64,000 bases of DNA, taken from the NCBI GenBank assembly GCA_019914995.1, contig CM034133.1, positions 682,001 through 746,000 on the forward strand. The letters run 5' to 3'. Each line of letters opens with the position of its first letter. Positions within the stretch are counted from its first letter, which is position 1. Source of the stretch: Acanthochlamys bracteata. Taxonomy: Eukaryota; Streptophyta; Magnoliopsida; Pandanales; Velloziaceae. The notes beneath the pieces are model-generated. The model was not told the DNA's origin and searched no databases. It saw nothing but the letters and a program-made list of their open reading frames with translations. Both the position numbers and the translations under genes were made by a program. Below are positions 1-64,000 of this stretch, piece after piece.

Positions 1-269
1 TTGGAATTCAATTTGAAATTGACATTTGTCGTAATTTTTTTATTTTGATAGTCGTAGATAAAGATGATAAAAGCAAAAATGGAGATGAGGATGAATATCT
101 ACATGCAAGTGAAGATGAAAACAGTGCTGATGGAGAATTAGCTATAAATTTAGAGTAGTTATTACTATTTTGACATTTTTGGATAAGCACTTAAATGTTG
201 TACTCAATATTCTTACATTGTACATCTTTACATGAATTTGAAAGTGCTTACGACAAGTAGCAAAGGGCA

Positions 270-900
270 GTATAAAAAACAGTGAACAAGGACAGTAAAA
301 AAAAAAAGGAAAAAAACAGTGAGAAAAATAGTGTAAAGAGGGCATTGAAAAAAAATTTGACAAAAATTAATCTTTCTATTAAAAGCAAGAAATAGCAAAA
401 TAATAGTGCAAAAAGGATACTAAAAAAAAAAACTCTTCTCTATTAACAGCAAAAAATAGTAAAATAAGAAAAAATAGTGCAAAAATGACACTGAAAAAAA
501 AATTGCTAAAAAATTTTAATTTTTACTGTTCACAAGCAAAAATAAAATTTTTTACTGTTCACTGTAAAATATAGTGAAAAAAAAAAAACAGTATCAAAAG
601 GACATTAAAAAAAAAACTGTTAAAAAAATTTAATTTTCACTGTTCACAGCAAAAATAAATTTTTTTACTATTTACTATAAAATATATTGACAACAAAAAG
701 AAACCGTATAAAAAGGACACCGAAAAAAGAAATAAAAATTTTAATATTTACTGTTCACTGTAAAATATAGTAAAAAAATAGTCAAAAAATTGATTTATGA
801 TGGCTGTAGAGGAAAAAAATAAAAATAAAAAACAAAAATAATAATTTTACTGTTCATAATAAGAAATACAAAAGAGCAGTGAAAGAACATTAAAAAAGAA
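270..900. repeat. Degenerate tandem A/T-rich repeat with ACTGTTCAC core
   Basis: Units of roughly 100-120 bp recur four or five times. Each carries a phrase like ACTGTTCACTGTAAAATATAGT, then an A-run, a GGACA(C/T)TRAAAAAA phrase and TTTAATTTTYACTGTTCAC. Clear copies lie near 480-590, 590-700 and 700-790, and a more decayed one near 270-420. No open frame of note runs through it. It could be a minisatellite or the internal repeats of a decayed element. The repeat nature is seen directly; its origin is unknown. Confidence 0.6.
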
Positions 901-929
901 CAACAAAAAAATAATATGAAAAATACTCA

Positions 930-1150
930 TTTGTTGACAATTCACCTTCCAACATACTAGTACTTACATTCATATTCCATTTACTACATTCACATCCATT
1001 CACAAATGTTGACATTCGCATTCATTCGCATTCCACTCGGAAATATTTACATCGCATTCCATTCACAAATATTGACAATTATTCATTTGCATTCCATTCA
1101 CAAACATTAACAATCACATGTATTCACATTCCAATAACTTCTTCCGTATT
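930..1150. repeat. Short imperfect repeats of a CATTCCATTCACAAATATTGACA type
   Basis: A phrase of about 30-40 bp built from ATTC(A/G)CATTCCATTCACAAA and a following (T)GACAAT recurs about five or six times with drift. It follows directly on the ACTGTTCAC repeat array. No coding potential is seen. Confidence 0.55.
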
Positions 1151-1199
1151 TTACAAAAGACATTCGTATTATAAATGTTATCGAATCTACATATAATGT

Positions 1200-2760
1200 A
1201 AGTACATGAAACTTAAATATTAATCTCATCCAAGTCTCAACAACAAGACTGATGAGGTCTAGAATGAATCTAAAACAATCTAAGTCCCAAATTGCTGTCT
1301 TACATATGGACCTGTTTGGCCATTCAAACTATGCCCAGAAAACAAACATTTAACATTCCAGTAAAGTTTACATCAGCCAACAAAGAAGTTCTGCATCAGT
1401 CTTGTCTTTACAGCAACACATCAGCATCTGCAAAATAGAACAACACAGCAGCAACCTGCAATAACATCTCAAATTTCTGTTGCTCTTGTTGAAGTTCTGC
1501 AATAGTGACAACTTGCAAAACAAAATCAGCATCAAATAAAAAAGATTTCATCAGGTCACATGCCATCATCAGACAAACTATCGTTCAATTTCCAAACACA
1601 AAACTATTATACTGAACAAATTTCCAAGCCCTTCTTTGTGAAAACAGTCTAATCTTTGTATCACCCTGCAGTATAACAAGCGCCAACAAGTTCAAGAGAG
1701 AAAATAAATCAAACAAAAATTTTTAAACAGCAAAACATTTAATCAGAATACAAAAGACTGAAAGGTACATAAGGCTCTTTTCAAGAAATTATTGTATATG
1801 CGGTTCTTTCTGTTGTCTCTTGCTGTATTCCAAGCAAGTTCCAAACCTACCAGTCTATTAAAACACATAAGAAAAATGAAACCAAAGAACATCCGTAGGC
1901 ATGAAATTGCTGTAATGCATAACTATTGAAACCAGTATTGCTTCGTTCATTCATAAGTGTAATGAACATCACTCGGAGAGCTCATCATCATCATCAAAAC
2001 GTGTAGGTATTCAACTGCACCCACAATTCACATTCAAATCACCACAACAGCAACTTGAAGCCAAATTTACAATTCTCATTCACATTCAAGTCGTCGGATC
2101 ACTTGACAAATTTTGAATTTCACTTCAAATTCATCACACAATTCAAATATTTAGCAAATAAATACACAAATTATAAGGAAAACAGAACGAAAAAAACACA
2201 TCATTCGGCGCCGATTAAATCGGGAAAACACACCACTCCACCCATTTGAAAAAACTCACATATTTTCCACCGAAAATAATTCAATTTGAAAAATTCGAAT
2301 ACGTACATAATCCGAGGAAAAACAAATACAAAAGTTCAATATTTGTAAACAAATTTGCCGGTGAGTTCTTACTCGAATCCACACAAAAACGAAAACAAAA
2401 TGGGAAATAGAAATTAGAGAAAACATAAAGAGAGAAATAATAAGAAAGATCTCCACTGGAGAGAACAGAAAGAATGAGAGAGAGAGGAATTTCGCGGCGG
2501 GCTACTCGGATCGCCGGCGGGAACGGAGAGAGCTCTCGGGTGGGAGGAAAAAAAAGAAAGAAAGAATGGAAGCGTAAATAATGAGAAAGCGGGTCGAGCT
2601 GTTGAAGGGAGCAAATGGCGGTCTTTGCTTCGCACAAAGGGAGATCTGCTTTCTACGGAGAAGGCGAGAAGAAGAGAAGAAGAAGAGAAGACGCGTGAGC
2701 TCAAGGGATGAATTGACCAGGCTGCCCTTCCCTGCCATTCTCCAGCGCGTTTGAGCACTT
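1200..2760. other. No gene recognised; GA/CT-rich tract near 2450-2700
   Basis: The 1200-2050 part is ordinary mixed-composition spacer. The 2400-2700 part is purine-rich on the plus strand (many GAGAGA and GAAGAA runs) and more G/C-rich than its surroundings, like a 5' leader or promoter of a gene read leftward. Open frames on the minus strand here are low-complexity (Ser/Phe/Leu-rich) and match no family I know. A minus-strand stretch near 1395-1540 reads as a short Gln/Glu-rich frame but has no clear exon partners. Confidence 0.3.
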
Positions 2761-2843
2761 AGTTTCTGGCCGTCGGATCAAGCGATCCGACGGTCCAAAG
2801 TTAATGTGCACTTAAACACAATGTACACGTATATATATATATA

Positions 2844-3194
2844 GGGTAGGATAAAGACACATGGTGTCTTTATAGTCATATGGTATATATGCCGGTCAAA
2901 TGTAACCGACGAGATCTTCAAATCTAATCTCCACCGTTGAATATGGAGAACCATGAGTTGAAAATATATTATTAAAGTTTCAACTCAATCGGAATACGAA
3001 TCGACCTCCATCGAAGCTCTTGATCAAAATGACACGAAAACAAAATATATAAATTTTGTCAATTTTAACTTTATATATGTATATTTATTTATATATTATT
3101 ATAAATTTTCATTTTTAATGGTGGAGATTAAATTTGAATATTTCGCCGGCCACTTTTGGCCGGCATGTGCATCATATACTTATAAAGACTCTAC
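2844..3194. mobile_element. Foldback MITE-like element, copy 1
   Basis: The two halves are imperfect inverted copies. The left arm (TCTTTATAGTCATATGG, then ATGCCGGTCAAA, then TCAAATCTAATCTCCACCGTT) matches the reverse complement of the right arm (TCTTTATAAGTATATGA, ATGCCGGCCAAA, TCAAATTTAATCTCCACCATT). The element lies between two (TA)n tracts. The internal phrase AATCTCCACCGTTGAATA is shared with the element at 15373-15735, so both belong to one family. No transposase is encoded, so it would be non-autonomous. Confidence 0.65.
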
Positions 3195-3225
<31 letters not shown>

Positions 3226-3424
3226 TTTTATAAAATTTTATTAAAAAATAAAAATTTGAGAGAAACGATTTTTAATTTTATTAGATAATTAAAGATATAA
3301 AAAAAATAGTTTTTTAATATATTTTTATATAAAAAATTATTTTAAAAATTAAAAAATATAAAAAAATTACGTAATAAAAATTTATTTTTTAGTATAAAAA
3401 CTTTATTTTAAAAATAATTTCATA

Positions 3425-4750
3425 TGCTGGTGTGTTTGGAATTACTTATGAAACAAAATTTTTTTAAAATTGAAAATATTTTTATCTATTTTAAAAGACG
3501 AGTTTTATTTTTTTTAATTCTAAAATAATAATAAAAATATCTAATAGAAAGATCTAATTACGTAAAATTTTTCTACACTTTCTAAATTTTTTAATATTTA
3601 TAAAATATATATTAAAAAATATATAATTAAAAATTAAAAAAATATATATTAAAAAAAAGCTAAACCGAACGCCTCATTAATCTATTCCAGCAACGCTGTC
3701 CCTGGAAAGAACGGCTGCCAACTTGCAGAAAAATCTCACCTTTAATTTGATGATTTCTTCTACTTCTAAAATTTTGAGAATGGACCAGGAATTTATTTGA
3801 CCCACTGACTAATAATGTGAGTTTATATTTGATTATAACCTTAAAAACTTCTTCAGATATTCTGCTAAGAAAGTGACATATTGAAATTTCATTTTCATTA
3901 AAAAAGAAGTGATGTATGAACATTGAAAATGCAATGAATTATTTGTCTTTGTAGTTTGATGATTGTTGATAAATCATAAATAAATAAGCTCAATTATGTA
4001 GATACATGAACCCCAACTTATGATTGCGGGAGTATTTGAGAATATTTATAAAATAATTTTTTTTCAATAAAAAATATTTTTATTTATTTTTTAAATAAAT
4101 TTAATTTTTTATTTAAATAAAATAAAAAATTTTATTATTTAGAACTTTTTTATATTTTCTAAATTTTTAAATAATTATAAAATATTTATTAAAAAATATA
4201 AATTAAAAATTGAAAAAGAGCGTTTCTAAAACGCAATTCCAACCGCATCCCGCGACATTTCAATTTTTTGTTTTTGTTCAATTAGGTATGATAAAACATT
4301 ATATATCACTAATTTAGCTAACTTGAAATATTTATATTTTTCCTCTGATTTGTTCAACTGCTAGTCTTGTTTAGCATGCAGCTGATGCTAAGACATTACA
4401 CCGCAATGTTCATTTCCTCTGATCAGTTAAAACAAAGCTTTTTCACGTGCTTTCTTCATTTCTATTTCTTCCCTCTTTTCCCTCCGGAAGCGGAAACATA
4501 GAGGGCGGTTGGGATTATTTATAAAATGAAAATTTTTTAAATAAAAAATATTTTTATATTTTTTAAAAAATAAGTTTTATTTTTTTATTTTTAAAAAAAT
4601 AATTAAAATATATAATAAAAAAATTTCACTTTATAGAATTTTTTATATTTTTTAAAATTTTAAATAAATTTTTTATATACTTATAAAATATATATTAAAA
4701 ATATATAATTAAAAAATAATTTTTTATAAACTGCCTCAAACGCACCCATA
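3425..4750. repeat. Cluster of A/T-rich MITE-like repeats (family B)
   Basis: Three related A/T-rich units lie at about 3425-3675, 4030-4240 and 4502-4748. Each starts with a phrase like GTTTGGGAATTATTTATAAAA and ends with TTTTATAAACTGCCTCAAACGC or a variant, so the ends are roughly inverted. The centre is homopolymer-like A/T with TATTAAAAAATATA. Further copies occur to the right of 50 kb. No coding sequence is present. Confidence 0.5.
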
Positions 4751-5513
4751 AGAGGTTAACTCTTTGGCCACCATGTCTGTGAAGGAAGGAGAATTATCAA
4801 GCAAACCTACGTGATTCAATACCAGAAATTTGTCTGGAAATTGAGTTGGACAGCAACAGATGAATTTCTTTCAGGGGAGACACATAGAAGCCACCAGATT
4901 GCCATGAACTGTATAACTCAGCTCACAATCGCCTTTATCTTGAAACAACCTAACACACAGTTATGCTGAATTCACACGTGATAGAAATTCATCAAGTGGT
5001 GAGTATTGGGCTTTTATTGGACTTAAGTTTTTCTGCCCACGAAATAAGGTCAGCCCGAACTCCAGGCCTGCTCACTAACTAAACAACTATTCGACAGAAA
5101 CAGTTTCTCAGTTTGGGATTCTTCAGAAGGAGAAGAGAACTTCTGGATCAACGCCGGCTGCAGTCCGATTGCCCCCGTTTGATTCTCTCTCTGGTATATA
5201 TTTCTCTCTGAAATATTTCGTTTCGATATGATGATATTTGATTCAAGGTTTTGATTTTGTTTGATAGAGCTGGGTTTCATTATCATATTTGGTTTTCGAT
5301 AGAAAATTTTTTTTTCTGTAATTTTCGTTGTTAATTCTACATTCCATGCCAGAAATGTGAAAATTTCTAACGAAATTTCACTTCAGATTCACTCGTTACG
5401 GTCATATGGGGAGCAATGTTCTTAGTTGGTGCTTTTTTTTATTGTTATCGTTTTATTTTTCAGTTGCCGCATTGGTGCAAGGCAGACAAGAATTTGTTGA
5501 AGTTTATTGTTAT

Positions 5514-6957
5514 ATGATGTTGCTTCGACGAGTAAACTTAAGGAGTTCTGCAGGACGGATGTTTCTCTCAGGGAGCAGCTACGACAGTTTAATCCAAGAG
5601 CTTAATAGGGTAAGACATGCTTCACTTATCCGTCTCTACTTCCACAATCCTTACAATATAGGATAACCCTGCTCGGTACTCTTTCTGGAATATGGGCCGT
5701 GTGACTATCCTGGAATTCAAACTATGCAATTCAAAGATTTTTATTGTGCAAATGGTCGTAGCTGAATATAGAGAAACTCATCGGTTGCATTTAATGGGCA
5801 AGCAAATGTCAGTAGATGAGGTTTCTATTTGGCAAGACATCTATGCAGTGTAGTTTACTGGACAAGTATGATCATTACCAGCTGCTCCAACAAACTAGGT
5901 GTGGATGGTATGGTAGAAACTGCATTCATGCTTACTATATTTTTTTCTTCAAATACTTGGCCCTTCGGCTTTGTTCATTAGCGATTGATTTGGAACTCCT
6001 TTGACAAGATTATCTAGTTGGGTCTAGAGTACTTAGTTTTGCATAAGGTTACCTTTTTGGTAATTGATGCGTCAGGTAGTATTTCTTGACCATAGTTGAT
6101 AGCTTGTCTGAACTTGGTTTAAGCTTCTCATAAACCATGCTGGAGGTGATTTAAATTTGTGCAGTACCCACGTTGATACTTGTAGTTATAGTAAATCTGG
6201 CACCTTGTTCATAAGCTAACCAGTGCTTGCCAAACAGGTGGACATATACTAATTTGTGATCTCCATAAGTATCTCCTTTTTTCATCACATGAAATCATTA
6301 TGTTCCTGATCTGGGTTTATGCTAAAACTGTGTCGCTACTCATGCTTCAAATATTTACAGGAGATGGAGTCGGTTTTTGGTGAACCTCCAGCAACTGGAA
6401 TCAATTCATCACCCACAAGTTTAACCAAGTCAAGGCTGACTGCTGAAAGAAAATTTGATGCTCCTGTATCTTATGAAAGTCAACAAGGTTTGTCACATGT
6501 CGACAATACTGGATCCACCCGGATGGTTGATGTCTCCTCAAAAGAAGACAGCAAGCGAGTAGCTGTAGCTGGCTGTAGAGTTCTTCTAGGCAAAAAGGCT
6601 TACGATCTAGTTGCTGCAAACCAGATAGCTAAAGGTGATGTGCTAAACGTAGCAAAAATTGCTGGAATCACTGCAGCCAAGCAGACCAGCAGCCTCATCC
6701 CGTTGTGCCACAATATCGGTCTCACCCACGTTTGTGTGGACCTATCGCTTTGTGAGAAGGATTTCAGTGTGGATATCGAAGGGGAAGTCTCTACAACAGG
6801 CAAGACAGGTGTTGAAATGGAAGCAATGACTGCAGCATCAGTCGCAGGTCTGACCGTCTACGACATGTGCAAAGCTGTAGCAAAGGATATCTCAATAACT
6901 GACATCCATCTCAAGTACAAGAGTGGTGGAAAGAGCGGAACCTGGTTTAAGAATTAG
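5514..6957 (+). CDS. CNX3: Cyclic pyranopterin monophosphate synthase (MoaC family, CNX3)
   Basis: Second half of the first step of molybdenum cofactor synthesis, making cyclic pyranopterin monophosphate in the mitochondrial matrix after CNX2. Two exons join in phase: 5514-5609 and 6361-6957, with a GT-AG intron of 751 bp; the product is about 230 residues. Exon 1 gives a short Arg- and Ser-rich presequence fitting mitochondrial import. Exon 2 carries the MoaC core: HVDNTGSTRMVDVS, IPLCHNIGLTHV, TGKTGVEMEAMTA and YDMCKAV. I chose the tandem ATGs at 5514/5517. An in-frame ATG at 5406 would add a hydrophobic signal-like leader that does not fit the family. The family is certain; the exact start is less so. 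Confidence 0.9.
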
Positions 6958-9900
6958 CCAGACTGCCAGTGTGGCGAATGACTAAAAGTTGTTCTTGTGG
7001 ATGAATTTGAGCTAAAAACCGACTTTATGGAAGGTAACAAATCAGAGCTACGATGTTCTTTCTTGATTCTTGACGAACCACAGAGTAGAACGAGGAGATG
7101 AACAATGAAATGGTGTGAATTGAAGCTGCTGTTAACTTGCAAGTAGAGATGTAAAAGCATGATTATTATCTTAATTCTTAGAAGTACGCGAAATGGCCTG
7201 AGTTGGCCTAAGATGGTTTGTCAGTTAGCAATTAGCAAAGGCTGAGAGCACGCAAACGAAACGTGCTGAGGTCACGGGTGACGACGGAGGGCGCGGTAGG
7301 CGAGTGAGATCAAGGCCAGCTCAGAGTGGCTGCGGCATCGACTGAGGATCTTGACCTTGAAAATCAGTCAAATAAATGAAATTTATTCTTTGGTGGGTCG
7401 GGAAGTGGAAAACACGAAAACAAAAATTGTTATACAAATACGGCAAACTTTGGTCTGGTTGTTTGTTTTGGACCTTGATCTTCCCAACACCGTCATCCGG
7501 TCTTCATTTTCTTATAAAATAATCAAATCCATGTTCTTCAGAAGAAAAAAATAAAACATTTTCGAAATTAGATTATGTACTGTTAAGAGTTGTCCTTTCT
7601 TGAAATATACGCTTCTAAATTATGAGTTTGTTTGAAAGATGTATTTTATTTCAGATGCTTGTATTATTATTTTTTTGTCTTGAAGAAATAGTAGATCAAT
7701 CGATTTATTATAACATAGATATGCATATCATTAGCTACACAATTAGAGCATTTATTCCGCATGTCTTAATAGCTTCTGCCAATAAAAAAGCAACAACGTT
7801 TGGAGGGAAAAACTAGTTAAACATGCTCCACGTTTTTCATTAATGCTTTAATTTAGCTTAAGATCCTGTTTTCCTTCTCTTTTTTTTTTTGGTTTTACGA
7901 GTTAAAAATTAGAATTAGGTGATATCCTAATTAATCACGTGCTCACCTGCTAATCCCTAAAATAAGAAAAGGGTAATTATAGGTGGGTTTAATAAGTCTT
8001 ATGAGTGTGACAAATATCGTTATCAAAAGAACGTGATTACTTATTTTCCATGAACTATCACGATTCACTTTATCTGACTAATTTTTACGAAATTTGTAAG
8101 ATTTAAAAGGAAATGTTAGCACGAAAGTCAATGTTATTGTCAGATCGAAGTCAGTGTCACAAATTAAGTGGATTTTACTTTAAAACCTTATCTAATTACA
8201 TATCATTAGCTAGTTAATTAGATGAAATTTACATATGTTAAAAATCTAACACGAGACTCAACGTAGTCGACATCTACAGCGACAGCAACACTCGGAAAAC
8301 TTACTTGCGTGCTTGTTTTGCCTGTGCCGACATGAACATTTGTCGGAAAAACTTCAAATCATTAAAATTCAAGCAGCCGGAAAAAAAAACTTATCTGAAA
8401 TTTCTAGTGGCATTTTCTTTTGTCTTTGTTGAAGAACATTCGATTTTGTTTTCTCGCAAAAGATTTTGTCGTTTAGTTTCGCGTCAAAGTTATTTTCCTC
8501 AAAAAAAAAAAAAAAAAAATTCAAGACTACTGAAAAATAACGTCTTCCGGATGAACGTTGAATCTAGTAGTGAAGCGGCCATCTAATAATTCTTTTCTAG
8601 TCATGTACACATGTGTTGACCTTGACTTTCTTAAAATATTTTTTAAAAACGTTACTTACATGAACGTGATTAGAATATTCACTCATATGATAGAAGTTAC
8701 TAAATATAAATTTATAAAAATAAATATAAAAAGTTATTAAAAATAATTTTTTATAAGAATAATTTATTTTGATAACTAAATTTGCTTTAAGTGTTTGTCG
8801 TTGATTGCTGAGTTTGTTTCGTAATTTGATTACAAGTTAGACCCCACTTTGAATTCCATCCTATTGTTGAAAAAATGAAAAAAATAAAAGAAAATTTTTA
8901 ACATTCAAAAAGGAATGGCTGCCGGTGATGAAGCATCGAAGTAATAATAATTCGTGTTTTGAAGTATGACCAATGTAAAATTAGAGTTTATTTAGAAGTG
9001 CGTTTTAATTAAGCAAAATTTATTCTTTATTAGATTCTAGATTCAAATTTATTTTTTATTTTAGAAATTATTTGATAGTGTTTTTGAAAAAAAATTAAAA
9101 TAAAAATATCTTGATAGTGTTTTAAAAAATATCTTGTTTTAACTAAAAAAATATATTTTATAAAATAAAAATTTTTGTATATTTTTTTAAATTAAATAAA
9201 AATTTTTTAAAAAATCTAATATAAAAAATAATTTCAAAATCACCTCATTTTATTTTGAACTTAAGTTATCCACTTCTATTTACTTGTTATCAGCTCAACT
9301 TTATAGACCTCATGAAATTTGATTCTTATGGATTAAAACAAAAGGAAAAGCATTCTTTGATTCTACACCAACATTAGTTTTATTATTTATGCTAGTAGAT
9401 TTATTTTGGCTTTGCATAAGAAGATAATCTATAGTGTTCAAAAGTAGTCAATTTTTTCGATTCTTCTTTGCTAGTGTCCCATTACCCTTCACTTTATTAA
9501 AATGTATTTTAAACACACATAATTTTATTTTTTTATTAAAATTTAAATTTAAATAGTTTATATATTTTCATTATATAATAAATTTAAAATTTATTTTTAA
9601 ATATGAAATTTTAGTTCTAATATTTTTATTTACACACTTTTAAATATAATTATATTTTTTAATTTTTAACATATTTTTAAAATTTATTGAAATATAAATA
9701 CTAAACTCAATTTTTATTTTATTTTTTAAAATTATTTTTTACTTTTATTTTGACGGAATCAATACGAACATTTAAAATATTCTTTAGACTCTATAAAATG
9801 TTATCAAAGAATCCTATTTAATAATTTAAAAAACAAATCTACATGTTCATCCAAATCTTTTTGACTTAAAAAAATAAAACTTTTAAGAAAATAAAGCTAT

Positions 9901-10380
9901 TATTTTCTATAACTATAAACTCCAGCTGCCATGAAGGCACTACAACCAACAAACACGTTTTCCATAAATAAGCATATCTAATAATTTGGGAGATGAAGCA
10001 AGCTAACATATAGTTAAAAAGGGTTAACATCATTTCTTTATTTTCCCAAAATAATTTATTCAAAAAAGAACTAAAAATGTTATACTCAACGCCAATGTAA
10101 TTGCTGTAGTTTTTGCAGCTGAAAAGTAAATTAAATATTTCTTAATAAAATAAGTAAATTATAAAGCAAATAAATGTACTTTATAAATTTTAAATATTCA
10201 AAATTTAATATTTTCGTCAAAATTAAAATTCAAAATATTCATATATTTTGAATATAAATTAATTCAAAATTATACTTTAATTATTATATTATATTCAAAT
10301 AAAAAATTCATTCTAATTTACTTTAAAAAATAATTAAAATATAAAATTTAATTTATAACATTTATTCTGTAATAAATTCT
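6958..10380. other. Spacer without recognised gene
   Basis: After the CNX3 3' region there is a G/C-richer patch at about 7230-7350, then A/T-rich spacer. A run of about 19 A residues lies near 8500-8519. A/T-rich repeat sequence occurs at about 9020-9250 (family B-like) and 9499-9790 (family A). Short open frames in this stretch are low-complexity and show no domain. Confidence 0.5.
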
Positions 10381-10390
10381 TAATATAAAA

Positions 10391-10500
10391 AATATATATA
10401 AATATAGAAGGAAGACAAGTCAAGGAAAAACTCTTGTCTTTTTATTTTCTTATTTGTATAGAAAAAAGAAAAAAATTAAAAGCATGCAGGTCTTTTGACT
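10391..10500 (+). promoter_or_regulatory. Promoter of the WRKY gene: TATA-like tract and two W-box cores
   Basis: A TATATAAATA tract lies near 10392-10403. A TTGACT W-box is at 10495-10500, and the same site in reverse (AGTCAA) at 10418-10423. TTGAC(C/T) is the known WRKY binding site, and group IIa WRKY genes are known to regulate themselves and each other. The transcription start is not determined, so these sites could be in the promoter or the leader. Confidence 0.45.
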
Positions 10501-10651
10501 TTCTATTTCGTTCATCCAGCCGACCTCTCTCCTTCTTCTCATCTTCATTCCACACTACATATACATTCAAACCACTCACCAAAATTCTTCAAAAATATCT
10601 TCAGTATTCCTGAATCCTTCGGTTTTTCAAACACCTTAACTTAATTCGTCA

Positions 10652-11885
10652 ATGTTCATGGAGCACTCGACAACGTCCTTTGAAGTCGATCTCTCTTCGC
10701 TTAGTCTTGACCTCAGCGTCGGTCCAGTTCGATACTCGCCGGAACCTCAGCTGCTCGTCAAGCCTGAAGTATCTTCCATTTCAAAAAATGTTAAACTTGA
10801 AGTCTTGATTCCGAGAAAAGAGGTGGGCGAGCTAATTTTCCTTTTTCATACAAGTTCTTGAACTTAATTCCAGATCTAGCTCTGATTGTATATAGAAATT
10901 CATTGGTATATAACACAGGTAGAGTTGGAGGCAGAGCTGCATAGAATGACCGAAGAAAATAAGAGGTTGAACGATATGCTTGGTGCTGTTTGCGAGAACT
11001 ACAGCAAGCTCCGGAACCAAGTGATGGAATTCATGAGCCAACAACAGAAGCAGCCACAACTAGCTACTGATGATCATGAGAACAGAAGTTCGTTATCTCC
11101 ACCGTCGACGACAAAGAAGCGAAAGAGCATCGAGACCGCGGAGTCTATCAGCCAGAACGGAGCTACGGACAACGACGCGAAGAATAATTACAACAATCAG
11201 TTGGAGATGAGCAATTTGAGCGAAGGCGATTCGTGCAAACGGATAAAGGAAGCCGATTTGAAGACCATGGTTTCGAAGATCTACGTTAGAAGCGATCCAT
11301 CGGATTCAAGCTTGGTCGTCAAAGATGGTTATCAATGGAGGAAGTACGGGCAGAAGGTCACCAAAGATAATCCTTGTCCTAGAGCTTACTTCAGGTGTTC
11401 GTTCGCGCCGGTTTGCCCTGTCAAGAAAAAGGTACTCAAGAATTAACTCTTTTACTCGAAAAAACGTTCGATTGTTTTTCAAATTTTGTTACATGAAATA
11501 ATGGTTGAAGTTTGAATTGTTACAGGTGCAAAGATGCGCAGATGATTTATCGGTTCTAGTAGCAACTTATGAGGGTGAGCATAACCATAGCCCGGCGATC
11601 AACGGAGGAAATCAACCGGCAAACAAGAATTTATTGTCGAGGCATGCTTCAACTGTTGACGGAACTGTAGTTCAGCAACGCGAAGTAAAGGCAGTTACAG
11701 CAGTTGATAACAATGTAGAACAGACGAAGAAAATTTACAGAGCTGATGAGTTGCAGTCGTCTCCTGAGTTTCAGCGGCAATTGGTCGAACAGATGGCGGC
11801 TTCGTTGACGCAGAATCCGGTGTTCACTGCGGCACTTGCATCGGCGATTTCCGGAAAATTTCTTCAATTTCCAGATAGAAGTTGA
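10652..11885 (+). CDS. WRKY40: Group IIa WRKY transcription factor (WRKY18/40/60 type)
   Basis: Nuclear DNA-binding regulator that binds W-boxes in defence and abscisic-acid signalling. Three exons join in phase: 10652-10822, 10919-11431 and 11526-11885, giving about 347 residues. Seen in order: an N-terminal LSLDLSVG motif; a leucine-zipper-like coiled coil at about residues 58-95; a basic KKRK nuclear signal near 123; WRKYGQK at 197-203; and a C2H2 zinc finger with Cys217, Cys223, His247 and His249 (C-X5-C-X23-H-X-H). The second intron falls just before Val-Gln-Arg, the V-type position of groups IIa and IIb. The C-terminal [19 protein letters not shown] block is typical of the WRKY40 clade. 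Which of the WRKY18/40/60 group is the true counterpart needs a tree. Confidence 0.93.
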
Positions 11886-12511
11886 TTGATCATTAGCTAC
11901 AGTCACCAAAATCTCACTCCAATTAAAAAAATGTTCAAAAATTTCTGCTTTTATGTTTATTTCTTCATTGCTTTGCTGCCACTCTAGGAAGAGTGAACTT
12001 GAAGGACTTGACAATTTCAAGAACCAGATCTTCATTATTTTCGGCTTAGCCCAATTACGGCCCAGGTTAATTTTTTCTTTTACCTTTACGAAACTTAAAT
12101 TTCTTAACATTGGTCAACTCGGTTATAAACTTATTGTACATAATTCGAGATGAAACATATTGTATATTAATTAATATCAAAACAGGAAGAATAGAAAAAC
12201 CTTTCATTTTTCATGCCAAACTTTTTCTCTTAACCTTTTCTAATAACAGATAAAATTAAAAAAATTCGTTTTTTCCTATTTGGAAGTGGTCCATTATTAT
12301 CACCGACCACTATTCTTTTGCTCATTTTTGGTAAAATTTTATTAAAAATGAGTTACTAAAAGTTAAGTTATTAAAACGAAAATTACGTGAATAATAATTT
12401 GTGAAAATAGTTAAATTACAAGTAAAATTTTATGTTATTTGATTTGGTACAACTAAAATTTACTTGTGATTTTTTCAAACTTTAGAAGGAACATGTTCCT
12501 CTTCGGTGTAG

Positions 12512-13120
12512 CATAAATTTAAAACTCGGCCCGGACCGGCCGGGTCAGACCGGAAACCGGCGACTCTGCATGAATTTCGGGTCGAGTTAATATAAAACCG
12601 GATCGCGCAATTGATCCGGTAAGACCCGGGTCGACCCGATTTTAGTATTTAAAAAAATATATTTATTTAAAATAGAAAAGTACTTTTATTAGCACTCTAA
12701 AATGTGCACTTTATCGGATACTCTTCCATTACTAATTTATTTTCTTATTTTTTATATTTTATTATAAATTAATAAATAAAAAAAATATAGTATAGATAAT
12801 TTATTTTTTGTAATACATAAAATATAGAAATTTTACTATATGTTAGACTTTTTGATAATTGTTCTAAGTACTGTAGCTAAATATATATATATATACATAA
12901 TTTTAAAAATATATTTAATATTTTTCATATATAATTATTTTTGTAATTTTTTAATAATTGCTATTGAAAATACTATATAATACATATAATTATATTTATA
13001 TATTAATATTTATTTAATAAATTTAATTTGATCTAGTGGATCGATCTGATGACCTATCCGATTATCCGATGATCCGGTAATTTTTTCGGATCATACACCG
13101 GATTGGATTTTAAAACTATG
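12512..13120. mobile_element. hAT-type non-autonomous element with 8-bp target duplication
   Basis: The left end begins CATAAATTTAAAACTCGG and the right end, read inward, begins CATAGTTTTAAAATCC, so the termini are imperfect inverted repeats. Flanking bases are CGGTGTAG (12504-12511) and CGTTGTAG (13121-13128), an 8-bp duplication with one mismatch, as expected for hAT elements. Both ends are rich in CCGG/CCGGGTC phrases (12525-12640 and 13060-13110) and the middle is A/T-rich. At 609 bp with no transposase it would need one in trans. The class is inferred from duplication length and ends. Confidence 0.65.
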
Positions 13121-13676
13121 CGTTGTAGCGTTCTTCTTCTGCTGTCACCATACACTGTCGGTAGAATCTCGCAGCAACTATCAGCATGAACGCTGCCCGA
13201 CAAACTGTCCGTTGCATTCGTTTGGAAGTGATTTTGAAACAAAAAAAATTTGACGAACTTTTTTTATTTTCAAAAAAATATTAGCTATAGTTTTCTTAAT
13301 TCAAAAGATAAAAGATTTATAAAAAATTATTGGAAGGAGTGTTCTGGTTGAAAGTTGATGCCAAATGATTTAAATGTTAAAAATGAAGCTGCTATTACTC
13401 CTACTCACCAACTGCATGTTGAGGAAAAGTAGTAAACAAACAGTTGCCATGTTGGAATTGTAAAGGCTCCAAAGAATACTGCATCAATATCAAACACCAA
13501 GTTATTTACTGTTTTCAGAAAATTTTGTGATGAAGTTCTTCTAAGCTCTAAAGAAATCTTTTTATGATGCAAGAATTTTGCTCTCTCTGTTCTAACGAAT
13601 AGTAGTAAAGTTATATAATATCAATTAATTTCTTTTAAGTTTTAACAAGGAACAAAACTATATATGAATCAAGTGC

Positions 13677-14882
13677 CTAGCAAGAGCTTCCTTCTTGGTT
13701 GAAGTACAAGCTCTCCTTCTCCAAATCGAACAATATCTCCGTACCATACTGCAAATCAACACCCAACACCGACGTCTTCGCCGGCGAAATCCGCAAACAC
13801 ATTTCATTCCCTCTAACTTCAAAGTAGTTCTCCACTCTACCGAACTCCCAATCAACTCCGTTTTCGAAATGATACACAAGTCTCGGCACCCCAATCTCCT
13901 CGCCTTCTGTCTGCTGTTGCTGCAACCTGAAGCACACTGATCTCTGCTTATTAATCTCCGTCGTTACTCTTCGGAATTTCTTCATCTGTATCTCGAAAGC
14001 ACGGACCATTTTCCAGAATAACGATTCTTCCAGATAACTCACAGAGCCGGTATCGATGTACATTCCACCTATCGACTCTGTTTCGCTTGTTTCAAGCTTT
14101 TCTTTTGGTATTCGTAGTTTGATATCGCCGACGGTGATAGCGCCTGTCCATGATAAGTAGTACTGGAACATCGAGTCGTTCTTGAATCGAATACTACGTG
14201 AATTTTTCCCCAAGAGTTTTGCTTCCGAACCAAAGGAAACTATCCCTTTCTTTTTCACCGGCGAAGGAAATGGCACGCAGTATGAGAACTTGTCTAGCTT
14301 CAACTGCGCAGGGAGAGACAGTTTGCCTCTGCCGAAACCTGCAACACCATCACCGTAGGGGAAGTTTTGGGTGCTATTATTGCTGCAGCCGAAGACAATG
14401 CCTCGAGCAATCGGGTTGCCGATTTTAAAGTTCTCCGTGGCCAGAGCGCCGATAGTGGACGCTCCGCCTTCAAAACCGTAATCGTACTTGTATGGGCAGT
14501 GGGACTTCTCGCTGTTGTCGCTGCTGCAGTCGATATCGACGCCTGCAGGAAGCAACATGCATCGAGGATCTTCGCATGAGACAACAGAGAATGTCGACGA
14601 GGACGAAGGCGAAAAGATATTAGAGGTTTGATTGAAGCAACGTTTGCAAGGCTCGCATTGTGTCCAGATCATCTCGCTGCCTGTGTCCAGCAAGACGATT
14701 GTCTTTGACGGAGGTGTGCCAACGGCGAGCTCTATGAAAGGAAGAGAGAAGATTGGATCGAGCGTTATGGGAACGTGTGCTGCCAGCTTTACTTCGGCGG
14801 CTATGAGAAACATCGATGGCATCATCAGCACCGTCGATAGTATCGCGATCGTCGTCCTTAGGGTTGTTGCCGGCGAAGCCAT
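13677..14882 (-). CDS. Nepenthesin-type aspartyl protease (pepsin A1 family)
   Basis: Secreted or apoplastic aspartic peptidase, single exon, 401 residues, a normal length. An N-terminal hydrophobic stretch (about residues 9-29) is a likely signal peptide. The first catalytic motif is DTGS at Asp66, followed by a Cys-rich nepenthesin insert (Cys76, Cys79, Cys82, Cys103, Cys108 and others). The second is DTGS at Asp277 in GGMYIDTGSVSYL, where most relatives have DSGT or DSGS. Both aspartates are intact. The C-terminal ILFDLEKESLYFNQ fits the TAXI-C domain. The CDR1-like/nepenthesin subgroup is recognisable, the substrate is not. No intron is needed. Confidence 0.9.
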   Translation of the reverse strand: MASPATTLRTTIAILSTVLMMPSMFLIAAEVKLAAHVPITLDPIFSLPFIELAVGTPPSKTIVLLDTGSEMIWTQCEPCKRCFNQTSNIFSPSSSSTFSVVSCEDPRCMLLPAGVDIDCSSDNSEKSHCPYKYDYGFEGGASTIGALATENFKIGNPIARGIVFGCSNNSTQNFPYGDGVAGFGRGKLSLPAQLKLDKFSYCVPFPSPVKKKGIVSFGSEAKLLGKNSRSIRFKNDSMFQYYLSWTGAITVGDIKLRIPKEKLETSETESIGGMYIDTGSVSYLEESLFWKMVRAFEIQMKKFRRVTTEINKQRSVCFRLQQQQTEGEEIGVPRLVYHFENGVDWEFGRVENYFEVRGNEMCLRISPAKTSVLGVDLQYGTEILFDLEKESLYFNQEGSSC

Positions 14883-15372
14883 GGTGACTGTGAGAAGAAA
14901 AGTAAGTGTGAAGGTTTGTATTTTAAATGCATGTTAACTTTTTGGGGTTTGTTACAAGTGAACGGTGCCCTGAAGATTTGGTTATACAACAGGTTTTCTA
15001 AACTGGTAGTGGAACCGGTGGTAGAGAATGTTGTAGTTATTCAAAAAAATTTCAGAAAACACCATATTCATTCCCAATACTAACAAAAGAAAAAATTCCG
15101 ACAGTTGACATAATTTCTGAACGAGAACTTCACATGAAGAACCATTTCAATTTACATTTGCATCAAAATGGGTTCATATCATGAACAGAGTATTCCGTCT
15201 AAACTCTTACACTGACGAGTATGATTGTTACATTTATTCCTCATGCTCAAATATATCCATACAATATATATGTTTCAAATTCAATCTCAGTTGGATATGA
15301 AAAACTATAGATCAAAATTTCTGTGATAAATTTCAGCTTAATCGAATCATATATATATATATATATATATAA

Positions 15373-15735
15373 GAGAGGGATAATGATACTCTCTCCTTAG
15401 AGGCACTTTCTTTCTAGTTTATGATCGGAATTATCTTCAAATTTAATCTCCACCGTTGAATACGAAGGACTATGAGTTAGAAATTTATTTATAAAATTTC
15501 AGCTTAATGGTACAACATATATATTTTTAAATTTTTTTAGTTTTTGATATCTTGATCAAATAACCAGATGAAGGTGAATTCGTATTTCGATTAAGTTAAA
15601 CTTTTATGGGTATGTTTTTCAATCATTGTTCTTTATATTTAACGGTAGAGATTAAATTTAGAAATTACCTCCTTTATAAATTAAAGAGAGAGTGTCCGAA
15701 AGTGCCTCTAAGGAGGAAGTGTTCATATCCCTCTC
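15373..15735. mobile_element. Foldback MITE-like element, copy 2
   Basis: The terminal inverted repeats span about 38 bp: 15373-15410 and 15698-15735 share GAGAGGGATA, an ACT(T)C phrase and CTCCTTAGAGGCACTTTC with few mismatches. Inside, TTCAAATTTAATCTCCACCGTTGAATA on the left pairs with its near-complement at about 15640-15665, so most of the 363 bp can fold back. A (TA)n run lies to the left. The inner motif is shared with the copy at 2844-3194. It encodes no protein. Confidence 0.75.
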
Positions 15736-16024
15736 CATATATTAATGCATAATAAATTAATTATGGTGTTCGAGTGTCATTTTTTTAAGTTAATGTCTAA
15801 TAAATTAAAGACTCATCCGCAGTTTCATAAAAAACGCTAGTAAATTAGTGAAGTCTGATCAACTACTTATCTAATAAGTTACAGATACTTTACATAACCT
15901 CAAGAACAAAATTACAAAAAGGAATCACCTGAAAAAGATTCAGATTTTGATTCTTTTTTCATCAATACATGCTAACTACAAAGATCAAAACTTTCATATA
16001 TAAACCTAATATATCAGACTCAGT

Positions 16025-18471
16025 TCAATTGGTGTAAGCTTGCAGTTTTCTTCCACCTTGCTCTTGTTCTTCTTCAATCTCTACTGTCAGAAGTAAAACC
16101 AGCATTGCGTTTAAATAAGATGATCAAGTGTTTTGTATGATGAATGCCAACAAAGAAAATGAAGTTCTGAGCTTTCCTATGATATTTACCTGCATGAGTA
16201 TTTGCTACAATCTTTGCAGCTGATGTCCCCTTATTCTCCTCCTTCGTCAGCACCAATGAGACAGCATCTCTCACTTTCTCCACCATGCTTCTATCCCCAT
16301 CGTCGCGCTTGGCCTTACTTCTGGGACTTATGGCCTCAGTAATGGCTCTGGAGAGTGCCTTCTCATCTTCCCCAGGTTCAAGCTTCTGCATGATATACTC
16401 TTTAACTGAAACACCCTTATCAGAAGTCATCTTTGAATCCATCTCGTAGTCTCTTGTAGGGAGCTGAGTATTTGAAGCAAATGCATGCGTCACTTCTGAA
16501 ACCATGTTGTATGCAGGTGCAAGCATCTCTGTCACAGCCTCAGTTATGCTCTTGTAGTTGCTGTTAGTGGTGGTGGTGTTGGTGTTATTGTTGCTATTTC
16601 TTTTTTCAGCAAAATCTTCTTTTTCCAGTAAAATCTTCTTTGGGGGATAATGAGACTCGCAGTTCTCCTTAGCTTCTGCTTCATTATTGTCCTTCTTCGT
16701 TAGGTGTGCATCTATGTTCTTACTGTGGCGAGGAGTAGAAGCCTCAAACTCATCAAGATAGTGAAGAGCGAGTTCATCAGCATGCTTCAGTGCCAGTTCT
16801 TTGTCCGGATCGGTGGATACCGTAGTAGGACTGTTGGCGTGACATAAAGGTGCATCAGCATCCTTCATTGCTAGTTCTTTGTTCAGAGTACTGCTGGAAG
16901 CCTTGGTAGGACTGCAGGCGTGGCCTATACATGCATTAGCATCCTTCATTGGCATTTCTTTGTTCAGACTGTTGGGAAACTCAGTAGGACTGCTGGCATG
17001 GCCTAAAGGTGCATCAGCATGCTTTACCACTGGTTCTTTATTCAGACTGTTGGGTACCTTAGTAGGACTGATGGCATGCAGTGAAGGCACATCGGCATGC
17101 TTCATTGCCAGTTCTTTATTCAGGCTGTAGGATGTCTTAGTAGGACTGCTGGCATCGCGTATAGATGCACCAACATCCTTCATCATCAGTTCTTTATTTG
17201 CGCTATTGGAAGCCATAGTAGGACCCGTGGCATATCGTGATTGTGCATCAGCATGCTTCATTGCCAGTTGTTTGTTTGGGCTGATGGATGCCATTGCAAG
17301 ACTGCTGGCATGGTGTAAAGGTGACTCCTCGATTATGCTTGTGAGTGTTGTAGTCTTAGAACTACTCTGTCCACCTTGTTGTAGTAAGATTGTTTTTCGT
17401 TGATTTGGACTTGTTGTGCTTATGGGTGACGATTGCTTGCTTGAACAGGGACTTCCCGTTTCACGAGCAATTACTGAATTTGCTTCACTAAGACTTGCAG
17501 GAATTTTCTGGACCTGACGGGAAGATGACTCCTTATAAGAATCAGGAGCAATTTGCGATTCGTACACTGGTATTTATCAAGAAAGGAATACCCATAAGTT
17601 TCTCAGCATCATGAAACTGAGAATTAGAAGCATGCAAGAAATGAACTAGATAGTTAATATGAGAAAAAAGGAAGTCTTTCAAGGAAAGAAGATCTTTACT
17701 TGGGGCACCATAGTACTCTGAATCCTCTTCCTCATCTTCGTCACCCAAACTAGCCCCCCATGGAGGCGTTTCATTGCTTCTATCATGCCCGTGTTTCTTC
17801 TTTGCGAGCAAACTTTTCCACTTCAATGCCTTCTCCTTCACCTTCGCTAAAACTGACTTCTTTACATGGTGGTGATCAAGATCGTGATCATGTTCATCTT
17901 CATGGAAATACCATCTTCCTATTACAGGGGAATGGCCGTGGTCATCTGCCACACCTGTAAACCACCAAGCAATTACAAATGAATGAGCTCATTTATCAAC
18001 TAGGAAATAAGTTTTACTTTCGATCTGCAGTGCTCAAGAAAATCCTACACCTTGCCTCAAAGTTAAGATGAAGAGCAGTAGCGCTTGATCTCTTTCTTGT
18101 AAACTATAGCGTACTTTTGCAAGCAGCTTTCAACACAATTGTTTGTTCCATAAAAATTTTTCATACACTATGATTCTTAAAATTCTTACTGGAAGCGGCA
18201 ATTCAACAAACAATTTACTGGCGTTCATAAAGAACATAACAATTCTTTTCTAATTCAAGGAAGAACACAAGAAGATTTGTTATCATCAAATAACTCCGCT
18301 TCACGATTTTTACATAGAGTACAGTACTCTAGTAAACTAGAACTGAAAGAACAATCAGCAAAAAAGTAGAGAATAGTGATAAAATTGTTTACCAGGGAAC
18401 AGCTGGTATCCATTTGATTGTTTACCTGCCATAGGAGATTCAACCCTTTTCATCGTTCTGCTTCTATCCAT
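16025..18471 (-). CDS. LTI65: LTI65/RD29-type low-temperature and ABA-induced protein (CAP160 family)
   Basis: Hydrophilic, stress-induced protein of the LTI65/LTI78/CAP160 family; its biochemical role is not established. Four exons, read leftward, join in phase: 18471-18426, 17954-17700, 17566-16190 and 16083-16025, giving about 578 residues. Seen: an N-terminal RTMKRVESP; a His/Asp-rich stretch, then SVLAKVKEKALKWKSLL; an acidic EDEEEDSEYYGAPMYE; about seven 26-residue repeats of type NKELAMKHADxPxxHAxSPT (about residues 184-368); then SITEAVTEMLAPAYNMVSE and VSVKEYIMQKLEPGEDEKALS, the family's conserved C-terminal blocks. The repeats replace the usual linker and inflate that part. An ABRE lies upstream. 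Confidence 0.88.
16764..17318 (-). repeat. In-frame 78-bp tandem repeats within the LTI65-type gene
   Basis: About seven direct repeats of about 78 bp encode 26-residue units of the form (N)KELAMKHADAPxxHASSPTxxPNSL. Lys-Glu-Leu-Ala-Met-Lys, Ala-Asp and Ser-Pro-Thr are best kept; linker residues vary. All units keep the reading frame, so selection or recent expansion has preserved the frame. Confidence 0.8.
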
Positions 18472-18647
18472 TTCAGAATTCAAACTTTTTTCTCGTTTGT
18501 TTCACAGTCTAAAAATTTCTGTTTGTTCTTATAAAGGAATCAAAGAAGAAGAAGAAGAGCTACCAGGTTTCACTCGGTGCCCCACAGAAAAACGGACGGT
18601 TATAAAAGCGCGGGAAATTCTCTTCCCGCCATAAACGGTTATCATGT

Positions 18648-18656
18648 ACACGTGGC
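18648..18656 (-). promoter_or_regulatory. ABRE (ACACGTGGC) upstream of the LTI65-type gene
   Basis: ACACGTGGC, with a G-box core, lies about 180 bp upstream of the ATG at 18471. RD29B/LTI65 genes are known to depend on ABREs bound by AREB/ABF bZIP factors. I see only one perfect copy here; a second coupling ABRE or DRE is not obvious. Confidence 0.55.
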
Positions 18657-18946
18657 ACTGTCATAGCCACTAGATACAAGATAATGTTAGATGCAAAAGA
18701 ATTTACCGATTTTTATGAGAAACATAGGAAACTAACAAGTTCAGATTTTCAGAAACATTCTTGAATTTGATCGAACGGGACAATTTTCATTATAAAGATT
18801 CAGTACATGTTTCAAGTTTATATACTTGGATTCGTATATTGAGGTATATCCAACTCTGTATATATTTTACAGTACTGTTTCTCACACAAAAAAAAAATAA
18901 TAGTAATTAAAAGAAAATTCTTATCAGAAGAAAAATTAATGAAGAA

Positions 18947-19475
18947 TTAAAGAGGAAGATCAAGTCCTTTGCCGACATCAACACCGATCATCTGAAGGAT
19001 GCCTTTCTGGAATACCTACAAATTAGGAAAGCAAGTTGCTTAACATCAAAATAAAACAAACCCTGGAATTCTTTCCATAAAGAGAACGTATACGAACCAG
19101 TTCAACAATGAAAGTTCCGATAAGGCCAATCATACAAGCCCTGGAATTCCATATCTCTGCAGTTTTAGTGAAGCCCAGGAATGGTTCTGACAGCTTGGGT
19201 TCCACCTTCGGCACAACCACCTGAAAATTTTACAAAAACTTCATTGATTTCCTTCTATGCATTCTTCCAATTATAGCTGAAATCATGTAATACATACTGC
19301 TTACGATCAAAAGAACCATATTAGAGATACTTACACCATCAGGAAGTTTTGCAGCTCTCACACCTAGATTGTTCAATCTCGTCGGGTGAAGAAACTTGGA
19401 ATTACTTCTGCTTGGAGTGCTGAAAACAGGTTGATGCTTGAAGAAAGGCAAGGAGAGGTTTGATAGTGTAGCCAT
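18947..19475 (-). CDS. OHP1: One-helix protein OHP1 (HLIP/Lhc-like, chloroplast)
   Basis: Thylakoid one-helix member of the light-harvesting superfamily. OHP1 works with OHP2 and HCF244 in photosystem II (D1) assembly and binds chlorophyll. Three exons join exactly: 19475-19335, 19220-19098 and 19015-18947, giving 110 residues. Residues 1 to about 40 form a Ser/Pro/Arg-rich transit peptide ending in VRAAKLPDG. The helix carries the chlorophyll-binding motif AEIWNSRACMIGLIG. The C-terminus GVDVGKGLDLPL is nearly that of Arabidopsis OHP1. The second intron has a weak donor (CTG/GTTCGT), but phase and protein match leave little doubt. An I-box-like GATAAG lies on this strand near 19577-19582, about 100 bp upstream. 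Confidence 0.95.
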
Positions 19476-20069
19476 TACTGCAATTCTTACGACTTGATTT
19501 CAGCTATTCAGAACTGTTTCTGCTGTTCTTCCTCTCCTTCCACTGCTGGTGTTGTTGTGTGATGCTTTTCTCCTACCTTATCATTTCATAAGAGCTGCTT
19601 GTCCATACATAAAACTCCACGTAGGTTAACAATCTCCTATTCAGAAACCGAACAAAGAAGTTCAAATCTACGGACAGCTTTGGTCCAGCAATCTTCATCA
19701 AATCCAAAACTTTTGCAAGACTGGACTAGCAATAAAAAATGTCTGTTTTCAAACCAGATCCATTATACTAGAGTTTAACAACTTTAGATGGCTCTAGCTA
19801 TGATGGCACGCATTAGAGAGTACCCCTATAGTAGTACTACATAGCAAAGTACACACACGAAAACCCACACTTGTAAATAAAAATATATTTGTTTTGAGAA
19901 AAAAAAAAGATTTTTCTTACCCAGAACTAATATTATATCACTTCATTACTACATACATCTTAATGGGTACCTTTATACCAGTAACTCTACGGAACTAGTT
20001 TCAGGGCACTCCAGGATAGGTAAAAAATTACTACAAAAGCGAAGAAAGCTTCTACAAGTCAACCTAAAG

Positions 20070-20500
20070 TCCTAGCTCCTTTTTTATCTTAGCAAGAGTA
20101 GCTTCAATTTCATCAGCAATTTCTTCAATGCCACTCTTTATTTTCTCCACTTTGAGCATTATTCTTAACTGTAGGCATCAACTTCAATCTCAGATCCAGA
20201 ATTGTGTCTATGTTTAATTCCTTCTGTAAGAACTCAACAAACTCCTATCCAATTTCCTGCAAAGACAATCTGACTACATGAACACATTTCTAAAGGAGTT
20301 GTTTATGATTTCTATTAAGAAGTTTCACCATAGATTTCTTTCATTGATGATTCAGAAAAAATCCTATGTTTGTCAAAACAACTAGGTTTGCACGATAAGC
20401 AAGGACTCCTAATAACAGAAAGGGCAATCTTTAGTTTAGCTAAATGTACTCACTGCCAACTCCTCCCACAAGCTTTTCAGTTTATCCTGTGCGCTGGGAA
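20070..20500 (-). pseudogene. Decayed coding remnant, family not recognised
   Basis: Read leftward, several pieces look coding but are broken. Near 20500-20455, AQDKLKSLWEELA ends at a GTGAGT donor. After a CAG acceptor near 20260, LAEIG is followed by a TAG, then EFVEFLQKELNIDTILDL continues in the same frame. A second frame near 20160-20070 reads KVEKIKSGIEEIADEIEATL and ends KKELGL before TAG. The charged, helical, Lys/Glu-rich character suggests the C-terminus of one former protein. At least one stop and one frame change interrupt it. I cannot name the family, and a badly predicted real gene is possible. Confidence 0.35.
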
Positions 20501-20799
20501 TACAGTATTTTTTTTTTTGCCAATCAGATTGTAGCTTCATTAATTTCTACAGAGTTTTGAAAAGGTCAAAAATTTTTTACAGCAAGGTGCATACCTAGGA
20601 GGCGGACAAAATAGGGGAAAAAAGGAACACTATTTGATAGCAGCAACAACAGATTATTACAAAAAGTTCGATAGCGAAATGCTAAATTCAAAAAGAAATC
20701 CCATCTTCTTCATTCTTGGTTTTTGTGCTTATCAATCATGCAATCATGGATGTTTTCAGAAACAAGTGTTTGAGAAACAATTATTTACCCAGATTTTTG

Positions 20800-21464
20800 T
20801 TCTTCTGATGATGATTGCAGTTGGAGTGGAAATCATAACAAATGCACCAGTGTCTGCCTGGAATCCTAGGAAGCAATGGTCAGGCTTCCCTGAAATATAG
20901 TGGGTTTCATCTCAGCTCCAGTGAGAAGGTAGTAACAAAAGTGCCTAATGGTTGATCAGAGAAGATATGTGGTCGAGGCGCTTTAATGAACATGGAGCTG
21001 GCCGTCGGGACTTATGTGACTGTCGCGGACTCTTGCAATGTAATGGAATTGGAGGAACTCCACCTGCAACAGTAGTAGCTATGACATTCGGAACACCAAA
21101 ATCATAGTCGCATTATATGACGTTACCTTGGTTGAAGGGTTCGACAACCCAGTGTCCATTGTTCCAGTTCATGGCATGAACGGACGGCGGTGTGGCTTCT
21201 TGCATGAAGAATCTGAATGTTTGTTGTCCTGCAAGGTTTGTGGTGATGAGCAAGAATGGCAATGTTGTGGGATGCCAAAGTTCATGCTCTGAAGACAGAC
21301 AAGTACTGCTGCACTGGGGAGTACTACTTCTTCAAGTACTTGCAAACCCGACACTCTTCTCCCACCTCTTCAAGTTGTTGTGTCCATTGGCATATAGTTT
21401 CGCTGCAAGCTTAAAAACATGCAAGACCGAGCAAGATGTTCTCACCTTTTGCCCTTTGACATGA
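20800..21464 (+). pseudogene. Thaumatin-like protein (PR-5 family) pseudogene
   Basis: Pieces of a thaumatin-like protein occur in the right order but in different frames. They are: NKCTSV then PGILGSNGQ; GFHLSSSEKVVTKVPNG followed by TGA; RGLLQCNGIGGTPPATVV then MTFGTPKS followed by TAG; YDVTLVEGFDNPVSIVPVHG; CMKNLNVCCPARFVV with NGNVVGCQSSC; TDKYCCTGEYY; and LFSHLFKLLCPLAYSFA through TFCPLT. At least five frame changes and two stops are needed to read through, so no intact protein is made. Intact relatives are secreted, disulphide-rich antifungal proteins of about 225-320 residues. The signal peptide is not clear. Plus strand, opposite to both flanking genes. Confidence 0.85.
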
Positions 21465-22091
21465 TGAGAAGAATTGTTATCTCAGATGTTAACATGCAGT
21501 AGTTAGCAGTAGCAATGTAATAGATACATCTGAGTTATTTCAAATTCGAAGTTTGAGACCTATCTTTTCTTTGGCTTCCATTATTATAATGGAAAATCGC
21601 AGAACCTTAGGAAGAACTCGAGATGTACCTTCGTGTTACACGTCCTTGAAGCAGAGTGAATGATCTTGCCGTCTTGTCCAAACGAAAACCAACTATAACC
21701 CTTCAAGATTGGCGTCTTCTAGTTGTTTGACCATCTGCCATCGTCCAAATACCTCAAGTTAAAGAAAAATAGAGATTACTCCAAACATTAATAGATCAAA
21801 TATAACGAAAATATAGATGCTTTTTGTCCCATTAAGAAACTTCTGTAGATAAATGCTTACATGATGGAAAAAGCAAGTGGCTTTTATTACCCAACATTCT
21901 AACAACACTCTCTTGAACAGTGCCAAGTTCAGACTGCATATGATGATTTAACCAAATTCATCAATGACTGCTAACAGTCATATACATGTCTAAGGTAACT
22001 AAATGCTCGGATATCCAGAAAGGTACACAAAATTAGGCACAAATTTGAAACAAGGGAAGAGCGCTAGAAAGGTTACCTGCAAACACATGAA

Positions 22092-23756
22092 TTACACTTT
22101 CCTCAGCAACTTGTCCATAAGATTGCACATCTTACAAATGCTAGTTTTTTGACAGAATCCCCGACTACAAAGCCCATTAATTAACGAGTCAAACAACTGT
22201 AGCAATTCACCAAATTTCCTGCTTTGAACTAATCTGTAGACTAGACCAGAAAGTAGGTCAAGAGGATCAATGTCATCAAGAGATTTCAGGTAATAATTTG
22301 CGGCTTCCCTATATTTATGCACTTTGCAGAGGCCATCAATCAGAATATCATATGTGACAGCATCTGGTGTGGTCTTAGTGCACATGTCCGATAACAGAAG
22401 TTGAACCTCTTTTATGCAACCTTTCTGAAAAAACCAATGCAGTAAAGTGTTATATGTGACAAGACTGGGTGAAAACCCTCCACCATCTAAAAGAGACTTG
22501 GCTTCAAGGAGTTTCCCTCCCTTACAGAGGCCATGAATAACAATATTGTATGTCCTGGTATTAGGGACTACACCCCTCTTTATCATGTCGGAAAAAAACA
22601 CCAAAACAGCCAACAAATTTCCAGCATCACATAGCTGGCTCATCACAGTGTTGTAGCCTACGACTCCAACACCCCAACTCAATTGAGAGGACTTTCCCAG
22701 TAAGAACTTCGCTCCAACGATCTTCCCTTCACTGCAAAGGCAATCTAAGAGGATGCTTAAAGTGACAACTGTAGGACATAAATTGTGTCTCAGCATTGTC
22801 TTAAATACACCAAATGCTTCTGTAGTCTTAGACAACTTGCAAAGGCCATTCATGTACGTATTATAAGTAATTGCACCAGGCTCCCAACCTTTTGAGTTAC
22901 TTTCTTTTATGATTTTCTTGACCCCATCAAAATCCCCAATCCTGCATAAAGCGCCAATGAGAATGTTGTACATCACGGAATTTGGAGCGCATCCGACTTG
23001 TTCCATGGTTGCCATCAATTTCCTTGCTTCTTCCAGCTTGCCTTCAGAGCAGTACACTTGCATGATAGGAGTGAACGTATATGCAGTGGGAGCACACTCT
23101 TTCTTCACCATCCAACCCAAAACAGCCCGAGCCTCCGTAATCAAACCCGCCTTACAAAAACCAGCAATCAACGTTGAGTACGTGACCGAATCCGGTTGGC
23201 ATTCATGCTTCGGCATTCCCCAAACAATCTTACAAGCCGAATGAAAATCATTCAAGAAACAAGAATGCAGCTTCACTAATATGTTATGAGTGGAAACATT
23301 TGGAGCAATACCCTTCTCAAGCATTTCATCAAACACCTGTACAACATCACCCAAACGGCCAGAACTCACCAACGCATCCATAACAGTATTGTAACACAAA
23401 ACATTGGGTCTAAGACCTGTCCTTATCATCTCATCAAACAACCGTATTACTTCTTCAACATCACCGTCACGAGCAGAATCCTTCATAAGCTTATTATAAG
23501 CAACAGGATCGGGAAAGCGCGAACCGTTGCCATTAAATTGAGGATCAAAAACGTAACCAAGTTTGATAAACATCCCAAAAACATTTGAATAGTCGTTCGG
23601 CATATTTCCAGTGTTCGTTGAAGTTAGAACCTTCACCGGGTCTTCTTCTTCAGAGAAAGAGCTATACTCCAGCAGAGATTGAGAAGCTGAAGAAGCCATT
23701 GGTCGAATTGTTTTCTTGAGAATATTTCTCGGGGAAGTCGCTAACCTTCGTTTCAT
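22092..23756 (-). CDS. P-class pentatricopeptide repeat protein
   Basis: Intronless, 554 residues. From about residue 83 to 530 it is built of about twelve 35-residue P-type PPR motifs (for example PDPVAYNKLMKDSARDGDVE and PNVLCYNTVMDALVSSGRL). No E, DYW or SMR domain follows. The Arg/Lys/Ser-rich, acid-poor N-terminus (MKRRLATSPRNILKKTIRP) fits mitochondrial or plastid import. Such proteins bind specific organellar RNAs and act in stability, splicing or translation; the target is unknown here. From memory a PPR gene (LPE1, At3g46610) lies near LUX in Arabidopsis, so that counterpart is possible but not shown. A GT donor follows the stop closely (TTGCAG/GTAACC near 22077), suggesting a 3' UTR intron. 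Confidence 0.9.
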   Translation of the reverse strand: MKRRLATSPRNILKKTIRPMASSASQSLLEYSSFSEEEDPVKVLTSTNTGNMPNDYSNVFGMFIKLGYVFDPQFNGNGSRFPDPVAYNKLMKDSARDGDVEEVIRLFDEMIRTGLRPNVLCYNTVMDALVSSGRLGDVVQVFDEMLEKGIAPNVSTHNILVKLHSCFLNDFHSACKIVWGMPKHECQPDSVTYSTLIAGFCKAGLITEARAVLGWMVKKECAPTAYTFTPIMQVYCSEGKLEEARKLMATMEQVGCAPNSVMYNILIGALCRIGDFDGVKKIIKESNSKGWEPGAITYNTYMNGLCKLSKTTEAFGVFKTMLRHNLCPTVVTLSILLDCLCSEGKIVGAKFLLGKSSQLSWGVGVVGYNTVMSQLCDAGNLLAVLVFFSDMIKRGVVPNTRTYNIVIHGLCKGGKLLEAKSLLDGGGFSPSLVTYNTLLHWFFQKGCIKEVQLLLSDMCTKTTPDAVTYDILIDGLCKVHKYREAANYYLKSLDDIDPLDLLSGLVYRLVQSRKFGELLQLFDSLINGLCSRGFCQKTSICKMCNLMDKLLRKV

Positions 23757-23849
23757 GTGAACTAACTGAACTCGGCAACATCTGCTCCGCTTGCGACGGC
23801 GGAGCTCATTGGTCTTCCCCGGCGATGCTGCGGTTTCAATCAGTTTGAA

Positions 23850-25200
23850 TTTTAAGGTTTATAAATGGGCTGTCAAAATGGGTTGGGCTTGTAGAGGACA
23901 TTGAGTTTAACGCCAATGTTTATATTTGAATTGTTTATTTAGTGTATGAAAGGTCTGCATTAAATAAAGAAAAGTCCAACCAATTAAAAATGTATTCTAA
24001 ATATACATGATGCTAGGCTTAATCGACTAATTCTAATCTTATAGAATAATAATATGTACGAGTCCGTATTAGACCATTTAGATTTAGCGTGTCTTTAATA
24101 TGTCCATAACTTCACTTTTTCTCGTCAGATTTTAAATTTCGAACCGTTTATATATTTCAATTATACAAAAAATTAGAATTTTATTTTCACATATCAAACT
24201 CTAGTTCTAATTTTTTTTTTTTACACTTTCAATATAATTATATTTTCAATTTCAACTTAAAAAACTATTAAAACATAAATACTGAACTCCACTTTTATTT
24301 TTATTTTTCAAAAAATTATACTTTTTATTTTTCACTTTCACGAAACTCAGTTACACGCATTTAAAACACGCCCTTAAAGACAACTATTTGTTCAAATGTT
24401 CGAAACTTTAATTTTTTTCAGCAGAATCAAAATTTTGAATAATTTATATATTTCAAATATACACTAAATTGAAATTTTTATTTTGAAATTACTATAATAA
24501 AATTCTCTCAAATCCCACGGTGATCTTTATTTCCGCCCATTTACAAAAACAATTATAAAACAATTGAACCATAAATTCTGTTTATAATTTATTTTTCAAA
24601 AAACTTTATTTTTTATTTTATGGAACTCATTTATGTGTATTTAAAATGCACACTAAATGAATCACTGCATGCCCTATATGTTTCTCACCAATCATTAGGA
24701 TCGGAGCTTTTACGATGCAAAGAAGGAAGGAAAATCAGTGGTCGCATTTGTGTTACCTGCTGATGATAACATGAAAAATTGGACCATTAGATCAAATAAA
24801 CAGAAAAATGAAAGTATGTTAACTACTTGATAAAAACGGAAGAACAATGTCTAGATCTTTGAAATGGATGAAAATATTCTGCAAACAAATTCACAAACAT
24901 CATTGCCTCAAGAATAATGGAGAAACAACCAGAGATACTTCAACTGAAAGTTCTGCAAAAAAATAAAACATTCTAGGCATTTACAGGGAGCCGATTGCAT
25001 CAGAATGCCTAGCAATGAACAGAGATATATTCCAGAGAACTCTAGCAACAACATACCAACCCATTTGGCAACTTAGAGCTATAATTTTACAGTTCAACTA
25101 AAAAATCAAAACTTATTTTCTACACTAACAGAATTATGCGACGTAAAGACCACTCAACCAAATAATGATATTCCACAAAAAGAAGTAGCCAGCAGTTAAT
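23850..25200. other. Spacer between the PPR gene and LUX 3' end
   Basis: TGGGCY-type motifs (ATGGGCTGTC, TTGGGCTTG) lie close upstream of the PPR start at 23860-23895. A family A A/T-rich repeat runs from about 24085 to 24376. The stretch 24670-25250 is probably LUX 3' UTR or downstream DNA. No open frame of interest. Confidence 0.45.
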
Positions 25201-25252
25201 TTGAGGGAACAGAGTCAGAATAAAATAAAGAGCCAAAAACTAATCAATCATT

Positions 25253-26233
25253 CTATTTATCATTGGGAGTAACTCTACGAATCGAAAACATGGAGCCAAA
25301 CTTGTTCCTTCCAGACCAATCCTGTCCATATGGATTATGGTGTTGCTCGAATCCTGGGTACATGTTCGGCTGAATCATTACCATTGCGCTCTGCCCGTAA
25401 GGCATTGGCATGGAAAACATTGGTGGCATTGCGTATGGCGTTGGCATAGACACAGCCTGAGGTTGCTGCTGGTCTTGACTGCTCTGCGGCACCGGAGTCG
25501 AAGCAAGTAAGTGATTGGTCGACGAAGACAACCTGCCTTCTGAAACTACTCCTTGCATTCGTTTCAAATAAAGCCTGTACTTTTGCAAATGGCTAGCAAC
25601 ATTTTCTCTGGTTAGTCCTTCAACATTCATCAACTGCATAATTGTTTTCGGCACGGCGTTCTTAATCCCCAAATGCGTGACAACTTCCACGAATCTCTTA
25701 TGAAGCTGCGGCGTCCAAACCAATCTCGGCCGCTTCAAAGTCTTGGCTGAATTCTCTTCAGCCGTTCTCGAATCAGTGCCTTCCTCCATCATCATCATCG
25801 GCGCCGGCGTAGCAGAAGAAGTTTCGAACCTTCTAGATTTTTGCGAACTCTCGCCTAAATTATTATTATTCTCATCTTCTTCCACAACCGTTGGATCTTC
25901 ACCTCCTCCGCCTGTGCCTACAACTACAGACGATAAAGTTTTAAACCGTTTCGACGAACTAGACGAAGACAACCGGCGGAGATTCGAAATAGTGTTCTGA
26001 GAAGCCCGATGAACGTCCATCGCCGTGCGTGAGGGATTGTTTGATATACTGAAAGCATTCGAGAGTATTTGACTGAGAAGCTTCTGATCCAACGGCGTTA
26101 ATTCTTCCGTCGGTAATCCATCAACCCATTCACGAACGTGTTCTTGAGATTCACCATCTCCGTTTTCTTCTTCTCCTTCGCTTCCGAAAACGCCGTTAAC
26201 CATCATAATCTGCGTTTCTTCATCTTCCGCCAT
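25253..26233 (-). CDS. LUX: GARP/MYB-like clock transcription factor LUX ARRHYTHMO (PCL1) type
   Basis: DNA-binding member of the evening complex with ELF3 and ELF4; it represses PRR9 and growth genes at night. Single coding exon, 326 residues. The SHAQKYF-like GARP domain spans about residues 167-227 (KRPRLVWTPQLHKRF, then NAVPKTIMQLMNVEGLTREN, ending VASHLQKYRLYLKRMQG). Before it lies the conserved VREWVDGLPTEELTPLDQ region and DVHRASQNTISNLR; after it STPVPQSSQD and a late NKFGSM, shared with LUX/BOA rather than MYBC1. A probable 100-bp 5' UTR intron lies at 26373-26274 (CAG/GTACCT to TTGCAG). LUX versus BOA cannot be separated without a tree; in most eudicots there is one gene. Confidence 0.9.
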   Translation of the reverse strand: MAEDEETQIMMVNGVFGSEGEEENGDGESQEHVREWVDGLPTEELTPLDQKLLSQILSNAFSISNNPSRTAMDVHRASQNTISNLRRLSSSSSSKRFKTLSSVVVGTGGGGEDPTVVEEDENNNNLGESSQKSRRFETSSATPAPMMMMEEGTDSRTAEENSAKTLKRPRLVWTPQLHKRFVEVVTHLGIKNAVPKTIMQLMNVEGLTRENVASHLQKYRLYLKRMQGVVSEGRLSSSTNHLLASTPVPQSSQDQQQPQAVSMPTPYAMPPMFSMPMPYGQSAMVMIQPNMYPGFEQHHNPYGQDWSGRNKFGSMFSIRRVTPNDK

Positions 26234-26390
26234 GAATTCTGTTATAGACCATTCAATCTACTCTACTTTATACCTGCAACAATAAACTAAACATAAATTG
26301 AAGAAAAGAAGTTACAGAAAATCGGGGAAAAGAATTTTCGGAGAGCCGGTGGAGTTGAAGAATAAGAAGGTACCTGAACGAGTTGGGTAA

Positions 26391-26499
26391 AGATATTTTG
26401 GAGAAGTTGTGGTTCGCGAAGAAATGAAAGGCAAGAAAGGGAAACGCTTGCTGAGATATTTATTATTATTTGTTTTTTGGACATAGTCTGAATCACGTG
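26391..26499 (-). promoter_or_regulatory. Evening elements and G-box ahead of LUX
   Basis: On the minus strand a perfect evening element AAAATATCT sits at 26399-26391, just upstream of the probable 5' UTR splice donor. A shorter form AAATATCT lies at 26461-26454, and a perfect G-box CACGTG at 26494-26499. Evening elements are bound by CCA1/LHY/RVE factors, which drive dusk-phased genes such as LUX; G-boxes are bound by bHLH/bZIP factors including PIFs and HY5. The arrangement over about 110 bp fits clock and light control. The transcription start is not known, so the first element may lie in the leader. Confidence 0.6.
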
Positions 26500-27223
26500 C
26501 TCAATTCCGCAGTTTTGGCAAAAGATCTCACCTTTGCAACATAGTCCTTAATAATTGCAACATGTATATATGTGGGAGTTAATTCCCGCAAGCATTGAAG
26601 TGTAGGAGTGAACTGTTTAAAACGTGCGCCTACTCGCCTGAGTTTGCAAAATGCAATGAGAATTTCTCTTGTTTTTTTTAAATCCATGAAAAAAGAAAAG
26701 AAAATACAGAAAGAGATGCGGGAAAATGGAAGACCAGAAGTGGAGCAAATGAGAGTAGTCGATTTGATGCGGTGGGGCCTACGCTGACCCGGTCCATCCG
26801 CACATGATAGATAAGGTTCTCTCTCTTTAAAACATGTTTATTCTGTGGCAACTCGAGTGGGTCCCGCTGCGATATTTGTACACACTTGTCCCTAGTTAGT
26901 TATCAGAAACGAACGGTGATTACAAAATGATGATATGGTTGTCGTAGACTAGGAGTTGTCACTTGCTTGCATTACAAGGCCCTTCCAACCAAATTGCTGC
27001 AAAAGATTCCAAAACCAACTGCTCTGGAATTCTTAGAACCAGCCCAACAATTAAGTAAGATTGTTAATAGTGGGCCTAAGGTTTTCAAACCAGCCCAAAT
27101 AAGGAAATATGTGTACCGAAGATATTAAAGAAAACATCTCAGCCGTTGAAAAAAAAAGAGCGCCAAATAATCAACAAACCATCGGCCGTCCACAATCTCT
27201 TTCTATCCAGAGACTTATCAACC

Positions 27224-27859
27224 ATGTTCTCTTCTGCTGCTTCCACTCCGGCCATCTCCCTCTCCATCACCGCCGCAGCCGCAACAACTCGTAACTCATC
27301 CTCTCTCTATCCGTTACTTCCACTAACTAGTACTAGCAGAAGGAGAACAATAACAAGAATCAAGCTTCGCCGGAGATTCTCTGCTGGTGCTACTGCTGCA
27401 GAAACTACTGCTGCTGCTGGAGATTCTTTGCAAGAGACTGCTAAAGAAACTGTTTCCTCTGCTCTTTCTTCAGCAGTTCCTTCTGTTGTTGATGTCGATG
27501 ATCCTGGATCAAGTGTTATCGCTGCACTGTTTCTTGTTGCTTTCATCGGCCTCTCTATCCTTACCATTGGGGTATAAATAAATCTCTTCTCTCTTATCAA
27601 GAAAAATCAAAGCTCTTTGAATGATGTGTTCTGCTTTTATTACGAAAGTTACGATTTTGCGGAACGGGTTTGTAATGGTTTGTTTGAGCAGGTGATATAC
27701 TTGGCAGTGACAGATTTTCTTCAGAAGAGAGAAAGAGAGAAATTTGAGAAAGAAGAAGCTGCAAAGAAGAAGAGTGGGAAGAAGAAGAAGGTGAAGGTTA
27801 GAGCCGGACCTAAAGGATTTGGACAGAAATTTGTAGAAGCTGAAGATGAAGATTACTGA
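27224..27859 (+). CDS. Small single-pass plastid membrane protein, function unknown
   Basis: Two exons join in phase: 27224-27571 and 27692-27859, giving 171 residues. The first part is Ser/Ala/Thr/Arg-rich (likely plastid transit peptide up to about residue 55). One hydrophobic segment spans about residues 98-125 (IAALFLVAFIGLSILTIGV and onward), followed by a highly charged tail KREREKFEKEEAAKKKSGKKK and AGPKGFGQKF. It resembles conserved plant chloroplast proteins of unknown function (I think of At5g16660/At3g02900, from memory only). A codon at 27146 would add 26 lysine-rich residues unlike a transit peptide, so I chose 27224. It is divergent to LUX; TGGGCC and AGCCCA motifs lie about 130-155 bp upstream. 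Confidence 0.8.
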
Positions 27860-28362
27860 TTATTTCTTCAAATTTTCTTCTTCTCTTTCAAATTTTGAAC
27901 TGATCAAACTTCTTGATCATCAGTAGCAGGCTACTATATGTTTTTTTGCATGTTAGAATATAGAGATTGGAAATTTTCTGTACTTCCGTTTCTTACCAGA
28001 TTGCAAGAGATTGAAAATTTTTTACCATCTTCTTTTGAAGATCCATGCAGTTTGCTTCCGAAATATTTCAGTACATTGTGTTCTAAATGATAGTAACAGA
28101 AAGTAAAAGATACAGAAACAGAAGAATCTGACAAGAAAAGAACCTGATAGATAACATAAGTTTGAGATACAAGTTAACTTACATGATCAGAAAAACGTTT
28201 TGAGCTTGAAATGGAACATAAGCTAGCAACCGATCCTAACCTAAAACAACGGTAGCTCTTCACATCGAGAACATTTGTACAGTCTAAAGTAAGTACTCAC
28301 TACCCTGCTTCCTTTTTAATCTTGCTACTTTGTACAACCACGAGACTTGCACAGATATCGTC

Positions 28363-28412
28363 TCCTCTTGCAGAAGAACAAAGAGCCTCCTCTTGCAGAA
28401 GAACAAAGAGCC
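28363..28412. repeat. Perfect 25-bp tandem duplication in the Pumilio 3' UTR region
   Basis: TCCTCTTGCAGAAGAACAAA plus GAGCC occurs at 28363-28387 and again, identical, at 28388-28412. It lies about 160 bp beyond the Pumilio stop codon (minus strand), so probably in the 3' UTR. Identity of the two copies suggests a recent slippage or duplication. Confidence 0.85.
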
Positions 28413-28569
28413 TTCCGCCTTGCCATAATTTAGTGTAATATCAAACTACAAAATGTACATGTTTGATACAAGCCAACTACATTATTTTCAATCACCTTGT
28501 ACCTGATCCTAAAGAGTGAAGGATCTCAAACACTAGCCTCTGTTAGCTGTACAACTTCATCTCCTACTT

Positions 28570-31500
28570 CTAAGAGGTATGAGAATTTCGCATTGCGATC
28601 CTCCTCTCTGCAAGACGAAAAAGATAAGTCCAAACATAAGCTTCGAGAACCATGAAGTAAAAAGTTAAAATTGCAAAGAAGTTGGTAGCTAATGAGAACG
28701 AACTCAAAAAAGATAAGATGGAAGTGTCTTTTTTCAGAATAGGGAAAAAATCTAGTGACTTCTGAGAGTAAGAGAGAACATACCACCAGCTGCAACAAGT
28801 TTCTCTACACGTGCAACTATATGTTTCCCATAAGTGTACTTTTTGAGCGCATTCAAATGCACCTTGATTCGTGATAATATTAGTTCGCGCTGCTGATCAT
28901 CACAAGTCTCTAGCACCTTTTGCACAACATAGTTTGCAAACTGGTCTTTCATCATTGCCTGAAAAGGAGAGATAAGGGACCAAATAAAGTAAGCTAAAAT
29001 CCATCTAGACTGAAGCATTCAACAAATGCAAAAACTAAACTCAATTATCCTGGGAGAGCGACATGCAATGAAACATTTAAAGAGGACTATATATAGAAGC
29101 ATTGGAAAGAAAATAAGCATAGACAATAAAACAAGAAGTTAAAGATGAACCTGCAAGGGCTCGTTCTCATCAGTGGTGCCGAGCATTTCATTTACTATCA
29201 TTTGCCGTTCAGCAAGCTCACCAAAACTTAAGCATTTCTCAATAACATTTGACGCAAATTTCTGCTGGCTCATTTGAACTATCTGTCCAGCTAATTTCTC
29301 AATAATAGCTGAGCGCTCATGAGGTTTCCCATGCTCCAACACATGCTGAACAGTATATGCAGTATAAGTTTATATAGAATATAGGTAATGCAAACAACTA
29401 CAGAAGAGCGGGTATATGCTTTGCAAGATGATTTTACAAAATGCAAAATATCAAAGGTGATCTTATTTTAGACGCATTACAAAATGAAATAATGACACTA
29501 GCTAAGAAGCGAGCGTGCAAAATCAAAGAGGTGTTAACATATTGCCACCAAAACCTCATACTGTCAGCAAGATAAGATTTTCAACAAAATAATAGCCAAA
29601 GCATTCTTATACTGAGAGCATTTCATAAAGCTTTTTCATAACAGAGAAAGCTGTTCCAAACAAATATCATCAAGCCTTGCTTAAGATTACAGAAACCTTT
29701 TGTGACCATTTATTTATTCTGTGCAAGCAAGTAACAGTTTGATATTAAAATTGTAATACCAGGCAAATTTGTTAAAAAATAAGCAGATGACATTACTTCT
29801 CAAAGCAGATGGTAAAAGATGTAACTAGGAAATTCAAATCGCAGATGTCACAAGTAAATACCTGGACAACATAGTTTCCATATTGGTCTTGCGCCAACCC
29901 GCAAATACATTGCATTATCTCATCCATCACTATCTGCTGTGTTTTAGGATCGTAACAATGCTCCAACACCCTCTGCAAAGCAAAATATCTATCTAGCTGA
30001 AGGTGGACAAAGATGAGCTGATTAAAGAAAAACATGAAATTCATAAGAAAGCAACTGCAAACCTGTATGACACGGCAACCATACGGATGCATTGATAGAT
30101 TTACAACTTGACCATAGAAAGATGTGACGATAAACTGAATAGCATCTTGTGGGATGCATTCAATACATTTCTGAATAACATGGTTGCCATTTTGGTCACG
30201 CACACAGCGCATGACATGACCGTCAAGTTCCTTGACCATTTTAGCTTTTTGATCAAGATCAACAACTTCTATTGCCTGAATTAACAAAAGAAGTCACCAA
30301 CTACTTCGCAAAATCAATAATTGTGAACAAAGAAACATCTAAATAATAAATATAACAAAAAAGATCAGATTAACATTCCTCGCTCTCTCTCCCACCCTAC
30401 TTCCTGCTTACCTCTTTGCAACTTGCTACTTGCTTCCAAATGATACATATTAACCATAAGAGGCAAGCTGTTCTATAGCACCTCTTAGGCTACCTTATAT
30501 TTCAGCAAGCTATAAATTTTCCTTTTGAAAACATTTGGCTTATGTTTATGCAAGTAAGTGTGCACAGACAACCAGATGTTTCCAAAACTCACTAGTCCTC
30601 CAGGAGGCATTCCTCTTCAACAACAATACACTCAATTCTGAGCCATCTAATACAGAAATGCAATAACCCCAAGCTTTCCATTTAAAAGTAAATAAAACAA
30701 TGGCACGCATGAAAAAAAAAAACACAGTTTATGGTGAATGTACTTACTTTCTGGATAACACGACAACCATACATCTGAAGACTAAGTGCAAGTACATTGC
30801 CAATTAGCTGTTCGGCCAATTCCCTGATTTGAGCTGGACTTCCATGATCAAAGAACTGGTACGAAGAACAATGAACAACAGGCACCATTTTACACCAGAT
30901 CATTAACAAATCGCATCACACATATATGTGGAAAACAACATACCTTTTGGACAACATAGTTCCCAAAGACATCTGTCATCAATGTCAGAGAATGAGGCAT
31001 GATTTCATCAAAAACCATGTTCTTTTCTTCCATGGTCGCTGTTTCAAGCTTCTGTTGGATAAATCTACTGCCAAATTGATCAGCACTGTGGAATTTAAAA
31101 GATTTAAATCAGGACAGACAAACTTTACAATAGGGCACTTAAAAAGAAAAAAATCAAAACAAAAATGGTTGCATAATATGTATACATGCTAAAAGAACAG
31201 GTTTAAAATGATGCTAGGTGCATACTATAAGAGCTTGTTTAGTATGCAAAGCCAAGTGCCAGTGCGACTCATATGCTTATGCCCTCTACAATAATTGAAC
31301 TTGCTTATATATTGTGCCTCTAATGCAATTACGAAGAACGCAACATTGCTACTTTTATAAGCATCGTATATAATGTATATTATGATTTCAGCAAAATGCA
31401 AAAGACAAGCTTTACACATATCTTGTCATGGCTTGTATATTCCTTCACATATAGACCTTTGGCACATGGGAGACCAAATACAATTTTTCATGTGGTTTCA

Positions 31501-34500
31501 CATTTATATATGCATAGGCTTATCTAAACTGCAGAACCTCGCCATGAGTTATTATCCTGATGTCATACTATACTTTTCATTAGTGCTGTTAGAATATTAG
31601 CAGTAAATAAAAACTATCATTCCCAAGCTTATTGGTGATTGTATCGTACCTGAATTCCACAACATGGGTAGCAATACTGGAAAGTTCATAACACTTGGTT
31701 TTGTTATTCTTGAACTCATCCAGCAGTGAGGATGCTAAAGTACCATCCATGCTACCACTGATATCAGAATGCCAAGTATTCATAACACCTCCACTAAAAT
31801 TGTGCATGCCAGAAGCAAAGCGTAAGCTGCTTTCTCCATGATGAAGAGGACTGGCAGGTCCTACGGGAGAACCACTGCGTATAGAACTTGCTAAAGGGCT
31901 TCCAGGGTATGGCATCCCAAGGCCAAGTGCAACATTACCATAATAACCGTGGTTTAAACCTCCAGATTTACCGAGAAAAGGTGTGTCATACTGCTTCTGT
32001 GAGTGAAGTAACGAACTCAGATAACCTTTCTGCATTCCAAGTAAATCAGTATAAGCACTCCCCATGTAAGCCCTCTCAATAGAAGGATCACCAAAACCTG
32101 TAGCTTGAGCTGCATACTCCGCATCTCGTAAATACTGAACATACAGTGGATCCAGAAGGGGTATCTGAAGAGAAGCTGCAGCAGCATTATCAGTAATGTT
32201 ATTGTTTTGCAATACAGATCCACCTAAAGTTGATCCTAGAGGCCTGGAGTTCATAATGGGTGATGCAAGTCCAGATGCAGCAATTGTGTTTTCCAGAAGA
32301 GGAGGCAAACTACCTGCAGCAAGTTGACTAGCAAGCATGGATGCTGGATCAAGAGAATAACCAGACAAGCCATAGTTTCCAAAAGCTGTGTTTGCTCCTT
32401 CTCCATTCAAATAACGGAAAGGAGAACCCCCAGGGTTCCTGACAGAATGGATAGAGGAACCTTTAGAAAAAGCACCACAAGAAGAATGTTTTGTCATATG
32501 CAGATCAAGAGGTCCATCTTGCTGCATATGTGAACTGCTCAAACCATCTAAACCCACTCGTCCTTTAGCCAAGTCAGGAAATGATAGCTTGCCAGGATTA
32601 AGAGCGGATGATGAATCCATATCTTTATTGTGGCTCCGAATAACATGTGAACCAAACAGATACGAGTGATGATTGTCATTGTCCCTTTGAAGCTTTGCTT
32701 TAGCAATTGTACGTTCATCAATATCTCCAGAAGAAGAAATGTCCATGCCTGACAAAGCTGCTACAAGATCATCAGAATCTTTTGGATCTGAACAGCCACT
32801 GAAAGAGGATGCAGTCCTCTTGTCTGCAGCACCTGGCTTTGTGCCAACAGGTGGAAGGCCAGGACTAGGAACCCGTGCAACTAGCTGAGAATCAAGAGTG
32901 TTACTTCTGGAAAGAGATGAACTCAAAACAGAGGCAAAGGTTTGAGAAACTGGCGTGCCAACAGTCTGAATTCCTGATAAGTTTTGGATACTCCCACCAT
33001 GGGGCATCCCATCTCGAGATCCAATGTCATTGAGGAAACCATGAGGGACATCAGCTTTACCTATCGGTTCAATACCACTGTCAAATGTATTGCGGCTGGT
33101 TGGCCTGGAAGGATGGCTCGGGATTGGAGTAGTACGTCCAACGTCATCCTGCAACCCAAATCAGAGTCAACTTGCTAGCTTAATATGTTGGAAATAAATC
33201 ATGCTAAATTGTTCTGGGCAGCATGGAAGAAACAGAACAAAACAAAAAAGAAAAATGAGTCTTCTACTCAGTTATATCTAACTTCAGGTGCATCATAGGG
33301 GATGCAACTAAAAAACATAACTTGGTTTAGTCCTGATGTGCCACGCAGAAGATACTACACATTCTCCTTGCATACGACATTTGAAAGCTACATACAGATT
33401 ATATAGGCATAGGAAAATTCACTTAACATTCACTTTAACATTCAAAAGCTACTCATTGTCCTTGTATTTTGATATTATGCATAGGAACGTTCACTTAACA
33501 TTGGAGTTTGAACCAATCATGGAATGAGTTTTACCCAATGAGCTTGCGCTAGCAAAGTCTTTAATACAAATGTCGATTCCATAAAGAACACAAAGAAATG
33601 TATTTAAGAAGTGCTGCTGGTCACCAAGAATCTTTCTTTTCACAAGTACCAAACTACACTAAAAGACAACTCCTAAGGTGAAGGCTACAAGAATTTCGAA
33701 GTGCCTAACTTTCCCAAGTAGCCCCAAATCCATTACCAAGGGAAGCTTCCTACATAGCTAGCAATAGAAGATGATTGCAGCATATATGGAGAATGATCAT
33801 TAGCGTTCACATTATGAAAGACAACTTTAAGCAATTGCGAGCTTATTCATACTCCAATAAGAGTATATGAAAAAATGTGAGTCATTTACCAACAATCAAG
33901 TTAAGTTTTTCCCCACTATATTATGTGGGATATTATTACCTGAAGGATTTCGACAAAGCTCTTTTGCCGGCCAAGCGTTATCCCTGGCAATCCAATCAGT
34001 CCACCGCCTTTATCTTTCCAGTCTCCTGCACCAGGCACCTTCACCTGTCCGGTAGTTATTGCAGTTTCACTCTCCATATCAAACCCAGGCTGCTTTGAGA
34101 AGAGCGATCTGCTAGCCCCTTCGTCGTTCCTGACCACCTTTCTTCGGTCGCCTACTCCACCGAGTGATGAGCTATTTGCCTGTTGCAATCGCTGCGCAAA
34201 TCTCCAGTCTTCCTTCGACAATATCGGCGGCGGTAGTCTTGGATTGAGATTGACATGCGAGTAATAGTACGACAAGTAAGCCGGGTCTGACCGGAGCTCC
34301 TCTTCAGATAATAGTCCGTTATCATTTTTTCCAAACAAGCCCCCGACTGCGGCAAGTGATCCCTCGACGGTGGGAGGTGCCGAGCCGCTTCTATAAAGGC
34401 TCAGCTCACGTTCCCTATCACTAGCTTCTTGTTGCCGCTGCTCACGAAGAAGCGTTCCCAATTCCCTACCCAAGTCATCATTGTTAAATCCATCGTTCAC

Positions 34501-34539
34501 TGAGCCAATCGCCGGCCTCAACCCCACATCAGACAACAT
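28570..34539 (-). CDS. Pumilio/PUF RNA-binding protein (APUM1-6 clade)
   Basis: Post-transcriptional regulator binding UGUA-type sites in mRNA 3' UTRs. Nine exons join in phase, read leftward: 34539-33940, 33148-31650, 31085-30944, 30855-30748, 30275-30063, 29972-29862, 29345-29151, 28958-28784 and 28607-28570, giving about 1026 residues. The long N-terminus has the clade's NABP-type region: [50 protein letters not shown] and [16 protein letters not shown]. The C-terminal third holds eight PUF repeats, starting near [16 protein letters not shown], with recognition phrases SRFIQQ, NYVVQK, CRVIQK, NHVIQK, CRVIQ, NYVVQ, SNVIEK and NYVVQK. It ends [13 protein letters not shown]. Which APUM is the counterpart is open. 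Confidence 0.93.
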
Positions 34540-37500
34540 CTTCGTTACAATCTCTACTAGCGATCAATAAAATACCAAATCAGTGCAAGTTATCAAGAAA
34601 CTTCGCAGCTTTTGATCAGTTTGTAATCCCAAAAGCAAAAACCTACTGGGATAAGTCAATGATCACTAAACAACCCGTTCCAGGAACTTAAAAACAAGAA
34701 CATCGAAACAAAAAATAGAAAACAAAGCCAACGATCTCGACTTGATCAGCTTGATCAGACTAATGGAACTCAACCCACAGCGAAAAACACGAATAATATC
34801 TGTAATGGTTCAATTTCTAACCCAAAGAAAACCCGAAGCCCCAGATTGATCACAAATAAAATCCCAAGATTAACCAGTGATCACTAAGAACATTCAACAA
34901 CACAACCGATTAGTGGCAATTGTCCCAGAAGAACCCTCGAATTCATCAAAACATGAAAAGATTGGATCTTTATCTAAACCGAGTTGATCGGCGATTAAAG
35001 ATTGGTTCCACCATTAGAGCCGCTAACGAGAAAAGCTCGGTGAAAGAGAAAGAAAAAAGAAGAAAGAAGAAGAAGAGTGAAGCGGGAGTCTGATAAAGCA
35101 CGGTGGTCTATGAAACCACAGCCGTTGAACCTCATCATGGACGGCTGTGGTTGATTTATATGCGGCGTCTGAAGAAGAACCCTAATAAGGGTTCTATTAA
35201 TGCAGGGGGGCGAATTTATTTCCCGCGGATTAATTTCTCTGCTTAATAATAATATTAAATTAATTTAAAAGTTGTTATCTTCTTTCCTAATTGTTTCTAC
35301 TTTTCAACTCTACATTATTTCTTTCTAAATATTCATCTATCAGTTAGCAAGTGGACACGTGGACTGTTGTAACTGGTGAGTCTGGCAACAAGGAGAATTT
35401 GGTTTGTTCCTGCGGGAACACGGGACCGAGTTAACTGCCACGTCGACGAAGAACTCGGTCTTCGACGTGCGGCTCGCACGCAGAGCGAGAATTATATTTC
35501 GTTAATTAAAAATTAGTTAGAAATTATTTTTGGGAATCTAAGAAGAAAGATAAAACCATTTGTAAAAATACAATTTTTAAAGAAAAGAAAGAAAGAAAAT
35601 TTGTTCTTCGTGATTTTTACCCATGTTCACTGCCATGGTTGACGTGCATTATAAAACTATAAAATGTAGTAAGAGCATATTTACTTTATTGGTAGAATTT
35701 TTAAGAAATAAATTACTTAAGTAAGTTTCATGTTTACTTTTTTAAGATAAACGTAAAATTGTTTGTGAAGAAAAATATATTAAAATGTATATAAATATGC
35801 TTTACACTTTTTTTTAGTAAAATGTGTTTTAAATATTCATTTTTTTGTCAAATTTTAAATTTAGAATAATTAATATAATTTAATTATATAAAAAATTAGA
35901 ATTTTATTTATGTATACGAAATTTAAATTTTAACTTTTTTATTTATATATTTCTAATATAACTATATTTTTTAATTTTTAATATATTTTTAAATTTTATT
36001 AAAATACAAGAATTGAATTTAAAAAATTTTATTTTATATTTTTTATTTTTACGAATTCAATTACGTGTATTTAAAATATGCTCTAGAAAAACATTGAAAA
36101 TGAATGGATTTCTCTTCCTCTTAACAGACATGATTTGTTCTTCCACTCTATCAACCACTGCTGCTGATTCTCCAACGTATAGACTATGGATTATTAAAGA
36201 TTATCAGGGAATGCAATTAATTTGCTGCTTTTTTAAAGTTTGGAGAGACACGTAACATGGATGAAGACTTAAGTAGAACATGCATGAGAATGGTGCTCTC
36301 TGCTCTGCTCTTGCTCTGCTGGTGAACTCCGCACCATCCAAACAGGAACCAAATTTATTTTCTTGGTTTCTGAATCCAATTTCTTCAGTGAATTTGAAGC
36401 GGTTGCTTCATTCAAGTTGTTCTTGTGACTTGTGAATGGAAGAGTGTAATCCCTGTGTGTAATAGGTATTAATTTATATATGATAAAATAATTTAATTTA
36501 TTTAAAAATTTTATATATTATATACAATTGAAATTTAAATTAAAAATGCTGACGACTCTGTGTAGATTTGGTAATAACGTCATCAAAAGACCGAGTGCAT
36601 GCTTGACAATACTTATCATTACTTTTTAAAAAAAATTATTTTTTACTAAATATTTTTTATAGTATTTTTATTTTAATAAATATAAACAAATTATATGTTA
36701 TATGTATTAGTTATATATATATATTTTTTTTTTTCTTTTAAAAGTTAAACTTATTTCTAAAAAATTCTTAAAATGTTTTTAAAAATATTTATTAGTTTAA
36801 ACACTTTTAAATATATTTTAAAGCAGTTAATGCCTCGATGTGGGCTTACAGATTTTGTCCAGAAAAGCCCATCAATTAGTGGGTTACCTTGGGCTTCACT
36901 CTGAGATATAAATATAAGCAGATTACCGGCCGTATGAAATATTATAATTAGTTTATAATTTTTAATATATCTTTTTTATTGAGCAAGTTAATTAAATTTG
37001 AAATTTACATAAAAAATGATAAAATACAGCAGGTATTAGTGCAAAATTTCTCATGGAGAGATATTTGAATCTTTGATTGCTAGCTAGAATTTAAACGGCA
37101 TTGATGGAACGTGACAATAATACGAAAACATGATAATAATACGAAACAGCATCACCTGCTATTAAATATTTCATTAATTTAAACTGACTTCTATCAACAG
37201 AGAAATTTGCTTGTTTAAATTGATATTGTAAAGATAATTGAAAACATTTGAAAAGAAACATGGGAACCTACGAACATGTCGACGTCAAGTCAAGCTTGCT
37301 CTGGGCAGGAAAACAGAAGAAACAAAAAATAAAGTAACAAAATTGGGAGATGGATATGAACCGAAAGAACCGTCTTTTTTTAAATCTTTTTTAATTTAAC
37401 ATATATTTTAAATATACATAATTAAATTTTATAAAAATAAATTTTAGAGTTCGATAAAAATAAAATTCAAACTAAAATTTAAAATAAATAAAATTAAATT

Positions 37501-38379
37501 TGAAAGTAAATTTTAATATAAATAAAATTTGATATAAAAATAAAAAAAACACAAAATAATAATTAAACATTAAAATAACTAAATTTTAAAAAAATAAATA
37601 AATAAAAAATTCGATATATATAAAACTATCACGTAACTTTTCTATCTTATAAAAGTTAACAAGCTCACTCCACACGCATGATTTTATGAATTCTCTCTTC
37701 CTCTTTTCTAAAAAAAAACCCCAAATTTCCATGAAAAGGAAATGAAATTTCCCAGAAATGTTATTTAAAGTACTAACAAAAATAATTGTACGGCTGGTTT
37801 CTTAAACAAGCAAAATACAAGGTATTAAATTTTCCTTAGACCGTAGACTTATTTATGCCTTCTTCTTTCTTAGTTTAAGAATATTCAACTTAATTTTTTA
37901 ATGGGCCACTCTTGTCTATCCAGCCAACTCCTTGTGGAACAGTGGTGGGACCATTACTTAATTTGCAAATCTTACCCTTATAAAAAGGACAAGGTTTTCC
38001 TTATCAATGAGGGGTAATATTGTAACAAGGAAAAAACAAATACTGAAACTTTCTTTTAACAGTCAACGCCATCTTTCACTCGGTCAACCGTTAATCTGCT
38101 TACAACCGCAGTACTCTACAATTCCAACGTCATCAAACGTCGTTAACCGCCTTCGGCAACCAGCCTACGCGACGCGGTCTAAACCTATTTTCCGAAATCA
38201 GCCCGCTAAGTTCTGTTTATGTACTAACCTTACAATATAGGCCTTTTTAATTATAATAGTACTGGGCTGATTATACAAACGAAAGAAATCGTTATTTATG
38301 GAAGTTTGAAGCCGCAGTTTTTGTTCATCGATCATTCTCAATCTTCACTCCGGTGCTTTGAGATTCGTGTTTGCCGGAG
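34540..38379. other. Spacer between the Pumilio and RDUF-type genes (divergent promoters)
   Basis: 34540-35100 is probably Pumilio leader, ending in a GAAGAA-rich tract. Next come mixed spacer and a family A A/T-rich repeat at about 35815-36090, then more A/T-rich sequence (36480-36830, 37390-37650). The RDUF promoter side (38000-38370) is less A/T-rich. Small open frames at 36013-36255 and 38007-38240 have no recognisable domain and no supported splicing, and I do not call them. Confidence 0.4.
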
Positions 38380-39513
38380 ATGGGGTCATCAGAGACGTCA
38401 ATCTCTACTCCGCTGCCACCACCACTACCGCCGCCTCTATCGTACTGGTGCTACCGCTGTTCACGTTTCGTCACGCCGGTGACGGCGGAGCCTAGCGCTT
38501 GTCCTGACTGCAGCGGTGGCTTCATCGAACAGATCTCATCTCCTCCACATCCTCCGCCGCCGCCAACAACTTTTCTTCGGCAATCAGACCTCGGTCTCCG
38601 CCGCCGTAGTCGACTTCGCCACCGTAATCACACTTCCCCTTTCAATCCCGTCTTTCTCCTTCCCGGCGATGGCCACGTCAGCACAGAGGTTAGTCCTGCT
38701 TCATCTTCTTCGTTCGATCTGTATTACGATGATGGTGCTGGTTCTGGTCTCCGGCCGATGCGGTCCACCGTCTCTGATTTCCTTCTGTCTTCTGGAATCG
38801 ACCAACTTTTACAACAAATTTCCGAAGTCGCCCCTCCTTTTACCCCTCCGCCAGCACCGAAATCTGCTATTCAGTCGATGCCGCAGATCTTCATTGCAGA
38901 GCGCCACGTCAGCGCTGAAGCTCACTGTGCTGTCTGTATGGAACCTTTCGAGCTCAACGCACCGGCTAGTGAGATGCCCTGCAACCATGTGTACCATAAG
39001 GATTGCATAGTTCCATGGCTCAATCTGAAGAATTCTTGCCCTGTTTGCCGCGAACAACTACCTGATGGGAACAATAGTTCTTTGCAGTCGCGGTCGATGC
39101 AGCAAACGCCGGCTGCTGATGTGGATGACACACTGGCGCTGACGATATGGAGGTTGCCAGGTGGTGGATTTGCAGTCGGGAGATATGCAGGTGGACGGAG
39201 ACCAGGTGGAGAGAGGGAATTGCCAGTTGTTTATACAGAGATGGATGGCGGCAGGTTCAGTGCGCTGAGAAGGATATCATTGAGCTCGGTAGGATCAGGA
39301 CTACGGCGGCAGCGGTTGAGGGAGAGCAGAGGATTGCATCGGGTGGTGACGGGTTTCTTGTCATTGTTTTGTGGCTGCTTCAGGGGATCGGCAAGTGCCC
39401 CAAGCTCACAGATTGCAGCAGTGAGTGAAAGGAGGCGTTGGAGCAGCAGTGGGAGTAGTAGCAGCTGGGGGGTGGACACTGGTCCTGAAGGGCTCCATGG
39501 TTGGGATTACTAG
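38380..39513 (+). CDS. RDUF2: RING-H2 E3 ubiquitin ligase with DUF1117 (RDUF1/RDUF2 type)
   Basis: Cytosolic or nuclear ubiquitin ligase; RDUF1 and RDUF2 act positively in ABA-dependent drought response in Arabidopsis. Single exon, 377 residues. The N-terminus has a zinc-ribbon YWCYRCSRFV with ACPDC (about residues 22-44). The RING-H2 finger spans Cys183 to Cys223 (Cys183, Cys186, Cys201, His203, His206, Cys209, Cys220, Cys223) in C3H2C3 order. The C-terminal DUF1117 block has LTIWRLPGGGFAVGRYAGGR and ELPVVYTEMDGG. The frame is open upstream to a TTG at 38371, but the first ATG is 38380, which I take as the start. RDUF1 versus RDUF2 is not resolved; the symbol is the nearest guess from the DUF1117 match and position. 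Confidence 0.88.
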   Translation: MGSSETSISTPLPPPLPPPLSYWCYRCSRFVTPVTAEPSACPDCSGGFIEQISSPPHPPPPPTTFLRQSDLGLRRRSRLRHRNHTSPFNPVFLLPGDGHVSTEVSPASSSSFDLYYDDGAGSGLRPMRSTVSDFLLSSGIDQLLQQISEVAPPFTPPPAPKSAIQSMPQIFIAERHVSAEAHCAVCMEPFELNAPASEMPCNHVYHKDCIVPWLNLKNSCPVCREQLPDGNNSSLQSRSMQQTPAADVDDTLALTIWRLPGGGFAVGRYAGGRRPGGERELPVVYTEMDGGRFSALRRISLSSVGSGLRRQRLRESRGLHRVVTGFLSLFCGCFRGSASAPSSQIAAVSERRRWSSSGSSSSWGVDTGPEGLHGWDY

Positions 39514-42395
39514 ATGGTAATTTGTGCAGATAGTCCAAGACCGAATCTTTGTTATACTTATAAATTTGAATTCTTGGTTAGTGCTAGTTCTTTGAATTTA
39601 GCTAACCACTTGTTAGAAGAGTTGGATGGTTGGTTGATCAGTTCTGCTGTAATTAGGAAATGCATAGGATAGGTTTTGCAAATTTGTTCTATTGGCTTTG
39701 CAGCAAGATGTGTCGTCTTAACTAGCGCAGAATTCTGAAGAACCTGTAGAAAATCTCAAGGTTGCGGCAATGCCATTGTGTACAAAGCTTTACATGGATG
39801 CACTATTATATTAGTAGTTCCCAATCCTTTACAAATAATAATATGTAACATTTAAATGGAATGATGTGACCAGTATGTGATATTTTATAAGGACTGCTTT
39901 CTCAATTTTACTACTTCCATTGTGCCATTGAACACATTCCTCTAATGCCAGTGTACACCACATATGTACTCAGGTTCTTTGACAGCTGTAAGTGAGAAAC
40001 TTTACTGGGAGATCTCTAACATGACGACGAGACTACTTAAGATCAAGTATTCAAGTAACACCTTATTTTTTGCATTTATACAGATAAGAACAAGAACCAA
40101 CTACAATCAGTTCTTTGGAAATCTGACTATATGCCTTTATTCCTTTTTAGGGTTCAGACAACTTCTGTCAGATTATAGAGTTGCCTATTCCAGATTAACA
40201 TCAGCTCGTGAAACTGTCATAATCCAAATGTTTGCATATAGGAGGAGAGTAAGGTCTTGTTTACTTATCTGGAAGTGATTCCAGAGGTGACCTTCTTGTT
40301 TTACTTTTACAAATTTATTCTCACAAACTCACTTTCTGTTAATTCACTTTTTAGAGATATACTTTCAGATCACTTATAGACAAGTAAAACATGCTCTAAT
40401 TTCTTTTTGTCATTTCTTATGTTTGCCTATGTCATGCTTCTCATTAATTTGAATTTTGTGTTTTATTCTTTCACTCATTATCATAATTGTCGCATTGACA
40501 TATTGAATCATAAATCCCGATTTTTTACTCCAGTTGTCAATTACATTTGCAATTTGCATGAATTGCTTTTCAACTGCAATTGGTTTCTTTCAAATTGTGA
40601 AGGTCTATGTCATCTTGGAAATAGTCATCCTGGTTTGCAAGAAAAGGAAGAATTGAATTGCATTACTCTTTGTTCTTATTAGATATTGATATCTTTCCAT
40701 GTGTCAATGATTTCTAACCTATTATCTGCTTTGGACTTCTTCATCCTCATCGTGCTACTTATGAAGTATCTGGTTATGCATTTCAACTATCTTGTTAACT
40801 TTTTTCTCAATATTTTATTGTGCTCGGATATCCATTCCATGAGTCAACCGTTATTAATATCTGGACGTGCAATTGTTGTCTCCTGAACTACTTTCCCCAG
40901 CTCTTTGCCGTTGATCTTTTTGCCTATTGGTCGTAGTATGAGATTTTGTGTAGCTGGTTAATAGTGTCTCATGCATTCAAAGTAACTTTTTTTGGCGAAG
41001 AAGGACTTGGTATGTGATGACATGCGGCAAAAGCTTTTGAAGCACATTAGGCAGTCAGTTGTGCTTTTGAGTACACCCTGGTGATTTTTGTTAGTATATG
41101 CTTTCCAAGCTCTTGGTCAAGACTCTTAAGGGAGTCTTAGGAGTTCTGATTGGTTTGGAGAAGCTAATCTCTGCTAATTAACAGTGACTCTTTATACTTC
41201 CTATTGTCATGAATTTACAAGACACAGGGGATGTACAAAGTAATGAAATTTGACATCTGTTGTCATTGTGTGTGGTGCTTGTTCCTGATGATGCAAGTCT
41301 TATAACCTTGGGTTTTTGCAAGAAGGTCAATAAAGGTAATGAAAGTTGACTGTAATATCAGCAACTACTTACGGAAAAAGCTAAGGCAAGAGCTAATTGT
41401 ATTGCAGAAAGCATGTTTTGCACTGAGGAAGCAGTTGTTAAACAGTGAAATTTATGTTGGAATATCTCATCCACCACTTCTTTTGGGTTTGACATCAGTG
41501 GACATCTATGTTTTCTTCTGGTATACCATCTTCCTCTGATAATAACAGTTAATGTTCTTGGTAAGGCCAAGTTTGTACTAGATTAATAAACTTTCTTGCA
41601 ATCTGTGAAGATTGCTCACACCACTCAGTTTCTTTTGATTTTTTATTTCTCGTGAATAATTTTGAGTGATAATACAGGTTTAAGCCTTCCAGTAAATTTG
41701 CATATTCTTTTGGTTGGTGAGGTTGCATATCTCTTATGGCTCTCTGTTGAACCTGTGTGGCTTCCTGGAGCTCTTCTCTTTACTTTTCCGCTGACACCCT
41801 TGACTACCAGATTACTAGTTTTTGTTTATCTTCTTCTATTTAGCCTTTACTTGCTGGAGCTTCACGTTATTCTATCATTTTTATCCTTATAATCACTTTA
41901 GGGCAGGGTCTCCATGTTAATTTTAGCTGTTGGTGTGATTGGTTGATGATTATCTCTGGTTCTACTTTCCATGAGCTTTCTGTGCCAGGAACGCTCGAAG
42001 GTGGTTTGCCAGCCTTATGGAATTGTTTTCAATTTACCTTTGATTCGTTTTCTCTCAACCAGGCTTCTTTCATTTTTCAGAAACTTGGTTTTGTGGTCTA
42101 GAAGAAGATTTGACATATCTACATAAAAATGAGAAGATAGAGATTTTGTTTCTAATGCATTAGTTCCAGTTTCCTATACATAAGAGTCATTGTTGAAGTG
42201 TTTATTGCAGGTCACTTTCGCTGGAATTGGAGGAATTTGGTCTGCTCCTATCCGCATAGCCAGGATTGAATCCTGACAAATCTTATCCACACACATTCAG
42301 ATATTTAAAGCCATTTCTATTGGTCACATTGGTCCTCTTATCCATCTAAAGCTTGTTTTCTCTACTTCAAATCAGCAGCTGGGAAAGATAAGAGT
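39514..42395. other. Long T-rich stretch, RDUF 3' region and leader of the next gene
   Basis: No protein family is recognised. The plus strand is T-rich in the style of plant introns and UTRs throughout. The last part (42210-42395) looks like a 5' leader: a TTGCAG/GTCACT acceptor at about 42210 is followed by leader-like sequence up to the ATG at 42396, so a long 5' UTR intron for the downstream gene is possible. Open frames here are hydrophobic, typical of T-rich non-coding DNA. Confidence 0.35.
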
Positions 42396-43153
42396 ATGGC
42401 TTCTGTAATTCCTGTCTCCACAACATTGATCCGGCCAGCAACACCAAGCCGCAATGCTGCTTTTTGGCAAAGGACTCAGGCTACTTCAAGGCAAGTAGCT
42501 GTGTCAGCTTTTGGTGATGTCTCGGCAGAAGGCACCAATTACCTTATTGCTGGTGCAGCTGCAGTGGCACTCATTGGCACCGGCTTCCCGATCCTCTTCT
42601 CTCGCAAGGACACGTAAGAAATGAAGTTCTCTTGACTTGAATTATAATCTAGTTCCTTTTTCATATTGTCTATTCATGATTTCCACTGTTGAAGTTCTGA
42701 AAATTGCAAAGGATGGTCTTTCTTTTGAGGATTAGGGTTTGTTCGGCAAAGCTTTTCATTTCATTTCACAATTTTATTATAATTTTGATTTTGCAAAAAA
42801 ATTTATGCAGTATTTACAAAAATTTTAAAAATTTAAAAATACAGATAATTGTACGTTATAGATCTATCTATCTATAATCTTTTGAGTTAGAAAATTTCAA
42901 ACTCATTTTTCTAAAATGCTTCAAAATAGCCATTGCTTTTAGAAAATTTTTATACTAAACATTTCCACACGACCTAACTTAGTTGATGTATGTATATGTT
43001 CTTAATTTTTCCAGATGCCCAGATTGTGATGGTGCAGGATTCATAAGAAAAGCAGGCGCAACACTGAGGGCTAATGCTGCTAGGAAGGATCAAGCTCAGA
43101 TCGTTTGCCCCCGTTGCACTGGGCTCGGCAAGCTTGGTCAGATAGACAAGTAG
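42396..43153 (+). CDS. Small plastid protein with DnaJ-type CXXCXGXG zinc motifs
   Basis: Two exons join in phase: 42396-42613 and 43015-43153, giving 118 residues. Residues 1 to about 36 look like a transit peptide (Ser/Thr/Arg-rich, few acids). One membrane segment lies at about 48-68 (YLIAGAAAVALIGTGFPILF). The tail has two Cys pairs, CPDCDGAGF and CPRCTGLGK, the half-set of a DnaJ cysteine-rich zinc domain, and ends LGQIDK. Without a J domain it is of the BSD2/LQY1-like class of plastid zinc-finger proteins, several of which have disulphide or chaperone roles. It resembles Arabidopsis At1g22630 from memory. The exact role is unknown. It lies just upstream of the SDIR1-type gene on the same strand. 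Confidence 0.85.
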
Positions 43154-43723
43154 AGAGAATTTTTTAGCACTCCATGGCAGCAGCAGCAGCAGCATGATAT
43201 CCTCTTCTCAATTGTATAAGTTATTCATGTAAAACTTTAAACAGTCAAATAAAATTTTAAACAGTTTTGTTATGAGAGGATATTTTTCTTACTCCTTCTA
43301 ATGCTGATCATATAAACAGACCTGAGAAAACTTTTGTTATCCATGGTTTAATAAGCAAACTCAAAGCCTGATATGTAAAATTCATAACCTTTCCGGATCC
43401 AACCGTTAATTACCAACGGACTATTACGTCCGTCTGCGCGATATACTACAAGGCAAGGGCTTATTTGTAAAAGAATCACTGACTTTAAATTTATCTAATT
43501 CATGCAGAAAATCAGAGAAAAATCGGCCTGTAGTTTTCTTTCCCTAAATCCTCTGACTCCCGAGATTCTTTACTCCCTATCTATTTCGTTCTTCCCCAAT
43601 CTTACAAAGATTTCCATTTTTTCTTCTCTCTCTCTCTCTCGGAGATTCTTTTCTTTTCGATTTTGATTTCGATTTCGATTTCTTGAATTCTTCTTGAAAT
43701 TTTCGTGGATTTAATTTGAAGCC

Positions 43724-45782
43724 ATAAGCTTCGTCTTCCGTGGTAGTCATAGAGATATCGAGAGTGGCTTCACTAATTTCATACCAGAAAGACGTGCCTT
43801 TGTATTGCTATTGTTAAAACTTCTGTTCATTACTGAATTTTTATTGTGTTTTTAGTAATGTGAAAGCAATTCTGTTTTCATTTGCATGATCAGCGGATGC
43901 ATGCCGGTGTTGGCTCCAATTCCAATTCCATGGCTTTTCTCATCACAGGTATTTGATTTTTAATAATTTTAAAATTTTAATTTTTTATTTTATTTTTTGG
44001 TTGAAATTTGGTTCTGAAGATTGTTTCTTTTGCGGTCTTGTAGTGCTTTTTCTGTTCATGATTTTGAATTCACATCAGATGACGCCGAATTTTCTGGTAC
44101 GTGTTGAAGAAAAGGCGCATTTTTGGCCAAGGTTGTTGCTTTTTATCATGATAATTTCCTAAGTTTCAGCTAATTTGGTTTTGTGGTTATGTGTACGTTC
44201 TTAGCTTTGGCTGGTTTTGGGAGTGTTCTTGATGGCTACAAGCCTTAGGATGTATACTACATGTCAGCAACTGCAAGCACAAGCTCAAGCCGCAGCTGCC
44301 AGCGGATTGGTCGGACACACCGAGCTGCGGCTGCATGTTCCTCCCCCCATCGCATTTGAGACGAGGGGGCGGTTGCATGGTTTAAGGCTTCAGCTTGCCC
44401 TACTGGACCGAGAATTCAATGAGTTGGGTAATTAAGCATCTCCTGTGTCGTATCCAATCTGTCTATGTTAGATTATAGCTTGAGTTGTGCTTCCTGTTAT
44501 GTATGATAGATTATGATGCATTGAGAGCTTTGGACTATGATAACAATCTCGAGGTTCCTTCAATGACCGAGGAAGAGATTAATACTCTTCCCATGCACAA
44601 ATATAAGGTGCAACTGCAAACTGGTTCTACATCTGATCTGCAAAGGCAAGTATCTTGAACTTTTAGATTTGGGGTCTAGCTAGACACGATTACATATTAA
44701 CTGTCCAGTTTTCCAAAAGGTGTTTACTATTGTCAAGATGTTTACAAGCATTTTCCTTTTGGGATTAAATCATATTGGAGATCTTTCTCAAGTTTTAATG
44801 AAAATTCTACCAGCTTTCTTTGAATTTGTGATCTTGTTTCTTTTTCAGTAGCGAGCCATCTGTCCATCAGGGATCGGCATCTTCTTCTTCATCTTCTCTT
44901 GCAACAATGTCTGAGGTAGTAGTGGGTGCACTTCTCCGTTGAATTTTTGAGATAGCTACCTTGTATCTGTTTAGTGTAAGTAATGAAGACTACATTTGGA
45001 CTCTGAACTATACTTGAGTCACTCAGACTTCAATATATATCTTATATCTAATACTTTCACTATCTGTGTTATACTATTCGAAGAGAGCTTTCACTTCTAG
45101 TTTTACTACAGAATCTAATTTACAGTTCTTTTCTACAAATTTTCAATTCGGATAGCATGTACAGGATTCTTGTTTGGTTCCCATAAAAGGTAGAGTACAT
45201 GTAATTTCATTTATGACTCTGTAGTATAATATGCTAGAAACCAACCTTTACCATAAAAGAGAAGTAACAGTGTTAGAGGAGGGTTTCACTAATTTTTTGT
45301 GCTTTAGCTTGATTTTAGAATTTGCTCACAGTTTTAGATTGTTTGCAATTGTAGTTGTTTTCTTGTATATTATGTTACTGAACGATAAGGGCTTTCATAA
45401 AGAAACTCTTTTTTACGGGTCATCCTTTTCTTTTTAGAAGAAAAAAAAGAACAGATCCAGCTCAGATGGAAATGTGAAGGGCTCAGAAGATGAACTAACA
45501 TGCAGCGTTTGCTTGGAGCAAGTTGGTGTAGGGGAGCTTGTGAGAAGCTTACCTTGCTTGCATCAGGTTTGTTCTTACGGTTTCATGATTTCATAGTTAC
45601 GGTAGTTAATCTTGTAGACGCCATATACTGAGTTATTTGGATATTGTTTCGTGCAGTTCCATGTGAATTGTATTGATCCATGGTTGCGTCAACAAGGCAC
45701 TTGCCCTGTTTGTAAATATCGTGCGAGTTCTGGGTGGCTGGATAATAGGGGAATACAAGCGGATGCATCTTTTATGGTGTAG
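43724..45782 (+). CDS. SDIR1: SDIR1-like RING-H2 E3 ligase, expected start codon is ATA
   Basis: Membrane-anchored ubiquitin ligase acting positively in ABA and salt signalling. Eight exons join in phase: 43724-43801, 43894-43948, 44044-44096, 44205-44427, 44510-44645, 44849-44915, 45438-45566 and 45657-45782. Seen: DIESGF and PERRA near the N-terminus; two hydrophobic segments (LITVLFLFMILNSHQM and LLWLVLGVFLMATSLRM); LRLHVPPPIAFETRGRL; RLQLALLDREF; RING-H2 with CSVC, LPCLHQFHVNCIDPW and CPVC; ending DASFMV. The codon aligned with the family initiator (before Ser-Phe-Val-Phe-Arg-Gly) is ATA at 43724, with an in-frame TAA four codons upstream. The first in-frame ATG is 43897 in exon 2, which would give 261 rather than 288 residues. 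Intron 5 is GC-AG. Otherwise intact. Confidence 0.85.
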
Positions 45783-46341
45783 TCTTTCTTACATATTCCA
45801 TGTTGTCGTTTAGTCCCTGTGTAACTTGTACAAATTATTTAATGCATAGAAATACCCAACAAATGATTAGGAGCCCCCTTTACACGTTTCCAAACATATA
45901 CAACCGAGTAAGATGGATGGATAATATTCTGTGTCGACTTCTGCTTCTTGTATGGTAACCTTAGGATTGCAAATACTTTGTTCTGCGTGAGAAGTTATAC
46001 TTGACACAAGTATGTTTTAATGGTTTTACTTTCATGAATTTTTCTACTGTCCAGGATGTTAGTTTTGGCATTTGCATTCAAGCTACATTGTCCCTTTGAG
46101 CAGAAGCTAAAATGTTCTTATTTGCAGAAGTGATGGTTCCCCTTCAGCTGCTCCCAACGTTTCTTTACAGGCAATTTTTGTCAATTTTCCAACAACCATT
46201 TACTGTATAAAGCAAAATATTTATTTAAAATTCATCTTCAAAGTTTTACATCAAGTTAATAAAAAATGTGCATTTCTGTCACTCCAAAAGGAAAAAAGAA
46301 TAATAAAACAATAAAATTGTGCGTTTAATAAATGAAAAAGA

Positions 46342-48490
46342 TCAACACTTTGGAAGGTCGACCGGCGGCGGTAGAAGCTTCTGATTCGGAAGTTCTCCGT
46401 CAAGCACCAGCCACGCCATCTTCAGTCCCCAACTTGTGTGCACTTCCAAGTGACAATGCATAAACCAAACCCCTGCAACAACATGTAAAATTTTATATAA
46501 TTATCGTCTATCAGGTGAAGCTTTTGGATTTAAATAAACAGCACTCACCTGGATTATCAGCTAAAAACCTGATAGCCGCCCAACCACCAGAAGGTACACC
46601 TATGGTGTTCCTCTCTACTGGATCGATCAGATTAAACTTGGACGGATCATTCAATGGATCGTAGTTCCCGATACCTTCTCCGACGACAAAGAAGTTGAAT
46701 CCATGCAGATGCAGTGGGTGGCTCTCGGTCCCTAGAATGCTCGTGTCCTGCAGTACAAGTTCTACACTAGTGTTAAAAGGCAGGACCAAAACTTTTGTCC
46801 CATTGCTAACAAACGTGTTGTTCGGCGGCGTGCCGGTGTAGTTGAAAGGATCTAGAGGCACGATTGGGAAATCCGATTGATATACACCGTTAGATTGGCC
46901 GGTGTAATGCGCTTGAAGCAATGCTGTTGAAGGCATAATGAAAGACACATTGTTCACGCTTGCGGAAAACTTTGTGCCGTTAGGGCCTTGGCATGTTTGG
47001 TTCGCCGGACATGGCATAGAGCCGAGATTGATAGTGAAGAAGAATTGTCGGTCCACCGTCTGCGGCACGTTTGCCGGGAACTGCGCTGTCGCGAGGCTTC
47101 GTAGTTTGCTTGTGTAGTTCATAGCGAACGATGTGTCGTTGAGTTTCGGCAGCTTGGGTTTGAAGAGAGAGAGATCCTTGATAGATGTTTCCGGTCTCTG
47201 ATATTCTAGAATTCCGGCGACAGTGGTGTTGTCGAACGTGCCGATGCCGGTTTCGTAGGGCCGCGCCATCATGAGGAACGTTGCGCTTGGGAAGTCTGAC
47301 TTAGTGCGAAGGAGCACGTTCGTCGTTTGTCCTGGTGTAATCAGAAGCGTATCGGTGTCGAATGGCTTAACGTAAACGGCGTCAACTTCGACTACGGTGA
47401 CGGTGTGGTTGGCAATGCTGAAGAAGAGGTCATCATTCATGGCAGCACTGATCAACCGGAGCAAGTACGTCTTTTCGGGCTTCACTTTTAGCTTGAACGT
47501 GTCTGCATACACCATTCATACGGATCAGGGTTAACTTCGCCGCTGCAATAAACTAGCTAGCTAACTACGTAATTAACAAGTAAAATGTTTATTACCTTTC
47601 GCCGAGCAGTTGTACAACGGGCCAGGGAGGCCGTTGATAGTGTACGCATCGGAAACATTCGGGCCACCTCCGGTCAGTAGAGCTTGATTGATAACTGCCT
47701 CTACATCGGAGTTCCACCATTCTCCTTCAAAGGGTTAAAAAAATAAGGATAACGTCTGAAGTTTTGCAAAAGATGCTAAGTAAGGATTCTTACCGAAGAT
47801 GACCGGAACTTCTTTGTAAGGTTTGGCGAACGGATAAGGCATGCCAGACTTGGGAAGGATAATAAGAGGGCCGTAGAGTGTAGCTCTCATCCACGACAGG
47901 TGAGCGTGCCACCACAAAGTCCCTCTTTGTCCGACGACGGTGAAGTTGTAAACGTAGCTCCTGCCGATCTGAATCGGGCACTGCGTTATGTACGCCGGAC
48001 CGTCGGCCCATCCACTCCTTAGCTGCCTCACTCCATGCCTTCAATCAAATAAAAGCACGTTGCTAAAAGAACAAACGGATCGTTCGATCTAAAACCTTAA
48101 ACCAAAGCAACATAACGTAAGTGTTCGATGAAATATTGCTATTCGTTTTGTTACCAATGGAAAGAGACGTTATGCTGGACATGGTTAACGACTTTGACGA
48201 CGAGCCGGTCGCCTTCTCTGACGACGAGTTTCGGTCCGGGGAACTTACCGTTAACAGTCGGGATGCTCTTCGTGTTGCACAACCTTGTAAAATTTGCCAT
48301 TCGAATCTATGTACATGTGCGAAGGAAACAAAAAAAGTTTTAGAAAAGACTTGTGTTCTTGATGATCATGAGTTGAGAATACATGCATGTATACCTTGAA
48401 TATGTAATGCCTTGTTTGCTGAGCATGAGCATGCAATGAAGGAATGAACAACACCAAAGCACTCAAAGCTAAGATGATCAATCTTGCCAT
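46342..48490 (-). CDS. LAC17: Laccase (multicopper oxidase), LAC17 type
   Basis: Secreted p-diphenol oxidase; LAC17 with LAC4 polymerises monolignols in the wall. Six exons join in phase, read leftward: 48490-48395, 48306-48155, 48038-47794, 47724-47596, 47502-46549 and 46472-46342, giving 568 residues. Exons 2-4 have the canonical laccase lengths of 152, 245 and 129 bp. Seen: a signal peptide (residues 1-23); copper motifs [17 protein letters not shown] and [12 protein letters not shown], all intact with Leu as the axial residue; many Asn-X-Ser/Thr sites; C-terminus PPPVDLPKC. The N-terminal part after the signal peptide drifts somewhat from LAC17. A TATA tract lies at 48572-48589. Confidence 0.93.
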
Positions 48491-48571
48491 GGAAATACTT
48501 CAAGCTACAACACTCTTGTCTGTTGTTGGAATGTTTCTTGATTCTATTGGAGAATAATGTAGCTCGAATCT

Positions 48572-48589
48572 TATATATATATATATATA
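48572..48589 (-). promoter_or_regulatory. TATA tract of the laccase gene
   Basis: A run of TATATATATATATATATA lies about 82-100 bp upstream of the ATG at 48490 on the minus strand. Its spacing fits a TATA box with a short leader of about 50-60 nt. It is also a simple (TA)n repeat, so the call rests on position. Confidence 0.45.
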
Positions 48590-49389
48590 GCAGCGAAGTA
48601 TAGGAAACTTAAGATTGCGTAATTCAAAGTAGTTCAGAAACTTGAAACTGGGGAGATTAGGTGATGAACATGATTAATTTGAAATAGATGTTGATTGATG
48701 GATTACTTCAAATTAATTTATATCGATATGTACGGTTTTTAATGGACACGGAGTTTTAATTTTCCAATCCTTTGCAACAAGCCAACGAAGTTGCCGATGA
48801 GCTTTCTCGATCATCGATGTTCTTCTAGATCGAATAAATTGTAAGCAACAGGCAAGTGATCATCATCATCATATGGTGAGTGGACCGATTGACCGGTGTA
48901 GCAGTGCTGAAACCATTCGTTAGTTATATCTTTCCCTTACAATACAAACTATTAATAGTGTTAGTAGCTAGCTAGGTCGATACATCGACATCCATCGCCT
49001 TCTTCATTATGCAATTCATCTCACTCAATGAAACTTCGTTACGGAACTTGGAAAGTTGTTACAGGGTTTCATGTTCAAGGTCAGCAGTACACCTGAAGAA
49101 AGCTCACTGTCGCAGTTTTCTCTATTTTTTTTCATGACTAAAGAGTAAATAAACCATGAATTCGTTGCAACGAATTTAAACGAAAAAGCATGAAGAAGTA
49201 CTTAGTCATATCTTGACGTAGAAGTTCGAGAAACAAACAATTTTTGCATAATTACTATTGAAAATTTCAGTTTCGTTCTCTACAATTAATCTTCCATATG
49301 AAAGCTTCAAAATTAGCTCCAATCTTGTATCGAATGTTTTACGGAGCTATAGACAATTTCGTTCATGAATAATGAAGGACCCAATATAA

Positions 49390-49890
49390 TCGCCTGCAAC
49401 ACCAATGGCGATCCCCTCGAAGATAAAACGGAAGCAAAGGGCAAGAACAAGCAGTATCTTGTCGCCGACGGTCGTCGTCCACCACAACGTGCAGAGCACA
49501 CAATTTGCGAACCGGCTAGCATCGTCAACGAATACGTACCCAACACAAGCAAGCATGATATCAAACGTACGGGTAATCGTTACTCGCCAAAAACTTTAAA
49601 CGGCTGTTAGCATCAGCAAGGAAATGAATAAGGGCCGTGCCGACAAACACGCCTCCGCGAATTCGCGTCCCAAGAAGAAGAAAAACTCTCGTTCCATCTA
49701 TAGAAGTACGGCAAAATACCTCCAGCGAATGTCGCGACGAGCAGTATTACTAAGCAATATATCTTAGCTGCGATCAATCCTTTCGAGTGCAAGTCGGCTG
49801 ACGACGTCCACCAACTGTAACTGTCCCTCTGCCTTCACTATGGTTGTCGTCATCGTCGGCGCATGCTCCGCCGTGGGCGTTGGTTTGAAC
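49390..49890 (-). pseudogene. ZIP metal transporter pseudogene (ZIP2 type)
   Basis: Read leftward, ZIP-family pieces occur in order but in different frames: TNAHGGACADDDD (mature N-terminus), [20 protein letters not shown] with [32 protein letters not shown] then TGA, MLACVGYVF, and LALCFRFIFEGIAIGVAG. At least two frame changes and several stops intervene. The region between transmembrane helices 3 and 4 is shortened, and the second half of the protein after EGIAIGVAG is missing. [10 protein letters not shown] and the acidic N-terminus point to the ZIP2/ZIP11 branch. Intact members are plasma-membrane Zn/Mn transporters of about 350 residues. Its place beside the RTFL gene matches ZIP2 in Arabidopsis. 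Confidence 0.8.
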
Positions 49891-49959
49891 AACTAGCAGA
49901 CGACGAAGATGAAAACAAGTATTATTGTTTGCTGTAAATCCCAACTAATGAATAAAACG

Positions 49960-50370
49960 TTGGGCCTAAGTATTTTGGCCCAACTATTTGCTTACCCACT
50001 CTCGCGCTGGTCTTCATCACGTGGCGTTACTCAAGAAACGGAACCAATAGGAAACGTTATCCATCGGCACGTGGGACCTTGGCAAACGTGGCCTTTGACC
50101 AGGTTAGCCCCAGCAAAGCTACAGAACAATCTTGGAGGATAGTATGTTACTGGGCCCATGTTAGCCCACTAGAAGCCTATAGGAATTTTACTCCTAAGTG
50201 GGCCCACGAGTGATGGGTTTGGTCACGTCGATAGCATTTTGGTCCGGTTGTTAGGTGTACGTACCACTCGCACGCTTTTATCTACTAATATCCGAGTCCC
50301 ACAACACGTACGGTCAACAATGGGCCTATTTTTTGTGGCTTACTGGGCTATATTGTACTCTGGGCTTTAT
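49960..50370. promoter_or_regulatory. Orphan promoter-like patch: TGGGCY cluster and two G-boxes
   Basis: At least six TGGGCC/TGGGCT (site II-type) motifs occur at about 49970, 49977, 50152, 50200, 50322 and 50346-50365. Two perfect CACGTG G-boxes lie at 50018-50023 (as ABRE ACGTGGC) and 50068-50073. This mix is typical of plant promoters, yet the nearest gene to the left is the ZIP pseudogene. It may be that gene's old promoter, since it lies directly upstream on the minus strand. Confidence 0.35.
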
Positions 50371-50389
50371 GTAATAGGGTTTTCTTAGA

Positions 50390-52283
50390 CTCTGTTTGAC
50401 GTCGTATTTCAGTTGTATTTTTGAAAATTTCAAATTCAAAAAAGATTATATCAAATGTTAATGTTAATTTTTTCAAAAAAAATTTAAAATAAATAATATG
50501 CGTCAAAAAATAATTATAAATACAAGCTCATTTCTTTAAAACCCTATAAAACTAAAAATAAAAAAATATTTTTTATAAAAGCTACCAAAATTTTTGTGAG
50601 GTTTTAAAATTTACAAAAATTCCTACTCTTTTTAGCTATACCAAATAAGACCTAGATTAGTTACTTGAGCATGTACCAGCGGTTACTTAGATTAAATAGG
50701 TTTGTTAAGGGTTTGATAACCCATGTATGAAGTTGACACTAGCACTAATTGTTTTTCTTATTGACTTTGTTTCTGCTGTTAGTATAATAGTTTAAAATGC
50801 ATAGTTGTTTGAATCGCATAATATAATTGTGAAGTTTGAATTATAGAGAGATATCTAAAGTTCTGTCTCATAATCATAATCACTTCAATTTCATTCTAAC
50901 TCAAAACCCTTCTTTTCTAAGGGATCGTTTGTCGTTAAATTTGAAACACTTATAATTTCAAATAAATATTTTATATATTTTTTAAAAATATAAAAAAATT
51001 ATCTATCATAAAAGTTATATATAAAAAATTTTAGATAAATTTTTTGAAAAATTTTTAAGATACTGAGATGTATAAAAGCGAGTAAGCAAGCGAACAAAGA
51101 AACAAACAAAAGAAAAAATCTTTGTTGATGAGATCTCTGTCTCCACCAGCTAGTTATCTGTGTTTCTTCTACTTTTTTCTCCATGGTAATAATAGTAAGA
51201 ACGTAAAATTCCATTCCAGATCACGTCAATATATACGTAGACAAAGTTCTGATGAAAAAATGTGTTAATTTTGTTGAAGAAAAAGAAACGAAATGGTGAA
51301 GAGAGTTTAGAACTAAATAGAGTAAGAAGAGGGGCCGCTGTTTTTTTTTTCTTGCCCTTCAGTGACTGCACTGCAGCAGTGCCGCCCCAACAACAGGCCC
51401 CAGCTTCACGTTCTCTGATTCCTTCTCTCATTAATTTCTTTCCCAACTCCCCAAACCCACTAACCCTTCGTTCAATTCTTATAAAATCACTACTACTGCT
51501 GCTGCTGCTGCTACTACGAGCACATGTTATTAGCTTATTAGCTAGCTACGTAAACATAAATAATTTAATCAAGAACATAGAGAGAGCAAGCTAAGGTAGA
51601 AACCAAAGGAATCGTAGAGGTAGAAAACAATTATCAATGTGTCAGTCTTCCTCATGCCATAAGTGCCAGACCTACAGTGCCTCCCATTCATTCATTTGCT
51701 CAAACCAGCTAGCTAGTCTCTCATCTTCTTCTTTAGATAAAAGTAAAGAAACACATACTTACCTCAGTTTCTAAGCTAGATTCCTCACCAACCCATCTCT
51801 TCTTAACAAAAAATTCCAGAAGAATAACTTGTTTCTTTCAAATATCTATATATATATATATATATATGAATCTCTTACATGCAGAGTACTAATAATAAAA
51901 CAAGATCAATGGATCTACAATAGTAGACAGAGCACGGAGATGGAGATCATCGCCCCAAAATTGTTCTTGAAAGTTGAAGCATATAACAAGGGAGAAAAAG
52001 ATCTAACTAGACGAGATTGTTGATTGCCTATTTACAAATTTAATAATCAAAAGAACCATGAATCCAAAAACCAAACAAAAAGTTTAACATTGTTTGAAAC
52101 TCTTCTTCCTCTGATGGAATCTTCTAAGCTTCTTCCAAGAATCAGCTATTGTTGATGATTTCAGAAACAACCTTTTCTTCCTCCTTGGACGGCTGAAGAT
52201 TTCAACCTGGCCATCTCTTAGAAAGAAAGAAAGCACCAAAAAAGAAAATTTCGACCGAAACTAGTTTTCATGGGTTTAAGTTC
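50390..52283. other. Spacer and probable RTFL 3' region
   Basis: A/T-rich sequence (50400-50650, 50925-51060) is followed by a less A/T-rich patch (51290-51800) with a CTGCACTGCAGCAGTGC self-complementary phrase near 51366-51382, a (CTG)n-type stretch near 51500, and a TTATAAAAT. The patch could be part of the RTFL transcript 3' end or an unrelated promoter. A (TA)n run lies at about 51846-51868. No reliable gene. Confidence 0.35.
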
Positions 52284-52586
52284 TCAAGCATAATCTCTCC
52301 AGCATATCAACATAGTAACGCACCGGCGCATGATGTAGAACTTTGCCCGCTGTTCCTTCACAAGCCTAGAACACCTGCTAGAGAACGACCTTCCACCAGC
52401 AGAGGTCGCTGCCGCCGCAGCCGACGCTGATGTTGTTGACGTCGTCGACCGTGGCTCGACTGCGCTGGCAGATCGTCTCAACACTGAATGATGATGATCT
52501 AATGATGATCTTCTGCAGCTAGTGTTCCTACTCTTACTCTTTGATAACTTCCACTTCTCATCCATGTATAGGTGATCCATATACAT
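52284..52586 (-). CDS. RTFL: ROTUNDIFOLIA-like / DEVIL small peptide
   Basis: Small plasma-membrane-associated polypeptide of the plant-specific RTFL/DVL family, whose overexpression limits cell proliferation and alters organ shape. Intronless, 100 residues, of which the last third (about 68-99) is the conserved RTFL domain: SFSSRCSRLVKEQRAKFYIM and RRCVTMLICWRDY. The N-terminal part is poorly conserved and Ser/Ala/Thr-rich. Four Met codons lie within the first eight residues region (positions 1, 3 and 8); the first is used here. A TATAAATA box lies at 52725-52718 on this strand, about 135 bp upstream. From memory RTFL5 and RTFL8 sit next to MIR172E and MIR172D in Arabidopsis, as here. Confidence 0.92.
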   Translation of the reverse strand: MYMDHLYMDEKWKLSKSKSRNTSCRRSSLDHHHSVLRRSASAVEPRSTTSTTSASAAAAATSAGGRSFSSRCSRLVKEQRAKFYIMRRCVTMLICWRDYA

Positions 52587-52717
52587 ACAATAAGCTTGAA
52601 GATTTAAATCAACTGATAGAAGAGATTAAGGGGAAAATTAACAAGCGAGTGTCTGGGGCTGGAAACTGTGGAAGATGAAGATGATGATGAGTGGAAAGAA
52701 AGAAGTGGGATTTGGGA

Positions 52718-52725
52718 TATTTATA
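52718..52725 (-). promoter_or_regulatory. TATA box of the RTFL gene
   Basis: TATAAATA on the minus strand about 132-139 bp upstream of the ATG at 52586. It predicts a leader of about 100 nt. The assignment rests on consensus and spacing. Confidence 0.55.
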
Positions 52726-52739
52726 AGGGATATAAAGGA

Positions 52740-55700
52740 TTAAAATTGATAACTCAAAACTAAAATCGAAAGAAATTAGCTCTCTATCTATTTAGTTTAG
52801 CTTATTAAAAATTAACATTTTAATTTTTATTTGAAATATTTAAATATATTTTATAAATATTTAGAAATTTTATTTAAAATTTTAACAATTTTAGAAAAAT
52901 TTTACATAATAAAAATTTCTTTTATTATATATTATTAGTTTTTTAAAGATAAAAAAATTTTGTTTAAAAAAACAAAAAAATCTTTTATTTAAAAAATTCT
53001 ATTTTAAAAACAACTATTACTGATTGCTAGTAGCTTATTTTAGTTTATAAGAAAAATATATATTTAACATCTAGTCGTAACCATTTCATGCTTTCTTTTT
53101 GCGGAGGCCCACCAAACAAACTAACAAACAAACACACTTCCTTTCAAGTTTCAAGCTCTCTTTAATTTTCATTATCTTCCTCCATGGTTTCATATAATAA
53201 TGTAATTGTTTATAAAAATTTGAGTTTTGTTAAAACTGATGACGAAGTTCATGCAAATTGAATAAGCTTTTTAATTTCTCGTTCTCTTGCGTGTTAACAG
53301 ATTAACAAAAAACACAAAAGTTAAATAAATGGAATTAGTGCTAAACTATAGAATTCTTCTTTCTTAAGCTTAATAGTTTAATTTTGTTCATTTTCAGTTA
53401 CGTCCTTATTTAATGTTTAGAAAAGTCAAATCTTCTGCGGACGCCTCTAGATGAACGATAAAGGCAATTGGCTTCTTTTGGGTTTTATTCTCTAGCCGCC
53501 TCTCGCCGCCGTCGTCGATCGCCGTCTGATTTCTACATGAAAGTAACAAATTCAACTAAATTTAAAGCGAAGTTTGAAAATATTTATGAAATAAGTTTTT
53601 TCAAAATAAGATATATTTTAAAAATAGTTTGATAAATAAATTATTTGATAAAATTATAAATAAATAATAATACGATATTATTATATGTAAAGTTTTTTTA
53701 GATTTTAAAATAAATTTTATAAGATATTATAAAATTATTAAAAATAATAAAACACAAAATAAAAATCACTTAAAGCAAAACCAAATATCGTCTTAATATT
53801 TAAATTATTATAAAATTTTTTCTATTCCACAAACTTTATAATTTAATAAAAATTTTAAAATTAGAGATAAATCATATTTTGTTCAATCTTTACATATATT
53901 TCTTTTTATAAATTAAAATTATTTTCAAAAACATTTAATAAATTCGATTTTAGAAAACTTTTTATATCCCAGAAAACACTATTATGCCAACTTCATCAAC
54001 TGTTCATAAAGATTCATGATGTTTTTCATCCGCGAATTTTCTTATTCTAGTCAGTCAATGTATACTCTCTAGCCTGGCGGTCCCCGCTCAATACATTCAT
54101 CTTAGCCGTCCATTTTCAGATTCCGACCGTGATTGCTAGAGTTCCGTGTTCCATTTTCTTAAAAGATTTCGGGTATATTCTTAAAAAATAAAAATTACTT
54201 TTAATTTTATACTAAAAAATAGAATAAATTATTTTTAGCTTACATTGTATTAGAAATATAAAATTTTTATATTAATGTATTATTTTTATGTCCAAAATTT
54301 AACTTATTTTTAATTAAATTTTTTTTTTTCCTAGTCCCTTTCAAGTAAATGATTCATAAAACATGAAAAAAATTCTTTATCTTATTTTGTTTTACATTAG
54401 ATAGACTAGGCAATGAATGAAATGAATGGATGGTGCGGTAACGTACGACACTAGTTGTCATGTCCAGTTGGATTTTTCTGTATGCCTGTTTGAGAAAATG
54501 CTAGACGACAGTTACCGTAAGATTGTTTTTTAATTAACATTCTAATTTTTTGCGTTAAATATTGAAAATCAAATTTCTTTTTTATATATTAATTAAATAC
54601 ATTTAATTATATTAGAATTTATAATTTTATTAATTATAAATTAAAATTTTATTTATATATTTATTATGACTTTATTGAGCTGAACTCTCAGTTCTACTGA
54701 ATTAGTTTCAGGAAACTCTTTGTAGTCTTGTTCGACTATAATTGAAACGCTCCTTTCCTAATACATGTTTATATTTTATTTTTACTATTTTGTGCAAAGG
54801 TATGAACCATTTGAAAATTTATTATTTATTTCAATAATTATATTTTATTTAAAACTTAAAAAAATATTAAAAGTATAAAAATTTTATTTTAAATTTTTAA
54901 AAATCATTAACATTTTATATTATTTATTTTACTTTTTAAAATAAAAAATAAAAATATTTTTTAAAATATAAAAATATTTTTATGTGTAAAAAAATTTAAT
55001 TTGAAAAGTTAGATGCGTGTTTCAAATTATCGTAACTAAATTTCGTAAAAGTAAAAATAAAAAATAAAATTTTTTAAAAATAAAATAGAATAAAGTTTAA
55101 TATTTATTTTTAAATATTTTTAAAATATATTATTAAAATTAAAATTATATTAAAAATATATAAATATAAAAATTTTAATTTTAATTTTGTATGTAAAATA
55201 AAATTTTTATATAATTGAAATATATAAATTATTTGTAACTTGAAAAGTGAAATTATGAGACTGTTTGAAACACGCAGTAAACAACAGTTACAAAATCGTA
55301 CCATACGGTGCACACGCGCGTGTTACTATCATATTTGGTATCCACGTGGCGGTCACCGAGTATAGAGGAAACCGGTTCCCGGTCACCAGGACCGGTAGTA
55401 CACGTTCTAGCCATAGTCAATGGTCAAACAAACAGATGAAATAGCTCGTGCAAAAAACTAAAAGGATATTTCAGAAATGGTCCACGAAAATAGATATAAC
55501 AAACTTTTACTTATCAGTTCCAGTACCTATTTATATAATTTAGCACTACTTTGCCAGATTTTCTCAAAAATTAAATTTGAATAGGGAATCTTATGTAATA
55601 CCAACATTGTTTGAAATTGAACAGGTATTATTTATGTTGAGTCGTAATCAAGATTAGTTTTGCATAAATGAAACCACCGACATTTTCATGAGGATAACGA

Positions 55701-58700
55701 TATGTTTTAATTAGTTGAAAGTTAGATTCTTATAAACTTGAGTTCTGTAAAATATAAACTAGAGATGAAACGAACATAAATCTAGTAAAAAAAAACGAAT
55801 TTTTTGAATTTTTTGGCTGCTTGAATAAGTAGCACATCACAAGTTGTTCTAATTTGCTAGCTATTACACTGAAACTAATTAAACGTGTATGGGACTATTT
55901 GAGCCAAAAAATAAAATTATAAAAAGAATTATTTACTTATTTATATAAACTCATCAATTCTAAATAATATATATTTTAAACTTACTTTCAATTTATGTAT
56001 AAGTAACTAAACTCGTAGTCATATATGTTTTGCATTTATGAAATATGTTACGTAAATAAAGTTTATATTAAGAATTACTTAAGTTCCGTGAGACACGGGC
56101 CTTTGTTTTGGCTTAGGACGCGTTTGATCGTACTTTTTTTATTTTATTTTTAATAAATTATAAAATTTTATTATTATCTATTTTATTTTTAAGTAAAGAG
56201 AAACAAAAATTATTTTTTAAAATAAAATAAAAATATTTTATTCTAGTAAAGAATATTTTTCATAAATTTTTTCAAACGCCTCCATAATGTGTGGTTAAGA
56301 AAACAATGATCAACTGCTAAAACTAACTAAATGTAATTGATCATAACTAAAGACTAAGCTACAAGGTTTAGCATTTTAATTTAAAGTAAGTAGCATGTTC
56401 TATGTTCACGTGATAAACCTTCACAAAGCCTTCTTAATAATTCATGTGCCCATGTCTTTTTAAGCCAGTTTAGAATAACTTGAAAACTTTTTAAAAATTT
56501 ATATTCATTATTTTCTAACTATAATTTATTCAAATTCTTAATTTTTTTTAAATATTTTATTTGCATATGTTTTGGATTTTAAAAAACTTAAAGGGTTGGA
56601 ATGTAATGCCAAGCTATACATAAGGCGTTAGAAAATATTTTTGAAATAAAAATTTTTTAAATAAATAAAATTTTTAATTTTTTAAAAATAAGTTTTATTT
56701 TTTAAATAAAAAACAAATAAAAAAATTTATTATATAGAAAAATTCTATTTTTTAAATTTTTAAATAAATTATCTAAATATTTATAAAAATATAAAATTAA
56801 AAATTAAAAATTACTTTATCGAAAAATTAATGCCAAATAATATATTTTATAAGTATATAAAAAATTTATTTAAAATTTTAAAAAATAAAAAAAATTTTAC
56901 GAAATGAAATTTTTTATTATAATTTTTATTATTTTTTTAAAAATAAAAAAAATAAAATTTATTTTTTTAAAAAAATATTTTTAATTAAAAATTTTTTTTA
57001 TTTTATAAGCACTTCCAACTGCACTCTAAGGCATCTTAAGAAATCAGAACAAGATAGAAATTTATTTATTAATTGATCATATGAAATATTGGAGCCTTTG
57101 TGTTTGAAAACAAAAGTTATGAGGTCACCATGTGCCCACATGTATCTTCTTTTGCATTACTCTAAAATAAAAATGAATCTATCATTAATTTAAAACATCA
57201 ATCAAAATCAATAGTCAATTCTTATTGAATCTACCATTTTTCAAAATATTTTCTCTTCTTTTTTAGAGGATATAAGTGATTCATGAATGAGGCAGTTCAA
57301 ATTTGATGGGAACGTTGAGATAGGATAAAAAATGTTGTTATTTTTCTTTTTAGATTAAACATTGCAAAAGCATGTGAGATTCATATGAGTGAAGAAACCA
57401 TTACCATCAGAGCGGTATGGTAACCACATGCAACCATGTGTTGCTGCACTACCCATATACAAAATTGTTATACATTACATATCTACTACATGCATGCATG
57501 TCTAGAAGGTCATGGTCAAACGAAAAACATAATTACGACAAAATGCTAAAGTGACATATAAAATATTTGTGAATACTTATAGAATAAATTTTTGTAATAT
57601 AAAAATATTTTTATTTTATTTTAGTAAAAAGATTTTATGTCATGATTTTAAAAAATAAATAATAGTAATAAAAGATTTTATACATAAATTTTTTATATTT
57701 TAAAATTTTAAATAATTTTATTTAAATAAATAAATAAAATATTAATAAAAAGTTTTTCGGATAAGCATTTCATAGGCTAAAAAATTAAGTGCATATTTTA
57801 AGTCTCGTAATTCCGTTTTTTTGTCAAAATTTAAGTTTCGAATAATTCATATGTTTCAATTACAGAAAAAATTCAGAATTTTACTTTCACATACGAAATT
57901 CTATTTCTTAACTTTTTTGTTACACATTTTTTAATATAACTATATATTTTAATTTTCAACATATTTTCAAAATCTATTGAAAAATAAATAATGAACTCTA
58001 ATTTTATTTTATTTTTCAAAAAACTTTCTTTCTATTTTTTATTTTAACGAAATTTAATTACGAAAATTTGAAATACGTACTAAGCTCAAGCTTATTAGAC
58101 TAATGTAGTATCTACAGCTTAATGAATATTATAACACATAATTAACTATAACCCTAAAGCTAGAGTGTCTTTATGTGCAGCGTAGGTCTTTGATTCTTCA
58201 ATTTAATGACCGGTGCAAATGCTTCAAGTCATTAGTTTAAAGTAGACCCGCCGTCATCATTAAAAATTAATTATTTATCATTTATGAAGCGAAGTTCTTT
58301 TTCTTATTTAATGCGTGATGATCTTGTAACGTTCACTCTCTAAACACAAATATTACAGATGGGCTGTGACAATATTATTTGGGCTTGGACTTTAACTAGA
58401 GCACTGAAGTTTCTTAATGGGCTTTAATGGGTTCATATAAATTATACTACTGGACTCTCCAAACGGTTACTCAAATCAAAGCCCAGTAGATTTTGTCAAT
58501 TTACTCGAACTCACTTTGTTCGTTTAATTTTAAAATTGGATTCACTTTGTGGGTCTTATTAGCCTCGAGCTATACAAATCTCGTATTTTATATAGAAAAG
58601 TTAAAAATTTGAATTTTATTATATATAAGTGTTTGAATTTTATTAGAAAATTAATATTTATTTATGTAGTTAAGAGTTCTATGTACATATAAATTTTTAT

Positions 58701-60000
58701 AGAAAAAGGCTCTACTTTGTATGATAAAATATTAATATTAAGTGTTCAGATTAGTTTAAAATTTTAACCTTACTAGAGTCGTAGTAGAGCAAAAAAGTAC
58801 TTATAATTTTTAGCTATAAATAAACAAACTTAGCACCTCATGTAATCAATAACGACAAATTGAGTTAGCTATTTCTTTCTAATTTTATCTTTAGTTTCAT
58901 AATTTATCTAGTGTCAAAATAATTTTATAGTTCGTGTGATCACGAATCTCTATTACTGTATTTCTCTAAACTCATCTTTAATTAACTTCTTGCCAAAATT
59001 TAGTTCCACCGGACTAAGTTCTATCGAACTTGTTTTTGTAAACTAAAACACACTTGTAGCGCATGTTCTAATTTATAGGAATTAAGTTTTTTAAAATTAA
59101 GTTCGGCGAAACTGAATTCGGTGAAGTGAATTAGATGTTCACTTCACTGTATAAACTAAATACAACACAACAATTTGAATTCAAAATATGAAAAAAAAAG
59201 TGAGTTTTGTACGATTAAAATAAAACTTCAAAAAAGTAAAATGCCTCAAATATTTTGTTTCATCAATATTTTAAACTTCAAAAACAAGAAAATCTTGTAT
59301 GGAATGGAATTGCATACAGCAATATACAAAACTCTTTCGATCTATGTGTGTACGTAAAAAAGAATCAAGTAGTACTAGCGAAGCTTTAGATAAAATGGTA
59401 ATTACAGGAAGTTAGATCCATTCAGAGCGTGTTTACTATAAAATAAATTCATTTTTTTTAGAAAGTAAATTTAAAAAATAAAAATAAAAAATAAAAATAT
59501 TTAATAAAAATAAAATTTTATATTATAAATAAGTTCTAAAATTAAAATTTAAAAAATAAATTTTTAATAAAAATAATTTATTTTAATTTTGTAATATATT
59601 TTATATTGTAAGTGAGTTTAAAAAAATGAATTTGGAGGGATTTCAAACACACTCTTATTCACCCATATATATATATATATAAGCGGTCGCTGATCTAGGG
59701 CTCCATAAATAATGAACGACCTTAATAAATTCTTCGATAGTTCAAATATTAACAGACTAATTAATTAAGATTCAAACCATTAGCAATGATTAGATTAATG
59801 CTAGCTCGTAGGAAAATGAATATATGAGAAAAACTAACAAAGTAAACTAAGAAGAGAAATCATTGAGGGGTACGGAAAATATATGAAGAATTATTGCATC
59901 ATTGACTAATTTTTTTTTTTATAAAAAAGTTTTTGATGATCAACAGTGATATGATGATTATGTTGTTGACAAAAGAACGAAAGAAAGAAAAAAAGAGAGG
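52740..60000. other. Long A/T-rich intergenic stretch, no gene
   Basis: About 7 kb without a recognisable gene. It is tiled with A/T-rich MITE-like units: family B-type at about 52800-53040, 53570-53960, 56110-56290, 56625-57030, 57550-57780 and 59425-59655; family A-type at about 55010-55275 (inverted) and 57790-58085. A less A/T-rich island at 55300-55450 carries a perfect CACGTG in CCACGTGGC (55342-55350) and ACCGG phrases. TGGGCT motifs occur at 58380-58490. All open frames are short and low-complexity. Confidence 0.45.
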
Positions 60001-60429
60001 GGATATCTTTCAGTATGGCTCCACTCCATTTTTGCATGAATTGAAAGTCTATAACCCTGCAAAGGATAGAATGAATCATCATGCGTTGTTATAATTAAAG
60101 GCAAGCAGAGTTGAAATCAATGAAGATGCTATCTATATATATACTGTAGCTATACTTCTTTAATTTCTACGTAGAATATAATGTCTCGTTGTGCTCAAAC
60201 ATTCTTCCAGCTACATTATTTTATAGAACATTTGTCCTTCAAAATTTGAAGACGCCTTCTTTATGCTTTTTTCTTCAGTAAAATCGAGAAATATAGAGAT
60301 TACTATAATCGAAGATCTAGGTCGACTTAATATCAGGTTAAGATCAAATTTACCTGCAGCTTGAAATGGTTGTGAGCTCGATCTGCCGGCGGAGATCAAC
60401 ATCGACGTCGACATGAAGAATATGAAATA

Positions 60430-60590
60430 GTCATATATTGCCGATGCAGCATCATCAAGATTCTCATACACTGATGATATAAGCTAAGCTTTAATTTAAT
60501 TTCATCATTGGATGGAAATTTTATAAGCTTGCTTGCTCTTTGTGTAGAGATGTGAATCTTGATAATGCCACAGCAGCAAACGATGACTGC
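60430..60590 (-). ncRNA. MIR172: MIR172 precursor hairpin
   Basis: miR172 represses AP2-type genes (AP2, TOE, SNZ/SMZ), controlling flowering time, phase change and floral identity. On the minus strand the 3' arm (60464-60444) is identical to the known 21-nt mature miR172: it starts AGAATCTTGATGATGC and ends TGCAT. The 5' arm (60571-60551) starts GTGGCATTATCAAGATTC, a miR172-5p-like sequence. Pairing arm to arm gives about 18 of 21 canonical pairs plus G-U pairs and one A-A mismatch, with 2-nt 3' overhangs possible. The loop is 86 nt, normal for this family. A splice donor (GCAG/GTAAAT) at about 60353 suggests the primary transcript is spliced. Hairpin limits are approximate. Confidence 0.92.
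60444..60464 (-). ncRNA. miR172: Mature miR172 (3p arm)
   Basis: Twenty-one bases on the minus strand identical, as I know it, to the miR172a/b mature form with A at the 5' end and CAT at the 3' end. The opposite arm is at 60551-60571. Confidence 0.92.
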
Positions 60591-60952
60591 AATCGATCGA
60601 TCGTTCGTATATACAGAAGAACATCAACACCTTTGTATTACATGTTCACCAGCTAAGCTATCTAGCTAGCTTCTACATCACTGAAAGCTTACCCTAGCTA
60701 CTACGAGCTAGCTAGCAATATCTCCTTTTCAGTAGATTATGCGTTGAAAAAGAAGAAAGGAAGAAACCGAAAGGTTACCTAAAAGAAACAAAAGGTAATG
60801 TTGTTGCGATGGGGGTTGTTAATTCTTGGTCTCTAGCTAGCTGAGCTAGAAGACGTGATAAAAACAGGACAAATTAATTAAGGTTTGCGTGGATAGACAG
60901 AACTGAAACATGGAGGTAGCTCTAGCTATAGGAAGAAGGAGGAATGGAGACT

Positions 60953-60960
60953 TATTTATA
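60953..60960 (-). promoter_or_regulatory. TATA box of the MIR172 primary transcript
   Basis: TATAAATA on the minus strand, in the context TTCTATAAATAAGTC. It predicts a start near 60925, about 350 nt ahead of the hairpin, a usual distance for plant MIR genes. Downstream leader sequence is rich in TAGCTAGC repeats. Consensus and position only. Confidence 0.5.
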
Positions 60961-60969
60961 GAAGAAGCC

Positions 60970-63900
60970 TGGAGGCTTAGAGGAGTTGGTGAGGTTATAA
61001 AAGTTTAGTAGTGTTATATCGAGTGTGTTTATAGCTCTAAATCAAGATCAAAATAGTTTAAGAACGCATTAATTCCCTGTAGATTATCTGGCTAGCTAGC
61101 TGATCCAACTCCAAGTCATATATAGTGAAGTGTTTGTTGTTCAGCAGGCATGCGAACTGCATGACACTGTCGTGTGTGCTACAGCTGCAACCTCTGCTAG
61201 CAGAGAACGAAGAAGGACAACCACGTGAGAAGCGCGTGAAGCGTTGATCCCCTCTCTCTCGCATGCTTGCTGAGTTCAATCTGGCTGGTCCCCTGCGGTT
61301 GGTGGTGATCGAGTAGATGCACGACAAAAACACGCATATTTACCTACCGGTGCTTCTGTTCTGATTGCATCGAGCTAGCTAGCTTCTGTTCTTTATGCAT
61401 GATAATCATTGTGTTGTTTTCTTTATTTCTTCACACAATTAACACACTACACAGGGAGAGAAGAGAGATGATTATTATATAACTGATAAAAATCGAAGTC
61501 ACATCGAGTCAGCTGGTGTAGTGTTGCAGAGAAGGGTAGTACACTTGCAGAAGGATCGATCAGAGGAAAGGCGAGTAAGGACGACGTCGATATCAATATC
61601 AATATCGATGGAGATGGAGATGTTATTATTAATGGAGACATCAATTAAATTAAATTAATTAATATACAGATGCGCATGGATCGAGATGACCAAAGCGCCG
61701 GAGGCACCCTTCCGGAGATTCACAAATCAATTCAATATCAATCTTTACATGATCAATCTATCGATCATCTCCCCGTTCGCATCAGGCCAGACGTCGGCCG
61801 GCCATTGCAGTGGCTCATTGATCGTACGTCTCTCTATGAACTGAACGATATCTGGTTTCTTTCAATGTTCTTTCATTGATTATTCTCCACTCTCAAACTC
61901 TGCAAACCAACTTGAGAGAGAGAGAGAGAGAGAGAGATTATTACTGTAGCGACTATCTCTGCAAGGACGCAGCTGGCCTGACTGCAGGAGAACCTGCAAA
62001 TATGCCTGGAATCTAATGATCATCATCTCTACTCCAGTTGTAATTAATAATTGGTACCTACCTGAACAGTTTGAATTCTAAACCGCTAATTGGATAAAAG
62101 TTCTTTCACTTTGCAGTGCCTGTCGAAGTCGGACTTCAGTAAATTGATTAAAAAAGAACGTATTAATATCAATGTAAATTTGTAAAATTTTCTCTATATT
62201 TTATAAAAAAAATTTCAAAATTACAATTTTTCAGAAACCTTCAAAAATTTATAAAAAACTCTCTAAAAATTTATAAAAAAATCTTTCAAATATAGTTAAT
62301 TACAAAATTTTTCAAAAATAAAATCGTATAAGATCGTAAAAAGATCAAAATTTTACCGACTTTAAGATTTAGATCAAAATTTATGTGAGATTTTACTCAA
62401 AAAAATTTTTATTTGATATCGAAATCATTTCCTTAAATAATACTCGAAGAGCGTTTGAGAGGAAAAAATATTTTTATTCTTTTTAAAAAATAATTTTTAT
62501 TTATCTAAAAAAATAAAAATATATAATAAAAAAATTTCACTATATAAAATTTTTTATATTTTTTAAATTTTTAAATATTTATAAAATTTATATTAAAAAA
62601 TATAAATTAAAAAATTAATTTTTTGATAAGCTAAACAAAACAGCCACTCAAATCCATCTTTCAATATCATCAATGAAAGGTACATAGTGCATGCACTAGC
62701 TAATTAAGACGGCCAAGCTAACTAGCTAAGCAGCTTATGACTTGTTTTAAAATTTAAATTTCGTCGTAAGTAAAACATAAAAAATAAAATTTTTCAAAAA
62801 TTAGGTTAGAATTATAATTTAATTTTAGTATTTCAATTATTTTTTAAATAAATTAAAAAATAAAAAATAAAACTATATTAGAATATGCGTAAATAAAAAA
62901 ATTATAACTGAAATTTTCGTAAGTGGAATTAAAATTTTTAATTTTTTGTGTAAATAAAATATAAAATTTTTTAAAACTTTAATTCTGACGGAATAAATTA
63001 GAAACACAATTAAAGAGCACTCACATATATATATGCTAGCTGCAAGCTACGTACCTGTTGCGGGAGAGAGAGAGAGAGAGAGAGAGATGGACTCCCGGTT
63101 AAAGCGCGCGACTTCTCTCTGGTGATCTCATTGCATGATTCATGATCAGAAAGATATCGATGATCCTCTCCATATCTCAAGTGGGCCTTCCATGCTCTCC
63201 CCGTGGGTGCCTTTTTACCTTTCCCTCTCTGATCATCATCCATCGATCGACCGATGCTTTTTACTTTGCTTTTGTCATTGCATCCATGGCCGGCCTAGCT
63301 CATGCCAATCTCTTCAAATTCATATAATTAATGCTTATCATATCATATAGATACTTAGATAGATATCATGAGCAAATTAAAACCAGACAGATTAACAATT
63401 AAACACAGATTTACGAAAGATCCAGCTACTAATATCTCCTTTTCCTCGTCTTTCATTTTGATTTGACACAGCAGTATATGCATGCATGACAAGAAAATTG
63501 TAAAAAAACTGTTTTTTTACTCTTGTCGCCGCACAGAAATTTTGCAGATTTCACTTTTAGCAACTGGTACTAATATCAGTATATGCTACAACGTACCTCT
63601 TTGGATGCACCAGGCTTGTTTTCAGCTTAAACGAGAGATTCTGCTGCAGCATTAGAGCACAGCCCATCGATCCAGTTCAAGAGAAAGCTGGACAAATACT
63701 AAAGCTATAGAAACACAGATAGAATGAAAGGATTATAGGAGCAGATTATTCCATTCTAACAGATGCAGGCTCTGAGCACAAAGAAGAAAGAAATTTTTGA
63801 ACAGATTTCTCGCGCTGATGTAACAAAATAAAAAGAAGGCTTAATTCTCAGTTAAGATTTAATAAGCAAACAGAATGCCTTCCAAAATTTGGCATACAAC

Positions 63901-64000
63901 AGCAAAACTCGACCATCTATACGAATTAACAAACTACTAAATAAGACTACAGAAAACAATCATTGAACAGCCATGTTAGAGACGTAAGGCAATTCTGGCA
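60970..64000. other. Right-hand flank, no gene recognised
   Basis: MIR172 upstream sequence rich in GCTAGCTAGC and ATCGATCGAT phrases, with two (GA)n tracts at about 61912-61937 and 63066-63088. Family B- and A-type A/T-rich repeats lie at about 62445-62645 and 62735-63015. A small self-complementary CCGGAGGCACCCTTCCGG lies near 61698-61716. I checked by eye for a second miRNA and found no convincing hairpin. The last 400 bp look like UTR-type sequence, perhaps the 3' end of a gene beyond the window. Confidence 0.35.

Follow-up and report, generated by a model that had tools for sequence, protein, structure and literature searches.

The 64,000-nucleotide window analyzed here, which lies in contig C8 of the assembly, contains an SDIR1-type gene on the + strand. 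Its coding sequence comprises 867 nt in eight exons and, read from the codon at the family's start position, stays open up to a TAG stop codon at 45780-45782. Exon 1 (43724-43801; 78 nt) holds codons 1 to 26 and is followed by exon 2 (43894-43948), exon 3 (44044-44096), which contains part of the membrane-span region, and exon 4 (44205-44427), which contains the second membrane span and the middle part of the protein. Exons 5 (44510-44645) and 6 (44849-44915) precede the two exons that encode the RING finger, its first part in exon 7 (45438-45566) and the remainder, together with the stop codon, in exon 8 (45657-45782). Six of the seven introns are of the GT-AG type, while intron 5 (44646-44848) has a GC donor (exon-intron boundary AAG/GCAAGT). 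At the protein level, Pfam model zf-RING_2 matches residues 224-266 of the 287-residue query (E value of 1.2e-13), and 19-residue Kyte-Doolittle windows scoring >1.6 delimit two hydrophobic spans, residues 34-57 and 58-79. The features that mark SDIR1-type genes—a C-terminal RING-H2 finger, two N-terminal spans, and eight exons with seven introns—are all present. Judged by these features, the gene is of the SDIR1 type, and E3 ligase activity at the ER is predicted for its product. A search with phmmer matched 41 PDB sequences, none of which covers any part of the protein before residue 198; no solved structure for the N-terminal part was therefore found among them.

The gene departs from its family at the first codon. 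This codon reads ATA (43724-43726), and a TAA (43712-43714) lies in the same frame four codons upstream; a preliminary description of the locus had reported both features, and their coordinates are correct. Residues 2 to 8 nonetheless fit the motif MSFVFRGS, which we take to be the N terminus of the SDIR1 family. Exon 1 had also been described as lacking an in-frame ATG, and in fact it lacks an ATG in any of the frames. The ATGs listed around this exon are at 43502 and 43858, with nothing in between. In the spliced mRNA, the first AUG past 43502 is located at 43897 in exon 2, in frame and at codon 28 (Met28). Initiation at this codon would remove 27 residues and leave a 261-residue product; as had been anticipated, the missing residues would all precede the first membrane span, since the spans begin at residue 34. 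The context of the Met28 AUG (cggAUGC) is poor. A second AUG only 4 nt beyond it, at 43901, is out of frame and opens 21 codons, and the subsequent in-frame AUG, also in exon 2, is at 43930 (Met39). The AUA itself is found in the context gccAUAA, with a G at position -3. Apart from the start codon, no stop, frameshift, or splice lesion was detected in this copy, which agrees with the earlier view that the rest of the gene is intact: the frame is open to the TAG, the RING finger is present, and the splice sites are kept, including the GC donor of intron 5. The several disabling lesions of a duplicate pseudogene were thus not found, the start codon being the sole lesion.

The preliminary description had proposed looking for another SDIR1 copy, and one was retrieved, with an ATG start and within a duplicated block, on contig C11. 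The genome searched comprises 195.5 Mb in 557 contigs. The protein search gave 138 listed matches, with the best 136 of 194 first-look candidates scored. Among the matches listed, two loci reached at least 73% (the gene in the window and the gene on C11); the rest were at or below 58% and mostly covered RING-finger regions. A DNA search with window positions 43500-44500 returned the C8 and C11 places only, among the best candidates scored, and within that same scope neither the protein nor the DNA search found a third close copy. The SDIR1 group of Arabidopsis is described as consisting of two proteins (PMC6118397), so a more distant member of the group may sit among the weaker matches. The C11 gene (7305125-7307369, - strand) has exons of the same lengths as those of the C8 gene (78, 55, 53, 223, 136, 67, 129, and 126 nt), and no indels separate the two coding sequences. 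The GC donor of intron 5 (AAG/GCAAGT) is common to both copies and therefore probably predates the duplication.

At the start position, the two copies differ by a single base. Across columns 43712-43726, 14 of 15 positions are identical, including the in-frame TAA; the one mismatch falls at the third position of the start codon, which is G in the C11 copy (ATG at 7307369-7307367) and A in the window. The family motif is accordingly complete in C11, from its ATG onward. With an ATG aligned in a nearly identical context, the resemblance of the ATA codon to a start codon is, on the alignment, beyond chance. Upstream of the gene, a leader-like stretch without any ATG (43507-43723) is conserved between the copies (147 of 217 columns identical), compared with 47 of 147 columns for positions 43400-43506. 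Because the C11 paralogue has an ATG, as does wheat TaSDIR1-4A in a figure legend (PMC7501821), the ATA is the derived state, a point change that affected one member of the duplicated pair.

The paired genes belong to a longer stretch of correspondence. Matches between C8 and C11 run from approximately 6761 to 63936 of the window, mostly in order, with collinear neighbors on both sides of SDIR1; scattered repeat matches also occur within this stretch. From this arrangement, the pair probably arose through a whole-genome or large segmental duplication, of which the former is favored. One segment, at approximately 25148-35235, has the opposite orientation in C11, while its flanks are collinear; it carries Myb-like and Pumilio/NABP-like genes. 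The frame at 16077-17573 (- strand) contains an LTI65/LTI78 PGEED repeat (Pfam E value of 9.6e-18) and has numerous overlapping alignments with a single C11 stretch, which suggests that it has internal repeats. Scans of the entire window for Rfam families (at the gathering threshold) and for tRNAs yielded a MIR172 precursor as the sole match (60434-60583, - strand, 79.1 bits), far from the SDIR1 gene.

Start codons were also compared with C11 for nine other genes in the window. These genes were picked for M-initial frames, so the presence of ATG in nine of nine window genes is by choice and does not constitute a control. Their C11 counterparts have ATG in six cases, AAG in one (a PPR gene), and a position partly in a gap in another (a plastid-type gene). 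The start of the laccase gene aligns to an ATA in C11, in a weak and untrustworthy alignment (score of 64). For this gene (46343-48499, - strand), the C11 block clearly matches parts only, and the C11 laccase copy may be broken or diverged.

Substitution rates bear on when the start was lost. For the SDIR1 pair as a whole, dS is 0.439 and dN is 0.069, giving a dN/dS of 0.158. Codons 2-27, which would be left out of a Met28 product, have a dN/dS of 0.188 on few sites (6 synonymous and 5 nonsynonymous changes), and the value for codon 28 to the end is 0.154. On these few changes, constraint on codons 2-27 looks similar to that on the remainder, and a long-standing loss of the N terminus from the protein was rejected on this comparison. 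These values fit an exon 1 that stayed under constraint through most of the time since duplication, which would point to a recent loss; the change is probably recent, or else an allele or an error. Likewise, the finding of no lesion besides the start limits neutral evolution to at most 8 to 14% of the C8 branch since duplication (95% bound, assuming indel-to-substitution ratios of 0.05 to 0.15 and half of dS per branch). We also considered faster evolution of the C8 copy. Beyond codon 1, the copies differ at 39 amino acids, of which 19 could be polarized with an Arabidopsis protein sequence as the outgroup, 12 to C8 and 7 to C11, leaving 20 unpolarized; the excess is weak and not significant (P = 0.36), and relaxation is not shown. 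With the same outgroup, 2 of the 12 C8 changes map to codons 2-27 and the other 10 lie further downstream (P = 0.30). Synonymous divergence is uneven along the pair (dS of 0.61 across codons 59-160 but 0.23 from codon 223 to the end), reflecting either chance or partial gene conversion.

The explanation that we consider probable is that a G-to-A change removed the start codon from one of two SDIR1 copies left by a large-scale duplication, with Met28 as the fallback start, and that the C8 copy is now either a weak allele or a pseudogene at an early stage. In the proposed sequence of events, a large-scale, probably whole-genome, duplication would have left two close SDIR1 genes, and a recent G-to-A change would then have converted the ATG of the C8 copy to ATA. 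Under the scanning model, ribosomes would pass over the AUA and in most cases arrive at the AUG of exon 2. The product would be made in reduced amount and would comprise 261 residues, retaining both membrane spans and the RING finger. Given the poor context of the Met28 AUG and the out-of-frame AUG nearby, a reduced and perhaps very low output is expected; the likeliest product of the C8 copy, if any, is predicted to be this Met28 form. The C8 copy would be covered by the intact C11 copy. The preliminary description had left three options side by side, namely, a non-AUG start, initiation at Met28, and an allele or sequence error. Since the paralogue begins with ATG, the ATA is derived and in a redundant copy, which makes a functional non-AUG start less likely than the Met28 fallback or an allele.

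The main rival to a real start loss is that this base is wrong in the assembly, or is one of the alleles at a polymorphic site, and that the normal gene starts with ATG. Such an origin would suit a lone single-base difference with no further lesion in a gene as well kept as this one (dN/dS of 0.158). We regard it as rather unlikely, however: the DNA search of the 557 contigs turned up neither a second allele nor a haplotig among the best candidates scored, and long neighboring frames with Pfam domains are open (e.g., 588, 523, and 418 amino acids), an observation that bears on indels more than on substitutions. A much less probable reading is that an upstream exon provides an in-frame ATG and that splicing skips the TAA, an escape also raised in the preliminary description. 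A scan for such structures took ATGs from 43170 onward, allowed a single GT-AG intron, and considered acceptors as far as 43728; removal of the TAA requires the intron to end after 43714. Six frame-compatible structures can be drawn, half of them beginning at the ATG at 43194 and half at the one at 43502. All six, however, need the AG at 43720-43721 or 43727-43728, both of which are AAG, and they are unlikely on that account; the acceptors in both SDIR1 genes are CAG or TAG in 14 of 14 cases. The ATG at 43502, moreover, lies just beyond the conserved leader and is missing from C11. A survey lists a 5' UTR intron in rice in a table row that covers RING groups, SDIR1 among them (PMC6118397, Table 3), which makes a leader intron conceivable, yet one ending before the TAA would be of no help.

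It is also improbable, in our assessment, that the AUA serves as a weak start and supplies some full-length protein alongside the Met28 form. AUA is a poor initiation codon, and it is not ancestral to the pair, given the ATG of the C11 paralogue, the single relative compared for conservation of a near-cognate start. Nor was RNA structure that might assist it found in exon 1, which, taken alone, folds no better than shuffled sequences (z of -0.52). In favor of such a start are the G at -3 and the peptide downstream of the ATA, which is still SDIR1-like. A virology paper counts AUA among the codons known as weak starts, plants included, and places near-cognate codons, AUA among them, typically at 2 to 15% of AUG initiation (PMC4422679); with AUA initiation reported, a trace of full-length protein is possible. 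An extension of this idea, a split of roles between the copies at translation, seems hardly to be expected; C11 would make the full protein, whereas most of the C8 product would be the Met28 form, and initiation at the AUA would add a trace of the full-length one. Were it true, the predicted outcome would be a membrane E3 ligase that lacks the conserved N-terminal segment.

Loss of the start codon in one duplicate remains the reading that we prefer, and it looks like an ordinary event in duplicated plant genomes, the early decay or weakening of a spare copy. If real, it would represent a stress-signaling duplicate caught at the onset of loss or change of function, with its intact twin as a built-in control. 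Automatic annotation may give a 261-residue protein here and miss the lost start.

Comparison with known systems places the gene among the SDIR1 RING-H2 E3 ligases. For wheat TaSDIR1-4A, the published description gives eight exons separated by seven introns, a pair of N-terminal spans, and a C-terminal RING-H2 finger (PMC7501821), and seven coding-sequence introns are given for the SDIR1 group in Arabidopsis and rice (PMC6118397); the C8 copy differs from the family in that its start position lacks an ATG. The moss E3 GpDSR7, which has been mentioned alongside SDIR1, was set aside as a guide to the N terminus, its membrane spans being C terminal (PMC4882056). Plant genes with non-AUG starts resemble the C8 copy in that a near-cognate codon occupies the family start position here with a G at -3, but the commonest near-cognate codon is reported to be CUG (PMC11062462), and use of AUA here is a candidate case. 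The Arabidopsis allele FRI-Ler likewise has lost its start codon, and a downstream in-frame ATG drops 42 residues with partial retention of function (PMC4158083). In FRI-Ler, the start disappeared through an indel (376 bp deleted, 31 bp inserted), and the authors attribute the effect mainly to expression lowered by the indel (PMC4158083), whereas in the C8 SDIR1 gene one base is changed in one of two duplicates. By analogy, FRI-Ler may serve as a precedent for start loss with a downstream in-frame ATG.
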